From Marivita sp. (GTDB lineage: Bacteria > Pseudomonadota > Alphaproteobacteria > Rhodobacterales > Rhodobacteraceae): a DNA stretch of 64,000 nucleotides. The notes under the pieces were generated by a model. The model was not told the DNA's origin. It saw only the letters and a program-made list of their open reading frames with translations, and did no database searches. Below are positions 1-64,000 of the stretch, one piece after another (positions within the stretch are counted from its first letter, which is position 1; each line of letters opens with the position of its first letter). Location: contig NZ_JAIPUT010000006.1 of the NCBI RefSeq assembly GCF_020055635.1, positions 1 to 64,000 on the forward strand. Reading direction: 5' to 3'. The translations under genes and the position numbers were made by a program.

Positions 1-127
1 TGCGGTCATGGGAACTCCTGCTCTGTGGTCCGTTTTTCGCGCAGCATGCAGGCGCGACGCCGGAAGGACCAATCACAAAGAATTCAATCGCCGCGACGCT
101 TTACCGCCACCGGGCCGACGCCGGCTC

Positions 128-2770
128 CTATTTGGAGGCGGCCTTCCTTTTTGCCGTCGACTTTGCGGCCGGCGCCTTGGCCGTGCTCTTCTTGGCTGCG
201 GGTTTCTTGGCAGCGGGTTTCTTGGCAGGGGCTTTCTTCGGGGCGGCTTTCTTCTTGCCTCCCTTCTTGCCGGCTTTCTCAGTGATCAGTGCCACGGCCA
301 TGTCCACGGTCACATCGTCCGGTTCGACGTCCTTGGGCAGGGTCGCGTTGACCTTCTCCCATTTGACGTAAGGACCGTAGCGGCCCTCCATCACCGAAAT
401 CATGCCGCCGTCCTGCGGGTGTTCGCCCAGTTCCTTGAGCGCCTTGGCCGCCGTCCCGCGCCCCCGCCCCGGATTGGCGCGCTTCTCGGCCAGCAATTCC
501 ACCGCGCGGTTCATGCCGATCTCGAACACCTCCTGGAATTCCTTGAGGTTCACGTAGACCGGTTTCGCCTCATCCGGCAGCTGGTGCATGATGTAGGGGC
601 CGAACCGGCCCAGATTCGCCTTCACCTCGCCGCCATCGGGATGCATGCCCACGGGGCGCGGCAGGGTCAGCAGCGTGACCGCCTTTTCCAGGGTCATGTC
701 GTCGGGCGACCAGCCGGGCAGGTAATCGCCCTTGGCCTTGGGCAGGCTGGCGCGCGGCGGTTTCTTGTTCTCGGGTGTCGGTTCTCCACGCTGCACATAG
801 GGGCCGAAACGACCGGACTTGAGCCAGATCTCGTCGCCCTGATCCTCGCCCAGCACACGTTCATCCCCCTCGGCGCCTTCGCCCGCGATCGGGCGGGTAT
901 AGGTGCATTCGGGATAGTTGCCGCAGCCGACAAAGCCGCCAGTGCGCGACGTCTTGAGGTGCAACTGCCCCTGCCCGCATTTCGGACAGATGCGCGGGTC
1001 GCTGCCATCCTCGCGCGGCGGATAGAGTTGCGGCGCGAGCGCGTCGTCCAGCACGTCCAGAACCTCGGTGATCCGCAGGTCCGAGGTTTCGGCGATCGCG
1101 GCCGAGAAATCGCGCCAGAACCGGGCCAGCAATTCCTTGTAATCGCCTTCGCCCGCGCTGACATGGTCCAGCTCGTCCTCTAGTGCCGCAGTGAAATCGT
1201 ACTCGACGTAGCGCTTGAAGAAATTCAGTAGGAAGATCGTGACGATCCGGCCCTTGTCCTCGGGGATCAGGCGATTCTGGTCCTTGCGGACATATTCGCG
1301 GTCCTGGATCGTGGTGATGATGCTGGCATAGGTCGAGGGGCGCCCGATGCCAAGCTCTTCCATCTTCTTGACCAGCGTCGCCTCGGTATAACGCGGGGGT
1401 GGCTGGGTGAAATGCTGGTCGGGCGTGATGCGGCGCTTCTCGGCCTTCTCGCCTTCGGAGATCTGCGGCAGACGCTTGTCGTCGTCATCGACCACGGCGT
1501 CGTCACGGCCTTCCTCGTAGACGCGCAGGAACCCGTCGAACAGCACGACCTGGCCGTTGGCGCGCAGCACGACCTGCCCATCGGCGCTGCCCACATCGAC
1601 ACTGGTGCGTTCAAGCCGCGCCGATTCCATCTGGCAGGCCAGCGTGCGTTTCCAGATCAGATCGTAAAGCTTGCGCTGATCCGCTTCGCTGATCTTGAGG
1701 CTTTGGGCGTCCTTGGCCATGTCGGTCGGACGGATGCATTCATGCGCTTCCTGCGCGTTCTTGGCCTTGTTCTTGTAGATGCGCGGGCTTTGCGGGACGT
1801 AATCGTCGCCATAGCGATCCTTGATCGCCGCGCGGGCCTCCTGCACGGCCTCTGGGGCCATGTCGATGCCGTCGGTCCGCATGTAGGTGATGTGCCCGGC
1901 CTCGTAGAGCCGCTGCGCCGCGTTCATCGTCTGACGCGCACCCATGCCGAACTTGCGGCTGGCCTCCTGCTGGAGCGTCGAGGTCATAAAAGGCGCGGAC
2001 GGGTTGCGCGAGGCCGGCTTTGCCTCGACCGATTGCACGGTCAGGTCGCGGCTGGTGATCGCCTGCACGGCGAGCTCGGCCTGCGTTTCGTTCTCCAGGT
2101 CGTAACGATCCAGCTTCTTGCCCGCCAGAACGGTGAGCCGCGCCTCGTATTCCTGACCACGCGGCGTCGACAGCAGCGCCTTGACCGACCAGTATTCCCG
2201 GGCGCGGAACGCCTCGATTTCCATCTCGCGTTCGACGATGAGGCGCAGGCAGACCGATTGCACCCGGCCCGCAGACCGTGCACCGGGCAGCTTGCGCCAC
2301 AGCACCGGCGACAGGTTGAACCCGACAAGGTAATCGAGCGCGCGGCGCGCAAGATAGGCTTCGACCAGCGGCGCGTCGATGTCGCGCGGATTGGCCATCG
2401 CCTCGGTCACGGCGGCCTTGGTAATGGCGTTGAAGGTCACGCGCTTGACATCGGTGGTCTTCTTGATCGACCGCCGCTTGGTCAGCGCCTCTTTCAGGTG
2501 CCACGAAATCGCTTCGCCTTCGCGGTCAGGGTCGGTTGCGAGGATCAGGGCGTCGTCGGATTTCAGCGCTTCGGCGATGGCTGCGACATGTTTGCGCGAG
2601 TCGGCGGCAACCTCCCATTTCATGTCGAAATCGTTGTCGGTATCGACAGATCCATCTTTCGGCGGCAGGTCGCGGACATGTCCGTAAGACGCCAGAACAG
2701 TGTAGTCAGACCCCAGATACTTGTTGATCGTTTTGGCTTTTGCCGGGGATTCGACGACGACAACTGGCAT
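128..2770 (-). CDS. topA: DNA topoisomerase I (type IA)
   Basis: Relaxes negatively supercoiled DNA in the cytoplasm by transient single-strand cleavage. The 880-residue protein opens with the Toprim signature VVVVESPAKAKTI (residues 3-15). The acidic Toprim motif ATDPDREGEAISWH spans residues 78-91. The catalytic tyrosine is Tyr296 in the ITYMRTD motif. After the core comes a four-Cys zinc ribbon (CPKCGQG...CGNYPEC) and topoisomerase C-terminal repeats of the GRFGPYV type. The protein ends in a long Lys/Ala/Pro-rich tail, common in alphaproteobacterial enzymes and presumably DNA-binding. The start ATG is preceded by an AAAGGTG ribosome site. It is the last gene of a minus-strand run with dprA, a pairing often seen in alphaproteobacteria. 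Identification is secure. Confidence 0.98.
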   Translation of the reverse strand: MPVVVVESPAKAKTINKYLGSDYTVLASYGHVRDLPPKDGSVDTDNDFDMKWEVAADSRKHVAAIAEALKSDDALILATDPDREGEAISWHLKEALTKRRSIKKTTDVKRVTFNAITKAAVTEAMANPRDIDAPLVEAYLARRALDYLVGFNLSPVLWRKLPGARSAGRVQSVCLRLIVEREMEIEAFRAREYWSVKALLSTPRGQEYEARLTVLAGKKLDRYDLENETQAELAVQAITSRDLTVQSVEAKPASRNPSAPFMTSTLQQEASRKFGMGARQTMNAAQRLYEAGHITYMRTDGIDMAPEAVQEARAAIKDRYGDDYVPQSPRIYKNKAKNAQEAHECIRPTDMAKDAQSLKISEADQRKLYDLIWKRTLACQMESARLERTSVDVGSADGQVVLRANGQVVLFDGFLRVYEEGRDDAVVDDDDKRLPQISEGEKAEKRRITPDQHFTQPPPRYTEATLVKKMEELGIGRPSTYASIITTIQDREYVRKDQNRLIPEDKGRIVTIFLLNFFKRYVEYDFTAALEDELDHVSAGEGDYKELLARFWRDFSAAIAETSDLRITEVLDVLDDALAPQLYPPREDGSDPRICPKCGQGQLHLKTSRTGGFVGCGNYPECTYTRPIAGEGAEGDERVLGEDQGDEIWLKSGRFGPYVQRGEPTPENKKPPRASLPKAKGDYLPGWSPDDMTLEKAVTLLTLPRPVGMHPDGGEVKANLGRFGPYIMHQLPDEAKPVYVNLKEFQEVFEIGMNRAVELLAEKRANPGRGRGTAAKALKELGEHPQDGGMISVMEGRYGPYVKWEKVNATLPKDVEPDDVTVDMAVALITEKAGKKGGKKKAAPKKAPAKKPAAKKPAAKKSTAKAPAAKSTAKRKAASK

Positions 2771-2981
2771 AAAATGAACACCTTTCTACATGCGGATGAC
2801 CGGTCCGGTCCGGCTGCGTATGGCCGGGCAGCATGTGGTGTGCAAGCGTCAATTGTCAATCGCTCCACGCTCCTGACCTTGGGTGCGGGTGCTGGCGACA
2901 ATGGTTTCGCGTCCTGTGTCCGGGCAGGCATTTGACCGAAAGGGACAAGACGAAATCGGCCCCACATTCCGGGTGCGCCGG

Positions 2982-4112
2982 TCAGGCGGTGCGTGAAATC
3001 AGCCCGCCGGGTTGCCGGTTGATCCGGCCCTCAAGCTCCAGATCGGTGAGCGCCGGGGACACCACCCGCGACGTTGCGCCAAGATCGCGGATCAACTGGT
3101 CCTCGCCCAGCGGCGACGGTCCGAGCCGGTCGAGGATTTTCTGGTGAAGCTTTGCGATCTCGGCAAGCGGGCGGTCGTCCCGCGCCGGTTCGAGCGGCAA
3201 TTCCGGTGCCGACTGTGGGGCGAGCGGGGCCAGCGCCTCGATCACGTCCTCGGCGTTCCGGACGAGCCGTGCGCCATCACGCAGGAGCATGTTGCAACCG
3301 CTTGCCCGCGCATCGAAGGGATGACCGGGCACCGCCATGACGTCGCGTCCCTGGTCAAGTGCCGTGCGCGCGGTGATCAGGGATCCGGATTTCGCCGCCG
3401 CCTCGACCACGATCACGGCACGGGCCAGCCCCGAGATGATCCGGTTGCGGGCGGGAAAATGCCGCGCCTGCGGTTGCAGGCCCATCGGTTGCTCGCTGAT
3501 CCGTGCGCCGCCCTGTTCGACGATGTCGTCGGCCAGTTTCGCGTTTTCCGCCGGGTAGAGGATATCGACACCGCCCCCCAGAACCGCGATCGTGCCGGTT
3601 TTCAGCGCCGCGATATGGGCCGCGGTGTCGACCCCGCGCGCCAGGCCCGAGGTGATGACGTACCCCGCCTCGCCCAGCGCCGTGGCCAGAGATCGTGCCA
3701 TGCGCCCGCCCAGCGAAGACGCGTTTCTCGCGCCGACAAGCGCGATCTGCGGTTGCGACAGGATGTCGGTGTTGCCGATGGCCCAGAGCATCGGCGGCGC
3801 GTCGTCAAGATCGCAAAGTGCCAGGGGATAGGCCGCGTCGCCCCGGCAGATCAGCACCGCCCCGGCCCCCTTGGCCGCCTTGAACTCGGCGTGGATCACC
3901 GCTTCGGGGCAAAGCTCGTAATTCGGGACACCCGCCGCCCGGGCGATCTCGGGCAGGTGCTGCAATGCCGCCGCGGCGCTGCCGTGGTCGCCCATGAGCC
4001 GGTAGAAGGTGCTGATGCCCACGCGGCGCGAGCGCAAGAGACGGAGCCAGGCGAACCTTTGGTCTTCCGTGGTGGGTGGGAGTAGGGGGTGAGTGGAAGA
4101 GTTCTGCTCCAA
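2982..4112 (-). CDS. dprA: DNA-processing protein DprA (TTG start)
   Basis: DprA loads RecA on incoming single-stranded DNA during natural transformation. The 376-residue protein has the Rossmann-type DNA_processg_A core: GARNASSLGGRMARSLA, then TSGLARGVDTAAHIAAL, then GGGVDILYPAEN. The C-terminal 60 or so residues (LGPSPLGEDQLI...LELEGRINRQPGG) look like the winged-helix domain seen in alphaproteobacterial DprA. No ATG lies at a suitable place, so the start is taken as TTG, with AGGA six bases upstream. It sits 211 bases upstream of topA on the same strand. The family assignment is firm; competence of this organism is not shown by the gene alone. Confidence 0.95.
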   Translation of the reverse strand: MEQNSSTHPLLPPTTEDQRFAWLRLLRSRRVGISTFYRLMGDHGSAAAALQHLPEIARAAGVPNYELCPEAVIHAEFKAAKGAGAVLICRGDAAYPLALCDLDDAPPMLWAIGNTDILSQPQIALVGARNASSLGGRMARSLATALGEAGYVITSGLARGVDTAAHIAALKTGTIAVLGGGVDILYPAENAKLADDIVEQGGARISEQPMGLQPQARHFPARNRIISGLARAVIVVEAAAKSGSLITARTALDQGRDVMAVPGHPFDARASGCNMLLRDGARLVRNAEDVIEALAPLAPQSAPELPLEPARDDRPLAEIAKLHQKILDRLGPSPLGEDQLIRDLGATSRVVSPALTDLELEGRINRQPGGLISRTA

Positions 4113-4246
4113 TGTCGTCCTGTCCCCGTCTGCTTGCTGAGACAGGGATAGGCGTCGACTGGTTAATCAGGGATGAATCCCGACCAGCGACCGGCAAGAA
4201 AATCGCCACCTTCCTGCCAAGCCGCTGTTTTCGAACGAGTCTTTTC

Positions 4247-5668
4247 TCAGGTCTGCGCCCCGCCGACGGTCAACCCGCCGATCATCACCGTGGGCTGCCC
4301 CACGCCTACAGGCACCCATTGGCCCTGCTTGCCGCAATTTCCCATGCCCGGATCAAGCGACATGTCGTTGCCCAGCGCGCGAATCTGCTGCAACGCGGTG
4401 GCCCCGTCGCCGATCAGCGTGGCGCCTTTGACCGGCGCGCCGACCTTGCCGTCCTTCACGCGATACGCCTCGGTGCAGGAAAAGACGAACTTGCCGTCGG
4501 TGATGTCCACCTGTCCGCCGCCGAAACCCACGGCCCAGATCCCGTCCTTGAGGTCGGCGACGATATCGCCCGGCGCCACATCGCCACCCAGCATGTAGGT
4601 GTTGGTCATGCGCGGCATCGGGATATGCGCATAGCTCTCGCGGCGTCCGTTGCCGGTGGGGGCGACCCCCATCAGCCGCGCGTTCTGGCGGTCCTGCATG
4701 AAGCCCACCAGCTTGCCATCCTCGATCAGCACGTTCTTGCCCGAGGGTGTGCCCTCGTCATCCACGGTGATCGACCCGCGCCGGTCGGGGATGGTGCCAT
4801 CGTCCAGAACGGTCACGCCGCGGGCGGCCACCTGCTGGCCCATCAGCCCGGCAAAGGCCGATGAGCCCTTGCGGTTGAAATCGCCCTCGAGTCCGTGACC
4901 GACCGCTTCGTGCAGCAGGATACCGGGCCAGCCCGGGCCAAGCACGATGTCCATCACACCGGCAGGGGCGGGAACGGCATCCAGGTTGACCAGCGCGATG
5001 CGCAGCGCCTCGCGCGCCTTGTCCTGCCAATCGGCGGGATCAAGCAGCCCGTCCAGCAGGACGCGCCCGCCGCCGCCCGCCGTGCCGCCTTCGCGACGGC
5101 CGTTCTCTTCGACGATCACGCTGACATTCACGCGGGTCATCGGGCGGATGTCCGACACCAGCGTGCCCTCGGGACGCAGGATCGCCACCTCCTGCAGGGA
5201 CGCGGCGATCGTCGCGCTCACCTGAACCACGCGGGGGTCCAGTGCGCGGGCATAGGCGTCGATCTCGCGGAGGGTGTCGACCTTGACCGGAAAGCTGTGT
5301 CCTTCGATCGGGTCGCCATCGGTGTACAGCTTGGTATTGGTGCCCGCCGGCTTGTCGGCCAATGTGCCGCCGCCCTCGCCCACGGCAAGCCGCGCGGTTT
5401 CCACGGCGCGCTTGATCGCCGATTCGGAGATGTCGGTGGAATGGGCATATCCGGCCACCTCACCGCGCACGGCCCGCAATCCGAATCCCTCGGAGGCGTC
5501 GTAGCTGGCGGTGCGAATACGACCATCGTCGAAGACCAGCACCTCGGACCGGCGACGTTCGAGGAACAATTCCCCGTCATCGGCCCCCGCTACAGCCTCT
5601 CTCAGAAGCGCAAGCGCGCGGTCCTGATCGAGATGCGTGTCGAATGGTTGGAATGACGTATCGGCCAT
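4247..5668 (-). CDS. tldD: Metalloprotease TldD
   Basis: TldD acts with TldE/PmbA as a zinc protease that trims unfolded peptides and matures some modified peptides. The 473-residue protein carries the family zinc motif HEAVGH at residues 253-258 in a typical context (GWPGILLHEAVGHGLEGD). The conserved segments DDEGTPSGKNVLIEDG and the C-terminal GNCGKQGQWVPVGVGQP are present. The frame stays open upstream to 5701, but the start at 5668 (MADTSFQ) fits the family and leaves the upstream FNR-type box outside the coding region. No tldE is present in this window. The gene is divergent from coxB. Confidence 0.95.
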   Translation of the reverse strand: MADTSFQPFDTHLDQDRALALLREAVAGADDGELFLERRRSEVLVFDDGRIRTASYDASEGFGLRAVRGEVAGYAHSTDISESAIKRAVETARLAVGEGGGTLADKPAGTNTKLYTDGDPIEGHSFPVKVDTLREIDAYARALDPRVVQVSATIAASLQEVAILRPEGTLVSDIRPMTRVNVSVIVEENGRREGGTAGGGGRVLLDGLLDPADWQDKAREALRIALVNLDAVPAPAGVMDIVLGPGWPGILLHEAVGHGLEGDFNRKGSSAFAGLMGQQVAARGVTVLDDGTIPDRRGSITVDDEGTPSGKNVLIEDGKLVGFMQDRQNARLMGVAPTGNGRRESYAHIPMPRMTNTYMLGGDVAPGDIVADLKDGIWAVGFGGGQVDITDGKFVFSCTEAYRVKDGKVGAPVKGATLIGDGATALQQIRALGNDMSLDPGMGNCGKQGQWVPVGVGQPTVMIGGLTVGGAQT

Positions 5669-5687
5669 GAAACCCCCAGAGGTGAAT

Positions 5688-5701
5688 TTGATCCAGATCA
5701 A
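5688..5701. promoter_or_regulatory. FNR/FnrL-type box TTGAT-CCAG-ATCAA
   Basis: A perfect match to the FNR family consensus TTGAT-N4-ATCAA lies in the 188-base gap between the divergent tldD and coxB genes. Its centre is about 26 bases upstream of the tldD start codon and about 162 bases upstream of coxB. In Rhodobacterales FnrL recognises this sequence and controls respiratory genes in response to oxygen. Which gene it controls, and the sign of the control, are inference. Confidence 0.6.
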
Positions 5702-5856
5702 AGAAAGCGCGTTTTTGCCGCAAGCAAGCTTCTTTCACTGATGCACAGAATATGGTTTTAACCGCTCCCAAGACAACGGGATGTGTGGTCAGGTCTCTGA
5801 CGATCTCCGCCGCCCCTTGCAAATCGTACAGAATTCGCAACCGATCAGGGTAAGAC

Positions 5857-6735
5857 ATGCAACTCAAATCTTTGCTCTTGGCTCTGGCCACCCCCTTCGC
5901 CGCAGCCCCCGCGTTTGCCCAGCAGACGCTCGAGACAATTGGCACCCCGGTGGACCGTGGAACAGGCTTTCAACCCGCAGCAACCGAACTGGCGCGCGAC
6001 CTTCAATGGCTGGACGGGATGATCCTCATCATCATCACCGCCATCGTGCTGTTTGTGACCGCGCTGCTCGCGTACTGCATCGTGCGCTACAACAAGCGCG
6101 CGAACCCGACACCTTCGGCCTTTACCCACAACACCCCGATCGAGATCGCCTGGACCGTGGGTCCGATCCTGATTCTGGTGTTCATCGGCGCGTTCTCGCT
6201 GCCGGTGCTGTTCAAGCAGCAGGAAATCCCCGAAGGCGATGTCGTGATCAAGGTCACCGGCTACCAGTGGTATTGGGGCTATGAATATATCGGCGAAGAT
6301 CTGGCCTATGACGGCTACATGATCGGGTCGCCCTTCACCGGTGGGGACAACCGCCTGACCCCCGAGGTCGAGGAACAGCTGGTCGAAGCCGGCTACCAGA
6401 AGGAGGATTTCCTTCTGGCGACTGACACCGCCATCGTCGTTCCGGTCGGCCAGACCGTCGTGATGCAGGTCACTGGCGCCGACGTGATCCACTCCTGGAC
6501 CATCCCGGCTTTCGGCGTGAAGCAGGACGCGGTGCCCGGTCGTCTTGCGGAACTGTGGTTCACCGCCGAAAAGGAAGGCATCTATTTCGGCCAGTGTTCG
6601 GAACTTTGCGGCCTCGCGCACGCTTACATGCCAATTACCGTCAAGGTGGTCAGCGAAGCGACCTATGACGCCTGGCTGACAGCCTCGAAAGAAGAAGGCG
6701 CCTATGTCGATGTGCGCTCCGTCCTGACCAACTAG
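5857..6735 (+). CDS. coxB: Cytochrome c oxidase subunit II
   Basis: This subunit receives electrons from cytochrome c through the binuclear CuA centre of the aa3-type oxidase. The 292-residue precursor starts with a signal peptide ending AAPAFA|QQ. Two membrane helices follow, at about 56-78 and 98-119. The periplasmic cupredoxin domain carries the CuA ligands His212, Cys247, Glu249, Cys251, His255 and Met258 in HSW and [12 protein letters not shown]. The aromatic electron-entry motif [10 protein letters not shown] is at 135-144. It leads a cluster with ctaB, a small CoxF-like gene, ctaG and coxC, the standard Rhodobacter-type order without subunit I. Confidence 0.97.
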
Positions 6736-6838
6736 GCACCGAAGGGGCGCATGCGGATCGCCGCGTGCGCCTCTCCGAGCGGCCAGACAGACTGGCCGAC
6801 CTGACCGCCCGACCTGACCCAACCCAGCCGAGACGCCC

Positions 6839-7780
6839 GTGACAGATACAAGCATCAACACCCAATCGCGCAGCGCCGAGACCGACGCGCAGTTCAGCGA
6901 TTATTTCGCGCTTCTCAAGCCGCGCGTGATGACCCTTGTCGTCTTCACGGCCTTTGTCGGTCTGCTCGCGGCCCCGACGCCGCTGCATCCCTTCGTCGGG
7001 TTCTGCGCCATCCTCTTCATCGCCATCGGCGGCGGTGCGTCCGGCGCACTGAACATGTGGTGGGACGCCGATATCGACGCCGTGATGAAGCGCACACAGC
7101 GCCGTCCGATCCCGGCGGGCAAGGTGACGGGCGACGAAGCCTTCGCCATCGGAATCGCGCTGTCGGCCTTTTCCGTCGTGTTCCTCGGCCTCGCGACCAA
7201 CTGGGTCGCGGCCGGCCTTCTGGCCTTCACCATCTTCTTTTACGTCGTGATCTACACGATGTGGCTCAAGCGCTGGACACCGCAGAACATCGTCATCGGC
7301 GGTGCAGCAGGTGCCTTCCCCCCGATGATCGGCTGGGCGGCGGCCACCGGCGGCGTGAGCGTCGAATCCGTGCTGATGTTCTGCCTCACCTTCATGTGGA
7401 CGCCGCCGCATTTCTGGGCGCTGGCGTTGTTCATGCGCAAGGATTACGACAACGCGGACGTGCCGATGCTGACCGTGACCCACGGTCGCCGCGCGACCCG
7501 CAATCACATCCTGGCCTATACCGTACTGCTGGCGATCCTCGCCGTGGCGGCGGGCTTCACCTCGATCGGCGGGCCGGTCTACATCGCCACGTCGCTCGTG
7601 CTGAACGCGATGTTCCTGCGCGGGGCGATCCGCATCTGGCGTCGGGACGAGGACATGTCGGAAGACGATAATTTCCTTGCCGAGCGCAAGTTCTTCAAAC
7701 TCTCCCTGCTGTATCTCTTCGCCCATTTCGGCGCGATCCTGATCGAAGCGGGACTGGACCGGTTCGGAGTATGGGCATGA
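6839..7780 (+). CDS. ctaB: Protoheme IX farnesyltransferase (heme O synthase)
   Basis: Farnesylates protoheme to heme O, the precursor of heme A for the oxidase. The 313-residue UbiA-family membrane protein has the prenyl-diphosphate-binding NxxxDxxxD motif at Asn72, Asp76 and Asp80, followed by TQRRPIPAG. The second conserved region (WTPPHFWALALFMRKDYDNADVPML) is also intact. Around eight or nine hydrophobic segments are visible. The start is GTG at 6839. The stop overlaps the next start as ATGA at 7777-7780, so the two genes are probably translationally coupled. Confidence 0.96.
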   Translation: MTDTSINTQSRSAETDAQFSDYFALLKPRVMTLVVFTAFVGLLAAPTPLHPFVGFCAILFIAIGGGASGALNMWWDADIDAVMKRTQRRPIPAGKVTGDEAFAIGIALSAFSVVFLGLATNWVAAGLLAFTIFFYVVIYTMWLKRWTPQNIVIGGAAGAFPPMIGWAAATGGVSVESVLMFCLTFMWTPPHFWALALFMRKDYDNADVPMLTVTHGRRATRNHILAYTVLLAILAVAAGFTSIGGPVYIATSLVLNAMFLRGAIRIWRRDEDMSEDDNFLAERKFFKLSLLYLFAHFGAILIEAGLDRFGVWA

Positions 7781-7941
7781 GCCTGTCAAAGCAGCATGAA
7801 CTCCACGAGCGCCGTTTCGGACGCAATGTCGGTGTCGGCCTTGTCCTTGTCGGGCTGATCGCCATCGTGTTCGGCCTGACGGTCGTCAAGGTCACGCGCG
7901 GGGATTATGAAACCCCGGCCACGCAATCGGTGAGCCAATGA
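7777..7941 (+). CDS. Small membrane protein, CoxF-like oxidase assembly factor
   Basis: A 54-residue protein with a basic N-terminus (SLSKQHELHERRFGRN), one membrane helix (VGVGLVLVGLIAIVFGLTVV) and a short polar tail. It fills the gap between ctaB and ctaG. It overlaps both: ATGA with the ctaB stop at 7777-7780 and ATGA with the ctaG start at 7938-7941. Short single-helix proteins in this position are known from Rhodobacter and related oxidase clusters and are often called CoxF. An in-frame ATG at 7771 is possible but lies inside ctaB. The coding call is strong from packing; the role is by context. Confidence 0.8.
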   Translation: MSLSKQHELHERRFGRNVGVGLVLVGLIAIVFGLTVVKVTRGDYETPATQSVSQ

Positions 7942-8525
7942 GCCAGATGGATCCAAAGAAGAAGACCGCCCTGCAGGGTGTCGGCGTCGTGGTCGTGATG
8001 GGCGCGCTCGCCTGGGCGTCGGTGCCGCTTTACGACTGGTTCTGTCGCGTCACCGGCTATGGCGGATCGACCAATGTTGCCGAAGCGGGCAGTACCGAAA
8101 TCCTCGACCAGACCATCAAGGTCCGGTTCGACGCGTCGCTCGAACGCGGCATGCCATGGGAATTCAAGCCCAAGCAGCTCGAGGTCGAGCTGCGCCTGGG
8201 AGAAGAAGGCCTGGCCTTCTACGAAGCCCACAACCCGACAGACCGCCCCATCGCGGGCACGGCCAGCTATAACGTGGCCCCCTACGGTGCCGGCCTCTAC
8301 TTCTCGAAGATCGCCTGCTTCTGCTTCGAAGAGCAGATCCTGATGCCGGGAGAGCGGGTCGACATGCCCGTGAGCTTTTTCGTCGATCCCGACATCCTGA
8401 ACGACGCGGACGCGAAATTCGCGAAACACATCACCCTGTCCTACACGTTCCACGAGATCGACCTGCCCGAAGACATGCAGGCGATGCTCGATGCAAACGA
8501 AACCGACAGCGGTTCACTGAACTAA
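7938..8525 (+). CDS. ctaG: Cytochrome c oxidase assembly protein CtaG (Cox11)
   Basis: Delivers copper to the CuB site of subunit I. The 195-residue protein has one N-terminal membrane helix (residues 11-30) and then a periplasmic immunoglobulin-like domain. Its copper-binding CFC motif is Cys127-Phe-Cys129 in KIACFCFEEQ. An additional conserved cysteine sits just after the helix (Cys36, WFCRVTGYGG). The start ATG overlaps the preceding gene by four bases. It is followed after 22 bases by coxC. Confidence 0.96.
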   Translation: MSQMDPKKKTALQGVGVVVVMGALAWASVPLYDWFCRVTGYGGSTNVAEAGSTEILDQTIKVRFDASLERGMPWEFKPKQLEVELRLGEEGLAFYEAHNPTDRPIAGTASYNVAPYGAGLYFSKIACFCFEEQILMPGERVDMPVSFFVDPDILNDADAKFAKHITLSYTFHEIDLPEDMQAMLDANETDSGSLN

Positions 8526-8547
8526 CGCCTAGCTTTGAGGGACCAAA

Positions 8548-9348
8548 ATGGCGCACGCAAAAGATCATGACTATCACATCCTGAACCCCTCCGTCTGGCC
8601 GTTCATCGGCGCGGTTTCCGGGTTCGCGATGCTTTTCGGGGCCGTGCTGTGGATGCACGGCAATGGCCCGTGGCTGTTCCTCATCGGACTTGTCGGCGTT
8701 CTTTACGTCATGTTTGCATGGTGGTCGGACGTTGTCGCCGAAAGCCAGGTGGGCGATCACACGCCCGTCGTGCGGATCGGCCTGAAATACGGCTTCATCC
8801 TGTTCATCATGTCCGAGGTGATGTTCTTCGCCGCCTGGTTCTGGAGCTTCTTCAAGCACGCGCTCTACCCGATGGGACCGGACAGCCCGGCGATCGACGG
8901 TGTCTGGCCGCCGGTCGGGATCGAAACCTTCGATCCGTGGCATCTGCCGCTGATCAACACGTTGATCCTGCTCTGCTCGGGGGCTGCCGCGACATGGGCA
9001 CACCACGCGCTGGTGCACGAAGACAACCGCGAAGACATGAAGTGGGGCCTGATCCTCGCCATCGCACTGGGCGCGATCTTCACCGTGCTTCAGGTCTACG
9101 AGTACACCCATGCCGGCTTTGGCTTTGCCGGAAACATCTACGGAGCCAACTTCTTCATGGCGACCGGCTTTCACGGGGCGCATGTGGTCATCGGCACGAT
9201 CTTCCTGTTCGTGTGTCTGCTCCGCCTGATGCGCGGACACTTCACACCGGACAAGCATATCGGCTTCGAGGCCGCGGCATGGTACTGGCACTTCGTCGAC
9301 GTGGTCTGGCTGTTCCTCTTTGCCGCCGTTTACGTCTGGGGTCAGTAA
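8548..9348 (+). CDS. coxC: Cytochrome c oxidase subunit III
   Basis: A core subunit of the aa3-type oxidase, with about seven membrane helices, that supports proton uptake and stability. The 266-residue protein contains the family segments [51 protein letters not shown] and the terminal [29 protein letters not shown] ribosome site precedes the ATG. It closes the structural part of the oxidase cluster; a strong hairpin follows before surf1. Confidence 0.97.
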
Positions 9349-9403
9349 CCTGCCTCGGCGGTGGCGTTCCGGCTTGAACGGGACGTGCCAACAAGGATAA
9401 AGC

Positions 9404-9428
9404 AAGGCGCGCCGGATCGGCGCGCCTT
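9404..9428 (+). terminator. Hairpin between coxC and surf1
   Basis: A perfect 10-bp stem, AAGGCGCGCC with GGCGCGCCTT, and a 5-base loop, ending in a short TTT. It lies 56 bases after the coxC stop and just before the surf1 ribosome site. It looks like a weak intrinsic terminator or attenuator that would lower surf1 expression relative to the oxidase subunits. Confidence 0.6.
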
Positions 9429-9450
9429 TGCCATTCTCAGGAGCCACCCA

Positions 9451-10134
9451 TTGTCCCGCATCGCCCTGCCCCTCCTGTCCGGCCTGATCGGCACCGCGAT
9501 CCTCGTGTGGCTCGGCACCTGGCAGATGCAGCGGCTCGACTGGAAGCAGGGCATCCTGACCGAGATCGAAACCCGCATCGTCGGCGACCCCGCCCCCCTG
9601 CCCGAACCGGGCGCGGCGGAGCCAATGGCAGACCGATACCAGCCCGTACAGCTGGACGGTACGATCGAACCGGACGAACTGTACGTTCTGGTCTCGCAGA
9701 AACGCATCGGCGCGGGGTACCGGGTGATTTCCCCCTTCGTGACGCAAGACGGCCGCCGCATCCTCCTGGATCGCGGTTTCATCCCGGTCAGCGATCGCGA
9801 GGCAGAGCGCCGCACAGGGCCTGCACAGGTTGTCGGCAACCTGCATTGGCCGGATGATCGCACGTCCTCGACGCCGCAGAACGACATCGCGGGAAACACA
9901 TGGTTCGCCCGTGACGTTGCCCAGATGGCCGAGCAACTGGACACCGACCCCCTGCTGGTGATTGCCCGCAACATGTCGCCGCCCGATCCGGGCGTGACGC
10001 CCCTGCCGGTGGACACAAGCGGCATTCCGAACGATCACCTGCAATACGCGATCACCTGGTATTCGCTGGCCGTTGTGTGGCTGATCGGAACCATCGCGCT
10101 GGTATGGCGCTTGCGACAGACGAAGGAAGGCTGA
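9451..10134 (+). CDS. surf1: SURF1 family oxidase assembly protein (TTG start)
   Basis: SURF1 proteins help insert heme A into subunit I. The 227-residue form has an N-terminal membrane helix (LPLLSGLIGTAILVWLGTWQMQRLDWKQ) and a C-terminal one (YAITWYSLAVVWLIGTIALVW), with a periplasmic domain between them. Family segments LDRGFIP and PNDHLQYAITWYSLA are present. The frame is open from 9361, but TTG at 9451 is preferred: it has CAGGAG eight bases upstream and gives the usual family N-terminus. It lies 102 bases after coxC, separated by a hairpin. Confidence 0.92.
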   Translation: MSRIALPLLSGLIGTAILVWLGTWQMQRLDWKQGILTEIETRIVGDPAPLPEPGAAEPMADRYQPVQLDGTIEPDELYVLVSQKRIGAGYRVISPFVTQDGRRILLDRGFIPVSDREAERRTGPAQVVGNLHWPDDRTSSTPQNDIAGNTWFARDVAQMAEQLDTDPLLVIARNMSPPDPGVTPLPVDTSGIPNDHLQYAITWYSLAVVWLIGTIALVWRLRQTKEG

Positions 10135-10140
10135 AGCCTG

Positions 10141-11529
10141 ATGCAGTATATCTCGACCCGTGGCAAAGCCCCGGCGCTTGGATTCGAAGACACGATGCTG
10201 TCGGGCCTTGCCCGCGACGGTGGCCTGTATGTGCCGGAAACCATCCCGACGCTGAGCACCGAGGACATCCGCGCGATGCACGGACTGTCCTATGAAGAGA
10301 TCGCGTTTCGCGTGATGCGGCCTTTCGTGGGCGATGCCTTCACCGACGAGGTCTTCTCCGACCTGATCGCCAAGGCCTATGCGGGCTTTGGCCACGACGC
10401 CCGTGCGCCTCTGGTGCAACTGGGATCAGGTCATTTCCTGCTGGAGCTGTTCCACGGGCCAACGCTGGCCTTCAAGGACTTCGCCATGCAGCTCATCGGT
10501 CAGATGTTCCAGGAGGCGCTGTCCCGCAGCGGCAAGCGCGTGACCATCGTCGGCGCCACCTCGGGCGATACCGGATCGGCGGCGATCGAGGCGTTCCGGG
10601 GGCTGGATGCGGTGGATGTGTTCATCCTCTATCCGCATGGCCGCGTGTCCGAGGTTCAGCGCCGCCAGATGACGACGCCTGCCGAAGCCAATGTGCATGC
10701 GCTGGCGCTGGATGGCGATTTCGACGATTGCCAGGCGCGGCTCAAGGACATGTTCAACGATTTCGAGTTCCGCGACGGGGTGAAGCTTGCCGGTGTGAAT
10801 TCGATCAACTGGGGCCGCGTCCTGGCGCAGGTGGTCTATTACTTCTCGTCCGCCGTGTCTTTGGGCGCGCCGGACCGCAAAGTCAGCTTTTCCGTGCCCA
10901 CCGGCAATTTCGGCGACATCTTCGCGGGCTATATCGCCAAGCGCATGGGGCTTCCCATCGACCGTCTGGTGGTCGCGACGAACCAGAACGACATCCTGCA
11001 CCGCTGCCTGTCCTCCGGTGACTACAAGACCGACAGCGTGACCCCGTCGATCAGCCCGTCGATGGATATTCAGGTCTCCTCGAACTTCGAACGCGCGCTG
11101 TTCGATGCCTATAACCGCGATGGCAATGCCGTGGCGCAGTTGATGGACGAGCTCAAGGCGGGCGGATTCCATGTCAGCCAGGGCGCAATGCAGGTGCTGC
11201 GCGACCATTTTGACAGCGGGCGGGTCTCCGAAGACGAAACGCTGGCGATGATCGCCCGTGCGAACAGCCATATGGGCGAACTGCTCTGTCCGCATTCGGC
11301 CATCGGTGTCGCCGTGGCCGAGGCGCAGCGCGACCCGAACGTGCCGATGATCACACTGGCCACGGCACACCCCGCCAAATTCCCCGATGCGGTCGAAAAG
11401 GCCAGCGGCATCCGCCCGCCCCTGCCCGAGCGCATGGCCGATCTCTTCGACCGCGAAGAGCGCATGACCCGCGTGCCCAACGACCTCGACCAGCTTGAAA
11501 CCCTCATCAAAGATCGGATCGCCTCTTGA
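10141..11529 (+). CDS. thrC: Threonine synthase
   Basis: Converts O-phosphohomoserine to threonine using pyridoxal phosphate. The 462-residue protein has the PLP lysine, Lys112, in GPTLAFKDFAMQ, the phosphate-binding GATSGDTGSAA, and the SVPTGNFGDIFAGY motif. The length fits the long (fungal/proteobacterial) threonine synthase class. It starts six bases after surf1 and its TGA overlaps the TTG start of the M16 peptidase. This thrC-M16-acetyltransferase order is recurrent in alphaproteobacteria. Confidence 0.97.
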   Translation: MQYISTRGKAPALGFEDTMLSGLARDGGLYVPETIPTLSTEDIRAMHGLSYEEIAFRVMRPFVGDAFTDEVFSDLIAKAYAGFGHDARAPLVQLGSGHFLLELFHGPTLAFKDFAMQLIGQMFQEALSRSGKRVTIVGATSGDTGSAAIEAFRGLDAVDVFILYPHGRVSEVQRRQMTTPAEANVHALALDGDFDDCQARLKDMFNDFEFRDGVKLAGVNSINWGRVLAQVVYYFSSAVSLGAPDRKVSFSVPTGNFGDIFAGYIAKRMGLPIDRLVVATNQNDILHRCLSSGDYKTDSVTPSISPSMDIQVSSNFERALFDAYNRDGNAVAQLMDELKAGGFHVSQGAMQVLRDHFDSGRVSEDETLAMIARANSHMGELLCPHSAIGVAVAEAQRDPNVPMITLATAHPAKFPDAVEKASGIRPPLPERMADLFDREERMTRVPNDLDQLETLIKDRIAS

Positions 11530-12788
11530 CCGTCCAGACCGCCACACTTCCCAACGGATTTCGCATCGTGACCGAGCATATGCCCGGTCTGGAAAGCGCC
11601 GCCATCGGGATCTGGATCACTGCCGGAGGCCGGCACGAACGGCCCGAGCAGAACGGAATCGCGCATTTCCTCGAGCACATGGCCTTCAAGGGCACCGAGA
11701 CCCGCAGCGCCTTGCAGATCGCCGAGGCCATCGAGGACGTGGGCGGCTATATCAACGCCTATACCTCGCGCGAGGTGACGGCCTATTACGCCCGCGTGCT
11801 GCGCAATGACACCGGGCTGGCGCTTGACGTGATTGCCGATATCCTGCGCAACCCGGTCTTCGACCCCAAGGAAATCGAGGTCGAGCGCCACGTGATCCTG
11901 CAGGAAATCGGCCAGGCGGCGGATACGCCGGACGACATCATCTTCGACTGGTTGCAGGAGCGCGCCTATCCCGATCAGCCGATCGGCCGGACGATCCTTG
12001 GCGAAACCGACCGGGTGTCGGGGTTTTCGAAAGAAGACCTTGCGACGTTCGTGACCGAACATTACGGCCCCGACCAGATGATCCTGTCAGCGGCGGGTGC
12101 CGTCGATCATGACGTGGTCGTCAGACAGGCCGAAGAGCTGTTCGGAGACCTGGTGGCGCGTCCCGCACTGGGGGCCGATGCCGCGCGCTTTCAGGGCGGA
12201 GAAAGCCGCAAGGTCAAGGACCTGGAACAGGCACATCTGGCACTTGCCTTTGAATCGCCGGGCTACCGCGATCCGAATTTCTACGCCGCCCAGGTTTATT
12301 CCGTGGCGCTTGGCGGCGGCATGTCGAGCCGCCTGTTCCAGGAAATCCGCGAAAAGCGCGGGTTGTGCTATACGATCTTTGCCCAGACGGGCGCCTATTC
12401 CGACACCGGCATGACCACGATCTATGCCGGCACGAGCGGCGACGAGATCAAGGACCTGACCAACCTGACCATCGACGAGATGAAGCGCGCCGCCGATGAC
12501 ATGTCGCCCGCCGAGGTGGCCCGCGCCCGTGCGCAGATGAAGGCCGGGCTTCTGATGGGGCTGGAAAGCCCGTCGTCACGGACCGAACGGCTGGCCCGGA
12601 TGATCCAGATCTGGGGCGAGGTGCCGTCGCTCGAGGACACCGTGTCGCGCATCGACAGCGTCACCACGGGCGATGTCCGCGCCTTTGGTGAACGGCTTGT
12701 GCGGGAGGCTCCGGCGGCGCTGGCGCTGTACGGCCCGGTCGGCACTGCGCCGGACCTGTCTGCCCTGTCCCAACGACGCGTGGCCTGA
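11526..12788 (+). CDS. M16 family zinc peptidase (processing-peptidase-like)
   Basis: A pitrilysin/insulinase-family peptidase related to mitochondrial processing peptidase beta. The 420-residue protein carries the inverted zinc motif HFLEH (His47, Glu50, His51), followed by the distal glutamate region EIEVERHVILQEI. The C-terminal half has the inactive-lobe glycine-rich loop LGGGMSSRLFQEIREKRGLCY. The start is TTG, whose last two bases begin the thrC stop codon (TTGA), and MTVQTATLPNGFRIVTE matches the family N-terminus. The natural substrate is unknown. Confidence 0.94.
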   Translation: MTVQTATLPNGFRIVTEHMPGLESAAIGIWITAGGRHERPEQNGIAHFLEHMAFKGTETRSALQIAEAIEDVGGYINAYTSREVTAYYARVLRNDTGLALDVIADILRNPVFDPKEIEVERHVILQEIGQAADTPDDIIFDWLQERAYPDQPIGRTILGETDRVSGFSKEDLATFVTEHYGPDQMILSAAGAVDHDVVVRQAEELFGDLVARPALGADAARFQGGESRKVKDLEQAHLALAFESPGYRDPNFYAAQVYSVALGGGMSSRLFQEIREKRGLCYTIFAQTGAYSDTGMTTIYAGTSGDEIKDLTNLTIDEMKRAADDMSPAEVARARAQMKAGLLMGLESPSSRTERLARMIQIWGEVPSLEDTVSRIDSVTTGDVRAFGERLVREAPAALALYGPVGTAPDLSALSQRRVA

Positions 12789-13372
12789 TGCTCAGCCTGC
12801 GGCGTAAACTTCGGCTCGATACCGAGCGGATGGTCTTGCGCCCCCCGATGCACAGCGATTTCAACCCCTGGAGCGCCTTGCGGCGCGACAGCGAGGGCTT
12901 TCTGGCCAAGTGGGAACCGAGCTGGGCCGAAGACCACCTGTCGCGCCGGGCTTTCACCAATCGCGTCTACTGGGCCAACCGCGCCATCGGCAACGGGTCG
13001 GCGGTGCCGCTGTTCCTGATCCGGCGCGGCGACGACATGCTTCTGGGCGCGATCACGCTCGACAATATCCGCCGCGGACCGGCACAGGCCGGAACGCTGG
13101 GATATTGGGTCGGAGAGCCATTTGCGCGACAGGGATACATGCGCGAGGCCATCGACGCGGTGGTGCATCATGCCTTCGACCGGCTGGACCTGAGCCGGAT
13201 CGAAGCGGCCTGCCTGCCCGAGAACAAGGCGTCGCGTGGGCTTCTGGAAAAAGCCGGGTTCAAATACGAGGGCGTCGCGCAAAGCTATTTGCAGATTGAC
13301 GGACGCTGGCGCACGCACGTCTTGTATGCCGCGCTTCGGCTGGACCGTCGGGGACGCACGGATGCCGGCTAG
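12788..13372 (+). CDS. GNAT acetyltransferase, RimJ-like
   Basis: A 194-residue GCN5-type N-acetyltransferase resembling ribosomal-protein N-terminal acetyltransferase RimJ. It shows the N-terminal RIM segment (LDTERMVLRPPMHSDF), the acetyl-CoA-binding stretch GYWVGEPFARQGYMREAIDAVV and the late strand (SRGLLEKAGFKYEGVA). Its ATG overlaps the last base of the M16 gene, so it is the third gene of the thrC operon. The substrate cannot be told from sequence; RimJ-like is a homology label. Confidence 0.9.
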   Translation: MLSLRRKLRLDTERMVLRPPMHSDFNPWSALRRDSEGFLAKWEPSWAEDHLSRRAFTNRVYWANRAIGNGSAVPLFLIRRGDDMLLGAITLDNIRRGPAQAGTLGYWVGEPFARQGYMREAIDAVVHHAFDRLDLSRIEAACLPENKASRGLLEKAGFKYEGVAQSYLQIDGRWRTHVLYAALRLDRRGRTDAG

Positions 13373-13375
13373 GCG

Positions 13376-13467
13376 AAGGACTTTCGAAAGTCCTTTGCAA
13401 CGCGGTTTCGAAACCGCGTGACAAGCGCGTTGAAACGCGCTTTTTCCACGCCGCTTCGAAGCGGCGT
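13376..13467. repeat. Array of four tandem 20-bp palindromes
   Basis: Four palindromes of 20 bases follow the acetyltransferase stop at a period of 23-25 bases: 13376-13395 (arm AAGGACTTTC), 13400-13419 (arm ACGCGGTTTC), 13423-13442 (arm AAGCGCGTT, centre GA) and 13448-13467 (arm ACGCCGCTTC). Units 1, 2 and 4 are perfect with a TTCGAA centre; unit 3 has TTGAAA. The outer arm bases differ between units while pairing is kept. A run of five T follows unit 3, so part of the array could act as a terminator. Confidence 0.9.
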
Positions 13468-13533
13468 CCCGCCCGCCCTGCGCCACTGGATCGCCCCTGC
13501 ACATGCGCTATCTTCCCGACAGGAGGTGTTGCG

Positions 13534-14370
13534 ATGCATATCAGATCGGGTTTCATGGCCTTGGCCGTCATGTTTGCGGGCACCGCCGCCCTGGCGCAGG
13601 AGACGCGCCGCTCGAGCCATTGCCTGGCGATCGCCGATGCCGCGCCGGGCCTTGAATACATCCAGACGGCGTCCTGGACCAACCCGGTGCCCGAGTTCAG
13701 CGTCCGCATCAACTATGTCGCCCACGCGACCTTCCTGTTGCAGACGCCGGGCGGTTTGAATGTGGCGACCGATTTTACCGGGTTTCTGGGCAATACCGCG
13801 ATGATCCCGGACGTGGTGACGATGAACCACGCCCATGACACCCACTGGACCGCCAATCCCGACCCCGCCATCCCCCATGTCCTGCCCGGCTGGGGGCCGT
13901 TCGGCGAAGGCATCGACCATCATGTCGACCTTGGCGAAATGCTGATCCGCAACGTGTCGACTGATATCCGGTCCCGCTTCGGCGGGACCGAGGACAACGG
14001 CAATTCGATCTTCATCTTCGAGGTCGAGGGCCTGTGTATCGGCCATCTTGGTCACCTGCACCACGAACCCAACGACCAGCAATACGCCGCGATCGGCAGG
14101 CTCGACGTGGTCATGGCGCCGGTGGATGGCGGCTACACCCTGCCGCGCGAGGTGATGGTGCGGATCGTCGACCGGCTGCGGTCGAGCATCGTCATCCCGA
14201 TGCACTGGTTCTCGGGCTACGCGCTCGAGGCGTTTCTCGAAGAGGTCCAGGACAGTTTCGTCATCGACCGCCGGGACAGTTCCTTCATCGAGTTGTCGTT
14301 GCGCGATCTGCCGCCGCGTCCTACGGTGGTGGTCCTGCGGCCCGAGTGGCTCCGGGACGCGCCTGACTGA
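13534..14370 (+). CDS. Secreted metallo-beta-lactamase-fold protein
   Basis: A 278-residue protein with a signal peptide (residues 1-21, ending AALA|Q), probably periplasmic. It resembles UlaG-type metallo-beta-lactamase-fold hydrolases: an early VAHATFLLQT strand, the metal loop NHAHDTH at 98-104, a GHLGHLHH segment and a late IPMHWFSGY. The usual HxHxDH motif reads His-Ala-His-Asp-Thr-His, so the metal-binding Asp position holds Thr103. A strong AGGAGGT site lies six bases before the ATG. The substrate is unknown. The gene stands alone, after the palindrome array and before an FAD oxidase gene. Confidence 0.85.
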   Translation: MHIRSGFMALAVMFAGTAALAQETRRSSHCLAIADAAPGLEYIQTASWTNPVPEFSVRINYVAHATFLLQTPGGLNVATDFTGFLGNTAMIPDVVTMNHAHDTHWTANPDPAIPHVLPGWGPFGEGIDHHVDLGEMLIRNVSTDIRSRFGGTEDNGNSIFIFEVEGLCIGHLGHLHHEPNDQQYAAIGRLDVVMAPVDGGYTLPREVMVRIVDRLRSSIVIPMHWFSGYALEAFLEEVQDSFVIDRRDSSFIELSLRDLPPRPTVVVLRPEWLRDAPD

Positions 14371-14392
14371 CTTATTCGGAGACACTTTCCTC

Positions 14393-15814
14393 ATGCCACG
14401 CGATTCCGCGGATAGCGGCTTCATCGATGCGCTTTCGCAGCGTTTTCCTGCGGACATGTTCACCCGCGCCGAACAATCCTATCTCGAAGAGCCGCGCGGC
14501 CGGTTCCAGGGCGCCCAAGGCTTCGTGGCCCGCCCCCGCAGCACGGCCGAGGTGTCGCAGCTGGTGGCGGCCTGCAACGAGTCCGGGGTCGGCATCGTGC
14601 CCTATGGCGGTGGCACCGGCCTGGTGGGCGCTCAGATCGCCCCCGAGGGCGAACCGAACACGCCGTTGATCCTGTCGCTGGAGCGGATGACCCAGATCCG
14701 GGCGGTCTATCCGCAGGAAAACGTCCTGATCGCCGATGCCGGAGTGATCCTTGCCAACATCCAGTCTGCCGCAGCCGAGATTGACCGGCTGTTTCCCCTG
14801 TCGCTTGCCTCGGAAGGGTCGGCGCGCATCGGTGGACTGCTTGCCACCAATGCGGGCGGCGTCAACGTGCTGCGCTACGGGAACACGCGCGACCTGTGCC
14901 TTGGGCTCGAGGCGGTGATGCCGGACGGATCGGTCTGGAACGGCCTGAGACGGCTGCGAAAGGACAACACCGGCTATGATCTCCGCAACCTGCTGATCGG
15001 ATCGGAGGGCACGCTTGCGGTCATCACGGGGGCATCGCTCAAGCTTTTCCCGAAACCGGTTGCCACAGGAACCGCCCTGTTCGTGATCCGGGATGTGGAC
15101 GCCGCGCTGGACCTGTTGTCGCTGGCCAAGTCGCAGCTGGGAGACAGCATCAGCGCGTTCGAACTGATGAACGGCACTGGGTTCGAATTCCTGTCGAAGA
15201 CCATGCCAGAGGTGCGTCTGCCTTTCGCAGACCGTCACCCGGAATGGACGATCCTGATGGATATCGGCCTTCCCAAGGGGCTTGATCCGCAAGACGCGCT
15301 CGAGACGCTGTTCATGTCCGCCGAAGCGGAGGGCATCGTGTCGGACGCGCTGATCGCCCAATCCGATGGGCAGCGGGCGGATTTCTGGTCGGTGCGCGAA
15401 CACATCCCCGAAGCCAATCGCCGGATCGGCGCGGTGTCGAGTCACGACGTGTCCGTGCCGCTGGGTGAATTGCCGGCCTTCATCGCGCGCATCCGCCAGG
15501 GCATTTCCGAAATCGGTGACTTCAGGATCAATTGCTTCGGCCATGTCGGAGATGGCAACCTGCATTGCAATGTCTTTCCTCCCGAAGGCCAATCCCGCGA
15601 TGCCTTCCTTGAAGAGACGAAAGCCATCAAGCGGCGCGTACATGACATCGCAACCGAAGTCGGCGGCACCTTCAGCGCCGAGCACGGGGTTGGCCGGGCG
15701 AAGAAGGCCGACCTTGCCCGCTACGGCGATCCGGCCAAGCTTGCCGCGATGCGCGCGATCAAGGACGCGCTCGATCCGAATGGAATCATGAACCCGGGGG
15801 CGGTCCTATCGTGA
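14393..15814 (+). CDS. FAD-linked 2-hydroxyacid dehydrogenase (GlcD/D2HGDH type)
   Basis: A 473-residue flavoenzyme of the VAO/PCMH family that oxidises D-2-hydroxyacids such as D-lactate, D-2-hydroxyglutarate or glycolate. The FAD-binding half has IVPYGGGTGLVGAQ and SEGSARIGGLLATNAGGVNVLRYG; the C-terminal half has CFGHVGDGNLHCNVFPP and GTFSAEHGVGRAKK, the metal and substrate histidine motifs. No GlcE/GlcF partners are adjacent, which favours a single-subunit D-2-hydroxyglutarate or D-lactate dehydrogenase. The 3' end overlaps the convergent lytic transglycosylase by nine bases. Confidence 0.9.
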   Translation: MPRDSADSGFIDALSQRFPADMFTRAEQSYLEEPRGRFQGAQGFVARPRSTAEVSQLVAACNESGVGIVPYGGGTGLVGAQIAPEGEPNTPLILSLERMTQIRAVYPQENVLIADAGVILANIQSAAAEIDRLFPLSLASEGSARIGGLLATNAGGVNVLRYGNTRDLCLGLEAVMPDGSVWNGLRRLRKDNTGYDLRNLLIGSEGTLAVITGASLKLFPKPVATGTALFVIRDVDAALDLLSLAKSQLGDSISAFELMNGTGFEFLSKTMPEVRLPFADRHPEWTILMDIGLPKGLDPQDALETLFMSAEAEGIVSDALIAQSDGQRADFWSVREHIPEANRRIGAVSSHDVSVPLGELPAFIARIRQGISEIGDFRINCFGHVGDGNLHCNVFPPEGQSRDAFLEETKAIKRRVHDIATEVGGTFSAEHGVGRAKKADLARYGDPAKLAAMRAIKDALDPNGIMNPGAVLS

Positions 15815-16615
15815 GGCCATGCGGAAGACGCAGCCATCGGTGACAAGCTGCGGCGGTGTCAGGCACAGCCCCTTGGCAGTCTGAAAGGCCTGCAGGACCT
15901 TCGGCACATAGGCGCGGGTTTCCGCGTAATCCGGCACACCGTTGTTCTTGAGCACGGCATTTTCGCCGGCGTTGTATCCTGCCAGTACGAGAATGACGTC
16001 GTTGTCGAATTTCTCCATCAGGAAGTCGAGGAACGCCACGCCGCCCTTGATGTTGTCGTCCGGTGCGAAGCTGTCCGCCACGCCGAACCGTTCGGCAGTG
16101 GCGGGCATCAGCTGCATCAGCCCCTGCGCGCCGACCGAACTTTGGGCATCGACGCGGCCCGCAGATTCGATCGCGATGACGGCCAGGGCCAATGCGGGCG
16201 AGACACGCGTCCCCACGGTGCTCAGAAGGATGTCGCGCCCATAGGCATTGGCGATGGTCTGCAAGTCTTGCAGTCGCGGCGCGGACACGCCCTGCCCCGA
16301 GGGCGGATTGGCCAGACGCACGAGGGCCGGCTCCAGTCGACCGGGACCTTTCGCGTCCAGCGACGGAGACACGTCCTGCCAGAACCAGGCAAGGGTTTCG
16401 GCCCCGGGCGCACGCGGCTGCGGCGCGCTGCCGGCAGGCGCAGAGGGCGCGGCGGGCGCCTGCGGAGCGATCTGCACCGTGATCCGCTTTTTTGCATCGG
16501 CGCCGGGCGGCTTGACCCGCTTGGCTGAAAATTCGGGAAAAGGTGGAGGCTCGGCCCAGGCGGCGCCCATGCCAAGCGTTGCGGCCAGTACAGCCACGCC
16601 GATCATGCGTCTCAT
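15806..16615 (-). CDS. Lytic transglycosylase, SLT domain
   Basis: Cleaves peptidoglycan glycan strands in the periplasm. The 269-residue protein has a signal peptide (MRRMIGVAVLAATLGMGAAWA), a Pro/Ala-rich linker and a C-terminal SLT goose-type domain. The catalytic glutamate is Glu150 in AIESAGRVDAQSS; GAQGLMQLMPATAERFGV and LAGYNAGENAV are the conserved follow-on motifs. The frame is open to 16684, but 16615 gives a proper signal peptide. It lies next to the Tad pilus locus on the opposite strand and could open the wall for it, though no operon link exists. Confidence 0.93.
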   Translation of the reverse strand: MRRMIGVAVLAATLGMGAAWAEPPPFPEFSAKRVKPPGADAKKRITVQIAPQAPAAPSAPAGSAPQPRAPGAETLAWFWQDVSPSLDAKGPGRLEPALVRLANPPSGQGVSAPRLQDLQTIANAYGRDILLSTVGTRVSPALALAVIAIESAGRVDAQSSVGAQGLMQLMPATAERFGVADSFAPDDNIKGGVAFLDFLMEKFDNDVILVLAGYNAGENAVLKNNGVPDYAETRAYVPKVLQAFQTAKGLCLTPPQLVTDGCVFRMASR

Positions 16616-16971
16616 ATTCAGGCTCCTGCTCGATGCCCGTTTTTCTTTGCAGACATTATGGCACAATCCGTACCGCAAGGCCATTTCGTTTCGGATTTGG
16701 GACCAATTGGCTTAAAACCGGCTCTCGATTTCGCAGGTTCGTCGGATAATTTAACGAATTTTGAAAATTAATATCATTTAAAATCATTTACTTAAATAGC
16801 ATATTAGGACTTTTTTAGGACGCTGCAAAATCGGACCAAAGCTGTCAAACTGCTGCCCCAATCCGGCGACTATAACAGGTCATCCAAGACGGGATGGAGC
16901 GAATGAGAGAGCGCTCAACACACAGTCCCGAGCTTGGCCAACGTGAGCAAAACTAGGATTTGGAGATTACA
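16616..16971. promoter_or_regulatory. AT-rich divergent promoter region upstream of the pilin genes
   Basis: A 356-base gap between the transglycosylase and the first Flp pilin. Bases 16745-16820 are strikingly AT-rich for this genome. They hold several TTAA tetramers (from 16751 on) at spacings of 6, 10 and 13 bases, not the 7 of a CtrA site, plus a run of six T near 16813. A strong pilin promoter is expected here, but no clear -35/-10 pair can be assigned by eye. Confidence 0.4.
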
Positions 16972-17172
16972 ATGATCAAGTTCATCAAAAACTTCCGCAA
17001 GGATGAAGACGGCGCCGTGACAGTTGACTGGGTCGTTCTGACCGCTGCTGTCGTGGGTCTCGCGATTGCTGCATATGCTGCAATTCAGGAGAACACCAAC
17101 ACCGTTCTGACCGCAACCGGTGATGCGGTTCTGGGCGCAGAAGACTACCTGACCGCGCCTGCGGCCGAATAA
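16972..17172 (+). CDS. flp: Flp-type pilin 1
   Basis: Major-subunit candidate of the Tad pilus. The 66-residue prepilin has a 14-residue basic leader ending in Gly14, then AVTVDWVVLTAAVVGLAIAAYAAIQ, the hydrophobic helix of type IVb pilins. The canonical Glu5-Tyr6 of mature Flp reads Asp-Trp here. The ATG at 16972 has GGAG seven bases upstream; an in-frame earlier ATG would only lengthen the leader. A hairpin separates it from the second pilin gene. Confidence 0.9.
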   Translation: MIKFIKNFRKDEDGAVTVDWVVLTAAVVGLAIAAYAAIQENTNTVLTATGDAVLGAEDYLTAPAAE

Positions 17173-17193
17173 TCGCACGGCTTTGACAAAACA

Positions 17194-17220
17194 GGGAAGG
17201 CGCGCCTTGTGCGCCTTCCC
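17194..17220 (+). terminator. Hairpin between the two pilin genes
   Basis: A perfect 10-bp stem (GGGAAGGCGC with GCGCCTTCCC) and a 7-base loop, 21 bases after the first pilin stop. No T-run follows, so it may work as a partial terminator or an mRNA-stabilising 3' end that raises pilin 1 mRNA above downstream genes. Confidence 0.6.
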
Positions 17221-17245
17221 TCAAGTTAACCAGTAGGGCCACGCC

Positions 17246-17434
17246 ATGTTCAAGCTGTATAAATCGTTTGTCGAAAATGAAGATGGTGCAGTGACCGTCG
17301 ATTGGGTCATCCTCACGGCCGCAGTCGTTGGCATCGCCTTTGGTGCGATGATGCTGTTTCAGGAAAACGTGACCACAGTCTCCGATGCGACAGGTGCGAC
17401 ATTGAGCGACTACAATGACAGCCTTGAGTGGTAA
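17246..17434 (+). CDS. Flp-type pilin 2
   Basis: A 62-residue second prepilin with the same plan: a 14-residue leader ending in Gly14, then AVTVDWVILTAAVVGIAFGAMMLFQ. After the helix it diverges from pilin 1 (ENVTTVSDATGATLSDYNDSLEW). It may be a minor or alternative subunit processed by the same prepilin peptidase. It is followed by the strongest intrinsic terminator in the window, so the pilins appear to be transcribed apart from cpaB onward. Confidence 0.88.
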   Translation: MFKLYKSFVENEDGAVTVDWVILTAAVVGIAFGAMMLFQENVTTVSDATGATLSDYNDSLEW

Positions 17435-17492
17435 GGCGCCGAACCAACATCGAGGAAAATGATCCTTGAGCATCGTGTTCGATCCGGATGAC

Positions 17493-17517
17493 AGGCGTGC
17501 GAAAGCGCGCCTTTTTT
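17493..17517 (+). terminator. Intrinsic terminator after pilin 2
   Basis: An 8-bp stem (AGGCGTGC with GCGCGCCT, one G-U pair) capped by a GAAA tetraloop and followed directly by six T (17512-17517), about 60 bases after the pilin 2 stop. This is a textbook rho-independent terminator. Confidence 0.85.
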
Positions 17518-17645
17518 CTTTCCGGCGGTTTCTCAGTTTCGCCATAATGTTCCCCATACGGAGACACATTGGTTCGATAGATCTTTACGGTGAATCATGT
17601 CTCAGCACGGCCAACGTGCAGGACCGGGACATGTAAGGAGGCAAA

Positions 17646-18503
17646 ATGCGTATCGTTTTTGGACTTGTCCTCATGGCTGGCCTGGCACTGGCCGGCTTTG
17701 CCGTCTACATGGCACAGAACTACATCGGCTCTTATCAGACCGCGCTCGAGCAGGAACGCACCAAGGCGCAGGGCAATGTGCCCGTGCACGAGATCTACGT
17801 TGCCACCCGAAAGATCGACTACGGCGAAATCATCACGCAAGAGGACATGGCGCTCAAGCCCTGGCCCAAGCAAATCCTGCCGGAATCTTATTACGACGCC
17901 AGCAAACCGCTGACTTCGGAAGGTGAAGAACCGCGCATCGCGGTGCGTCCGATCGAGAAATTCGAGGCCTTCATGGAGGTCAAGGTGAGCGAACCCGGTG
18001 CGGATGCCGGTCTTACGTCCCGGCTTGACCGTGGGCAGCGCGCATTCGCCATCAAGGTGGATGTCGCCACTGGTGTTTCGGGCTTCCTGAGACCAAATGA
18101 CCGCGTCGATGTCTACTGGACGGGTCGCGTCAGGGCGCGTGGCGACGATGTGCCCGTTGGAGAAGTGACCAAGCTGATCGAGACCGGCGTCGAACTGATT
18201 GCCATTGACCAGACGTCGCAGACGCAGTCCACAAATGCAACGATTGCCCGCACGGTCACCGTTGCAGCCACCCCGCAGCAGGTCGCGTCGCTGGCGCAGG
18301 CGCAATCCACGGGCCGCTTGTCGCTCTCGCTGTTGGGGCGCAACGACTCTTCGGTCGCGGAAGTGATCGAGGTCGATCAACGGTCGCTTCTGGGCCTTCG
18401 CGAAGTGCAAGAGACCGAAACGACCGCCGCCGTCGACGTTTGCACCATCCGGACCCGCAAGGGCGCAGAAGTCGTCGAAGTGCCCATCCCTTGTACAAAC
18501 TGA
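17646..18503 (+). CDS. cpaB: Tad pilus assembly protein CpaB (RcpC)
   Basis: A periplasmic Tad component thought to work with the secretin. The 285-residue protein has an N-terminal membrane helix (VFGLVLMAGLALAGFAVYMAQNYIG) and an SAF domain (VPVHEIYVATRKIDYGEIITQEDM). The RcpC-type domain follows (LDRGQRAFAIKVDVATGVSGFLRPNDRVDVYWTG). AAGGAGG just upstream of the ATG is a strong ribosome site. It probably begins the main Tad transcript after the terminator at 17.5 kb. Confidence 0.95.
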   Translation: MRIVFGLVLMAGLALAGFAVYMAQNYIGSYQTALEQERTKAQGNVPVHEIYVATRKIDYGEIITQEDMALKPWPKQILPESYYDASKPLTSEGEEPRIAVRPIEKFEAFMEVKVSEPGADAGLTSRLDRGQRAFAIKVDVATGVSGFLRPNDRVDVYWTGRVRARGDDVPVGEVTKLIETGVELIAIDQTSQTQSTNATIARTVTVAATPQQVASLAQAQSTGRLSLSLLGRNDSSVAEVIEVDQRSLLGLREVQETETTAAVDVCTIRTRKGAEVVEVPIPCTN

Positions 18504-18550
18504 AACGCATCGCACCGGATCTGGTGCGGAACGTGCATATGCTTCTCGGA

Positions 18551-18575
18551 AAGGCGCAGCGTCATGTTGCGCCTT
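18551..18575 (+). terminator. Hairpin between cpaB and cpaC
   Basis: An 8-bp stem AAGGCGCA with TGCGCCTT, extendable by a G-U and a C-G pair, and a 5-base loop, 47 bases after the cpaB stop. No T-run follows. The stem resembles the hairpins at 9404 and 17194. Confidence 0.5.
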
Positions 18576-18697
18576 ATCCACATGAAGCGGACCCCTGAAA
18601 TCATTGATTCTTGCAATAAAACGCGACTTGGCGCAGGCTGTCGCCAATATCGGGCACGAAGACCCACATCTGAGGCGTGATCGGAAAGGCAGGTCAC

Positions 18698-20119
18698 ATG
18701 TATATGAGCAGTCCAATCAAGGCCGCCCTCTTGGGCGCGGCACTTGCTATTACTCCGATGGCGCACTCCGCATTTGCTGACACGCTGCGCGTCATCCGCA
18801 CGAATACTGAATCTTCCCTGAACGTTCCCATGAACCGGGCCGTTGTCGTGGAAAGCGAAGTTCCATTTGCAGAACTCAGCATTGCAAACCCGTCGATCGC
18901 CGATATTTCTTCGCTGTCGGACAGGACGATCTACGTTCTGGGCAAGTCGCCCGGAACGACCACTCTGACCATTCTGGACGGAAACGGACAGCTGATCACG
19001 AATGTCGACGTCAAGGTCGCGCCCGATCTGAGTGAATTCAAGGAACGGCTTCGCCAGATCCTTCCCGACGAGAAGATCGAAGTCCGCACCGCGAATGATG
19101 GCATCGTTCTTTCGGGCACCGTGTCCAGCACAGTGCGCATGCAGCGTGCCCTGGACCTCGCTACGCGCTACGCGCCGGAACGGGTGTCGAACCTGATGAC
19201 GGTGGGCGGCGTCCAGCAAGTCATGCTCAAGGTCCGCTTTGCCGAAATGCAACGGTCCGTTTCAAAGTCCCTGCAAGCTTCGCTAGCCACTGGCGGCTCG
19301 GTTCTTGACGGAGACCTTGGTCTGGAGTTGGGAACAGGCAACGCCGCGCCATTCGCAGCGGTCGATTCCGTCGCGGACAAACTGGGCGCGGGTGCAAGCT
19401 CACAAGGAGCAATCCTCTTCGGGTTCAACGCGGGGGGGCTCGAAGTCGGCATCCTGCTTGAAGCGCTCGAATCGAAAGGCGTGGTGCGCACCCTTGCAGA
19501 GCCGAACCTGACATCGCTGTCCGGCCAAGAGGCAACGTTCCTTGCCGGCGGTGAATATCCTGTCCCCGTTTCGCAGGAAGACGGCGCAATCACGGTTGAA
19601 TTCAAACCCTTCGGCGTCGAACTCAACTTTATCCCGCGCGTCCTGGACGGCGATCAGATCAACCTCGAACTCGAGGCGGCGGTTTCGTCGATTGACCCCA
19701 GTAGCGGCATCGACATCGGGGCCATCCGGATCGACGGCTTCACCCGTCGCGAAACGACCACCACGGTCGAATTGCGGGACGGGGAAAGCTTTGCCATCGC
19801 CGGTCTCTTGCAGGATGACTTTCGCGACCTGAACAGCCAGGTTCCCTGGTTGGGTGATATTCCGGTCCTGGGTGCGCTTTTCCGCAGTGCTGAATACCAG
19901 CGCGAGCAGTCGGAGCTTGTGATCATCATCACGCCACATCTTGTCACGCCGACCCGTGGCGAGGCACTTGCGCTGCCGACGGACCGCGTGCGGCCCCCGA
20001 GCGAAAAAGACCTGTTCCTCTTTGGCCGCGTCGCAAGCGACTCGCGCAACCTGCGTGGTGCGGCGGGCGAAGTGGCGAAACAGGATTTCAGCGGCTCCTA
20101 TGGCTATGTGATGGATTGA
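18698..20119 (+). CDS. cpaC: Tad pilus secretin CpaC (RcpA)
   Basis: The outer-membrane channel of the Tad pilus. The 473-residue precursor has a signal peptide (ending AHSAFA|D), a pilus-assembly N-terminal domain (LRVIRTNTESSLNVPMNRAVVVESEVPFAELSIANPSIADI), a BON-like segment (LRQILPDEKIEVRTANDGIVLSGTV) and the secretin core. Motifs of the core include VRTLAEPNLTSLSGQEATFLAGGEYPVPV and VPWLGDIPVLGALFRS. The frame opens at 18677; ATG 18698 is chosen because AAAGGCAGG lies just upstream and a normal signal peptide results. Confidence 0.95.
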   Translation: MYMSSPIKAALLGAALAITPMAHSAFADTLRVIRTNTESSLNVPMNRAVVVESEVPFAELSIANPSIADISSLSDRTIYVLGKSPGTTTLTILDGNGQLITNVDVKVAPDLSEFKERLRQILPDEKIEVRTANDGIVLSGTVSSTVRMQRALDLATRYAPERVSNLMTVGGVQQVMLKVRFAEMQRSVSKSLQASLATGGSVLDGDLGLELGTGNAAPFAAVDSVADKLGAGASSQGAILFGFNAGGLEVGILLEALESKGVVRTLAEPNLTSLSGQEATFLAGGEYPVPVSQEDGAITVEFKPFGVELNFIPRVLDGDQINLELEAAVSSIDPSSGIDIGAIRIDGFTRRETTTTVELRDGESFAIAGLLQDDFRDLNSQVPWLGDIPVLGALFRSAEYQREQSELVIIITPHLVTPTRGEALALPTDRVRPPSEKDLFLFGRVASDSRNLRGAAGEVAKQDFSGSYGYVMD

Positions 20120-20123
20120 GGCA

Positions 20124-20798
20124 ATGGCAATTCAGAAAAACCTTCGCATTCCCAGCGCTTTGACCGGACTGGCCCTTCTTGCAGCCTGCGCCGGAAGCGA
20201 CCCGGTCTACAGTTCGTTCCATCGCGAGGCCGGAGCCCTGTTGGACACGGGAAACTTTGGCAACGCCACCATGAACAACACGCAGATCATGAACGGCGAA
20301 AAGCAGTACACCTATGATCTGTCGCAACGGTTCGCCAGCGAGGTCATGAGCACTGTCAACTTCGCCTTCAACAGCGCGGTGCTCGACAGCGGCGCCCGCG
20401 ACACCCTGCGCGAGCAAGCCAACTGGATTCGCCAGTTCCCCGAGGTCAGTTTCCGCGTGTACGGCCACACAGACGCGGTCGGCAGCGAAGCCTACAACAA
20501 GCGTCTCGGCTTGGCCCGAGCCGTTGCCGTGGTCAATTTCCTTGCATCGCAAGGGATCAGCAAGAACCGGCTCGAGGCGGTCGTATCGTTTGGCGAAACG
20601 CAGCCGCTTATCGTGACCGAAGGCCGCGAAAGACGCAACCGGCGCACGGTGACAGAGGTGTCGGGCTTTGTCGGATCGCATCCGATGGTCATCGAAGGCA
20701 AATACGCCGAAATCATCTACCGCGAATATGTCAACAGCGCTGTGCCGCGCACCGCTCTGACCGGCATCACCGGTGCCGATTTCCAGTCTGAACAATAA
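20124..20798 (+). CDS. OmpA-family lipoprotein of the Tad locus
   Basis: A 224-residue outer-membrane lipoprotein: signal peptide with lipobox LLAAC, a variable linker, then a complete OmpA C-terminal peptidoglycan-binding domain (VNFAFNSAVLDSGARDTL, YGHTDAVGSEAYNKRLGLARA, GISKNRLEAVVSFGETQPL, RRNRRTVTEV). It occupies the slot between the secretin and CpaE where CpaD/TadB-type lipoproteins usually lie. It could anchor the secretin to the cell wall. This replacement recurs in Rhodobacterales tad loci, but the exact job is inference. Confidence 0.88.
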   Translation: MAIQKNLRIPSALTGLALLAACAGSDPVYSSFHREAGALLDTGNFGNATMNNTQIMNGEKQYTYDLSQRFASEVMSTVNFAFNSAVLDSGARDTLREQANWIRQFPEVSFRVYGHTDAVGSEAYNKRLGLARAVAVVNFLASQGISKNRLEAVVSFGETQPLIVTEGRERRNRRTVTEVSGFVGSHPMVIEGKYAEIIYREYVNSAVPRTALTGITGADFQSEQ

Positions 20799-20804
20799 AG
20801 GCAC

Positions 20805-20820
20805 GGCCCCGAAAGGGGCC
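20805..20820 (+). terminator. Short hairpin after the OmpA lipoprotein gene
   Basis: Stem GGCCCC with GGGGCC and a GAAA loop just after the stop codon. There is no T-run, so termination would be weak; it may mark a processing point before the 193-base gap to cpaE. Confidence 0.4.
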
Positions 20821-20991
20821 CTGCCATCGGCCTGAATTACCGTACAATTTTGGTAATTCGGCCCCAATGTTGCCAAGTTTTCCACCGATCTTCGAACAGT
20901 AGCAGTCTTTCCCGAGCGACTCGGGGCCGACGTTCGTGATGCGCGAAAATCGCGCGCCGTGAACGACGCGAAGTTAGAGGAAACGAGGCAA

Positions 20992-22233
20992 ATGACGAGT
21001 ACCCTTCCCAGCACCCCGCAACCGGCGCCCCTTGTTGCGTGCACGATCAGCCGGGATGTCCAGGAATTCGATCTTCTCATCGAAGACATGGAGGCCGCCC
21101 TCGGGGAGGCCTGGGGCGACCTCGGCTTTGATCAGGCCATGAATTTCTTCCTGCAGGAAGATGGCGAGCATCTCGAATTCGTGGCGCTGGCCATCGACGA
21201 GCAGGACGAGGCGAATGTCGATCATCTGTCTGCCATCATTGCCGCGGCCAAGGCCCGCAAGATCAAGGTCGTCCTGATCGCGCATGATGTGACACCGTCG
21301 GCGCTGCACCACCTTCTGCGGCAGGGGGCGGATGAATTTGTCCCCTACCCTCTTCCCGAAGGCGAACTGGCCGCCGCGATCGAGCGCATGAGCACCCCCG
21401 ACGTTCCACAACCCGTCGCGCGCGCCGATGGCAGCGGCGTCAAGCTTTCGCATGACGGCGACGGCGTGATCATCGCCGTTCAGGGCATGGCGGGCGGCTG
21501 CGGGGCAAGCACCTTTGCGACCAACCTCGCCTGGGAACTGGCCACCGTGACCAAGGAAAACGCCCCCCGTGTGTGCATCATCGACCTCGGTCTGCAATTC
21601 GGCGCGGTCGCGACATATCTTGACGTGCAGCGTCGGGATTCGGTGCTCGAGCTTCTGACGGACATCGACACGATGGACGATGACAGTTTCGCACAGGCGC
21701 TCGTCACCTTCGAGGACAAGCTTCAGGTCTTCACCTCCCCGGCCGATCTTCCGCCGCTCGATGTGGTCGGGCAATCCGAAATTCAGAAACTCCTGGACAC
21801 GGCGGCACGGCATTTCGATTTCGTCGTGGTCGACATGCCCCCCAGCCTCGTGCAGTGGTCGGAAACCGTCCTTTATGCGGCACAGGTCTATTTCGGCGTG
21901 ATCGAACTCGACATGCGGTCGGCGCAGAACACCTTCCGCCTCAAGCGCGCGCTTCAAGCCGAAGACCTGCCTTTCGACAAGATCCGCTTCGTTCTCAACC
22001 GTGCCCCCAAGTTCACCGATCTTCAGGGCAAGAGCCGGCTGAAACGGATGCAGGAAAGCCTTGATATTTCTGTGGATCTTCAAATGCCCGACGGTGGCAA
22101 GGCAGTCAGCGAAGCCGGAGATCACGGGCAGCCTCTGGGGTTGCAGCAACCGAAAAATCCGCTTCGCAAGGAAATCGGCAAACTGGCGCAATCGCTTTTC
22201 GAAGTCGGCCGTTCCGACGCTGAAGCGGCCTGA
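20992..22233 (+). CDS. cpaE: Tad pilus localisation ATPase CpaE (TadZ)
   Basis: A ParA/MinD-superfamily protein that places the Tad machine, often at a pole. The 413-residue protein has an atypical receiver-like N-terminal domain (residues 10-140) and a C-terminal MinD-like ATPase. Its P-loop is deviant (GMAGGCGAST, 165-174), lacking the usual signature lysine start, as in other TadZ proteins. VVVDMPPSLVQW resembles the switch II/Walker B region. The frame opens with GTG at 20959; ATG 20992 is preferred for its closer GAGG site. Gap to cpaF is 11 bases. Confidence 0.93.
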   Translation: MTSTLPSTPQPAPLVACTISRDVQEFDLLIEDMEAALGEAWGDLGFDQAMNFFLQEDGEHLEFVALAIDEQDEANVDHLSAIIAAAKARKIKVVLIAHDVTPSALHHLLRQGADEFVPYPLPEGELAAAIERMSTPDVPQPVARADGSGVKLSHDGDGVIIAVQGMAGGCGASTFATNLAWELATVTKENAPRVCIIDLGLQFGAVATYLDVQRRDSVLELLTDIDTMDDDSFAQALVTFEDKLQVFTSPADLPPLDVVGQSEIQKLLDTAARHFDFVVVDMPPSLVQWSETVLYAAQVYFGVIELDMRSAQNTFRLKRALQAEDLPFDKIRFVLNRAPKFTDLQGKSRLKRMQESLDISVDLQMPDGGKAVSEAGDHGQPLGLQQPKNPLRKEIGKLAQSLFEVGRSDAEAA

Positions 22234-22244
22234 GGAGGACACGG

Positions 22245-23687
22245 ATGTTTTCTCGATACAAGAAAGCCACTGCTGAACCCGCCGCCGCGGCCAAGGCGAT
22301 CGCTCCGAAACTCGAAGCTGTCGCAAACTCGCCGAACCCGGCAAAGGCCATGCGCAAGCTGGCCCCGAAAAAGGCCGCCGTCGCGGATTCTGCGGACCGC
22401 GACAAGAAGCGCAGGGAGCGGCTTGGGGAAATCAAGCTCGAGCTGCACCGCGCGCTTCTCGACAACCTCAACCTTGCAGCGCTCGACCAGGCGACCGAGG
22501 CGCAGTTGAAGGAAGAAATCAACGCGATCACCGCCGAGAGCCTTCAGGAACGCGGGATGGTTCTGAACCGCGAAGAGCGCACGGCCCTGAACCAGGAACT
22601 CTATGACGAGGTCAAGGGGCTCGGTCCCCTTGAAACGCTTCTGAAGGACGAGACCGTCAGCGATATCCTGGTCAACGGACCGCGCCAGATCTTCGTGGAA
22701 CGCGAAGGCAAGCTTCAACTCAGCGATGTGACGTTCAAGGACGAAAAGCACCTGATGCGGATCATCGACAAGATCGTGTCGGCCGTGGGTCGTCGCGTCG
22801 ATGAATCCAACCCTTATGTGGACGCCCGTTTGCAGGATGGATCGCGCTTCAACGCCATGGTGCCGCCCATCGCGGTGGATGGCAGCCTCGTGTCCATTCG
22901 TAAGTTCAAGACCGACAAGCTGAGCATCGACGATCTGGTCAATTTTGGCGCCTTCACCGAAGAGATGGCTGTCTACCTTCAGGCTGCCGTGGCAACACGT
23001 CTGAACATCATCGTGTCGGGCGGTACGGGTTCCGGTAAAACGACGACGCTCAACGCGCTGTCTTCGTTCATCGACGACAGCGAACGTATCCTGACGATCG
23101 AGGATACGGCGGAACTTCAGTTGCAACAGACCCATGTGGGCCGGATGGAAAGCCGCCCCGCCAACGTCGAGGGCAAGGGCGCTGTCAGTCCGCGGGACTG
23201 TCTCAAGAACGCGCTGCGGATGCGCCCGGACCGGATCATCGTCGGCGAAACGCGCGGCGAGGAAGTGATCGACATGCTTCAGGCCATGAACACCGGCCAC
23301 GATGGGTCGATGACCACGATCCACGCCAACAGCGCGCGCGACGGCGTGAGTCGTCTGGAAAACATGATTGCGATGGCCGGTATCGAGATGCCGCTCAAGG
23401 CGATGCGGTCGCAGATCTCGTCGGCTGTGAACCTGATCGTGCAGGCCTCGCGTCTTCAGGACGGGTCGCGCCGCATGACGTCCATCACCGAAATCACGGG
23501 GATGGAGGGCGAGGTGATCTCGATGCAGGAAATCTTCCGGTTCCAGCGCGTCGGCCTGACCCCGGAAAACAAGATCATCGGCCATTTCACGGCAACCGGT
23601 GTGCGCTCCAACTTCTCGGAACGCTTCAAGATGTGGGGCTACGACCTGCCGCCGTCGATCTATGAACCCTTCAACGGGAAATCCTGA
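22245..23687 (+). CDS. cpaF: Tad pilus motor ATPase CpaF (TadA)
   Basis: A GspE/VirB11-type hexameric ATPase powering pilus assembly and retraction. The 480-residue protein has an Ala/Lys-rich N-terminus, an all-alpha/NTD region (residues 60-230) and the motor domain. Walker A is GGTGSGKT at 259-266; [12 protein letters not shown], the Asp/His boxes and [31 protein letters not shown] are intact. AGGAGG precedes the ATG. It is two bases upstream of tadB. Confidence 0.97.
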
Positions 23688-23689
23688 CC

Positions 23690-24658
23690 ATGACCCTCAG
23701 CGCAGAACCCATCGTCTACGGACTCATCTTCATCGCTGTCCTGGTGCTTGTGGAAGGCGTCTATCTTGTCGCGTTCGGCAAGTCGATCAGCCTGAACAAG
23801 CGTGTGAACCGCCGCCTCGAGATGCTCGACAAGGGCTCAAAGCGCGACGAGGTGCTTGCCAAGCTCCGCAAGGAGATGGACCAGCACATGGCGTCGCGCG
23901 GGCTTCCGCTGTATTCCATTCTTGCGGACCGCGCCCAGAAGGCGGCCATCGCCTTTACGCCCAAGCAGTTGATCCTGGTGATGGTCGCGGTGAGCATTGT
24001 CGCCTTCCTCGGTCTGACCCTCGGTACCGAGGCCGGGCTGGCCGTGCGCCTGGTGATGGGCGTCTTCATGGGGGTCGGCGGGGTCTTTTTCTGGATCAAT
24101 TCCAAGGCCAGCAAGCGCATCAGCATGATCGAAGAGCAATTGCCCGATGCCGTCGAACTGATGGTGCGGTCATTGCGCGTCGGTCATCCCTTCTCCTCTG
24201 CGATCTCGATCGTGTCGAAGGAGATCAAGGATCCGCTGGCCACGGAGTTCGGCGTCATCGCCGATGAATCGAGCTATGGCCGGGATATCGGCGAAGCGCT
24301 CAAGGCGATGGCCGAACGTCTGGACATGCAGGATTTGCGCTTTCTGGCCGTGGCCGTGGCGATCCAGCAGCAGTCCGGTGGTAACCTTGCAGAGATTCTC
24401 GAGGGTCTGGCCAAGGTGATCCGCGCGCGGTTCCGGCTGTTCCGGAGGGTCAAGGCGATCACCGCCGAGGCGCAGTGGTCGGGCAAGTTCCTGTCCGGTT
24501 TCCCGGTGGGTGCCCTGATCGTCATCCAGCTGACCGATCCGAACTATTACGACGAGGTTCTCGATCACCCCTGGTTCATCCCGGCATGTTTCGTGGTTGG
24601 CGCCTTTCTTCTGGCCAACCTGATCGTCATGCGCGCTCTTGTGAACATCAAAGTCTGA
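23690..24658 (+). CDS. tadB: Tad inner-membrane platform protein TadB
   Basis: One of the paired GspF-domain proteins that form the pilus platform. The 322-residue protein has an N-terminal helix (YGLIFIAVLVLVEGVYLVAFG), two helices around residues 85-140, and a cytoplasmic GspF domain (LPDAVELMVRSLRVGHPFSSAISIVSKEI, followed by QQQSGGNLAEILEGLAKVIRARFRL). Two more helices close the protein. It is tightly packed between cpaF and tadC. Confidence 0.95.
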   Translation: MTLSAEPIVYGLIFIAVLVLVEGVYLVAFGKSISLNKRVNRRLEMLDKGSKRDEVLAKLRKEMDQHMASRGLPLYSILADRAQKAAIAFTPKQLILVMVAVSIVAFLGLTLGTEAGLAVRLVMGVFMGVGGVFFWINSKASKRISMIEEQLPDAVELMVRSLRVGHPFSSAISIVSKEIKDPLATEFGVIADESSYGRDIGEALKAMAERLDMQDLRFLAVAVAIQQQSGGNLAEILEGLAKVIRARFRLFRRVKAITAEAQWSGKFLSGFPVGALIVIQLTDPNYYDEVLDHPWFIPACFVVGAFLLANLIVMRALVNIKV

Positions 24659-24668
24659 GGTCCGGATC

Positions 24669-25652
24669 ATGCAAGCTTTCACCGCATTCGCCGTCAACAT
24701 GTTCGGCCCCGCCGGCCCCATGATGATCATCGCCGGGCTGGGCGTCATGTTGCTTTTGCTGGCGATCCCGATGTTCTTCGCCTCGCGGTCCAACCCGATG
24801 GACCGTCTGGACGCGCATGCAGGACGCAAGGCGCTCGACGACGAAACCCGCGCAGTTCTTCGCGACAAGAAGAAGAACGAAAAACTGAACAAATACGCCC
24901 AGTTCCTGGAGCCGCAGGACGCGAAGGAACTGTCCGACGTCCGTCTGAAGCTGCTTCAGGCGGGGTATCGGACCAAGGATGCGGTTCAGCTCTACTATTT
25001 TTCCCAGTTCGCGCTTGGCATTGGCGGCCTCGTTATCGGTGTGGCCTACTTCATGTTCGTCCTCGACCCCGCGCAGGCAACGACCCAGCAGACCGTGATG
25101 TACACGATGGGTCCGGGGGCTGCGGGCTATCTCTTTCCGAAATACTGGATCACCAAGCGCGTCCAGACGCGCCAGGAAGAGATCGAAAGCGGCTTTCCCG
25201 ACAGTCTCGACATGATGCTTGTCTGCGTCGAAGCGGGACAGTCCATGGACCAGTCGATCGTGCGCGTCAGCAACGAACTGCGCGCCTCCTACCCCAGCCT
25301 TGCCGACGAATTCGAGCTTGTCAGCCACGAGATGAAGGCCGGCAAAGACAAATCGGTGGTGCTGAACGACATGGGGGAACGCTGCGGCGTGCAGGACGTG
25401 ATGTCTTTCGTGACCGTTCTGAACCAGAGCCAGAGTTTCGGTACGCCGATTTCGGATGCCCTTCGGGTCTATGCGGCAGAAATGCGTGACAAACGCGTCA
25501 TGCGGGCGGAAGAAAAGGCAAACAAGTTGCCAACCAAAATGACATTGACCACAATGATGCTCACGGTGCCGCCGCTGTTGATCATCCTCGTGGGTCCATC
25601 GGTCGTCGGCATCCAGAAGCTTGGAAGTCTCGGAAGTTCGGTGGGGCAATGA
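24669..25652 (+). CDS. tadC: Tad inner-membrane platform protein TadC
   Basis: The second GspF-type platform protein, presumed partner of TadB. The 327-residue protein has helices near 12-38, a pair near residues 115-160, the GspF domain (GFPDSLDMMLVCVEAGQSMDQSIVRVSNEL, then VLNQSQSFGTPISDALRVYA) and a C-terminal helix (MTLTTMMLTVPPLLIILVGPSVVGIQ). Its stop overlaps the next ATG as ATGA, coupling it to the TPR gene. Confidence 0.95.
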   Translation: MQAFTAFAVNMFGPAGPMMIIAGLGVMLLLLAIPMFFASRSNPMDRLDAHAGRKALDDETRAVLRDKKKNEKLNKYAQFLEPQDAKELSDVRLKLLQAGYRTKDAVQLYYFSQFALGIGGLVIGVAYFMFVLDPAQATTQQTVMYTMGPGAAGYLFPKYWITKRVQTRQEEIESGFPDSLDMMLVCVEAGQSMDQSIVRVSNELRASYPSLADEFELVSHEMKAGKDKSVVLNDMGERCGVQDVMSFVTVLNQSQSFGTPISDALRVYAAEMRDKRVMRAEEKANKLPTKMTLTTMMLTVPPLLIILVGPSVVGIQKLGSLGSSVGQ

Positions 25653-26209
25653 CAAAAGGCCAGTTTTGGCCAATCCTGTTTGCATTCGGATTGGCCGCCT
25701 GTTCGCAAGGCGGCTTTTCCGCGTCTGACGACGGTGTTTTCGCGCCCAGCGTCGATCCCCGCGGGGCCGTTGTCGACCAGTTGACCGTGGGCCATCGCCT
25801 GATGGCCGCCGGGGAACATGAACTGGCGCTTGGCGCGTTTCGCCTTGCCGCCGCCGAAAACGGCCTGACCCCCGAGGTCTTGGCGTCGCTGGGGTCTGTC
25901 AATCTTGCCCTGGGGCGACTGAACCAGGCCGAAGACCTGCTGCGCCGCGCCACGAAAGACGATCCCGACAGCCCGGATGCCTGGAACAATCTGGGTGTGG
26001 TCCTGATCGAACGCGGCAATACCGCCGAAGCGGCACAGGTCTTCCGACGCGCCTTTGCGCTGGATAATGGCGAAAGTGTTGCAATTCGCGATAATCTTCG
26101 CTTGGCACTCGCAAAAATGGAAAATTCGCAGTATGGTTCCGAAATAGAACAAGAATACAAGCTTGTGCGGCGCGGCAGCAGCGATTTTCTAATCCGCCCG
26201 ACACAGTGA
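25649..26209 (+). CDS. tadD: TadD-like TPR lipoprotein
   Basis: A 186-residue lipoprotein with a signal peptide and lipobox (FGLAAC), then about three tetratricopeptide repeats (residues 50-150; for example AWNNLGVVLIERGNTAEAAQVFRRAFALD). TadD proteins act as pilotins or assembly factors for the Tad secretin. It starts inside the tadC stop codon. The C-terminal tail (YGSEIEQEYKLVRRGSSDF) is not recognised. Confidence 0.87.
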   Translation: MTKGQFWPILFAFGLAACSQGGFSASDDGVFAPSVDPRGAVVDQLTVGHRLMAAGEHELALGAFRLAAAENGLTPEVLASLGSVNLALGRLNQAEDLLRRATKDDPDSPDAWNNLGVVLIERGNTAEAAQVFRRAFALDNGESVAIRDNLRLALAKMENSQYGSEIEQEYKLVRRGSSDFLIRPTQ

Positions 26210-26236
26210 TGAGGCAGAGCAGTAAAGGACGCAAAC

Positions 26237-27097
26237 ATGCGCCATCCCTTTATCGTGACCCTGTGTATGACAGGGGCATTCGCGCTCGCTGGGTGCGAGC
26301 AAGGCATTGATACCGAGGCTGTCGATCGGGAATTCCAGGGGGTCAACGTCATTGACGGGACCAACCTGAACGAGGTGATGCTCACGGTGTCCGACCCGAA
26401 CGAGGCCGTATCCTATTTCCAGCGCGCCTCCAGTGCCGAACCCGAGCGTATCGACCTGTCGCGCGGGCTCGCCGTGTCGCTGATCCGGGCCAAACGCCAT
26501 ACCGAGGGCGTTGTCGCCTGGGCCAAGGTCGTCGAACATGCGGACGCCACCAGCGGCGATCGGGTGGAACTGGCGGACGCCCTGATCCGCAACAACGAAT
26601 GGGAAAGGGCCGAGACCGTCCTCGACGCGATCCCGCCAACCCACGAAACCTTCAAGCGCTACCGGCTCGAAGCGATGATCGCCGACAGCAACAGGGAATG
26701 GGACCGCGCGGACAGCTTTTACGAGACCGCCGTGGGCCTGACGACCACCCCGGCATCCGTGATGAACAACTGGGGCTTCTCCAAGCTGACCCGCGGAGAC
26801 TTCACCGGGGCAGAACGGCTCTTCACCGAAGCGATCCAGAACGACAATTCACTCTTTACGGCGAAGAACAACCTTGTTCTTGCCCGCGGCGCACAGGGCA
26901 ATTACGTGCTGCCGGTTGTGCCGATGTCCCAGGTGGAACGGGCCGAGCTGCTGCATTCGATGGGATTGGCGGCGGTCAAACGCGGCGATGTCGTCACGGG
27001 CCAGGGCCTGATGCGCGAGGCGATCGACACTCATCCGCAACATTTCGAAGCTGCGTCCCGCAGCCTCAAGGCACTTGAATCCAATGTCGTGAACTAA
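26237..27097 (+). CDS. Second TPR lipoprotein of the Tad locus
   Basis: A 286-residue lipoprotein with a signal peptide and lipobox (FALAGC), followed by TPR-type helical repeats through residue 270 (RIDLSRGLAVSLIRAKRHTEGVVAWAKVVE, SVMNNWGFSKLTRGDFTGAERLFTEAIQ and others). It is 28 bases after tadD. Two consecutive TPR lipoproteins are a frequent variation of the tad locus in this group; the second probably assists secretin or platform assembly. No enzymatic motif is visible. Confidence 0.85.
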   Translation: MRHPFIVTLCMTGAFALAGCEQGIDTEAVDREFQGVNVIDGTNLNEVMLTVSDPNEAVSYFQRASSAEPERIDLSRGLAVSLIRAKRHTEGVVAWAKVVEHADATSGDRVELADALIRNNEWERAETVLDAIPPTHETFKRYRLEAMIADSNREWDRADSFYETAVGLTTTPASVMNNWGFSKLTRGDFTGAERLFTEAIQNDNSLFTAKNNLVLARGAQGNYVLPVVPMSQVERAELLHSMGLAAVKRGDVVTGQGLMREAIDTHPQHFEAASRSLKALESNVVN

Positions 27098-27106
27098 GGG
27101 GCCGTG

Positions 27107-27598
27107 ATGGATATCTCGGCCTTCTCGGCATTGGTCTTTCTGCCTTTCGTCGTTCCGATCTGCATCTATGTGGCTTTCTCGGACATGCGCGACATGCGCA
27201 TTCCGAACCACATGGTCATCCTGCTTTTCGTGGTGTTCGCGCTGGTCGGCCTGATCGCGCTCCCGTTCGATGTCTACGGCTGGCGCTACCTGCATATGGT
27301 CGTGGTGCTGATCGCGGGGATCGCGCTCAATGCCGGCGGTGTCATGGGCGCCGGTGATGCCAAGTTCGCAGCAGCCGCCGCACCCCTCGTCCATGTCGGC
27401 GATCTCCGACTTCTGGTCGCCCTGTTTGCCGCGAACCTGCTGGCCGCCTTCGTCACCCATCGCATTGGCAAGCACAGTCGCCTGAAAACCATCGCGCCGC
27501 ACTGGAAAAGTTGGACACATCCGAAATTTCCGATGGGCCTCGCCCTGGGCGGAACCCTCGCGATCTACCTTGGCCTCGGGGCCGTGTTCGGCCGGTGA
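27107..27598 (+). CDS. cpaA: Prepilin peptidase (CpaA/TadV, A24 family)
   Basis: An inner-membrane aspartic peptidase that removes Flp leaders. The 163-residue protein has about four to six helices and lacks the N-terminal methylase domain of PilD, as TadV proteins do. Catalytic aspartates are Asp26 (SDMRDMRIPNHMV) and Asp84 in the GxGD motif (VMGAGDAKFAAA). A GTG three bases upstream is possible, but the AAGGGG site is better spaced for ATG 27107. It would process both pilins at 17 kb. Confidence 0.94.
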   Translation: MDISAFSALVFLPFVVPICIYVAFSDMRDMRIPNHMVILLFVVFALVGLIALPFDVYGWRYLHMVVVLIAGIALNAGGVMGAGDAKFAAAAAPLVHVGDLRLLVALFAANLLAAFVTHRIGKHSRLKTIAPHWKSWTHPKFPMGLALGGTLAIYLGLGAVFGR

Positions 27599-27694
27599 GC
27601 CGCCAACAAGGGGTCCAGTCCTGGCCCTGCTGTTGCCACATTGCCCTGCCACGGTGACGCAATCAAATGCGGCTTAACCGATCCGGGGCTTTCG

Positions 27695-28999
27695 ATGAAC
27701 ATGCAACCCAGCGCCGTCATGGCGCCTCCTCCGCCCAAGCGCATGGAAGACATGCAGCTTCAGCCGGTGATGATGCGGGACATCATACTCAAGACGATCT
27801 TTCGCAAGAACATCTCGACCGCGATGGAAATCGCCACCGCGGTCTGCCTTCCGGTGCCGATCACGCAGGAAATGATCGACTACGCACGCGGTCAGCTCCT
27901 GCTCGAAGCGACCGGAACTCTGAATGCCAACAATGGCACCGAGATGGGCTACCAGCTGACCGATGCGGGCAAGGCGCGGGCGCTCGATGCGCTGGCACAA
28001 TCCGAATATTACGGTCCGATGCCGGTGCCTCTCGCGGTCTACTCGGAACAGATCAAGCGCCAGTCGATCCGCAACATCCATATCAGTCGCGACCAGTTGA
28101 CCGATGCGATGGGGCATCTGATCCTGCCCCCGGACCTTCTGGACAACCTCGGCCCTGCCGTGGGGGCCGGTCGTTCCATCCTGATGTACGGCCCGCCGGG
28201 CAACGGCAAGTCCTCGATCTCGAACGGCATCCGCGACGCGATGGGCGACAAGATCTATATCCCGCACGCGATCGAATATGCCGGTCAGGTGATCACCGTC
28301 TACGACCCCATCGTGCATAGCGCCGCGGAAACCGCCGCGAACAACATCGGCCTGCGCCTGACCAACCGGTTCGACACGCGCTACGTGCTGTGCGCCCGCC
28401 CCACGGTGATCACCGGCGGTGAACTGTCGCTCGACATGCTGGACCTTGTCTACAACCCGACCGCCCGTACCTACCAGGCGCCGCTGCAGCTCAAATCCAC
28501 CGGCGGAATCTTCATCGTCGACGACCTTGGCCGACAAGCCGAACCGCCCCAGAAGCTGGTCAACCGCTGGATCGTTCCGCTCGAGGAATCGCGCGACATC
28601 CTGGCCCTGCAATCGGGCGAAAAATTCGAAGTGCCCTTCGATACACTGGTGATCTTTTCGACCAACTTCCATCCGAATGAAATCTTCGACCAGGCCGCCC
28701 TGCGGCGGATTTTCTTCAAGATCAAGATCGACGGGCCGGATCAGCAGAACTTTCTCAAGATCTTCTCGATGGTGGCGAAAAAGAAAAAGATGCAACTGTG
28801 CGAGAGGTCGCTGATCCATCTTCTCAAGACCAAGTATCCGACAATCAAGAACGTCTACGCGAACTATCAACCGATCTTCCTGATCGACCAGATGATCGCG
28901 GTCTGCGACTTCGAAGGCTGGCCCTACAAGATGACACCCGAGCTGATCGACCGGGCCTGGGCGAACATGTTCGTGAAGGACGAAAAGATCGTGAAATGA
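27695..28999 (+). CDS. AAA-type ATPase at the end of the Tad locus
   Basis: A 434-residue cytoplasmic ATPase. The N-terminal 150 residues hold a winged-helix-like segment (MRDIILKTIFRKNISTAMEIATAVCLP...GYQLTDAGKARALD). The AAA core follows, with Walker A GPPGNGKS at 166-173, Walker B FIVDDLG near 275 and a sensor-like VIFSTNFHP. The C-terminal lid region contains AALRRIFFKIKIDGP. It lies 96 bases after cpaA and is often found at this place in Rhodobacterales tad loci, but no function is assigned there. The frame is open from 27641; ATG 27695 gives the most natural N-terminus, with a second ATG two codons on. Confidence 0.85.
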   Translation: MNMQPSAVMAPPPPKRMEDMQLQPVMMRDIILKTIFRKNISTAMEIATAVCLPVPITQEMIDYARGQLLLEATGTLNANNGTEMGYQLTDAGKARALDALAQSEYYGPMPVPLAVYSEQIKRQSIRNIHISRDQLTDAMGHLILPPDLLDNLGPAVGAGRSILMYGPPGNGKSSISNGIRDAMGDKIYIPHAIEYAGQVITVYDPIVHSAAETAANNIGLRLTNRFDTRYVLCARPTVITGGELSLDMLDLVYNPTARTYQAPLQLKSTGGIFIVDDLGRQAEPPQKLVNRWIVPLEESRDILALQSGEKFEVPFDTLVIFSTNFHPNEIFDQAALRRIFFKIKIDGPDQQNFLKIFSMVAKKKKMQLCERSLIHLLKTKYPTIKNVYANYQPIFLIDQMIAVCDFEGWPYKMTPELIDRAWANMFVKDEKIVK

Positions 29000-29134
29000 C
29001 CCGTCCCGGGCGTTTTCGGGCAATGGGAAACACCGGGCGCGAAAACCCGTCCGGCCGTTCCTGGAAACTGGTCAAAAATCGGCAGTTTTCCACTTGACGC
29101 CAAGCACGGTCGCCCGTAATCACCACGGCGTTCT

Positions 29135-29211
29135 GGCGGTGTAGCTCAGTTGGTTAGAGCAGCGGAATCATAATCCGCGTGTCCGGGGTTCAAGTCCCTG
29201 CACCGCCACCA
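29135..29211 (+). tRNA. tRNA-Met (CAT), elongator
   Basis: A 77-base tRNA with encoded CCA. The acceptor stem is GGCGGTG with CACCGCC, the D arm is GCTC-AGTTGGTTA-GAGC, and the anticodon stem GCGGA/TCCGC holds loop ATCATAA with anticodon CAT. The T loop is TTCAAGT. Position 1-72 is a normal G-C pair, so it is not the initiator tRNA. A tRNA-Ile2 with the same anticodon is possible in principle, but the stems look like elongator Met of alphaproteobacteria. Confidence 0.93.
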
Positions 29212-29351
29212 ACTATTCTCATGCAATTGGCTGATTCGGCTTTCACGGCATGTCGGTCTTGCTGGCGGGATATGTCACGCGGCGGCCCTCTCTGCCCTGC
29301 CAGTGCCGATCGCGGATACGAAAAGCGCCGAACACAGATGGTCGTGGACGA

Positions 29352-30545
29352 TCATATCTCGGCGTCGATCTGGGTCACGTGCCGGAAATATCCATAGGGT
29401 TCGAAAGAGGCCCCAAGCGCTCCGATCGCGATGCTGAGCGAGGCGGCGAGCGCCGACAGGCGGATGCGGATGGACGTGCTCTCTGCATGTGACGCGCCAG
29501 TCCAGGATGCGATGAGCGGATCGCCGAAAAGGCCAAAGGCAAGCAACCAGGCCACGGCGAAAACCGCGGCATAGGTCACGGCCATGCCGGTTCCGACGGC
29601 AATGACCGTTCCAGCATTGCTCATCGCCCGCTGTTCGCGCAGTGGCCCCTTCCGGGAAGCGATGAGGCGCTGGATCCTGATGAGGTAGACGCTGGTCGCC
29701 GCCACGGCGGCAAGCGACAGAGCCACGATGAACGCGAACGAAAGGTTGGCCGCCACCTCCCATGACTCCGCCGTCATGACAAGCACGACGAGCGCCGAGC
29801 CCGCTGCCGTCGTCAGGCGGCGCAGCCTGAGCGGAAAGCTCCAGGGTCGCATCCGCAGGATGGCGCTCGGAAGGGCGCTGCGGTTCTGCCAAAGCGAGCG
29901 CGCGTAAAAGCCGAGCCGGCCCTGTCGCGCATCTCCCATCTCCTCGACCCGAAGATCCGCGACCTCGCCCAACCGCTTCGAAAGCTCCGAGAGTTCCGCC
30001 GGCGCGAATCCGTCCATCCCGTCAAGGTCCTCTGGGTCATCGACCTGGCGCATCCATGTCGGCGAACTTCCGGGCATCAGCCCGTTCAGGCGCCCGAAAA
30101 GATGCATGGCGAATGCGTGCAGCCGCGACGCGAGAGGCGGCTGCGGGGAAAGAGACTCCTGAAGGAACGCCGTCGACACGAGCGCCGTGGCGAAGATGCC
30201 GGATGTGACACCCAATACGCGCGACCGAGTGCGCCCGCGAAGTTCGCGCGCCGTGACCACAAGCACAAAATCCCAGCCCCGCAGGTCTCGATCGGTCTCC
30301 GCCGCATCGAGAAGCCGCACCGGCTCGATCCGGCCACGGTCAGTTGCAGGCGAACGATCCAGCGTCTCGATCACCCAATCGAAGTCCTGCGTGACGGCGG
30401 CCAGTGATCGTTGCATTGCATCGGCGGCCTCTTTCGCCGCTTCACGCTCTGCGGAGGTCAGGTCGCCTTCAAGAAGCCAGCCGATCTCGACCTTGGGACG
30501 CACCTCCGCGTTCGCCGAAATCTGGTCGCGCTCTTGCTCTCGCAT
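29352..30545 (-). CDS. Membrane protein with degenerate metzincin-like domain, unknown function
   Basis: A 397-residue protein I cannot assign to a named family. Residues 15-160 form a soluble alpha/beta domain: a strand (VEIGWLL), a helix rich in Ala/Glu, then WDFVLVVTARELRGRTRSRVLGVTSGIFATALVSTAFL and a helix with HLFGRLNGL. The order recalls archaemetzincin-type peptidases, but the zinc motif has decayed (Ala144, Phe145, His148, Gly151, Asn154). Residues 245-380 hold four or five membrane helices. ATG 30545 has AAAGGG upstream. It lies 10 bases after a small membrane-protein gene, so the two form an operon facing the tRNA. Confidence 0.75.
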   Translation of the reverse strand: MREQERDQISANAEVRPKVEIGWLLEGDLTSAEREAAKEAADAMQRSLAAVTQDFDWVIETLDRSPATDRGRIEPVRLLDAAETDRDLRGWDFVLVVTARELRGRTRSRVLGVTSGIFATALVSTAFLQESLSPQPPLASRLHAFAMHLFGRLNGLMPGSSPTWMRQVDDPEDLDGMDGFAPAELSELSKRLGEVADLRVEEMGDARQGRLGFYARSLWQNRSALPSAILRMRPWSFPLRLRRLTTAAGSALVVLVMTAESWEVAANLSFAFIVALSLAAVAATSVYLIRIQRLIASRKGPLREQRAMSNAGTVIAVGTGMAVTYAAVFAVAWLLAFGLFGDPLIASWTGASHAESTSIRIRLSALAASLSIAIGALGASFEPYGYFRHVTQIDAEI

Positions 30546-30555
30546 GGTCGCCCTT

Positions 30556-30813
30556 TCAGATCCGCGCCACGAGATCCACCGCGAACCGCAGTGCGAGCGC
30601 GGCAGCGGATGCCGCGGCGGCCTTGGCCGCCTGACGATTGAGGATCGACGCACGGTTGAAGGCGGTCACGATCCGGTTGAGGTCGGCGTAATCGAGTTTC
30701 TCGAAACGAGACACCCGGCGCAACCTGCGATTTCCTGAAAGATACCAGAACCAAGCCGCCGCCGCGGCGGTGACGAGGCCGAGTCCGTCCAGGATCGTCG
30801 TCAGGAATGCCAT
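30556..30813 (-). CDS. Small membrane protein, partner of the 29.4 kb gene
   Basis: An 85-residue protein with an N-terminal membrane helix (FLTTILDGLGLVTAAAAAWFWYLSG), a basic charged middle (NRRLRRVSRFEKLDYADLNRIVTAFNRAS) and an Ala-rich C-terminal amphipathic or membrane helix. It is not recognised. The frame is open further upstream, but ATG 30813 is preceded by GGGGAAGGAG and gives a sensible hydrophobic N-terminus. It lies just upstream of, and is probably cotranscribed with, the degenerate metzincin-like membrane protein. Confidence 0.7.
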   Translation of the reverse strand: MAFLTTILDGLGLVTAAAAAWFWYLSGNRRLRRVSRFEKLDYADLNRIVTAFNRASILNRQAAKAAAASAAALALRFAVDLVARI

Positions 30814-30939
30814 CTCCTTCCCCTTGGATGTCGGTGCCGGAACCAGCCAGAGAAAGATGGCTGCTCCGGGGTCCAATGCTTTGCGGCGCGGGCCGGTTCC
30901 TGTTTTCAAGTCGCACGGATTTCGGTTGTGATCGCGTCT

Positions 30940-33900
30940 TCAAGCGCGTGATGCGACACCCTCGGCGGGCTCCTTTTCGGCCTCCTGATCCCATTGCATC
31001 AGGTCATACAGAACAGGCGTCAGGAACAGCGTCAGGATGGACGCCGCCATGAAGCCCCCGATGATGACAAGGCCAATGGACGTCCGGCTTTCCGCACCCG
31101 CCCCGCTGGACAGCACGAGCGGCACGGCACCGAGCACCGTGGAAAGCACGGTCATCAGAATCGGGCGCAATCGGACTGTTGCGGCTTCGATGACGGCCTC
31201 TCGCACGGCGTAGCCGTCCACGCGCAACTGGTTGGCAAATTCGACGATCAGGATGCCGTTCTTGGCCATCAGCCCGATCAGCATCACCATGCCGACCTGG
31301 GTATAGATGTTCACCGCCTCGCCCAGAATGAACAGCGTGAGCAACGCACCGGCCACCGCCAGAGGCACCGACAGCAGGATCACGACCGGCTGAATGAAGC
31401 TTTCGAATTGCGCGGCGAGCACCAGAAACACCACCAGCAAGGCCAAGGCAAAAGTGATGACGATCCCGCCTGACGTTTCCTGGAAACTCTCGGCCTGCCC
31501 CGAATAGAAGATCTGCATCTGCGGCGGCAGATCGTCTGCGATCTGTTCGACCGTGGCGATGGCTGACCCGAGATCGACGCCATCGGCCAGCGAGGCGGAA
31601 ATCTCGACCGAGGGCTGGCGGTTGAACCGGTTGAACGCCGCCACCGAGGCGCGGCGCTCCAGCGTGACAAGGCCGTCCAGCGGCACGAGCTCACCATTGG
31701 CCGCGCGCACGTTGATCCCGCGCAGGTCATCGGCGGCCGCGCGGCGGTCATCCGGGGCTTGCAGGATCACCGGATATTGCCGGTCCTGCGAAATGAACTC
31801 GGTCACCTCGGCGGATGCGAAGAAGGTGCGCACGGCATCGGAAATCGCCCGGGCCTCCACGCCGATCTCACGGGCCAAAGCACGGTTGACGTTGATGTCA
31901 TAGCCCGGTGTGTTCACGTCATAGGCGCGGCGGACGCCGACGATGTCGGAGGAGTCGCGCAAGGCTTGCTCCATCTGTGCGGAATAGTCTGCCGCCTGCT
32001 CGAAACTCGGAGCGGTCACGATCACCTCGAGCCCCGACCCGCCGCCGGCATCCAGACCGGAGGGCGCAAAACTGCGCACATTCGCCAAGGTGATTTCCGC
32101 GAATTGCGGGCGCAGTTCCGACAGAACGTCGCGCGGGCCCATCTCGCGTTCGCCCCAAAGCGCCATCGTCGCCACGAGGAACGCGCGCCCCGTTTCGCCG
32201 TATTGGCCGACAATGCTGATGACGTCCTCGACCGTGCCGTCTTCGCGGTAGGGCGCGATCAGGTCCTCGACCTCTTGCACGGCGGCATCCGTCAATCCTA
32301 GGGCGGAGCCCGCGGGCGCTTGAACGGAGACGAAGAAGATACCGCGATCCTCGCTCGGGGTCAGCTGTGACGGGAGTTGCTGGTACAGCGTCCACGACAT
32401 GCCGGAAATGGCTGCGGCAATGGCAAGGACGACCAATGGCATGCCGATGGCGCGTGTCAGAACCCGTCGATATCCGCGCGCCATGCTGTCCGTGGCCGAC
32501 TTGACGGCCTTGGAAAAGCGGCTTGTGTTCATGCCTTTTTTCAGAACCCGGCTGGCAATCACCGGACACAGCGAGAGCGCGACAAAGGTCGACAGGGCGA
32601 CGGCAATGGCCAGCGTGATGCCGAATTCCTGAAACAGCTTGCCGATCTCGCCTTGCAGAAACGACAACGGCACGAAGACCGAGATCAGCACAGCCGAAGT
32701 GGACACGACGGCAAAGAACACCTGATTGGCCCCGGTGCGTGCGGCCTCTGTCGGGTCGTCGCCTTCCTCGACCCGGCGTTCGATATTTTCGAGCACAACG
32801 ATGGCGTCATCGACGACCAGTCCGATGGCAAGGATCAGCGCAAAGAGGGTCAGGATGTTGATCGAAAAGCCGACAAGGGCAATCCCCGCACAGGCGCCCA
32901 CCAAGGCAATCGGGATCGTGATGGCGGGCACGATGGTGGCGCGCAGTGATGTCAGAAACAGGAAGATCACCGAGACGACAACAGCGACCGAAATCGCCAA
33001 GGTTATCAGAACCTGCCGGATCGAATTGCGAATGAAGTCGGCATCGTCGGATGTGATCTGCAAGGTCGTGCCACCGGGCAGGTCTGACTGGATATCCTCG
33101 ACCTCGGCCTGAACGGCAGAGGAGATCGTCAGGGTGTTGGCCGAGGATTGGCGCAATACGCCGATGCCGATGGCCGTGTCTCCGTTCGAACGAAACAGGC
33201 TGTCGTCATTTTCCGTGCCGATCTCGATGCGGGCCACGTCGCCAAGCGTGATCTGACCGGACTCCGTGTTCGTCACGATCAGGTCCTGAAAGCTTTCGAC
33301 GCTGGACAGCCGCGTTTCGGTGCGCAGCAGGTAGGTGCGCGAACTGCTTTCGATCTGGCCCGCCGGCAATTCGAGGTTGTTGCCGCGCAGGGCATCCGCG
33401 ATCTCGATCGTGGTGACACCACGTGCGGCCATCGCAGCGGGATCGAGCCACACGCGCATCGCGTAGGGGCGATCCCCGTAGATTTGTGCGGCGGCCACGC
33501 CGGTCAGCGTTTCCAGCCGGTCGGTCACGAAGCGGTCGGCGTAGTCGGTCAGTTCCGGCGCCGACATGTTGGCCGACGTCATCGTCATCCAGATGATCGG
33601 ATCGCCCTGGCTGTCGTTCTTTTCCACCTGCGGCTCGTCCGCTTCCTCGGGCAGGTCACCCGAGACGGCTTGAACCGCGGCGCGCACGTCGGACGCGGCC
33701 TGATCCACGTCGCGACCCTGGCGAAAGGTGATGACGGTACGCAGCCCGCCCAGTTCGGATTCGGTTGAGATGCGGTCGATCCCCGCAACGGTCGAGATCG
33801 CGCCCTCGATCACCGTCGCAAGTTCGCTGTCGACCACGCCGGGACCCGCGCCGACATACCCGACGCTGACGGTAACCTGCGCCGTGGAGGTGTCCGGCAA

Positions 33901-34008
33901 TTCGCGCACGGGCATCCGCGTCAGACCCGCGATTCCCAGAACCACGATCAGGATGGACATCACCGTGGCAAAGACGGGGCGGCGGATGCAAAGATCGGGA
34001 AGGGTCAT
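30940..34008 (-). CDS. RND efflux pump inner-membrane transporter (HAE1 type)
   Basis: A proton-driven trimeric pump of the AcrB/MexB class. The 1022-residue protein starts MTLPDLCIRRPVFATVMSILIVVLGIAGL, the usual first helix. RND motifs are visible: LALILAIGLVVDDAIVVLENIERR in the fourth helix region with the proton-relay aspartates, the two large periplasmic loops, and VGMVMLIGLMAKNGILIVEFANQLR in the second half. The length fits the family. Its ATG overlaps the adaptor stop as ATGA. No outer-membrane factor gene is present, so a TolC from elsewhere is needed. Substrates cannot be predicted. Confidence 0.95.
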   Translation of the reverse strand: MTLPDLCIRRPVFATVMSILIVVLGIAGLTRMPVRELPDTSTAQVTVSVGYVGAGPGVVDSELATVIEGAISTVAGIDRISTESELGGLRTVITFRQGRDVDQAASDVRAAVQAVSGDLPEEADEPQVEKNDSQGDPIIWMTMTSANMSAPELTDYADRFVTDRLETLTGVAAAQIYGDRPYAMRVWLDPAAMAARGVTTIEIADALRGNNLELPAGQIESSSRTYLLRTETRLSSVESFQDLIVTNTESGQITLGDVARIEIGTENDDSLFRSNGDTAIGIGVLRQSSANTLTISSAVQAEVEDIQSDLPGGTTLQITSDDADFIRNSIRQVLITLAISVAVVVSVIFLFLTSLRATIVPAITIPIALVGACAGIALVGFSINILTLFALILAIGLVVDDAIVVLENIERRVEEGDDPTEAARTGANQVFFAVVSTSAVLISVFVPLSFLQGEIGKLFQEFGITLAIAVALSTFVALSLCPVIASRVLKKGMNTSRFSKAVKSATDSMARGYRRVLTRAIGMPLVVLAIAAAISGMSWTLYQQLPSQLTPSEDRGIFFVSVQAPAGSALGLTDAAVQEVEDLIAPYREDGTVEDVISIVGQYGETGRAFLVATMALWGEREMGPRDVLSELRPQFAEITLANVRSFAPSGLDAGGGSGLEVIVTAPSFEQAADYSAQMEQALRDSSDIVGVRRAYDVNTPGYDINVNRALAREIGVEARAISDAVRTFFASAEVTEFISQDRQYPVILQAPDDRRAAADDLRGINVRAANGELVPLDGLVTLERRASVAAFNRFNRQPSVEISASLADGVDLGSAIATVEQIADDLPPQMQIFYSGQAESFQETSGGIVITFALALLVVFLVLAAQFESFIQPVVILLSVPLAVAGALLTLFILGEAVNIYTQVGMVMLIGLMAKNGILIVEFANQLRVDGYAVREAVIEAATVRLRPILMTVLSTVLGAVPLVLSSGAGAESRTSIGLVIIGGFMAASILTLFLTPVLYDLMQWDQEAEKEPAEGVASRA

Positions 34009-35090
34009 TCCAGACCGTCCCGGGCGAAGTCTTCGTCGATGTCGACGGGCGCGCCATCGGAGAGCTGATCCCACCCCGCGACGACAACACGGGACTCCGT
34101 GTCCAGACCCGCACGGATTTCGGTCAACGCACCCAGCGACGCCCCGACCTCGATCGCGGTGCGCGACGCGGTGCCGTCGGTGACCGTGTAGACATAAGTG
34201 GTCAGCCCCTCGCTGATGATCGCATCATCGGGAATGGCCAGGCCTTCGGATGAGCCCAGCACCAGCCGGGAATTGGCGAACATGCCGCCGACGAGCCTGC
34301 CATCGGAATTGTCGACTTCGGCGCGGACCTCAAAGCTGCGGGTGCCCAGATCGATCTGGGGCGCGCGCAGGGTCACGTGCCCCTCAAAGGTTTCGTCCGG
34401 ATAGGCGGGCGTGGTGATCTCGAGGGTCTGGCCCGGCGTCACACGGTCGAAATACCTCTCGGGCAGGGCAACCGAAACCTCGACCACGGAAAGATCGGAT
34501 AACCGGGTCACGCTTTCACTGCCGGTCAGAAAGGCGCCGGTTTCGGTGTCGATCACACCCAGGGTTCCGCCGAAAGGCGCTGTCACCGTGCGGTCCTCAA
34601 GTGTGGATCGCGCACTCATCATTGCCGCTTCGGCCCGCAGGAAGGCTGCACGCGCTTCCTCGAGACGGGCTTCGGCGGCGGCATTGGTGTCTTCAAGACG
34701 CTGGAACCGGCGATACTCCTGCTCTGCTGCGCTCAGGGTTGCCTCGGCCTCCGCGACGTCGGCACGCGCAGCACGATCGTCCAACTGGATCAAAAGATCC
34801 CCTTCGGATACGCGCTGCCCGGACGACACCGGCACCTCGGTCACGCGGCCGTCGACATTGGGAACGATCTGCACGACGCGGGCCGGACGCAGCGTACCGA
34901 CCGCCGAAACGTCGTCTTCGATCGTCCGCATGTCGGGCGTTGCAACCCCGACCCGTATGGGTTGCCGTGTATCGTCCTGTCCCGAGGACCCGTCGTCCCC
35001 TGAGACAAGTGCCTCGGTCGCAAGCACGCCACCTGCAATGAAGGCCGCGACGACGCAAACGCGGACAACGATTTTCAAGAGCCCTTCCAC
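34005..35090 (-). CDS. RND efflux periplasmic adaptor subunit (GTG start)
   Basis: A membrane-fusion protein linking the RND pump to an outer-membrane channel. The 361-residue protein has an N-terminal helix (LLKIVVRVCVVAAFIAGGVLA), a lipoyl-like half (RVVQIVPNVDGRVTEVPVSSGQRVSEGDLLIQLDD), a coiled-coil hairpin (ADVAEAEATLSAAEQEYRRFQRLEDTNAAAEARLEEA) and the beta-barrel domain (VTAPFGGTLGVIDTETGAFLTGSESVTRL). The start is GTG with AAAGGTGG directly upstream. It is the first gene of a two-gene operon. No regulator gene is adjacent. Confidence 0.94.
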   Translation of the reverse strand: MEGLLKIVVRVCVVAAFIAGGVLATEALVSGDDGSSGQDDTRQPIRVGVATPDMRTIEDDVSAVGTLRPARVVQIVPNVDGRVTEVPVSSGQRVSEGDLLIQLDDRAARADVAEAEATLSAAEQEYRRFQRLEDTNAAAEARLEEARAAFLRAEAAMMSARSTLEDRTVTAPFGGTLGVIDTETGAFLTGSESVTRLSDLSVVEVSVALPERYFDRVTPGQTLEITTPAYPDETFEGHVTLRAPQIDLGTRSFEVRAEVDNSDGRLVGGMFANSRLVLGSSEGLAIPDDAIISEGLTTYVYTVTDGTASRTAIEVGASLGALTEIRAGLDTESRVVVAGWDQLSDGAPVDIDEDFARDGLE

Positions 35091-35538
35091 AGTCCACCTT
35101 TCGAAATTTGTGATGCTGGACGTAGGGCATCGAGGTCCCGATCAACGTCACTGACATTCCAACTCACAATTTTCATGCAGCTTGCGTGGATCAACCCTCT
35201 GTATTTGAACAAATTTTTCTACCGCGACCTGAAGCCTCGGCTTTCCATCAGAAAGAATTGATGCATCCAAAAGCGCGGCGACAGCGTTAATTAAGATCTG
35301 GGTCCATCAAAGTTGGCGCATTTGCCTGTCCACCTATGACCAATCTCCCCCTGACCGGAAATTTCGAGAGCGCAGTATGGAGGTCGGCCAACACAGCCGG
35401 ATGCAACGGTCCAATCGACACGGCAACCATGCAACCGGCAATCGCGGTCTGGATTGAAACGGACAGATTGGCTTGTCCTGTGCTATGCAGGCTGTGTGAC
35501 CAAGTCGACCCAATGGAAACGGCGCTGCACAATTGCGC
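35091..35538. promoter_or_regulatory. Divergent intergenic region, efflux operon / usp
   Basis: A 448-base gap between the adaptor gene (minus) and the universal stress gene (plus). The part from 35155 to 35290 is AT-rich relative to its surroundings and probably contains the promoters. I found no clear palindrome, FNR box or terminator. Small open frames here have no ribosome sites or recognisable products. Confidence 0.35.
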
Positions 35539-35976
35539 ATGGACGAGGAAACAGCACCCACGATGCCTGACACGACATATCTGATCCTCTGCCCGGTAAA
35601 TCTGCGACATGTCAAACTGGAGCAACGTGCATACCAAGAAGCCGCTGCGATGGCGAAACGACGCAACGCAAAGCTCCTTGTCGCAACGGTTGCACCAGAG
35701 ATGGAGCGAAATCTGAACATACGAGACTCAGAAGCGTATTGGGCCGACCAACTGAACAAGTTTGTGTCGGAGAACCCGGCAGCCGGCGTCGAAGTGGAAA
35801 CGGTTGTGCGCAAGGGGGCGGTGCATCGTCAGATCGTCAAGCTGGCAGACGAGCGCAAGGTCGACCTGATCGTGATGGAAGCGGCCAACCCGAAAATCTC
35901 GGACTACCTGCTGGGAACCACGGCAAGCCATGTGGTGACCCACGCCGAATGCTCGGTCTATATCGTGCGCGGATAA
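35539..35976 (+). CDS. Universal stress protein (single domain)
   Basis: A 145-residue UspA-family protein. It has the first beta strand (YLILCPVNLRHV), the central RKGAVHRQIVKLADERKVDLIVMEAAN and a C-terminal LLGTTASHVVTHAECSVYIVRG. The last segment corresponds to the G-2x-G-9x-G(S/T) nucleotide loop but is degenerate here, so ATP binding is uncertain. Three in-frame starts exist (TTG 35533, ATG 35539, ATG 35563); none has a strong ribosome site, and the last would also give a full domain. It is the first gene of the stress/ion region. Confidence 0.85.
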   Translation: MDEETAPTMPDTTYLILCPVNLRHVKLEQRAYQEAAAMAKRRNAKLLVATVAPEMERNLNIRDSEAYWADQLNKFVSENPAAGVEVETVVRKGAVHRQIVKLADERKVDLIVMEAANPKISDYLLGTTASHVVTHAECSVYIVRG

Positions 35977-36163
35977 CGGGTTGGTCCGGCGACAGGACCA
36001 TTCTCTACCGATGCCATTGCTTTGCGCCCGACAGGGGTCATCGAGATATTTGGTCCCGTTCCAATCCGCCCGTATCGCGCGTCGCAGCCGAAGACGCTTG
36101 AATCTCTCCCTGCTGTAGCTTGTATGGTGTCACAGGGCTACGACGTCGAAATGGAGAGACCCG

Positions 36164-36946
36164 GTGGAGACCATGTCGCCACTCACGCTCGGAATACTGG
36201 GCAGTCTGGCCGCCGGTCTGATGACCGCGGTAGGCGCTGTGCCTGTCCTATTCGGGCGCATTCCGTCGCGATCCACGCGCGACCTGTTGCTCGGCTTTGC
36301 TGCGGGCGTGATGCTGGCCGCGTCCTTTTTCTCGCTCATCATTCCTGCACTGGACGCGGCGGAACGCCAGTTCGAGAGCGGGGCAGCGCCCGCAGCGGTT
36401 GTTTGCGTTGCGATCCTGCTGGGTATGGGCGCGGTCGCGCTGATCAATGAACGCCTGCCACACGAGCATTTCAAGTCCGGTCGGGAAGGCCCCGAAGCTG
36501 CATCCCTGCGACGGGTCTGGCTGTTCATCTTCGCGATCACGATCCACAATTTCCCGGAAGGTCTCGCCGTTGGCGTGGGCTTTGGCGCGGATGGTCTTTC
36601 GGGCGGGCTGCCGCTCGCCATCGGCATCGGCCTCCAGAACGCGCCGGAAGGGCTGGCCGTGGCGGTCGCACTTCTGGGCGAAGGCTATGCCAAGGGGCGA
36701 GCCTGGGGCATCGCGGCGCTCACGGGGCTGGTGGAACCGATCGGAGGCCTGCTGGGCGCCGGCATCATCACGCTGTCCCAGCCACTCCTGCCCTGGGGGC
36801 TCGCCTTCGCGGCCGGGGCGATGCTTTTCGTCATCAGCCATGAAATCATTCCCGAAACCCACCGAAGCGGCCATCAGAACCGGGCAACACTCGGCCTGTC
36901 TATCGGGCTTGTCCTCATGTTGTTCCTGGATGTCTGGTTGGGGTGA
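36164..36946 (+). CDS. ZIP family divalent metal transporter
   Basis: A 260-residue inner-membrane transporter of the ZIP (GufA-like) family, importing zinc or related metals. It has about eight helices. The family metal motif HNFPEG is at 128-133 in helix IV, and the paired helix V motif reads QNAPEG (158-163). A short His-containing loop (LPHEHFKSG) precedes helix IV. The start is taken as GTG 36164 with GGAGAG upstream; ATG 36173 is an alternative. It stands alone, convergent with the LysR gene. Confidence 0.9.
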   Translation: METMSPLTLGILGSLAAGLMTAVGAVPVLFGRIPSRSTRDLLLGFAAGVMLAASFFSLIIPALDAAERQFESGAAPAAVVCVAILLGMGAVALINERLPHEHFKSGREGPEAASLRRVWLFIFAITIHNFPEGLAVGVGFGADGLSGGLPLAIGIGLQNAPEGLAVAVALLGEGYAKGRAWGIAALTGLVEPIGGLLGAGIITLSQPLLPWGLAFAAGAMLFVISHEIIPETHRSGHQNRATLGLSIGLVLMLFLDVWLG

Positions 36947-37061
36947 ACCGACGGCGATGGTCCTGTCTATCGTGGATGGATGGTCCACAGGCGATCACAC
37001 CGCGTCTTTCCGGTTTCCTGAACGTAAACGCTGCCCCCATCACAGACCAAGTCCCTGCCCG

Positions 37062-38015
37062 TCAGTCAACCGCCGAGACAGCGCGCGCCACCATCCGTTC
37101 CGCCTCTTCGTGCACCTCGACATAGCTCTGGATGACAAGATCCCTGATCCAGTGCGACGCCGGATCCTTGGCAAGCCGCGAGGACCAGAAAAAACGGGTT
37201 CTGAACTCCGGCAGGTGGATTTGCGGCGGCAGCGGCCGCAGCCCGTAGGTTTCCATGTCCCAAGCCATGAGAACGGTCGGAAACGTGCCGATGAAATCGG
37301 TGTTTGCCAGAAGCGGCCCGAGGCTCGAGAACTCCGAGATCAGCGCCCCGATTGTCCGTTCAAGCGGCGCCGCCCCGGCAGGACGATTGAAGGGGCTGGG
37401 TGCATCGTTCGAGATGTTCACCTGCACATGCGGGTAGGTCGACCAGGCCTCTGGCCCCCAGGTCGACACCGCCGGATGGTCGGCACGTACGAAACTCGTC
37501 CAGTGGAAGCCCGGAACCTCGGCCGCGTCCAGACCATCGGGAAGACGGGTCTCGCCGGCAAGATGCGCGACATCGACCAGCCCCTCCGCCACCGCGTCGT
37601 AAACCTGCCGCGGCGCCGAGAGCCATTCCAGTTTTGCCGCCGGGGCGGCGTGATGCAGGCGGTTCAGCACCTCGGACAACACCCGCCCGGTGATCGGACA
37701 AGCGACCCGGAATACACGGTCGCTGGTGGCGGGATCGAACGGCTCGGGTAGCGCAAGCACGCGCTTGATGCTGCGCAGGATGGGGCGCACGTCATCGATC
37801 AGGCTCAAGGCGAACGGGCTGGGTCGCATGCGCCCGCCCACACGCACCAGAAGCGGATCGCCGACCTGTTCGCGCAGCCGGGCCAGGGCATGGCTGATGG
37901 CCGACGGTGTCTTTCCCAGCGCCTCGGCGGCGCCGGCCACGCTGCCCTCGACCATCAGCGCCTCGAAAACGACCAGGAGATTCAGGTCGATGCGATGTAG
38001 CTGAATTTCCTTCAT
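37062..38015 (-). CDS. LysR family transcriptional regulator
   Basis: A 317-residue regulator with an N-terminal winged helix (IDLNLLVVFEALMVEGSVAGAAEALGKTPSAISHALARLREQVGDPLLVR) and a LysR substrate-binding domain. The frame stays open to 38450, but the protein clearly begins at MKEIQLHRIDLNLL. It is divergent from the sulfotransferase-like gene with 99 bases between them, the classic layout of a LysR gene and its target. The effector is unknown. Confidence 0.93.
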   Translation of the reverse strand: MKEIQLHRIDLNLLVVFEALMVEGSVAGAAEALGKTPSAISHALARLREQVGDPLLVRVGGRMRPSPFALSLIDDVRPILRSIKRVLALPEPFDPATSDRVFRVACPITGRVLSEVLNRLHHAAPAAKLEWLSAPRQVYDAVAEGLVDVAHLAGETRLPDGLDAAEVPGFHWTSFVRADHPAVSTWGPEAWSTYPHVQVNISNDAPSPFNRPAGAAPLERTIGALISEFSSLGPLLANTDFIGTFPTVLMAWDMETYGLRPLPPQIHLPEFRTRFFWSSRLAKDPASHWIRDLVIQSYVEVHEEAERMVARAVSAVD

Positions 38016-38114
38016 GACCGCTGAAAACCTTTCGTTTGAGCGACACGGCATCTTCGCGCAATCTTCTGTCACTTCACAACAAGTTATGGCAACAAAAGAA
38101 AAGGGCCCGGACAG

Positions 38115-38750
38115 ATGGGACTGAAGATTATTGGCTCCGGCTTCGGTCGGACAGGCACGATGTCGACGAAAATGGCCTTGGAAGAGCTCGGGTTCGGACC
38201 GTGCCATCACATGGTCGAAGTCATGGGAAATCCGGCTCAGCCACCGCATTGGGCGGCCCTGGCCCGGGGCGAGGACGTGGATTGGGAAGACGTCTTCGAC
38301 GGTTACACGAGCCAGGTCGATTTCCCCGGTGCCTCGGTCTGGCACGAGCTGTCGATTGCCTTTCCTGAGGCGAAGATCATCCACACCGAACGCCCCGAGG
38401 ACGACTGGTGGGCAAGCTATTCCGCGACGATCGGGAAGTTCTTCCAACACCGCAAGAGCCTGGACCTGCCGCCGCCGGTCTCGGAGATTTTCGACACGAT
38501 GGATACGCTGCTGCTGGAACGCGTCTTCGGCGGCCTCGACCGGGACGCCTCACTGGCCGCCTACCGGCGCAACAATGAAAAGGTGCGGGCGACGATTCCG
38601 GCGGACCGACTGCTGATCTTCAACCCGGTGGACGGCTGGGACCCGCTGTGCCGCTTCCTCGACGTGCCTGTGCCCGAAGGAAATTTCCCGCGCAGCAATG
38701 CGAGAGACGAATTCTGGGCGCTTTTCGGGGGCGAACCGGCGATGGCCTGA
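38115..38750 (+). CDS. Sulfotransferase family protein
   Basis: A 211-residue protein of the P-loop sulfotransferase-like family. The 5'-phosphosulfate-binding-type loop is GSGFGRTGTMSTKMALEELGF near the N-terminus, and the 3'-phosphate-type segment is IHTERPEDDWWASYSATI. The C-terminal part (LIFNPVDGWDPLCRFLDVPVPEGNFPRSN) is typical of this bacterial family. Members are annotated by fold; the acceptor and even sulfotransferase activity are rarely shown. It is probably controlled by the divergent LysR gene. Confidence 0.88.
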   Translation: MGLKIIGSGFGRTGTMSTKMALEELGFGPCHHMVEVMGNPAQPPHWAALARGEDVDWEDVFDGYTSQVDFPGASVWHELSIAFPEAKIIHTERPEDDWWASYSATIGKFFQHRKSLDLPPPVSEIFDTMDTLLLERVFGGLDRDASLAAYRRNNEKVRATIPADRLLIFNPVDGWDPLCRFLDVPVPEGNFPRSNARDEFWALFGGEPAMA

Positions 38751-38972
38751 CGTGCCGGGTCTTCCGCCATCCATTGTCGTCGCAAACATGTTGGATCGCT
38801 TGAAGGGGCCGATTGTTCCGATCGGCCCTCACCTGCACCGGGCGCGAAGGAGCGACCTTCCATGCTGTGACAAACGCCGGCATCGGCATGTCCGAGGTCG
38901 GCCCCGATGCAGCGTGACGCGGGCTGACGACCAGGAGTTGTAATCTCTTCGCCAAAGCTTAGGGTCCGGCGA

Positions 38973-39347
38973 ATGGAATCTGATGAGCCGAAAAAAGATC
39001 TCAAGAAAGCCATGGGCCGCGGTCTTCTTGGCCGCTGCCCGAATTGCGGGAGGGGCAAGGTGTTCACCGGCTACCTGACCGTCAGAGATCGCTGCGGTGA
39101 CTGCGACGAGCCGTTGAGCGCATACAAGACCGCGGACCTGCCCGCCGTCTTCACGATCCTGCTTGTGGGCGTTCTCCTGGTGCCGATCCTCTGGGTGGGC
39201 TTCGCCGTGTTCCGGCCAGAACCGCTCGTGCTCTTCGGGTATATCAGCGTTTTGACGGTACTCCTGACACTGGTGCTTCTGCGCTTGGTGAAAGGCGCAA
39301 ACGTCGGCTACTTGTGGGCGATAGATGAACGAGACCCGGGGGCGTAG
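38973..39347 (+). CDS. DUF983 membrane protein
   Basis: A 124-residue protein with an N-terminal zinc-ribbon (CPNCGRGKVF...CGDCDEPL, two CxxC pairs) and two membrane helices (VFTILLVGVLLVPILWVGFAVF and VLFGYISVLTVLLTLVLLRLV). This is the DUF983 family, widespread in alphaproteobacteria and often near cytochrome oxidase genes. Here it lies apart from them, 222 bases after the sulfotransferase gene. Function unknown. Confidence 0.9.
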   Translation: MESDEPKKDLKKAMGRGLLGRCPNCGRGKVFTGYLTVRDRCGDCDEPLSAYKTADLPAVFTILLVGVLLVPILWVGFAVFRPEPLVLFGYISVLTVLLTLVLLRLVKGANVGYLWAIDERDPGA

Positions 39348-39571
39348 AATGCCGGGACCTGCCTGAAGGTCGCGAATGGCCCTGACGGGCAGCCTCACCC
39401 CGCCACCGGGCGCGCGGAGGTTTGGCACCAGGCGTTCCGAGGTGCGACATAATGCGGCTGAAATGGATTGTCGCGGTCTGGATCCTGCCGTCTGCTGTAT
39501 GATTGCGCTGCATTCGCGGTGTCGTGGCAAAGGGCCTCTGGCACAGGCAAGTCGACGTCAGGAGCGCAGGC

Positions 39572-41293
39572 ATGACGGCCGCCATAGGCGACTATCTGTT
39601 CTACGAAATCGCGGCGCTGCTGGTGTTGGCCGCAGGCGTCGGCTTTGTCGGATTGCTACTGCGCCAGCCACTGATCGTGAGCTTCATTGCCGTGGGCATC
39701 ATGGCAGGGCCATCCGTGCTCGACATTGCACGGTCGGACGCCCAGATCGACCTGCTGGCGGAACTGGGTATCGCGGTGCTGCTGTTTCTCGTTGGCCTCA
39801 AGCTCGACTTCAACCTCGTGCGCACGCTGGGTCCCGTGGCCCTGATCACCGGGCTCGGGCAGGTCGCCTTCACGACGATCTTCGGTTTCCTGATTGCGCT
39901 GGCGCTCGGGCTGGATGCCCGCACCGCACTCTATGTCGCCGTCGCGCTCACCTTCTCATCGACGATCATCATCGTGAAGCTGCTGTCGGACAAGCGCGAG
40001 ATCGACTCCCTGCATGGCCGGATCGCGCTTGGCTTCCTGATCGTGCAGGACGTGGTAGTGGTGATCGCGATGATCGCGCTGTCGGCCATCGGTGTCGGCG
40101 GCGCGGCCGAGGGCGAAGGCGCGTTGACCGAGGTTCTGCGCGTGCTGGGCTATGGCTGCGCCATGCTCGCTTTCGTTCTGCTGTTCGTCCGCTACCTTGC
40201 CAATCCGCTGGTCGAGCGCCTGTCGCAAGCGCCTGAACTGCTGGTCTCGTTCGCCATAGGATGGGCGGCCCTGCTGGCGGCCGTTGGGCATTATCTCGGC
40301 TTCGGCAAGGAGCTTGGCGGCCTGCTTGCAGGCATTTCCCTTGCCTCCACCCCGTTCCGCGAGGCAATCGCGGCGCGCCTGGCCAGCCTGCGCGATTTCC
40401 TCCTGCTGTTTTTCTTCATCGCGCTCGGTGCCTCGCTTGACCTGTCAGTGCTCGGCGCAAGCGTCGGACCTGCGATCGTGCTGTCGCTCTTTGTTCTCAT
40501 CGGCAATCCGCTCATCGTGCTCGCGATCATGGGGATGATGGGCTACCGCAAGCGCACGGGGTTTCTCGCCGGGCTGACGGTGGCGCAGATCAGCGAATTC
40601 TCCCTGATCTTCATGGCAATGGGCGTGGCGATCGGACATGTGACCGAAGAGGCGCTTGGCCTTGTCACGCTGGTCGGGCTGGTGACGATTGCGGCCTCGA
40701 CCTACATGATCACCTTCTCGCATCAGTTCTATGCCTTATTCGAGCCGGTGCTCGGTGTGTTCGAGCGCCGAGACATGGGGGCCGAGCCCGACGCCGGTGC
40801 CGCCACCAGCGCGCATGACGTGATCCTGTTCGGCCTTGGCCGCTACGGTCTCGGAATCGCGTCAGAGCTCAGGGCGAGCGGCAGGCAAGTCCTTGGCATC
40901 GACTTCAGCCCCGAGGCCGTGCGCAACGCGAAGGCGCAGGGCTTTGACGTGCTGTTCGGTGATGCCTCCGATCCCGAGTTCCTCGCGCATCTCCCGCTGG
41001 AAAGAACCCGCTGGCTTGTCATGGCGGTTCCCGAACATGACACCGGGCTGACCCATGACGACCCGCGTCTGAGCCTGCTGCAGACGGCGCGCGACCTCGG
41101 CTTTCGCGGCAAGGTCGCCATGGCCGCGCATCGCGAACTGATGGCCGAACGCCTCACCGCCGCGCGGGCGGACCTCGTTTTGATGCCCTATCGCGACGCG
41201 GCCTTCGCAGCGGCCCGCATGATCGTCGACGACACCGCCACACCGGGGCCGCCCCCGGCCGACGCGGACGGACAAAAGGAGCTTCCGGCATGA
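39572..41293 (+). CDS. CPA2 cation/proton antiporter with TrkA-N domain (KefB-like)
   Basis: A 573-residue membrane antiporter, probably moving K+ or Na+ against protons. About 12-13 helices span residues 8-385. Family core segments include ALTFSSTIIIVKLLSDKREIDSLHGRIALGFLIVQDVVVV and LLAGISLASTPFREAIAARLASLRDFLLLFFFIALGASLD. A cytoplasmic TrkA-N/RCK domain follows with the nucleotide motif GLGRYG. The C-terminal 30 residues are polar. ATG 39572 has AGGAG seven bases upstream. The stop overlaps the start of a double universal stress protein as ATGA. Confidence 0.92.
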   Translation: MTAAIGDYLFYEIAALLVLAAGVGFVGLLLRQPLIVSFIAVGIMAGPSVLDIARSDAQIDLLAELGIAVLLFLVGLKLDFNLVRTLGPVALITGLGQVAFTTIFGFLIALALGLDARTALYVAVALTFSSTIIIVKLLSDKREIDSLHGRIALGFLIVQDVVVVIAMIALSAIGVGGAAEGEGALTEVLRVLGYGCAMLAFVLLFVRYLANPLVERLSQAPELLVSFAIGWAALLAAVGHYLGFGKELGGLLAGISLASTPFREAIAARLASLRDFLLLFFFIALGASLDLSVLGASVGPAIVLSLFVLIGNPLIVLAIMGMMGYRKRTGFLAGLTVAQISEFSLIFMAMGVAIGHVTEEALGLVTLVGLVTIAASTYMITFSHQFYALFEPVLGVFERRDMGAEPDAGAATSAHDVILFGLGRYGLGIASELRASGRQVLGIDFSPEAVRNAKAQGFDVLFGDASDPEFLAHLPLERTRWLVMAVPEHDTGLTHDDPRLSLLQTARDLGFRGKVAMAAHRELMAERLTAARADLVLMPYRDAAFAAARMIVDDTATPGPPPADADGQKELPA

Positions 41294-42276
41294 TCAAAGG
41301 CGCCTTCCCGCCCCGACAGGTGCTTGCCGTCATGGAGTCCGGCACAACCCAGACCGCCCTTCTGAGCGCCGCCGCGCTTGCCGACAGGTATGGCGCGGCG
41401 CTCGAGGTGATGGCCTGCGTGGAGCCTCCGCACAACATCGCCACTCTGGCGCGCCTGTCGGGGCGTGCCCCGGAACAGCTTCTCGATGCGCTGCGCGACC
41501 GCACGCGCTCCGAGATGCAGGCGCTGCTTGCCAGTCACCTGCCCGGCCACCATGGCCAAGTGCGGATCGCGGTCGGAAAGACATTTGTCGAAATCATCCG
41601 GCACGTGATGGCCAGCGGAAGCGACTTCGTGGTCAAGGCCGCCGAACCTTTGACGGGGGCGTCCCGGCTGCTTTACGCGAGCACGGATCAGCATCTGCTT
41701 CGCAAGTGTCCCTGCCCGGTCTGGCTTCAGACCGAAGGCGCGCGCCCCGTCCCCAACCGCGTGCTGGCCACGGTCGACATCGACGACCTCGACGCGGACG
41801 AACCCGAGACGCTCGCCGCTCTGAACCGCCGGGTGATCGACGTGGCAAGACAGGTCGCCGCGCCGGCCGGGTCCGAGGTGTTCGTCCTCCATGCCTGGGA
41901 CGCCATCGGAGAGGGTCTTGTCTGGGCTTTCGGCGCGAGCGGCAGCGCGCGGGTCTCGGCCGATACCTATGTCAACGACGTGCTGGGCACCCGCCGGAAG
42001 GCTTTGGAAACCCTGCTTGGCGAGGTCACGGCCGACGACCCCTCCCTCACGGCGCCCCGCCTTGTTCCCGTCCTCGTTCGCGGAGCGCCCGAGCGGCGGA
42101 TCGTCGAACAGAGCCGGGAACTTGGCGCCGACCTCGTGGTGATGGGAACGGTTGCCCGGACCGGTTTGAGCGGCGTCTTCATCGGCAATACGGCCGAAAA
42201 CATCATCAACGGTCTCGACTGCCCTGTCCTTGCGGTCAAACCCGACGGTTTCGCCAGCCCACTGGCCGCGCGATAG
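41290..42276 (+). CDS. Tandem-domain universal stress protein
   Basis: A 328-residue protein with two UspA domains. The second domain has an intact ATP loop near the C-terminus (GTVARTGLSGVFIGNTAENIINGLDCPVLAVK, fitting G-2x-G-9x-G-S/T). The first (residues 9-150) keeps the fold, but its loop (AEPLTGASRLLYASTDQHLLRKCPCPVW) is degenerate. It overlaps the antiporter gene by four bases, so the two are translationally coupled and it may be a cytoplasmic regulator of that antiporter. Confidence 0.9.
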   Translation: MIKGAFPPRQVLAVMESGTTQTALLSAAALADRYGAALEVMACVEPPHNIATLARLSGRAPEQLLDALRDRTRSEMQALLASHLPGHHGQVRIAVGKTFVEIIRHVMASGSDFVVKAAEPLTGASRLLYASTDQHLLRKCPCPVWLQTEGARPVPNRVLATVDIDDLDADEPETLAALNRRVIDVARQVAAPAGSEVFVLHAWDAIGEGLVWAFGASGSARVSADTYVNDVLGTRRKALETLLGEVTADDPSLTAPRLVPVLVRGAPERRIVEQSRELGADLVVMGTVARTGLSGVFIGNTAENIINGLDCPVLAVKPDGFASPLAAR

Positions 42277-42399
42277 CGCAGCCTTCAGTCTTCGACCGAA
42301 GCGAACGGAGAAAGCAAGCGGGAAGAACGGCAAAGCGGCCGTCGCGATCCGGCGCGACACACCCGCATGCGATGACCCTGGCCGCGCGCTGCGGCGAGG

Positions 42400-43866
42400 T
42401 CAGAACAGGCGGAACGGTCGCCATCGCCGGGCCGGGCGTTCGGGATCGAGCAGGTCGTTCTCGCCCAGAACCTCCCCTTCGACCAGGTTGAGATCCGGCG
42501 GCGTGAACGGAACCAGGGTCTTGCCGGTCCCGCGCAGCGCCTCTATCGCGCCGATCAACCCGCCATCCGCCCGTTCGATCTCTCGCTCGACATCCGCCGT
42601 TTCCACGTCCAGGTGCTCGGCAATGAGATCATTGCGAAGCGTGGCGATCCGGCGTCGCAGGTCGGGGTCGCCGAAAGGGTCCTGCCGCGCCGCGACGCTT
42701 ACGTCACACTCGGTGTCCATCCCGAGCGACCGGTTGCTCAGGTTCGAGGACCCCACCCGCATGAGCCGGTCGTCCATGACCACGATTTTCGCGTGCACGT
42801 AGATGGGCGTGCCTTTCTCTGCCACTGGCGTGTAGATCCGGAAACGCCCGTGGTGGTCCGCCGCGCGGATCAGCGCAAGGAGACGTGCCCGCGAAGACCC
42901 CATGGTCTCCTCTTCCAGCCAGCCATCCGCCGTCTCGGGATTCACGATGACGAATTCCGGGCCGTCGGGTTCGCGAAGCCTTTCGGCAATCGCTTCGGCG
43001 ATCTTCCGGGCTGCGAAATACTGGCTCTCGATGTAGACGCTCTGGCGCGCGCCCGCGATGATCGACAGATACAGTCGCTCGATTTCGTGCACGGCATCGC
43101 GTCCGCCATAGGCCGGCGCCGTTCGCGAGATCCCGATATCGACATGTTCGAAGGTCGGCAGCAGCTCTTTCGGCCAGGCTGACTCAGTCGGGGGAGGCGG
43201 CTCCAGGTCGTCCCCCGTCGCCTGCTTCCAGCGTTCACGGGCGAGACACCCCAGCGCGCGCGCGGCGTCGCCATCGACGGCGACCGTGGCGTCATGCCAT
43301 GGACCATAGCTGCGTCCCGTGGTCGGTCTTTTGCGCAACGGGTGGTCGTCACGGTGATTGCGTGTGTCCCAACGGTCGGTCGTCGTGTCGATCCCGCCGC
43401 AGAAGGCAAGAGTATCGTCGATCACCACGATCTTCTGATGATGCGCGGCACCCGCCGGATGCGCGTGGTCGAGCTTCATGTGGATCTGGCGACTGGAGAC
43501 CCAGTCGACGATCCGCAAGGGGGTGGAGCCCCGCCCGAGGACCTGGACCATGCCCGTGTCCCATTCGAGGAGGTAGATGTTCAGATCAGGATTCTGGCCG
43601 ACCACCCAGTTGAGAAACTGGCCGAGCCGGGTCGGGACGACGTCGTCCTCCTCTTGCGGAACGAGCGAGACGCGGGTGTCGAACTCCCAGCCGATCATGA
43701 CGACGCTGTGCCGGGCCTTCTGCAGCGCCGCGTGCAATGCCGCAAAGTAAGGCGCCGCGTCGATTATGACCGAGAGGCGATCCGCATGCGCGATACGCCA
43801 GCACGTGTCATCCGGGCGCAATATTGTGGCCGCTGCCTCGGAAGGTGGAGAAGTGGTCGGTTCCAT
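42400..43866 (-). CDS. Phospholipase D family protein (two HKD motifs)
   Basis: A 488-residue protein with two PLD catalytic motifs: HHQKIVVIDDTLAFCGGID near residue 143 and VHAKIVVMDDRLMRVGSSN near residue 355. It resembles bacterial PLD/cardiolipin-synthase-like proteins that start with a short CWRI-type segment and lack membrane helices. There is no signal peptide, so it may act at the cytoplasmic face or leave by another route. Three in-frame ATGs are possible (43920, 43899, 43866); the last leaves the family N-terminus (LRPDDTCWRIAHADRLSVIIDAA) close to the start. It is convergent with the Usp gene. Confidence 0.88.
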   Translation of the reverse strand: MEPTTSPPSEAAATILRPDDTCWRIAHADRLSVIIDAAPYFAALHAALQKARHSVVMIGWEFDTRVSLVPQEEDDVVPTRLGQFLNWVVGQNPDLNIYLLEWDTGMVQVLGRGSTPLRIVDWVSSRQIHMKLDHAHPAGAAHHQKIVVIDDTLAFCGGIDTTTDRWDTRNHRDDHPLRKRPTTGRSYGPWHDATVAVDGDAARALGCLARERWKQATGDDLEPPPPTESAWPKELLPTFEHVDIGISRTAPAYGGRDAVHEIERLYLSIIAGARQSVYIESQYFAARKIAEAIAERLREPDGPEFVIVNPETADGWLEEETMGSSRARLLALIRAADHHGRFRIYTPVAEKGTPIYVHAKIVVMDDRLMRVGSSNLSNRSLGMDTECDVSVAARQDPFGDPDLRRRIATLRNDLIAEHLDVETADVEREIERADGGLIGAIEALRGTGKTLVPFTPPDLNLVEGEVLGENDLLDPERPARRWRPFRLF

Positions 43867-44309
43867 TTGTTCACGTCCGCCCGAGCGATCAATCGCCATG
43901 TGAGACGGTGTGGATTTCAAAGCTTCCAGTCAATCTAAACCTCAATTGTTGCCTCCTTCACGCATGCCTCCTGAGGGGGAATGGCGACCTGCCCGCAGGG
44001 TTCCACAACAAGCGCGATAGACGCAAGCAGGCGGTTCGTTCCGGCGCGTGACAGACCCGTTGACGACCGCAAACGTCCTGGGAAGGGATGAGACTGCCAT
44101 TGGGGCATTGAACGTGCCGGTGATGAGTTCGTTCCACAAGACCACCAACTGGCGGTGTTCCGTCCGATCACCTTGTCGGACCAAGCAGATCTCTTCGTTG
44201 TCAGGGGCCGGGCTGCGCACATGACAGCGAAAAGATGCGGCAAACGATGTGGTTTCCACGGGCAGGATGCGCCAAAGTGGGTCACATCGGGACAGGGGGA
44301 TGACGCGTC
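43867..44309. promoter_or_regulatory. Intergenic region between phospholipase D and second antiporter
   Basis: About 440 bases between divergent genes (including the uncertain PLD start zone). It must hold promoters for both. A 105-codon minus-strand open frame at 43942-44259 has no ribosome site and a Cys/Arg-rich product, and is not called. No palindrome or terminator was seen. Confidence 0.3.
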
Positions 44310-45857
44310 TTGTTTGAAGTGATCACAATCAGTTTTGCCTTCTTTTTCGGCCTGTGCGTCCGGCAGGTCGGCTTGCCGCCGCTGGTCGGTTTTCTGGCCG
44401 CCGGGTTCGCCATCAACATCGCGGGCCCCACGCTGGGGATGCCGGACTATACAGGTGAAACCTTGGGGCATGTGGCGCATCTTGGTGTGCTGCTGTTGCT
44501 GTTCACGGTCGGCCTCAAGCTGAAGCTTGCCCAGATCGCCCAACCCCAGGTCATCGGGGGCGCATTGTTGCACTTCGCCATTTCTGTCGCCGTGTTCATG
44601 CCCGGGCTCAAGCTGTTCATGGGGCTTGACTGGAACGCCGCGCTTCTTCTGTCCATCGCGTTGTCCTTTTCCTCGACCGTGCTGGCCGCGAAGCTGCTGG
44701 AAACCAAGCGCGAGTTGGGCGCCTTTCATGGCCGCACCGCGATTGGCATCCTGATCGTGCAGGACATCATCGCATTGGTGGTGCTGGCCGTCTGGTCGGG
44801 CCAGGTGCCGAACATCTGGGCGCTTCTGATTTTTGGCGTGCCCTTGTTGCGCCCGGTTCTGCATCGGCTGCTGGATTTTGCCGGACATGACGAATTGCTG
44901 GTTCTGATGGGTATGATGCTGTCGCTGGTCATCGGCGGCATGGGGTTCGAGGCGATGGGGCTGTCGTCGGAAATCGGCGCGCTCGTGATGGGCGTTCTCC
45001 TGTCGACCCATACCCGTGCCAAGGAACTTGGCGCCTCGCTGTGGTCGCTCAAGGAGATTTTCCTCGTCGGGTTCTTCCTGCAAATCGGACTGACCGGTTT
45101 GCCCGATTGGGGGGCGATGGTCTTTGCACTGGCGGTCGGCATCGCTCTGGCGCTCAAGGGCGTGCTGTTCTTTGCGCTCATGGTGGCGTTCAAGCTGCGC
45201 GCGCGCAGCGCGTTCCTGACCGCGCTCAGCCTGACCGCCTATTCCGAGTTCGGCCTGATCGTGGCGGCGGGGGTTCTGCCCGAATATCTCGTGCCGCTGG
45301 CCATCGCCGTGTCGATCTCGTTTGTGATTTCGGCCCCCCTGAACCGGTACGCGCATCCGATTTTCGAACACCTTGAGAACAGGCTGCGCCATTATGAACG
45401 GGATACGATGCATCCCGATGAGCAACCCCGGAACATGGGCGATGCGGATGTGCTGATCTTCGGGATGGGGCGAACCGGAAGCGCCGCCTACAGGTCCATC
45501 GAGGAACAGGGCCTGAAGCCGCTTGGTCTGGATGCCGACACCTACACGGCCAAGGCCCATCACGAGGCCGGGCGCAATGTCCTGTTCGCCGATGCCGAGG
45601 ACAGCAATTTCTGGCGCAGTTGCAACCTTGGCCAGGTGAAAGCCGCGATCCTCGCCATGGACGATCTCGAGGCCAAGCTGATCGCGGCCCGCTCCCTGCG
45701 GCAACGCGGCTTTTCCGGTCCGATCGTCGCGCATGCCCTGCACGAAGCGCACCAGGATCAGATCCGCGAGGCCGGCGCCGATTACACCTATCTGACCATG
45801 AACCAGGCCGGAATCAGCCTGGCCGAGCAGACAACCGAAGCGATGGCGAAAACCTGA
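44310..45857 (+). CDS. CPA2 cation/proton antiporter with TrkA-N domain (YbaL/KefC-like, TTG start)
   Basis: A 515-residue second antiporter. Helices span residues 1-350 (FEVITISFAFFFGLCVRQVGLPPLVGFLAAGFAIN at the start; LLSIALSFSSTVLAAKLLETKRELGAFHGRTAIGILIVQDIIALVVL in the core). The TrkA-N domain begins with GMGRTGSAAYRSIEEQG. It is distinct from the 39.6 kb antiporter in its shorter core and its C-terminus. The start is read as TTG with CAGGGGG upstream, because no ATG gives a complete first helix. It is convergent with the iron cluster. Confidence 0.9.
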   Translation: MFEVITISFAFFFGLCVRQVGLPPLVGFLAAGFAINIAGPTLGMPDYTGETLGHVAHLGVLLLLFTVGLKLKLAQIAQPQVIGGALLHFAISVAVFMPGLKLFMGLDWNAALLLSIALSFSSTVLAAKLLETKRELGAFHGRTAIGILIVQDIIALVVLAVWSGQVPNIWALLIFGVPLLRPVLHRLLDFAGHDELLVLMGMMLSLVIGGMGFEAMGLSSEIGALVMGVLLSTHTRAKELGASLWSLKEIFLVGFFLQIGLTGLPDWGAMVFALAVGIALALKGVLFFALMVAFKLRARSAFLTALSLTAYSEFGLIVAAGVLPEYLVPLAIAVSISFVISAPLNRYAHPIFEHLENRLRHYERDTMHPDEQPRNMGDADVLIFGMGRTGSAAYRSIEEQGLKPLGLDADTYTAKAHHEAGRNVLFADAEDSNFWRSCNLGQVKAAILAMDDLEAKLIAARSLRQRGFSGPIVAHALHEAHQDQIREAGADYTYLTMNQAGISLAEQTTEAMAKT

Positions 45858-45893
45858 CCGGGCGCGCCTCTGGTGCTCCAGAACCGGCCTCTG

Positions 45894-46964
45894 TCACAGC
45901 CGCACGATGTGGTTGTCCCAGGCGCAGTCCAAACGCGCCAGAGCGGCGGGGCCGTCATGGCCGATGGCAATCAGCCCGCCCAGACCGTCACTTGCCAGAT
46001 AGCCCCCGCGCAAGGGGGCCAGCCCGCAGATGTCGGCCCTGGGCACAGCGCCAAGGAACGCTCCGTCATCGGCGAACCGGTGCAACCGTCCACCGCGCGG
46101 CGAGGTTATGGCAAGCTCGGACCCATCCCCGCTGAAGGCGACGCTGCCGGCATAGCCCTGCATGGCCAGTTCGTCGGCCAGCGGCGCCTCGGCCAGGATC
46201 GGAGCGTCACCCATCCGGTGCAGGCCAAGCAGGGGCATGGCGGCCCCTGCCCCGCCCTGCCATTGAAGTGCAAACCCCACAAGCCCGTCAGACCGGACCG
46301 CGAGGTGCCGGATCGAGTTCCGGTGCAAATCCCGATCCAGTTCGACCCGGTCCTTCAGGATGCCCTGCAAGGTCAGGTAGGTCAGGCTCGGACGCATCGT
46401 GTCGAGGTTCAGCTTGCTGCGATCATCTGGGTCGGTGGCGATGCCGCCATTGGCCACGACAAGGGTCGCGCCGTCCGGCATGAGGCGGATCTCGTGCGGG
46501 CCGATCCCGCCCGTCGGAAACGCCCCGACACGAACATATCCTGCTGTCACGTCCCAGACGCCGATCCTGCCCGCGCTGCTGTCGATCTCTTGTTCGCTGG
46601 TCAGCAAGATCGCTCCATCCGCAGCGTAGGCGCCGTGTCCGTTCAGGTGGTGCCCCGCGGGCGGCGTCAGCCGATGGATCACGTCGCCCGTCGCGCAGTC
46701 GATCACCAGCGCAAAGCTGCCGGGACGTCGGGCAAAGGCCACGGCCTCGGCGCGTCGTGGATGGCCTGCCCCGGCATGGCCCCGGCCGGGCAACGGCACG
46801 CGGAACGTCACGGCACCCGCCTCGGACAATCCGTAGAGCGCAAAGCCGCCCTCCGGGTCTTTCGCGGCAGCCAGATACGCAGGGCTCCCGACGGCTGCCC
46901 AGCCAAGCCGGGGGGCAAACCCGGTGGCCAAGAGCGATGCCATAAAGCCGCGCCGCGTGGTCAT
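45894..46964 (-). CDS. DUF1513 Tat-exported protein of the imelysin cluster
   Basis: A 356-residue periplasmic protein with a twin-arginine signal (MTTRRGFMASLLATGFAPRLGWA) and a predicted beta-propeller (repeated strands such as GYVRVGAFPTGGIGPHEIRLMPDGATLVVANGGI). DUF1513 proteins are the constant last member of imelysin / di-heme cytochrome clusters. Tat export suggests it folds, perhaps with a metal or cofactor, in the cytoplasm. It is four bases after the imelysin-like gene. The biochemical role is unknown. Confidence 0.9.
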   Translation of the reverse strand: MTTRRGFMASLLATGFAPRLGWAAVGSPAYLAAAKDPEGGFALYGLSEAGAVTFRVPLPGRGHAGAGHPRRAEAVAFARRPGSFALVIDCATGDVIHRLTPPAGHHLNGHGAYAADGAILLTSEQEIDSSAGRIGVWDVTAGYVRVGAFPTGGIGPHEIRLMPDGATLVVANGGIATDPDDRSKLNLDTMRPSLTYLTLQGILKDRVELDRDLHRNSIRHLAVRSDGLVGFALQWQGGAGAAMPLLGLHRMGDAPILAEAPLADELAMQGYAGSVAFSGDGSELAITSPRGGRLHRFADDGAFLGAVPRADICGLAPLRGGYLASDGLGGLIAIGHDGPAALARLDCAWDNHIVRL

Positions 46965-46968
46965 CGGC

Positions 46969-47955
46969 CTAGTCTCCGTCCTGCGCGTTGAAGCCCGGCG
47001 CGATGCCATAGCGGGCGCCAAGTTCGACCTCGATGGAGGCGCGCAATCCCGTGACGGCTTGTTGCAGCACCTCGGCGCGCAGCCGACCCTGTGGGTTGTC
47101 CACATCCTGAAAGCCTGGATCCTCGATTCGGGCGGCGGCCTCGTGAACCCTGTCGAGCGCCGCATCGATCTCGGGGACAGGCCAATCCGCCAGTGCCGTG
47201 GCCAGCCCGTGGGCCGCCTCGGCGGCCAGCACGACATTGCGCAGGCTGCGGTCGGATCGGCGTGCTTCGGCCAATGCCGGGCGCGGCCGCGCGAAGGTGC
47301 CCATCGGTTCGCCAAGTCGCTTGGTGGCGGTAAACTCCAGCGACGACAGAACCTGCGTGTAGAGCGCGCGAAGCGCCTCGTCGCGCGACAGGTAAGTCGC
47401 GTTGCCCACCTCCCCCGCGTTGCGCAAGGTGGCGGCGAACCCCGTCTGCCAGTCCGATTTCAGATCATCGGCCTGATGTTCCAGATCGGCGGCGATGGTG
47501 GCGACGAGATCGCAGGTATAACTGCCGGGCGCATAATGCGAAAAGGCCGGATCGAAGAGCAGCATCTCCAGCGCAAAGAACCCTCGCGCGGCGATGGACA
47601 CGTCGTCATAGCCTTCGGGATCGCGCGCAATCGGGTCCTCGTCCGCGACCAGCCGGGTCAGCGTGCGCGGGGTAAAGCCGCGCGGATCGGGCCAGAAGCC
47701 AACGGACAAGGCGCCGGTCTCGGACGGACCGAGGCGCAGGTCGGCCAGAGGCATCCAGGCATCGAACGCGGCCTGATACGCCGGACGTACGGCCTGCGGC
47801 CGACAATCCTGTGCGGCGGTTTTCGCAAGCGCGTCTGCGCTCTCGGCAAACCTGTCAAACCCGGGCAGGATGTGTTGGTCAAGCGACTGATCCACCCCGG
47901 CAAAGGTCGGCGCGGCGAACCCGAGGCTCAGGACAAGGATGGACAGGTATCTCAT
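46969..47955 (-). CDS. Imelysin-like periplasmic protein (M75 family, divergent)
   Basis: A 328-residue exported protein (signal MRYLSILVLSLGFAAPTFA) of the imelysin fold. The family GxHxxE motif reads GFFALE (in SIAARGFFALEMLLFD), so the histidine is lost while the glutamate stays. This matches the second, divergent imelysin paralogue found in conserved four-gene clusters. It starts in the stop codon of the di-heme gene (ATGA overlap). Probably binds or presents iron or heme with its neighbours; it is not expected to be a peptidase. Confidence 0.88.
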   Translation of the reverse strand: MRYLSILVLSLGFAAPTFAGVDQSLDQHILPGFDRFAESADALAKTAAQDCRPQAVRPAYQAAFDAWMPLADLRLGPSETGALSVGFWPDPRGFTPRTLTRLVADEDPIARDPEGYDDVSIAARGFFALEMLLFDPAFSHYAPGSYTCDLVATIAADLEHQADDLKSDWQTGFAATLRNAGEVGNATYLSRDEALRALYTQVLSSLEFTATKRLGEPMGTFARPRPALAEARRSDRSLRNVVLAAEAAHGLATALADWPVPEIDAALDRVHEAAARIEDPGFQDVDNPQGRLRAEVLQQAVTGLRASIEVELGARYGIAPGFNAQDGD

Positions 47956-49508
47956 AGGCTCTCCAGGTAACGGATCAGGGCGTCGCGGTTGGCGGGCGGC
48001 ATGTTCACGACCCGGTCGCGGGCCGCCTGCGCCTCGCCGCCATGCCACAGGATCGCCTCGAGAAGCGACCGGGCGCGCCCGTCATGCAGGAAATAGGTGT
48101 GACCGGACACGGTTTCGGTCATGCCGATCCCCCAGAGCGGCGCGGTGCGCCATTCCTGACCGCTCGCGCGGCCTTCAGGGCGGTTGTCTGCCAATCCTGG
48201 CCCCATGTCGTGCAGAAGCATGTCGGTGAAAGGCCAGATCAACTGGAAACTGGCCGGGTTGTCGCCTTCCAGTCTGTGGGTCACGTAATTCGGACGGTGA
48301 CAGTCGGCGCAGCCGGTCTCGAAGAACACCTCGCGCCCTTGCAGAACCTGGCTGTCATCCACATCGCGTCGGGCCGGGACGGCAAGTGTCTGACTGTAGA
48401 AGGTCACGAGGTCGAGGCCGACCCGGTCGATCTCGAAGCCGCCCTGTTCCGCGTCGCCGCCATGCAGGGCCGCCGTGCAATCGGTCTGCGCATCGGTGCA
48501 TTCGCCAGAGCCCGCCGGGTGGATCGGGTTCGAGATACCGATGTCGCCCGCAAAGGCGCTGGCGCTTTGTTCGAGCACCGTCGGGTTGCCCGCTTTCAGG
48601 CCGAAGCGGCCCAGCATCGGCTGGTCATGCACATCGGACCAGACGACTTGGGCCCGGCCCGAGATACCATCGCCATTCGCATCATCGGGGTCAGCCCAAG
48701 CAAGGATATCCTGCGCGGGGATCGCCTCGAGCAGCCCCATCCCGATCATCTGCGGCGCGACGCGGGGGCTGAGCATGGCCTCCTCGTGCAGAGGGCCGAA
48801 GCCGAGATCGGCAGCCGAATAGGTGGGGTCGCGCAGGGTGACGACATCGCCGCCCGAAAGCGCGATCTCGATGTCGTCGTAGTCGATCCGAAGCCGGTAT
48901 TCGGGCGCGTGGCCCGGCAGGCTGAAATCCTGCAACTGGGTGCCATAGGTGGGTTCGGGCGCCACCGGATGGGTGCCGGCGATGTAGGACTCGATTGCGT
49001 CGGCATCGACCTTCGGGGCCGGAACCGACACGCGCAGGAACATCGACACGGCGCTGTCATCCGGGCCTTCGGGCGGATGGCCCCGCCCGTCCTTGAGGTG
49101 GCAGCGCTGACAGGACCGCGCGTTGTAGAGCGGTCCAAGCCCGTCCGAGGCCAGAGTCGACGCGGGGGCCGAGACCCAGACGCGTTCGAACATGCCGTTG
49201 CCAAGCTTGAACTCCATTTCCTGTTGGAAGGTCAGGTTGGCGGCGGATTGGGAAAACGCGTCCGCCGTGTTGCGGGCCCGGACGGTCTGGGCGCCTGCGG
49301 GGTTCTGCTCGAAAGCCCAGGCGGAAGAGAAATCCGTCGGCGGCGCAGTCACCGCAGCCACCCGAGCGCGCTCCTCCTGGGTGCGGGGGATGATATCAAG
49401 ATGCACATCCGCCAGCCCGGACCAAAGCGGCGCCTCGGCCTCTCTTGCCGGGGCCGGAACGGAAAAGGCCACCGCGAGCGGCAACAGGAATATCAGGTTT
49501 TTTCGCAT
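47952..49508 (-). CDS. Di-heme cytochrome c-type oxidoreductase (DUF1111)
   Basis: A 518-residue periplasmic protein with a signal peptide (MRKNLIFLLPLAVAFSVPAPA) and two heme c attachment motifs, CQRCH (ARSCQRCHLKDGRGHPP) and CADCH (ETGCADCHRPNYVTH). The family is the DUF1111 'thiol oxidoreductase' group. In this cluster it may change the redox state of iron for uptake by the imelysin proteins. It overlaps the imelysin-like gene and lies 61 bases after icmP. Confidence 0.92.
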   Translation of the reverse strand: MRKNLIFLLPLAVAFSVPAPAREAEAPLWSGLADVHLDIIPRTQEERARVAAVTAPPTDFSSAWAFEQNPAGAQTVRARNTADAFSQSAANLTFQQEMEFKLGNGMFERVWVSAPASTLASDGLGPLYNARSCQRCHLKDGRGHPPEGPDDSAVSMFLRVSVPAPKVDADAIESYIAGTHPVAPEPTYGTQLQDFSLPGHAPEYRLRIDYDDIEIALSGGDVVTLRDPTYSAADLGFGPLHEEAMLSPRVAPQMIGMGLLEAIPAQDILAWADPDDANGDGISGRAQVVWSDVHDQPMLGRFGLKAGNPTVLEQSASAFAGDIGISNPIHPAGSGECTDAQTDCTAALHGGDAEQGGFEIDRVGLDLVTFYSQTLAVPARRDVDDSQVLQGREVFFETGCADCHRPNYVTHRLEGDNPASFQLIWPFTDMLLHDMGPGLADNRPEGRASGQEWRTAPLWGIGMTETVSGHTYFLHDGRARSLLEAILWHGGEAQAARDRVVNMPPANRDALIRYLESL

Positions 49509-49569
49509 GGGGCTCACGCTCGTCGGCAGGACCGGGGCGCGAATGACGCGCGCCCACGATCTTGTGCGT

Positions 49570-50832
49570 TTACTGGAACACGGCGTCGGGATTGTCGAGG
49601 CTGTCGGAGCCTTCGATCTCGATCCCGCCAAGATCCAGCGCGGCAACGACGCGCTCGATCGACCGGGTCTGATCGATCAGCCCGTCGACACCGCCCATGA
49701 TCAGCGCCTCGCCACCTTCGTTGCCACGGGCCAGCATTTCGTCATAGGCAAAGCCCGCTTCGGCCGCGGTCTTGATCTGGCCGAGGGCTTGCACGGCATT
49801 GTTCAGCTTTGCGCGCATTTCCTGGTCGAGATCGGGGTTTTCGGCGGCCACCAGATCGGACAGGGACGGTCCGCTGACGGTCTCTCCATCAATGCGCACG
49901 TATCGGCCCAGGTAGACGTTCTGAATGCCGACACCGTTGTAGAAGTGATCGTTATGGGTGTTGTCGGCAAAGCAGGAATGCTCTTCCTCGGGGTCGTTGA
50001 GCATCAGGCCCAGCCGCATCCGCTCGCCTGCGGTCTCGCCATAGGACAGGCTGCCCATGCCGGTCAGGATCGCCGACAACCCGGCCTGTTCGTCCTGCAT
50101 CAGGTGGTCGCGCGCGTCGCCGCCCTCGGCCCATTGGCCGGTGATCCATTCGAGATCCGACACCAGCAGATCGGTCGCAGCAGACAGGTAATCGGCCCTG
50201 CGGTCGCAATTGCCATGGGTGCAGTCCTCACCTTGCGCATAGTCGGTCCATGGCCGGTTGCCCGCGCCATCGCCATGACCGTTCAGGTCCTGCCCCCAGA
50301 GCAGGAATTCGATCGCGTGATAGCCCGTGGCGACGTTCGCTTCGATTCCGTCCGCCTCGTGCAGTTTGCCCTCCAGCAGCTCCGGTGTGATCTCGCTGGC
50401 GTCGATCTCCTCGCCCGAGAGGGTGAAGTTCGGGTTGGCGATGACATTGAGCGCGGCCAGCTGGTTGGCATCGGTCGGGCCACCATAGGCACCGTCGACA
50501 TAGTCGATCAGGCCCTCGTCCAGCGGCCAGGCGTTCACCTTGCCTTCCCAGTCGTCGACGATGGGGTTGCCGAAGCGGAAGACCTCGGTCTGCTGGTACG
50601 GCACGCGCGCCTCCAGCCAGGCTTCGCGGGCGGCGGCCATGGTTCCCGCAGAGGGGGATTCGATCAGGGCGTTCACCGCGTCTTGCAGCCCGCGCGCGGA
50701 TTCCAGGCTGTCGCCATAGTTTGCTTCCGCGATGTCGGCATAGGTGTCAAGCACCTCTGCTGCGGTTTGGGCCTGTGCAGTGCTCGCCAATGCAATCCCT
50801 ATGGCGGTTGTGGTCAATATGGTGCGAAGCAT
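49570..50832 (-). CDS. Imelysin family iron-regulated periplasmic protein
   Basis: A 420-residue exported protein (signal ending STAQA|Q) of the imelysin / insulin-cleaving membrane protease family M75, similar to IrpA and IcmP. The GxHxxE motif is intact: Gly170-Tyr-His172-Ala-Ile-Glu175. These proteins are iron-regulated and are thought to bind iron in the periplasm or at the outer membrane. It is the first gene of the four-gene cluster. A TGA-N9-TCA Iron-Rhodo-box-type site lies about 173 bases upstream. Confidence 0.92.
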   Translation of the reverse strand: MLRTILTTTAIGIALASTAQAQTAAEVLDTYADIAEANYGDSLESARGLQDAVNALIESPSAGTMAAAREAWLEARVPYQQTEVFRFGNPIVDDWEGKVNAWPLDEGLIDYVDGAYGGPTDANQLAALNVIANPNFTLSGEEIDASEITPELLEGKLHEADGIEANVATGYHAIEFLLWGQDLNGHGDGAGNRPWTDYAQGEDCTHGNCDRRADYLSAATDLLVSDLEWITGQWAEGGDARDHLMQDEQAGLSAILTGMGSLSYGETAGERMRLGLMLNDPEEEHSCFADNTHNDHFYNGVGIQNVYLGRYVRIDGETVSGPSLSDLVAAENPDLDQEMRAKLNNAVQALGQIKTAAEAGFAYDEMLARGNEGGEALIMGGVDGLIDQTRSIERVVAALDLGGIEIEGSDSLDNPDAVFQ

Positions 50833-51190
50833 CTCTCTGTCCTGTTCTGTGTTTCAAAGCGCGCATGAGGCCGCCGGTTTTCCGCGCGCAGGTCACGTGA
50901 TGCGACAGGCAGTCCACCGGAAATTGCGGCGAGGTCTGCCGTTTCCGCACCGCGCCCCGGTTGCCTGACGTCGCTTGGTGACTCATTGCACTTGCGGGAA
51001 TAGCTGACAGATTCCGTCAGATTAAGCAATACCCGAGTAACTCAGTCAGATATGAGGTGGGAAACCGCATCTACCGACAGGCTGGGCCTGAAAAACCTGT
51101 CGCCCTCGAACGGAAGGCGGCGCAAATCCTGCCCTGTCGACCGTCGCAAAAACGATGGACCTGCGTCAGATGAAACCCTATGGGGGATCC
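50833..51190. promoter_or_regulatory. Divergent intergenic region of the iron cluster
   Basis: A 358-base gap between the imelysin gene and the DMT permease. It carries the TGA-N9-TCA box at 51005-51019 and presumably both promoters. Nothing else with structure was seen. Confidence 0.4.
51005..51019. promoter_or_regulatory. Iron-Rhodo-box-type site (TGA-N9-TCA)
   Basis: TGACAGATTCCGTCA fits the TGA-N9-TCA Iron-Rhodo-box described for Rhodobacterales iron genes. It is flanked by C and G, which extends the inverted repeat to CTGAC...GTCAG. It is about equally far from the imelysin gene and the DMT permease. The imelysin cluster is the likely target, since its family is iron-regulated. Confidence 0.5.
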
Positions 51191-52138
51191 ATGACCACCC
51201 TGCCCGCGCCCCCACACTCCACCGACCGCATCCTTGCCGGGGTCGCCCTGATGCTGGGATTCTGCGTCACCGCCCCCCTGCTCGATGTGGCGGCCAAGCT
51301 GGCATCGGACACTGTGCCAGTGGGACAGATCACGGCCGCGCGGTTTATCGTTCAATGTGCCCTGATGGCGCCATTTGTCTGGATCATGCGGCTGTCCTTG
51401 CGGGTTCCGCGCGAACACTGGCCGGCGCTCCTGCTGCGCGCGCTGTTCCTGTTTGTCTCGACCTTCTGCTTCATCGCGGCGATCCGGGTCATGCCGCTGG
51501 CCGATGCACTGGCGATTGTCTTCGTGGCCCCGTTCATCGTGCTCCTCGTGGGCAAGTTCTACCTCGGCGAAGATGTCGGCCCGCGCCGCGTCGGGGCGGC
51601 TTTGGTGGGCTTCGTGGGCGTGTTGTTCGTGATCCAGCCCAGCTTTGCGGCCTTCGGCACGGTGGCGCTGTTTCCGCTGGGCACGGCGGTGGGGTTCGCG
51701 TTCTACATCCTCGTGACACGGGGGCTGTCGCGGCGGGTACATCCGGTGACCCTGCAATTCCATACCGGGCTGATCGCCAGCCTGCTTTGCCTGCCGGTGA
51801 TGATCCTGGCCCAAGGCACGGGCGCTGAGTTGCTTGATCCGGTCTGGCCCCAAGGCATCGCGTGGTTCTGGCTGTTCGGGGTCGGGTTTTTCGCCACGGT
51901 GAGCCACATGATGATGACCTACGCGCTGTCGCTGGCGCCGTCGGCCACGCTGGCGCCGCTGCAATACCTGGAACTGCCGGTGGCAACCCTGCTGGGCTAC
52001 CTGGTGTTCGGCGACTTTCCCAACGCGCTGACCCTGACGGGCATCGCCATCATCATCGGTTCCGGGCTTTACATGATCCACCGCGAACGGGTCACCGCCC
52101 GGCAACTGGTCACCGAACGCGCCGCGCCTCCGATCTGA
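51191..52138 (+). CDS. DMT superfamily permease (EamA domains)
   Basis: A 315-residue inner-membrane transporter with ten helices in two EamA repeats (residues about 15-150 and 160-295). Motifs include FVSTFCFIAAIRVMPLADALAIVFVAPFIVLLVGKFYLGE and LAPSATLAPLQYLELPVATLLGYLVFGDFPN. Such permeases usually export metabolites or amino acids. GGGGG just before ATG 51191 sets the start; an upstream in-frame ATG would add 12 non-conserved residues. It is convergent with the AMDase-like gene, 12 bases apart. Confidence 0.9.
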   Translation: MTTLPAPPHSTDRILAGVALMLGFCVTAPLLDVAAKLASDTVPVGQITAARFIVQCALMAPFVWIMRLSLRVPREHWPALLLRALFLFVSTFCFIAAIRVMPLADALAIVFVAPFIVLLVGKFYLGEDVGPRRVGAALVGFVGVLFVIQPSFAAFGTVALFPLGTAVGFAFYILVTRGLSRRVHPVTLQFHTGLIASLLCLPVMILAQGTGAELLDPVWPQGIAWFWLFGVGFFATVSHMMMTYALSLAPSATLAPLQYLELPVATLLGYLVFGDFPNALTLTGIAIIIGSGLYMIHRERVTARQLVTERAAPPI

Positions 52139-52150
52139 GCCGGCGAGCGC

Positions 52151-52882
52151 CTATAGGGTCGCGAAGATGCTGCCCCAGCCCGTCACACGCGCGGGATCAA
52201 GTCCGACCAGGCGCAGGGTTTGGGCAGCGGTGATGGACACGGAATCGATGACCGGAATGCCAAGTTCCGCCTCCAGCGCCGGAGCAATGGGCGCGCCGCG
52301 GAAATTCGTGCACAGCACGGCGATCGCCTCTGGCTTGGCCCGGGCAACGTCACGCACCATGTCCGCGATCACATCGGGGCTGTATTCGGCAAAGCTGAAA
52401 TTCCCGCGATCCTCGAGCCGTCTGTCGGCCACGACATCAATGCCCCGCGCGGCGTAATTCGCGATGATGCGATCCTGGATTTCGCTCAGGTAAGGCGTGA
52501 CCAAGCCAAGCTTTCCGATGCCCGCGCGCTGGTAGTGATCTTCATAGGCAAGCACCGTCGATGTGGCCTGGCAACCCGTCGTCTGTTCAATCCGGTCACA
52601 AAGGTCACGGTCATTGTCCAACCCAAGCCAGGACGCGGAGGTGCCGTTCCAGGCAATACATCCCAGTTGTGCTTCCGACAGGCGCTCTGCGGCTTCGAGG
52701 ATGGGCGCAAGGGTGAATTGCGATTGGGAGGTCTGGCTCATCGAGATCTCGACCACGCGAAAGCGCCCGAAATGCACGCTTGCGGCCCCTCCCAGCGTTG
52801 CGAACATCGCGGAGGTATAGGGCTCCAGGACCGTGTTCGAGGACGGGGTCAGCATGCCGACACGTTGCACTGTTCCGCTCAT
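52151..52882 (-). CDS. Arylmalonate decarboxylase / maleate isomerase-like protein
   Basis: A 243-residue protein of the Asp/Glu racemase superfamily. The N-terminus RVGMLTPSSNTVLEPYT matches the maleate isomerase / AMDase branch. The first catalytic position is Gly80 in NGTSAS, where maleate isomerases have Cys in a CTS motif. The second cysteine is Cys191 in VLCTNFRGAP. Gly at site one with Cys at site two is the arrangement of arylmalonate decarboxylase, whose Gly-Thr-Ser forms the carboxylate pocket. It is divergent from a TRAP transporter. The true substrate is unknown. Confidence 0.85.
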   Translation of the reverse strand: MSGTVQRVGMLTPSSNTVLEPYTSAMFATLGGAASVHFGRFRVVEISMSQTSQSQFTLAPILEAAERLSEAQLGCIAWNGTSASWLGLDNDRDLCDRIEQTTGCQATSTVLAYEDHYQRAGIGKLGLVTPYLSEIQDRIIANYAARGIDVVADRRLEDRGNFSFAEYSPDVIADMVRDVARAKPEAIAVLCTNFRGAPIAPALEAELGIPVIDSVSITAAQTLRLVGLDPARVTGWGSIFATL

Positions 52883-53300
52883 GGTCTTTTTTCCTTGTTC
52901 TCGCACGCCTGTTGCGGGCTCGTGCCACTGAATCGGACAAACCCGGTGGCGCAACAAGGGGTGGATGTTGTCGGAGCGTATTCCAAGTGATCGTTTTCTC
53001 AGTGCGCCTGTTTATGAGGCGGCCCTGTGATGGCCAGATGAAAACTCAGGCGCCGGGTGCGCACCGATATGATGCGGAGTCGAGTGTGGCAACGGGCGTC
53101 AAACAGACGTGTTTTCTCCAGGTCCCTGTTTTCAATCATAAAAATTCATCTCTTTCATGAAATTCACTTTTCTTCTTGGCGATTCGGATAAAATTTATTT
53201 TCTTGACCTCAAGGGCAAACGTCATCCTGATCTATCACAGATCACCTGAAACCCGCACGCGGGTTTGATTTCATGGTCGTTTGCAAAAAGGATTTCCCTG
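52883..53300. promoter_or_regulatory. Divergent region between the AMDase-like gene and dctP
   Basis: A 418-base gap. The part near 53130-53215 is AT-rich and ends in TTGACC (53203-53208), a possible -35 for the TRAP operon. A 17-bp inverted repeat follows at 53228-53244. No gene or RNA is visible. Confidence 0.4.
53228..53244. promoter_or_regulatory. Candidate operator TGATCT-N5-AGATCA
   Basis: A perfect 6-bp inverted repeat with a 5-base spacer, about 57 bases before the dctP start and just after a TTGACC hexamer. Its place is right for a repressor site of the TRAP operon, perhaps of GntR type, but no regulator gene is nearby. Confidence 0.4.
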
Positions 53301-54329
53301 ATGAAGACACTGCTCTCCTCTCTCTCGATTATTGCCAGCCTTGCGACTTCTGTCGCTGCCCAGGACATGCGCATCCTGACCCAGAACCAGGAAGGCCGCG
53401 CACAGCACGCCCCCGAGATCGCCGGGATGGCCGCGTTGGGCGACACCGGTTTCACTGTTGCACGGAGCGAATTCCAGGCGGTCGGCATCGACCTTGCCGA
53501 TGGTCTGCGCCTGCTCAGCACCGGCGCGTTTGACATGGCGACGATCCAGGTCGGCAGCGTGGCAAAGGACGATCCTTTCCTCGAAGGCATCGACCTCATC
53601 GGCGTTTCGACCAACATGACCGACCTCAAGGCCGCCGTCGACGCATACCGCGACGTGTTCAATGCGCGTCTGGGCGAAAAATTCGGCGTGCAGGCGGCCG
53701 CGATCTGGCCGTTCGGGCCGCAGGTGTTCCTGTGCAATGCCGAGATCTCATCGCTTGCCGATCTGGACGGGTTGAAGGTGCGGTCTTTCACGGCATCCAT
53801 GTCGACGCTGCTGGAAAACCTTGGTGCCACGCCGGTGACGCTGTCTTTCCCCGAGGTCTACCCGGCCTTGCAACGTGGCGTGGCTTCTTGTGGAGTCACG
53901 TCGCCCACGTCGTCGAATACTGGCAAATGGCCAGAGGTGACGACGCATCTTTATCCGCTGTCCGTTTCCGGCTCGATCCAGTCCCACATGGTCAACCTTG
54001 AATGGCTGAATGGCCTTGGCGAGACAGAGCGCGCCGCGTTTGACACCGCGATGGCCGACATGGAAGCCGCAATGTGGGAGCTGGCGATCAACACCAACGG
54101 CACGGCACAGGCATGTTCGACCGCGGGCGATTGCCCCGAAGGCGGGCTTTATACCTCTTACGACATGGCGCTTGTACCTGTCTCGGATGAAGACAAGGCC
54201 AAGGTTGCCGAGATCTCGGTCTCTGCCGTGCTGCCGGAATGGGCGGCGAAATGCGAAGCCTCCTATCCCGGTTGCAAGGCGATCTGGAATGAAACAGTGG
54301 GCGCTGCACGTGGTCTGAGCCTTGAGTGA
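53301..54329 (+). CDS. dctP: TRAP transporter solute-binding protein
   Basis: A 342-residue periplasmic DctP-family receptor with a signal peptide (MKTLLSSLSIIASLATSVAA|Q). The carboxylate-binding arginine region is visible in LADLDGLKVRSFTASMSTLLENLGATPVTLSFPEVYPALQRGV. AAAAGGA lies eight bases before ATG 53301. Extra cysteines near the C-terminus (ACSTAGDCPEG, KCEASYPGCK) could form disulfides. Ligands of this family are organic acids; this one is not identified. It overlaps the small permease gene by eight bases. Confidence 0.92.
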   Translation: MKTLLSSLSIIASLATSVAAQDMRILTQNQEGRAQHAPEIAGMAALGDTGFTVARSEFQAVGIDLADGLRLLSTGAFDMATIQVGSVAKDDPFLEGIDLIGVSTNMTDLKAAVDAYRDVFNARLGEKFGVQAAAIWPFGPQVFLCNAEISSLADLDGLKVRSFTASMSTLLENLGATPVTLSFPEVYPALQRGVASCGVTSPTSSNTGKWPEVTTHLYPLSVSGSIQSHMVNLEWLNGLGETERAAFDTAMADMEAAMWELAINTNGTAQACSTAGDCPEGGLYTSYDMALVPVSDEDKAKVAEISVSAVLPEWAAKCEASYPGCKAIWNETVGAARGLSLE

Positions 54330-54933
54330 CCACACAGTCCGTCGGCCGCAGTTCCTGGTGCTGGCCGAAAAGATGGCGGTCCTTCTGGCGCTCTGCGCCG
54401 GAGGGGCTGTCGCCCTCTTGGCGGTGCTCATCTTCATCGACATCATCGGCCGCGATTTCCTCGGCGTATCGGTACAGGGCACCGATGAAATCGGCGGTTA
54501 TGTCCTGGCTTTTGTCGGATCGTTGGGCATGGCGTTGACGCTGCTGCGGCGCGGGCATCCCCGGATCGATCTTTTCTTTCGGTTCTTTCCAAGGCTGGCC
54601 GGTGATGTCCTGCATGTGCTTGCGCAGGTCACGATCGCGGGTTTGGCCGTCTTCATGACATGGCACGCCTGGTCCGAGTTGCAGACCACCCTGCGGTTCG
54701 GCGCAATCACCAACACGCCGCTGCAAACCCCGCTCTGGGTGCCGCAGGCAATCTGGGTTTTCGGTACCGCGTTCTTCGGCATCACGGCCTGTCTGACCTC
54801 GGCACATGCCCTCTACCTGTTGGCGCGCCACAGGCCATCGGTTGCGCGGGTCTACGGCCCCGTGACGGTCGAGGAAGAGGTCAACCAATATGTCGGGGCC
54901 GATACGCAAGAGGGTGACGATGCTCGGAATTGA
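54322..54933 (+). CDS. dctQ: TRAP transporter small permease (TTG start)
   Basis: A 203-residue DctQ-family membrane protein with four helices (about residues 13-35, 52-70, 88-110 and 132-155). RDFLGVSVQGTDEIGGYVLAFVGSLGMALTLLRRGHPRIDLFF is typical. The TTG start lies inside the end of dctP, and the 3' end overlaps dctM by 14 bases, so all three TRAP genes are translationally linked. Confidence 0.9.
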   Translation: MSDHTVRRPQFLVLAEKMAVLLALCAGGAVALLAVLIFIDIIGRDFLGVSVQGTDEIGGYVLAFVGSLGMALTLLRRGHPRIDLFFRFFPRLAGDVLHVLAQVTIAGLAVFMTWHAWSELQTTLRFGAITNTPLQTPLWVPQAIWVFGTAFFGITACLTSAHALYLLARHRPSVARVYGPVTVEEEVNQYVGADTQEGDDARN

Positions 54934-56200
54934 AGGAGCGGCCATCGGGTTTGGCCTTTTGCTGTTCTTGCTGTTCATCGGGTTGCATATCGCAACCGCG
55001 CTTTTCGTCGTCGCCCTGACCGGCGCTTACCTGTTTTTCGGGGACGCGATGATCCGGCCCTTCGGCACGATGATGTGGGGCACACTGAACAACTTCTTGC
55101 TGGTGGCGATCCCGCTGTTCGTGCTGATGGGCGAAATCCTCGTGCGCGGCGGGGTGACGGAACGCATGTACAGCGCGCTGGCCGACTGGACCCGCCCGCT
55201 GCCGGGTGGCCTGTTGCACACCAATATCGCCGCCTCGACCGTGTTCGCGTCGATCTCCGGGTCGTCCGTCGCCACCGCGGCCACCATCGGCACGGTCGCC
55301 TTTCCCACCTTCCGCCGACAGAATTATGCGGAAAGCTGGGTTGCGGGCAGCGTCGCTTCGGGGGCCACGCTGGGTATCCTGATCCCGCCGTCGATCAACC
55401 TGATCATCTACGGTGCAATCACCAACACCTCGATCGGGGCCCTGTTCACGGCAGGCATCCTGCCCGGCATCGTGCTGGCCTCCTCCTTCATGGGCATCAT
55501 CATCGTCGCCTGCCTGTGGAACCCGGATATCGCGGGACGGCCACAGGCCATGGCACCTTGGCCAGAGCGGCGGCAACGCCTTGTCGATCTGGTGCCTCCG
55601 GTGGTGATCTTCCTGCTGGTCATGGGTTCGATCTACCTTGGCTTTGCCACACCCACCGAAGCCGCGGGCGTCGGTGTCATCGCGGCGCTTGGTCTGACGG
55701 CGTTTTACCGCACGCTCAACTGGCCTATGCTGCGCGAGGCCTTCCTGTCTTGCGTCACGACAACCGGCATGACCCTGCTCATCCTGATCGCGGCGTTCTA
55801 TCTGAACTTCATTCTGGGGGTTCTGGGCGTTCCGGCACAGGTGTCGGCCTTTGTCTCCTCCTTTGACGTGCAACCGGTGGTGATGATCCTGTTGTTGGTC
55901 TGTCTCTACATGGTGCTGGGCTGCTTTCTCGACGCGCTTGCCATGATGATCGCCACGATCCCCATCGTCCTGCCGATCGTTCTGCTGATCGGCTATGACA
56001 GCGTGTGGTTCGGAATTTTCCTCGTGCTGATGTGCGAACTTGCGCTGATCACGCCGCCCGTCGGAATGAACCTTTATGTCACGCAAAGCGTGCGCGGGCG
56101 CGGCAATGTCGGGACCGTCATCAAGGGCGTCCTGCCCTTCATCCTGTGCATCCTGTTCGTCGTGGCCCTGATCGCAGTCTTTCCGGACGTCCTGTTTTGA
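54920..56200 (+). CDS. dctM: TRAP transporter large permease
   Basis: A 426-residue DctM-family protein with about 11-12 helices that carries the substrate using the Na+ gradient. Signature segments include VAIPLFVLMGEILVRGGVTERMY, AASTVFASISGSSVATAATIGTVAFPTF and GATLGILIPPSINLIIYG, plus VTTTGMTLLILIAAFYLNFIL. ATG 54920 has AGAGGG upstream. Its TGA overlaps the TTG start of the racemase-fold gene, making the latter part of the operon. Confidence 0.94.
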   Translation: MLGIEGAAIGFGLLLFLLFIGLHIATALFVVALTGAYLFFGDAMIRPFGTMMWGTLNNFLLVAIPLFVLMGEILVRGGVTERMYSALADWTRPLPGGLLHTNIAASTVFASISGSSVATAATIGTVAFPTFRRQNYAESWVAGSVASGATLGILIPPSINLIIYGAITNTSIGALFTAGILPGIVLASSFMGIIIVACLWNPDIAGRPQAMAPWPERRQRLVDLVPPVVIFLLVMGSIYLGFATPTEAAGVGVIAALGLTAFYRTLNWPMLREAFLSCVTTTGMTLLILIAAFYLNFILGVLGVPAQVSAFVSSFDVQPVVMILLLVCLYMVLGCFLDALAMMIATIPIVLPIVLLIGYDSVWFGIFLVLMCELALITPPVGMNLYVTQSVRGRGNVGTVIKGVLPFILCILFVVALIAVFPDVLF

Positions 56201-56955
56201 CCAAGCCTCGAACCCGCATCCTTGTGGTCAATCCGAACATTTCGGACGCGGTCACAACCGCGTTTGTCGGGGCCATGGCGGGGGACGCGCCGGATCGGGT
56301 CGAGCTGACCGGTGTGACCGGCACGTTCGGCGCACAGATCGTGTCGATCGAAGCCGAGAACGTGGTCGCGGCCTTTTCCGCGCTGGAACTGGCCGCCAGA
56401 CACGCGCAGGGATTTGACGGGATCATCCTCGCGATCTCGTTTGATTCCGGTCTGAAGGCGTTGCAGTCGGTCCTGCCCGTTCCCGTCATCGGGATCACCC
56501 AGGCCACCCTGCAAGCCGCGTCACGGGGCGGGCGGCGCGTGGGAGTCGTCTTCTTCGGCGAGGCCAGTCGCCAGCTTTACGAGGATCTGACCGCGGGTTA
56601 CGGGATCACCCCGGTCGGATATCGCGCCATCAATTTCACCTCTGTCGACGATTATCTGCGACCCGAGTCCAGGGATGAGGCCGTCGCCGAGGCGATTGCA
56701 TCGCTTCAGGCCGCAGGGGCCGAAGCGATCGCCATCTACGGCACCGCGGTTGCCGGCATCGCAGCGCGGCTGCAACCCCGTTCGGACCTGCCGCTCTTTG
56801 ATGGCCTTTGCGCGTTGGACTCCTGTGTGGCCCAGATCGAACAGGGGGCAGGAACCGGGAGCCTGCAAAGGCAACCCGTCGGCCCGTCACGGAACCTGTC
56901 GCGCGAATTGACCGACCTGATTGCCGGCACATACCTGCCGGGAAGGACCTGCTGA
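56197..56955 (+). CDS. Asp/Glu/hydantoin racemase-fold protein without catalytic cysteines (TTG start)
   Basis: A 252-residue protein of the hydantoin racemase branch (ILVVNPNISDAVTTAFVGAM at the start). In active racemases two cysteines sit in ACFDDPGL-like and GCAGM-like motifs. Here the first reads ILAISFDSGL (Ser81) and the second IAIYGTAVAG (Thr183). Both catalytic cysteines are therefore replaced, and racemisation by the known mechanism is unlikely. The TTG start overlaps the dctM stop (TTGA). It may be a binding protein, a lyase or a changed enzyme acting on the TRAP substrate. Confidence 0.87.
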   Translation: MTKPRTRILVVNPNISDAVTTAFVGAMAGDAPDRVELTGVTGTFGAQIVSIEAENVVAAFSALELAARHAQGFDGIILAISFDSGLKALQSVLPVPVIGITQATLQAASRGGRRVGVVFFGEASRQLYEDLTAGYGITPVGYRAINFTSVDDYLRPESRDEAVAEAIASLQAAGAEAIAIYGTAVAGIAARLQPRSDLPLFDGLCALDSCVAQIEQGAGTGSLQRQPVGPSRNLSRELTDLIAGTYLPGRTC

Positions 56956-56984
56956 CCGAACGCGCCCGACCATGTCTCGAAGGA

Positions 56985-58259
56985 TCAGACGATCCCGCCA
57001 CCGGCGCCTGTGACCTCTGGACGCTCTTGCGCAACCCGTTGCCGGTATCCGCTGGCCCGGAAGGTGGCGACCGGGTCGATCGCGGCCCCCTGGTCTGCGC
57101 GCGCCATGGCAAGAATCGGTTCGACATCGGTGCGGAACGCCGTCTTGAGCGTCGTCGTGGCCATCAGTGCGTCATTGGCGTCCTGGTAGCCTGCCAATGC
57201 CTGCCGATCCACCAGAAGCGCCTGCGCATAGGCACGCTGCACCTCCATGGCCGAGACCATCAGGCTTTCCATCGGATCGGTCACGTTATGGCTCTGGTCC
57301 AGCATGTGAGCCGGTCGGAAATCCGGATTGCCCTCGGCGATGGCCAGCTCGTTGAAGACGAGAAACAGGCGGTAGGGATCGATGCACCCGGTATCGAGGT
57401 CATCATCGCCATACTTGCTGTCGTTGAAATGAAAACCGCCCAGCTTGCCGGCCCGGATCAGGCGGGCGACGATCATCTCGATATTCACGTTCGGCGCGTG
57501 ATGCCCCAGGTCGACCAGGCAGAATGCCTTGGCTCCCAGATGCTGGGCTATCATCAGGTTGCTGCCCCAATCCTGAACGACCGTCGAATAGAACGCGGGC
57601 TCGAACATCTTGTGTTCGGTGAACAACCGCCAATCGTCGGGCAAACCGGCATAGACCTGCTCCATCGCGTCCAGGTAGCGGTCGAACTGCCGTGTCAGGT
57701 CGGTCTGGCCGGGAAAGTTCGATCCGTCCCCGACCCAGACGGTCAGCGCCTTCGACCCGATCGCCTGACCGATCTCGATACATTCGAGGTTATGGGCAAC
57801 CGCCTGCTGGCGCACCGCGGCGTCGGTATGGGACAACGATCCGAACTTGTAGCTGAGCTTTTGGTCGGGCTGATCCTGGAACGTGTTCGAATTCATCGCG
57901 TCAAAGCCAAGGCCGACCTCGCCTGCCTTGTCGCGCAGCGCTCGCGGGTCGGTCTTGTCCCACGGGATGTGCAGCGACACGTTCGGCGTGGCGGCGGTCA
58001 CCTGGTGGATGACGCCGCAATCCGACAGCTTGTCGAAGATGTCGCGGGGCTCGCCCTTGCCCGGGAACCTCGCAAAACGCGTGCCCCCCGTCCCGACACC
58101 CCAGGACGGAATGGCGACGCCATAGGCCGCAACCTTGCGCTTTATGTCGTCGATGGCGATGCCGCGCCGGTCAAGCTGGTCTCCCAGCGCCTCGTACTCC
58201 GAGGCCAGCGTTTTTCCCCGGCCTGCGTTTTCGGACGCGATCAGGTCCGTGTCGATCAT
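56985..58259 (-). CDS. rhaI: L-rhamnose isomerase, rhizobial type
   Basis: Converts L-rhamnose to L-rhamnulose in the cytoplasm. The 424-residue protein belongs to the rhizobial RhaI group of xylose-isomerase-fold enzymes. Metal- and substrate-binding segments are visible: LTVWVGDGSNFPGQ, LFTEHKMFEPAFYSTVVQDWGSN, LVDLGHHAPNVNIE and GGFHFNDSKYGDDDLDTG. ATG 58259 follows the rhaD stop by 32 bases; an in-frame ATG 15 bases upstream is less likely. It is the second gene of the rhaD-rhaI operon. Confidence 0.94.
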   Translation of the reverse strand: MIDTDLIASENAGRGKTLASEYEALGDQLDRRGIAIDDIKRKVAAYGVAIPSWGVGTGGTRFARFPGKGEPRDIFDKLSDCGVIHQVTAATPNVSLHIPWDKTDPRALRDKAGEVGLGFDAMNSNTFQDQPDQKLSYKFGSLSHTDAAVRQQAVAHNLECIEIGQAIGSKALTVWVGDGSNFPGQTDLTRQFDRYLDAMEQVYAGLPDDWRLFTEHKMFEPAFYSTVVQDWGSNLMIAQHLGAKAFCLVDLGHHAPNVNIEMIVARLIRAGKLGGFHFNDSKYGDDDLDTGCIDPYRLFLVFNELAIAEGNPDFRPAHMLDQSHNVTDPMESLMVSAMEVQRAYAQALLVDRQALAGYQDANDALMATTTLKTAFRTDVEPILAMARADQGAAIDPVATFRASGYRQRVAQERPEVTGAGGGIV

Positions 58260-58291
58260 GGTTCCTCCCTGCAAGCCCGTGGCCCGCCCTG

Positions 58292-60391
58292 TCAGCGTGT
58301 GAACGCATCCTTGTTTCCTGCATCCACGTTGATGATGTTGCCGGTGGATTTGGCGGATTTGTCCGATGCCAGGAAATACGCCGCCTCGGCGATGTCTTCG
58401 GGATAGACCGACCGCTTGAGCAGGGACCGCTCGCGATACATTTCTTCCAGCCCTTCCTTGTCAGTGCCGTAGGTCGCGGCGCGCTGGTCCAGCCATTCGC
58501 CCGACCAGATGCGCGACCCGCGCAGCACGGCGTCCGGATTGACCACGTTCACCCGGATGCCATGCGCCGCGCCCTCAAGGGCCAGACACCGCGCAAGGTG
58601 CAATTCGCTGGCCTTGGCGGTGCAATAGGCCGCCGCATTGGGCGACGCCGCAAGCGCGTTCTTCGAGCCGATGAAGACCACCGATCCACCGATGCCCTGC
58701 CGCTGCAACAGCCGGAAAGCCTCGCGAGAGGCCAGGAAATAGCCCGTGGACAGGATCGCCATGTTCCTGTTCCACATCTCGAGGGACGTCTGCTCGATCG
58801 GGGCCGATGACGCGATGCCGGCATTGGACACGAGAATGTCCAGACCGCCGAACTCGCGCGCGGCCTCGGAATAGGCCCGGATCACGGCGTCTTCATCGGT
58901 CACATCCATTGCGGTGGCGCGCACGACATCGCCGGAAAACCGCGCGGCCAGTTTCTTGCATGTCGCGTCTGCCGCAGCCGCGTCGATATCGGCCAGAACC
59001 ACGCAGGCACCCTCTTCGAGAAACCGTTCGGCTGTCGCCGCTCCGATGCCACCGGCGCCGCCCGTGACCACGGCAATGCGCCCTGCCAGCGATTTCGGTT
59101 TCGGCATGCGTTGCAGCTTGGCCTCTTCCAGAAGCCAGTATTCGATGTCGAACGCCTCCTGCTCGGGCAACCCCCGATAGGCGCTCACCGCATCGGCTCC
59201 GCGCATCACGTTGATGGCGTTGACGTAGAATTCCGCCGAAATGCGCGCCGTGGCCTTGTCCTTGGCAAAGGTGATCATCCCCACGCCGGGCACAAGGTAG
59301 ACGACCGCGTTCGGGTCGCGGATGGCCGGGCTGTCGGCGTGTTTGCAGCGGTCGTAATAGGCGGCGTATTCATCGCGGTACGCTTCGATACTTGCCCTCA
59401 GACCGTCAAGAAGAGCCTCCACATCCGGCTTGGCGGGATCGAAATTCACCACGAGCGGCCGGATCTTGGTGCGCAGGAAATGGTCGGGACAGGAGGTGCC
59501 CAGCGCGGCGAGCCGCTCCATGTCGCGGGCATTCACGAATTCCAGCACCTCGGGCGCGTCGGTGAAATGGCCGACCATGTGCTGCTTTCCGGCCACGAAG
59601 CCCCGGATCGCGGGCATCAGGCTTGATGCCACCTCGGCGCGGGCCGCCGGATCGAGGCTCTGGTGGATCGCCCCTCCAAACGCGGGTGTGTCGCCGGTCC
59701 TGTCCTCGAACCACGCCATCGCGCGATTGATGACGTCAAGGGTCAACGCGTAACAGTCCTCGGCATCGTCGGCCCAGGTGAACAGGCCGTGGCTTTCCAG
59801 AACCACCCCCTTAGCCGACGGATTGTCCTTGCAGAAGCGTTCCAGCCAGAGACCAAGCTCGTAGCCCGGCCGCTTCCACGGCAGCCAGCCGATCTCGTCA
59901 CCGAAAATCTCGTGGGTGAGCGCCTTTGACTCGGCCGACGCCGCGATGGCGATGATTGCGTCGGGATGCATGTGATCGACGTGTTTCTTCGGGACATAGG
60001 CGTGCAAGGGCGTGTCGATCGACGCCGCGCGCGGATTCAGATTGAAGGTGCAATGCGGCAGGTATCCGACCATTTCGTCTTCATGGTCCGGACCGCGATA
60101 GACATCCCTGAGCGCGCGCAGCTTGTCCATGTAGAGCGTCGCGAAACCGTCCATCCTGATCGACCCGACATCGCCCCCCGAGCCCTTCACCCAGAGAACC
60201 TCGACTGTCTCGCCGGTCAGGGGATCGGTCTCCATCACTTTGGCCGAGGTGTTGCCGCCGCCGTAATTGGTGATTCTCTTGTCAGAGCCGAGGAGATTGG
60301 AGCGATACAGCAGTTTTTCCGCTTCGCCCATCGTCGCGGCTTTGCCGTTATCCCAAAGATTTTCTAGGTGATTTTCGACACGCGTCAGCAT
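58292..60391 (-). CDS. rhaD: Bifunctional rhamnulose-1-phosphate aldolase / alcohol dehydrogenase
   Basis: Cleaves rhamnulose 1-phosphate to dihydroxyacetone phosphate and lactaldehyde and oxidises or reduces the aldehyde. The 699-residue fusion has an N-terminal class II aldolase domain (HVDHMHPDAIIAIAAS metal motif, residues about 135-150) and a C-terminal short-chain dehydrogenase (VVTGGAGGIGAATAERFLEEG; active-site YCTAK). This fusion is the family norm. GGGAGG precedes the ATG. It is transcribed away from the regulator across a long palindrome. Confidence 0.95.
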   Translation of the reverse strand: MLTRVENHLENLWDNGKAATMGEAEKLLYRSNLLGSDKRITNYGGGNTSAKVMETDPLTGETVEVLWVKGSGGDVGSIRMDGFATLYMDKLRALRDVYRGPDHEDEMVGYLPHCTFNLNPRAASIDTPLHAYVPKKHVDHMHPDAIIAIAASAESKALTHEIFGDEIGWLPWKRPGYELGLWLERFCKDNPSAKGVVLESHGLFTWADDAEDCYALTLDVINRAMAWFEDRTGDTPAFGGAIHQSLDPAARAEVASSLMPAIRGFVAGKQHMVGHFTDAPEVLEFVNARDMERLAALGTSCPDHFLRTKIRPLVVNFDPAKPDVEALLDGLRASIEAYRDEYAAYYDRCKHADSPAIRDPNAVVYLVPGVGMITFAKDKATARISAEFYVNAINVMRGADAVSAYRGLPEQEAFDIEYWLLEEAKLQRMPKPKSLAGRIAVVTGGAGGIGAATAERFLEEGACVVLADIDAAAADATCKKLAARFSGDVVRATAMDVTDEDAVIRAYSEAAREFGGLDILVSNAGIASSAPIEQTSLEMWNRNMAILSTGYFLASREAFRLLQRQGIGGSVVFIGSKNALAASPNAAAYCTAKASELHLARCLALEGAAHGIRVNVVNPDAVLRGSRIWSGEWLDQRAATYGTDKEGLEEMYRERSLLKRSVYPEDIAEAAYFLASDKSAKSTGNIINVDAGNKDAFTR

Positions 60392-60462
60392 TGTCGTCCT
60401 CCCGACAGCTTGGCCCGGTGGGGCATGATCTCAGCCGCCAAACTGTTCGGGGCGGCGGGGCT

Positions 60463-60535
60463 TGTCAATCAGTTTCGATCATAACCCGTCATGTTGCACC
60501 GCAGCATGACGGGTTATGACTTTTTTTGATTGACA
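60463..60535. promoter_or_regulatory. Two-part palindrome, probable operator of the rhamnose divergon
   Basis: An inner inverted repeat at 60479-60519 has 19-base arms with a single mismatch (60494/60504) around a 3-base centre; the outer 15 bases of the arms are perfect (TCATAACCCGTCATG). Nine-base outer arms TGTCAATCA (60463-60471) and TGATTGACA (60527-60535) share exactly the same centre, at 60499. Each outer arm contains an outward-facing TTGACA hexamer, a possible -35 for the rhaD or regulator promoter. It lies between the rhaD start and the DeoR-type regulator. Confidence 0.8.
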
Positions 60536-60577
60536 GGCTGCGAGATTAATTCATCCTCGGCCATCAAGGAGGACGGC

Positions 60578-61372
60578 ATGCACGAGTCGGAGCGCCACAG
60601 GGTCATTCTATCGGCGGTTCAAGAGCGCCCGGTTGCGACCGTGACCGAACTGGTCGCGCTGACCGGGGCGTCCGAAGCGACGATCCGGCGCGATATCGCC
60701 ACGCTGCATGTCCAGAACCGTTTGCGCCGGGTCCGTGGCGGGGCCGAGGCGCTTGCCCCACCGCCGCTGCCCGGTCTGGCCGGTCGGCCGTTTTCGGTCA
60801 ACGAAGCGATCAACATAGAGCAGAAGCAGGCCATCGCGCGCGAAGCCGCTGCATTGTGCAAGAGCGGCGAGCCGATCATCATCAACGGCGGGACCACGAC
60901 CTTCCAGATGGTGCATCCGCTGGTCAGCCAGCAGCTGACGATCATGACCAACAGCTTTCCCATCGCCGAACATCTGCTCAAGCACAGCAAGAACACCGTT
61001 CTGCTGCCGGGGGGCGCGCTTTACCGCGAGCAGAACATCATCCTGAGTCCGTTCGACAATGACATGACCCGGCATTTCTATGCCAAACGCATGTTCATGG
61101 GGGCGCATGGCATCGGGTCGGTGGGCCTGATGGAATCCGACCCGCTTCTGATCCAGGCCGAGGAAAAACTCATCGGGCGCGCGGACGAACTTGTCGTACT
61201 GGTCGACAGCTCGAAATTCGCCAATCGCTCCAGCCTCGTCCTGTGTGCGCTTGACCGCATCCACACTCTGATCACGGATGACGGCATCGACGACAAGACG
61301 GCCAGGATGCTCGAGACCGCGGACATCACTCTCATCGTCGCGCAGACCAGCGCGGCAAAACGAACCGGTTAG
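60578..61372 (+). CDS. rhaR: DeoR family transcriptional regulator of rhamnose genes
   Basis: A 264-residue regulator with an N-terminal DeoR helix-turn-helix (HRVILSAVQERPVATVTELVALTGASEATIRRDIATLHVQNRLRRVRGGAEAL) and a sugar-phosphate-sensing DeoRC domain (IINGGTTTFQMVHPL...). The frame is open from 60530, but AAGGAGGA lies directly before ATG 60578. Its place between rhaDI and rhaST matches RhaR of rhizobial rhamnose loci. It probably represses both directions through the palindrome at 60.5 kb. Confidence 0.92.
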   Translation: MHESERHRVILSAVQERPVATVTELVALTGASEATIRRDIATLHVQNRLRRVRGGAEALAPPPLPGLAGRPFSVNEAINIEQKQAIAREAAALCKSGEPIIINGGTTTFQMVHPLVSQQLTIMTNSFPIAEHLLKHSKNTVLLPGGALYREQNIILSPFDNDMTRHFYAKRMFMGAHGIGSVGLMESDPLLIQAEEKLIGRADELVVLVDSSKFANRSSLVLCALDRIHTLITDDGIDDKTARMLETADITLIVAQTSAAKRTG

Positions 61373-61424
61373 CGCCACAGCACTGACCGCACGGCAACCA
61401 TCGCTCATTCAGGGAGGAACAACC

Positions 61425-62426
61425 ATGAGCTTGACAAGAAGACTGTTCGGAGGAACCGCACTGGCCGCGCTTGCACTCAGCGGCAGCATGGCAGCAGCGC
61501 AGGACGATCCGGTGCGCATCGCGCTCGTGGTCAAAGCGCTTGGCATCGGCTTTTTCGAAGCGGCGGCAGAAGGCGCCGAGCAAGCGGCGGAAGACCTGGG
61601 AAATGTCGAGATCATCTATACCGGGCCGACCGACACGACAGCTGAAGGCCAGATCGAGGTGATCAATTCGCTGATCGCCCAGCAGGTCGACGCCATCGCC
61701 GTTTCGGCCAACGACACCGATGCCCTCGTTCCGACACTCAAGCGCGCGATGGACCGCGGGATCACCGTCATCAGCTGGGATTCCGGCGTCGCTGCCGAAG
61801 GCCGCGAACTGCACCTGAACCCGTCCTCCAATTCGCTGATCGGCAACATGATCATCAAGCTGGCAGCCGACGAACTGCCCGATGGCGGACAGGTCGCGCT
61901 GCTGTCGGCAACCACCACGTCGACGAACCAGAACACCTGGATCGACGAGATGAACAAGGTGATGGGCAACTATCCCGGTATCGAGGTGGTGGCGACGGTC
62001 TATGGCGACGACCTTGCCGACAAGTCCTACCGCGAGGCACAGGGCCTGATGCAATCCTATCCGGATCTCGACGCGATCATCGCGCCCACGTCCGTGGGCA
62101 TCGTCGCGGCGGCGCGGGCGGTCGAGGATGCGGGCAAGATCGGTGAGGTCAACGTGACCGGGCTTGGTCTGCCGTCCGAGATGGCAGGCGCCATCGAATC
62201 CGGTGCCTCCAAGTCCTTCGCGATCTGGAATCCGATCGACCTTGGCTATTCGGCAGCATATCTCGCGCATCAGCTGGCGACCGACCAGGCCGAGGCCGGT
62301 CCGGGCGCAACCATCCCGATGGGCCGCATGGGATCGCTGACGCTGGACGAAAACAGCGAAGGCGCGATGGCGGACCCCTTTGTCTATGACGCGTCCAACA
62401 TCGACGACTTCAAGGACATCTTCTGA
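61425..62426 (+). CDS. rhaS: Rhamnose ABC transporter substrate-binding protein
   Basis: A 333-residue periplasmic sugar-binding protein (peripla_BP_4 type) with a signal peptide (MSLTRRLFGGTALAALALSGSMAAA|Q). Conserved regions are VRIALVVKALGIGFFEAAAEGAEQAAEDLG, AIAVSANDTDALVPTLKRAMDRGITVISWDSGV and AIIAPTSVGIVAAARAVEDAG. GGGAGG precedes the ATG. The sugar is inferred as rhamnose from the gene order rhaR-rhaS-rhaT next to rhaD-rhaI. Confidence 0.92.
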   Translation: MSLTRRLFGGTALAALALSGSMAAAQDDPVRIALVVKALGIGFFEAAAEGAEQAAEDLGNVEIIYTGPTDTTAEGQIEVINSLIAQQVDAIAVSANDTDALVPTLKRAMDRGITVISWDSGVAAEGRELHLNPSSNSLIGNMIIKLAADELPDGGQVALLSATTTSTNQNTWIDEMNKVMGNYPGIEVVATVYGDDLADKSYREAQGLMQSYPDLDAIIAPTSVGIVAAARAVEDAGKIGEVNVTGLGLPSEMAGAIESGASKSFAIWNPIDLGYSAAYLAHQLATDQAEAGPGATIPMGRMGSLTLDENSEGAMADPFVYDASNIDDFKDIF

Positions 62427-62497
62427 TCTTCCATCTGCTTCCGGTCCCGACGCGATCTCCGCGCTGGGGCCGGCATTTCCAGACCACCGAGGTCACA

Positions 62498-64000
62498 ATG
62501 CAGGCTCCCGTGCGCCCCGAAGACATCGACACCGCGACACAGGTCCCCGTCCTGAACCTGAACGGGATCACCAAGACCTTTCCGGGGGTGCGGGCGCTGT
62601 CAGAGGTGTCCCTTGCCTTGTATCCGGGACAGGTCACCGCGCTTGTCGGTGAAAACGGCGCCGGCAAATCCACCATCGTGAAAGTGCTGACCGGCATCTA
62701 TCAACCCGATGGCGGCGTCCTCGAGCTTGACGGAAAGCCCACGTCCTTTGCGACGGCACAAGAGGCCACCCGGGCGGGCATCACCGCGATTCATCAGGAA
62801 ACGGTGCTGTTCGACGAACTGACGGTGGCCGAGAACATCTTCATCGGCCACACCCCCCGCACCCGCTGGGGGCTGATCGACTGGCCCGAGATCGAGATGC
62901 GCGCGCGCGATATCCTGGCCCGGATCGGGGCCGATCTTGATCCGCGCGCGCCGTTGCGCAATCTCGGCATTGCCTCCAAGCATCTCGTGGCCATCGCCCG
63001 CGCATTGTCCGTCGATGCGCGCGTCGTGATCATGGACGAACCGACCGCTGCGCTCTCGCACAAGGAAATCGAGGAATTGTACGAGTTGGTCGAACGGCTC
63101 AAATCCGAGGGCCGCGCGATCCTTTTCATCAGCCACAAGTTCGACGAGATCTTCCGCATCGCCGACCGCTACACCGTGTTCCGCGACGGAGAGCATGTCG
63201 GGTCCGGCCTGATTTCCGACGTCACCGAGGACGCGCTCGTGCGGATGATGGTCGGCCGTTCCGTCGATCAGATCTTTCCGGCCCGCGACAAGACTCCGGG
63301 CAAGAAAGTGCTGGAGGTCGACAGCCTGTCACATCCCACCGAATTCGACGACATTTCCTTCACGCTGCGCAAAGGTGAAATCCTGGGCTTCTACGGCCTC
63401 GTCGGCTCGGGTCGGTCCGAGGTGATGCAGGCCATCTTCGGGATCACGTCGCCGTCGCGCGGAACGGTGCAGATCGACGGACGGCGCGTGACGCTCAGGT
63501 CTCCGGCCGACGCGGTGGCCAATGGCATCGTCTACGTGCCCGAGGATCGGGGCAAGCAGGGCGCGGTCATCGGGTTGCCGATTTTTCAGAACGTGACGCT
63601 CGCCTCGCTGAACCAGACATCGCGCAACGGGTTCACCCGGCTTGCGCAGGAATTCGATCTTGCCCGCGAATACACCGAACGCCTCGACCTTCGCGCGGCA
63701 TCGCTGGATCAGGACGTCGGCAACCTGTCGGGGGGCAACCAGCAGAAGGTGGTGATCGCCAAGTGGCTTGCCACGAAACCACGGGTGATCATTCTGGACG
63801 AGCCGACCAAGGGGATCGACATCGGCTCCAAGGCCGCCGTGCATGCCTTCATGGCGGAACTCGCGGCGCAAGGGCTGGCGGTGATCATGGTCAGCTCGGA
63901 AATTCCAGAGGTTCTGGGCATGTCCGACCGCGTCATGGTGATGCGCGAAGGCCTGCTTGCCGCCGAACTGAGCGGCGCGGACCTGACGCCCGAAACGCTG
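62498..64000 (+). CDS. rhaT: Rhamnose/sugar ABC transporter ATP-binding protein (3' end beyond window)
   Basis: A double-domain sugar ABC ATPase; 501 codons are visible and the frame is still open at the right edge. Domain 1 has Walker A GENGAGKST (51-59), Walker B VVIMDEPTAALS and a His switch in ILFISHKFDEIFRIAD. Domain 2 has a degenerate P-loop (GLVGSGRSE) but an intact signature LSGGNQQK and ILDEPTKGID, the usual asymmetry of RbsA/XylG-type proteins. The permease genes are expected to follow. It lies 71 bases after rhaS. Confidence 0.93.
   Translation, partial: MQAPVRPEDIDTATQVPVLNLNGITKTFPGVRALSEVSLALYPGQVTALVGENGAGKSTIVKVLTGIYQPDGGVLELDGKPTSFATAQEATRAGITAIHQETVLFDELTVAENIFIGHTPRTRWGLIDWPEIEMRARDILARIGADLDPRAPLRNLGIASKHLVAIARALSVDARVVIMDEPTAALSHKEIEELYELVERLKSEGRAILFISHKFDEIFRIADRYTVFRDGEHVGSGLISDVTEDALVRMMVGRSVDQIFPARDKTPGKKVLEVDSLSHPTEFDDISFTLRKGEILGFYGLVGSGRSEVMQAIFGITSPSRGTVQIDGRRVTLRSPADAVANGIVYVPEDRGKQGAVIGLPIFQNVTLASLNQTSRNGFTRLAQEFDLAREYTERLDLRAASLDQDVGNLSGGNQQKVVIAKWLATKPRVIILDEPTKGIDIGSKAAVHAFMAELAAQGLAVIMVSSEIPEVLGMSDRVMVMREGLLAAELSGADLTPETL

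Follow-up and report, generated by a model that had tools for sequence, protein, structure and literature searches.

The window analyzed here is a stretch of 64,000 nucleotides, taken as a whole, and at 56197..56955 on its forward strand it carries a gene for a racemase-fold protein that directly follows the genes of a TRAP transporter and lacks the catalytic cysteines of its superfamily. The locus raises the question of what such a protein is, whether its loss of cysteines is shared, and what it may do next to an importer.

The protein and its missing cysteines

The open reading frame encodes 252 amino acids from a TTG start codon, which sits inside the dctM stop codon to make a start/stop overlap, TTGA, at 56197..56200 (+). 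Because the 6 orthologues that adjoin dctM also overlap with it, as TGATG or TAATG, the overlap is a kept feature of the locus. PF01177 matches residues 8-204 at 94.5 bits, above its cut-off of 31, which places the protein in the superfamily by sequence; none of the NCBIfam models matched at E = 0.001, and the nearest PDB sequences in a sequence search are allantoin racemases. The AF2 model, built from 17 sequences, has a mean pLDDT of 92.6. Foldseek ranks the Pseudomonas and Klebsiella allantoin racemases at the top, and VIA-align superimposes 235 residues on 3qvk with Z = 30.4 and an rmsd of 2.1, giving the two-domain racemase fold. A preliminary description had called this a well-formed protein of racemase fold, and so it appears from the intact reading frame, the confident model, and the residues that are invariant among its orthologues. 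The product is a cysteine-free variant of the Asp/Glu/hydantoin racemase superfamily, real and conserved.

The catalytic cysteines of the allantoin racemase KpAllR are given as Cys79 and Cys184 in PMC12661438. An HMMER alignment to KpAllR (3qvj, in which the chain count is the enzyme numbering minus two at both cysteine sites) places them opposite Ile80 (56434..56436, +) and Gly182 (56740..56742, +) of the window protein. The register is the same, and gapless at both sites, when a profile of 12 clade and sister sequences is aligned to a profile of 34 Cys/Cys sequences, and Asp83 lines up with the Asp that is conserved in the C-F-x-D motif. Where a two-cysteine racemase has a Cys at both pseudo-symmetric sites, the window protein thus has Ile80 and Gly182. 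Since both alignments put those two residues in the cysteine columns, Ser81 and Thr183, which the preliminary description took for the changed cysteines, are the residues right after the columns; the absence of both cysteines stands, and their assignment moves one residue upstream at each site. None of the alignments we made restores a cysteine by a shift in register. With no thiol at either column in the alignments, and with the loss common to the clade, two-base racemisation by cysteines is impossible, as had been proposed.

The residues that follow the cysteines have a function of their own in OpaE, where, as in KpAllR, they supply the backbone nitrogens of the oxyanion hole (PMC12661438, section 6). 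By register, Ser81, which begins the stretch Ser81-Phe82-Asp83 (56437..56445, +), and Thr183 (56743..56745, +) are at these backbone positions. KpAllR, or HpxA (3qvj, 3qvk), resembles the window protein in fold (Z = 30.0-30.4), at about 25% identity, and shares the NPN motif, Asp83 and, by register, the oxyanion-hole backbone positions. It differs in that its Cys79 and Cys184 are replaced by Ile80 and Gly182 and that the window protein belongs to a TRAP operon. Thr118 and Thr119 of KpAllR hold the ureido tail of allantoin, again according to section 6 of PMC12661438. In the HMMER register these are Phe119 and Phe120, so the Thr-Thr pocket is missing and allantoin would be an unlikely substrate. 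In the 20-row lineage described below, residue 119 varies and residue 120 is Phe in 14 of the 20. Hydantoin racemases of the HyuE type have both Cys and lie beside a D-hydantoinase; the window protein has neither Cys, and a hydantoinase profile finds no match in the window.

The Pseudomonas AllR (5lfd, 5lg5) is the best single-sequence PDB match, with fold Z = 29.7-30.0, and by the alignments it also has no Cys at the first column, but it keeps the second one, in the motif GCGGM. Two sequences like Pseudomonas AllR have Tyr and Ile where the window protein has Ser81 and Tyr128. As an observation in its own right, the alignments put a Gly in the first Cys column of the Pseudomonas-type allantoin racemases L170, L171 and PDB 5lfd. 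This contrasts with the description in PMC12661438 of both cysteines as conserved throughout the superfamily.

The lineage and its residues

Among 394 genomes of the bacterial family, four besides the window's own have close relatives; the scores are 189-229 bits, the next among the matches listed scoring 91. A genome scan yielded 12 loci, eight of them with proteins 47-55% identical to the window protein. The clade (support 98*, or 99* with more rows) has 9 distinct members found, the window protein included, and its hosts include Roseivivax lentus, Mesobacterium pallidum, Mangrovicoccus algicola and a Rhodobacteraceae metagenome-assembled genome. All 9 are Ile/Gly, with a cysteine at these columns in none, and the single decayed case that the preliminary description allowed for is not what is seen. 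Ile80, Ser81, Phe82, Asp83 and Gly182 do not vary, either between the window protein and four orthologues of 45-52% identity or across all 9 clade members. A search of plasmid sequences returned 68 records, all below 60% identity, with no clade member seen among them.

The two columns were surveyed in 83 distinct domains, mostly from the window's bacterial family and picked by similarity to the window protein, not at random; only domains whose envelope exceeded 150 residues were kept, here and in the larger tree. The column pairs are Cys/Cys in 34, Ala/Gly in 14, Ser/Gly in 13, Ile/Gly in 9, Cys/Gly in 5, Val/Ala in 3, Ala/Ala and Val/Gly in 2 each, and Gly/Gly in 1. Thus 44 of the 83, in several residue classes, are without either cysteine, a share biased towards the window protein's kind because the sample was drawn by similarity to it. 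The 34 Cys/Cys rows make up one side of a tree branch with weak support (21). The larger tree has 33 further domains from the class and the phylum, 116 in all, and with the motif columns left out it puts the window protein in a clade of 20 rows (SH-aLRT 94).

This lineage is marked by two residues, Ser81 and Tyr128 (56578..56580, +). The groups that we labeled S81-lineage and AG-Y are defined by the residue itself, and the counts of Ser81 and Tyr128 given here are taken from a tree inferred without those columns. Both residues are present in all 20 rows of the lineage, while residue 81 in the other 96 is Phe, Tyr or, once, Ala; Asp83 is likewise kept across the whole lineage sampled. Tyr128 is a candidate new functional residue by the residue counts and the tree. 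In the 116-domain set none of the 50 rows with the first cysteine has it, against 43 of the 66 without that cysteine, and every one of the 23 rows of an Ala/Gly clade (98*) has it as well. Only two changes of state at Tyr128 are found on the tree, so its link to the loss of the first cysteine can be explained by descent alone. Thr183 is variable, with Ala in 7 of the 9 clade members and Thr in 5 of the 20 lineage rows. The preliminary description asked whether TRAP-coupled homologues share the Ser/Thr pair. They have Ser81 in common, and likewise the loss of both cysteines, but not Thr183, which as a minority state led us to reject the pair as a mark of the family. Cys210 was considered as a replacement thiol, being invariant in the first five sequences, and was rejected, as it is Ala in one of the 9 clade members; groups outside the clade have no equivalent of it.

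The window's genome has two further members of the family, a Cys/Cys one (C44) and a Ser/Gly one (C58). The latter, at L037 9449-11424, is a cysteine-free paralogue with Ser then Gly at the columns, and it lies right after a different dctM. At L042 / L044, from Mesobacterium and Tropicimonas, three different cysteine-free racemase-fold genes (Ile/Gly, Ala/Ala and Ala/Gly) and two dctM share one locus.

Transporter and hydrolase genes nearby

Six profiles, one for each type of neighbor found at clade loci, were run on the neighborhoods of 60 of the 83 domains with a cut-off of 200 bits, or 150 bits for the AMDase-like type. The 60 rows come from 56 stretches, with three rows in L044 and two each in L035 and L115, and the stretches L039, L102, L115 and L139 are short. 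The counts that follow favor the window's clade because the profiles were seeded from its loci, and the Fisher tests made on them ignore descent.

A dctM lies immediately upstream of 20 of the 38 genes without either Cys and of 0 of the 21 Cys/Cys genes, and within 8 kb the figures are 30/38 and 1/21, a contrast unchanged at all cut-offs from 50 to 200 bits. When the window's clade is taken out, dctM is still within 8 kb of 22/29 genes versus 1/21 and immediately upstream of 13/29. Genes of the Ser/Gly class come directly after dctM in 9 of the 9 neighborhoods read. Few independent origins underlie the contrast in upstream dctM: the tree holds just 1-3 independent pairs (1-2 for the TRAP link), and hence neither the TRAP link nor Tyr128 is significant by descent.

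The hydrolases give a more mixed picture. At 200 bits an amidohydrolase is near 18/38 genes without either Cys versus 0/21 Cys/Cys genes, and at 100 bits the counts are 19/38 versus 5/21 (p 0.059), or 11/29 versus 5/21 without the window's clade. Five Cys/Cys neighborhoods have amidohydrolase matches of 125-164 bits, below the cut-off, and since the outcome shifts between 200 and 100 bits this contrast is not robust. An AMDase-like gene is found near 14/38 versus 0/21. At 200 bits the differences for a hydantoinase within 8 kb (15/38 versus 4/21) and for a PuuE-like gene (11/38 versus 2/21) do not reach significance. In the window's clade, dctM is adjacent in 7/9, and an amidohydrolase is present for 8/9 and a PuuE-like gene for 7/9, with a hydantoinase within 8 kb of only 2/9. 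L143, a gene of the same lineage in another family of the class, is again adjoined by both an amidohydrolase and a PuuE-like gene. The clade members L045 and L046 are not directly behind dctM and have ABC-transporter genes nearby, with the amidohydrolase kept. The gammaproteobacterial sisters L047-L049 lack the clade gene context, and those neighbors of L049 that were checked are unrelated.

The clade neighbor of about 503 amino acids is an amidohydrolase (PF01979) of ATZ/TRZ type, with N-ethylammeline and atrazine chlorohydrolases and 8-oxoguanine deaminase among its relatives and scores below all NCBIfam cut-offs shown. The neighbor of about 288 amino acids has no Pfam match and one NCBIfam match, to PuuE allantoinase at 75.6 bits versus a cut-off of 424.6, and in the PDB the polysaccharide-deacetylase family protein 3s6o outscores the PuuE entry 3cl6. 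With the first below its cut-offs and the second weak and ambiguous, the neighbor names do not fix substrates. The D-hydantoinase of the L046 locus scores above its own cut-offs.

The window's own locus has the order of a DctP-type TRAP transporter, with the solute-binding protein DctP (53265..54329, +, PF03480), the small permease DctQ (54322..54933, +, PF04290) and the large permease DctM (54890..56200, +, PF06808), all above cut-off. The DctP frame is given from its first start codon at 53265, and the Met at 53301 is the likelier start. The gene order is a divergent AMDase-like gene, dctPQM, the racemase-fold gene, and then an L-rhamnose isomerase gene on the other strand. The divergent gene (52151..52957, −) encodes an AMDase/maleate-isomerase/EutA-like protein (PF17645) whose sequence includes an NGTS stretch and, at VLCTNF, a Cys. 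It falls far below the NCBIfam cut-offs, with 62.1 of 318 bits for EutA and 45.3 of 225 for AMDase. Of the 8 other clade loci, 7 have a homolog of it within the stretch read, and the homologs at five clade loci are 64-69% identical to it. The amidohydrolase, PuuE and hydantoinase profiles match nothing in the 64-kb window, and a complete ring-opening pathway within it was rejected on that count. The closest matches that the genome has to the amidohydrolase (32% identity) and the PuuE-like protein (42%) are on another contig, separated by about 0.6 kb.

Identity to the clade homologs is 83-88% for DctM, 74-80% for DctP, 65-71% for DctQ and 46-52% for the racemase-fold gene, which is thereby the least conserved of its operon; GntR regulators at other loci show a similar degree of divergence. 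The best PDB match of DctP is a weak one to 2pfy, which we take to be one of the Bordetella DctPs that bind pyroglutamate. Pyroglutamate-binding DctPs of Bordetella are described in passages of PMC5812351 that do not name the entry 2pfy. The DctPs of five clade loci, at the 74-80% identity just given, keep with the window's own the Arg of a KVRS motif (6/6). An Arg in TRAP binding proteins limits the substrates to carboxylates (as summarized in PMC4646407), and the motif suggests that the KVRS Arg is this selecting residue.

What the protein may do

Because the close relatives share the loss of cysteines and for the most part adjoin transporter and hydrolase genes, the protein probably has a job other than racemisation. 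The reading that we put first, though tentatively and as something short of an even call, is that of a conserved cysteine-free enzyme of the superfamily, fed by the TRAP importer and acting in the breakdown of N-heterocycle carboxylates. The protein would be made together with an importer of a solute that probably bears a carboxylate. It would most likely act on an intermediate formed as a carboxylated N-heterocycle (hydantoin-, imide- or ureide-like) is broken down, since the loci of close relatives mostly have an amidohydrolase and a PuuE-like gene, and several have an AMDase-like gene or a D-hydantoinase. The backbone oxyanion hole after both sites may still hold an enolate- or carboxylate-like group, with non-thiol groups, Ser81 and perhaps Tyr128, standing in for the two-thiol relay. 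An oxyanion hole without that relay would imply a reaction other than classical racemisation, such as a one-base isomerisation or tautomerisation, or a ring-opening or lyase step. The preliminary description had offered a new activity or a binding role; the fixed, lineage-specific residue set and the gene neighborhood favor a putative enzyme. Against an enzyme speak the weaker conservation of the gene (46-52%, versus 64-88% for dctPQM and the AMDase-like gene) and the three gammaproteobacterial sisters without the context. The window's own lack of hydrolase genes also counts against the reading put first. In a bolder version, which we consider rather unlikely though worth stating, the superfamily would have a large branch, coupled to TRAP importers and free of thiols, where the first Cys was lost as a fixed Tyr128 was gained. 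That Tyr, with a Ser at the oxyanion hole in the lineage, would make a new active site for an undescribed step in the catabolism of N-heterocycle carboxylates.

The lower conservation also bears on a second explanation, in which the fold is a non-catalytic binding protein that holds the imported solute or an intermediate, as a carrier, a sensor or an enzyme partner. We regard this as unlikely, if the most serious of the competitors. The acid/base thiols are gone, the gene diverges faster than dctPQM, and the Ile/Gly, Ala/Gly and Ser/Gly classes all include genes right after dctM, the last in all 9 genes read; but neither Ser81 nor Tyr128 varies within the lineage as sampled, and L045 and L046, away from dctM and near ABC-transporter genes, keep the amidohydrolase.

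Two further alternatives each seem to us improbable. In the first, the protein would still be a racemase or epimerase, with Ser81, Tyr128 or a bound water as base in place of a thiol; its substrate would carry an acidic C-H, as a 5-substituted hydantoin does. Partial precedents come from 5lfd, named as an allantoin racemase, and the two similar survey sequences with Gly at the first column, and from the Asp/Glu racemase EcL-DER (5elm), which functions with a Thr for one catalytic Cys (PMC8142540). EcL-DER has only one of its two cysteines replaced and is more distant in fold (Z = 14.5), and neither it nor AMDase, the other partly thiol-free precedent, is without both. D-hydantoinase genes are within 8 kb of 15/38 genes without either Cys, but of just 2/9 in the clade, and Cys-to-Ser changes in OpaE leave 4.8% of activity (C90S) or at most 0.3% (C199S and the double mutant), as reported in PMC12661438.

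The second, which strikes us as just as doubtful, takes AMDase as its model: the protein would be a decarboxylase or lyase that has an oxyanion hole but does without a thiol relay. AMDase (3dg9, 3ixl) and maleate isomerase (2xed) share the superfamily fold (Z = 17-19, with 17.4 for 3dg9), and AMDase-like genes are near 14/38 genes without either Cys. AMDase also lacks the first Cys, with Gly74 there to judge from the name of a Gly74Cys mutant, this being presumably the first-Cys column. Against this model, AMDase protonates through C188 (PMC12576825), where the window protein has Gly182, and PF17645 does not match the window protein at E = 0.001; maleate isomerase also uses a Cys, the mutant named in 2xed being C194S. 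Last, a decaying racemase pseudogene, for which the window copy's lack of the genes that follow in most relatives could be cited, is practically refuted by the intact reading frame, the kept overlap, the confident fold and the same residues in 9/9 clade members at about 50% identity.

Public records often name members of the family "aspartate/glutamate racemase family protein" (many rows, their cysteines unchecked). That label implies two-thiol racemisation, and in our sample, drawn by similarity, 44/83 lack both cysteines. A search of titles and abstract openings, mostly outside subscription journals, found no paper on cysteine-free or TRAP-coupled racemases. As the cysteine-free genes are linked to TRAP importers, knowing what one DctP binds and what one of these proteins catalyzes would set many annotations right and test whether the racemase fold can work without thiols.

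Elsewhere in the window, the region next door at 56985-62426 has rhamnose catabolism genes, with the L-rhamnose isomerase above cut-off for TIGR02629 and, by reading alone, a 699-aa aldolase/dehydrogenase-like frame, a DeoR-like regulator and a sugar-binding-like protein. On the other side, at 49570-50832 (−), a 420-aa frame has, also by reading alone, the likeness of an imelysin-type periplasmic protein.
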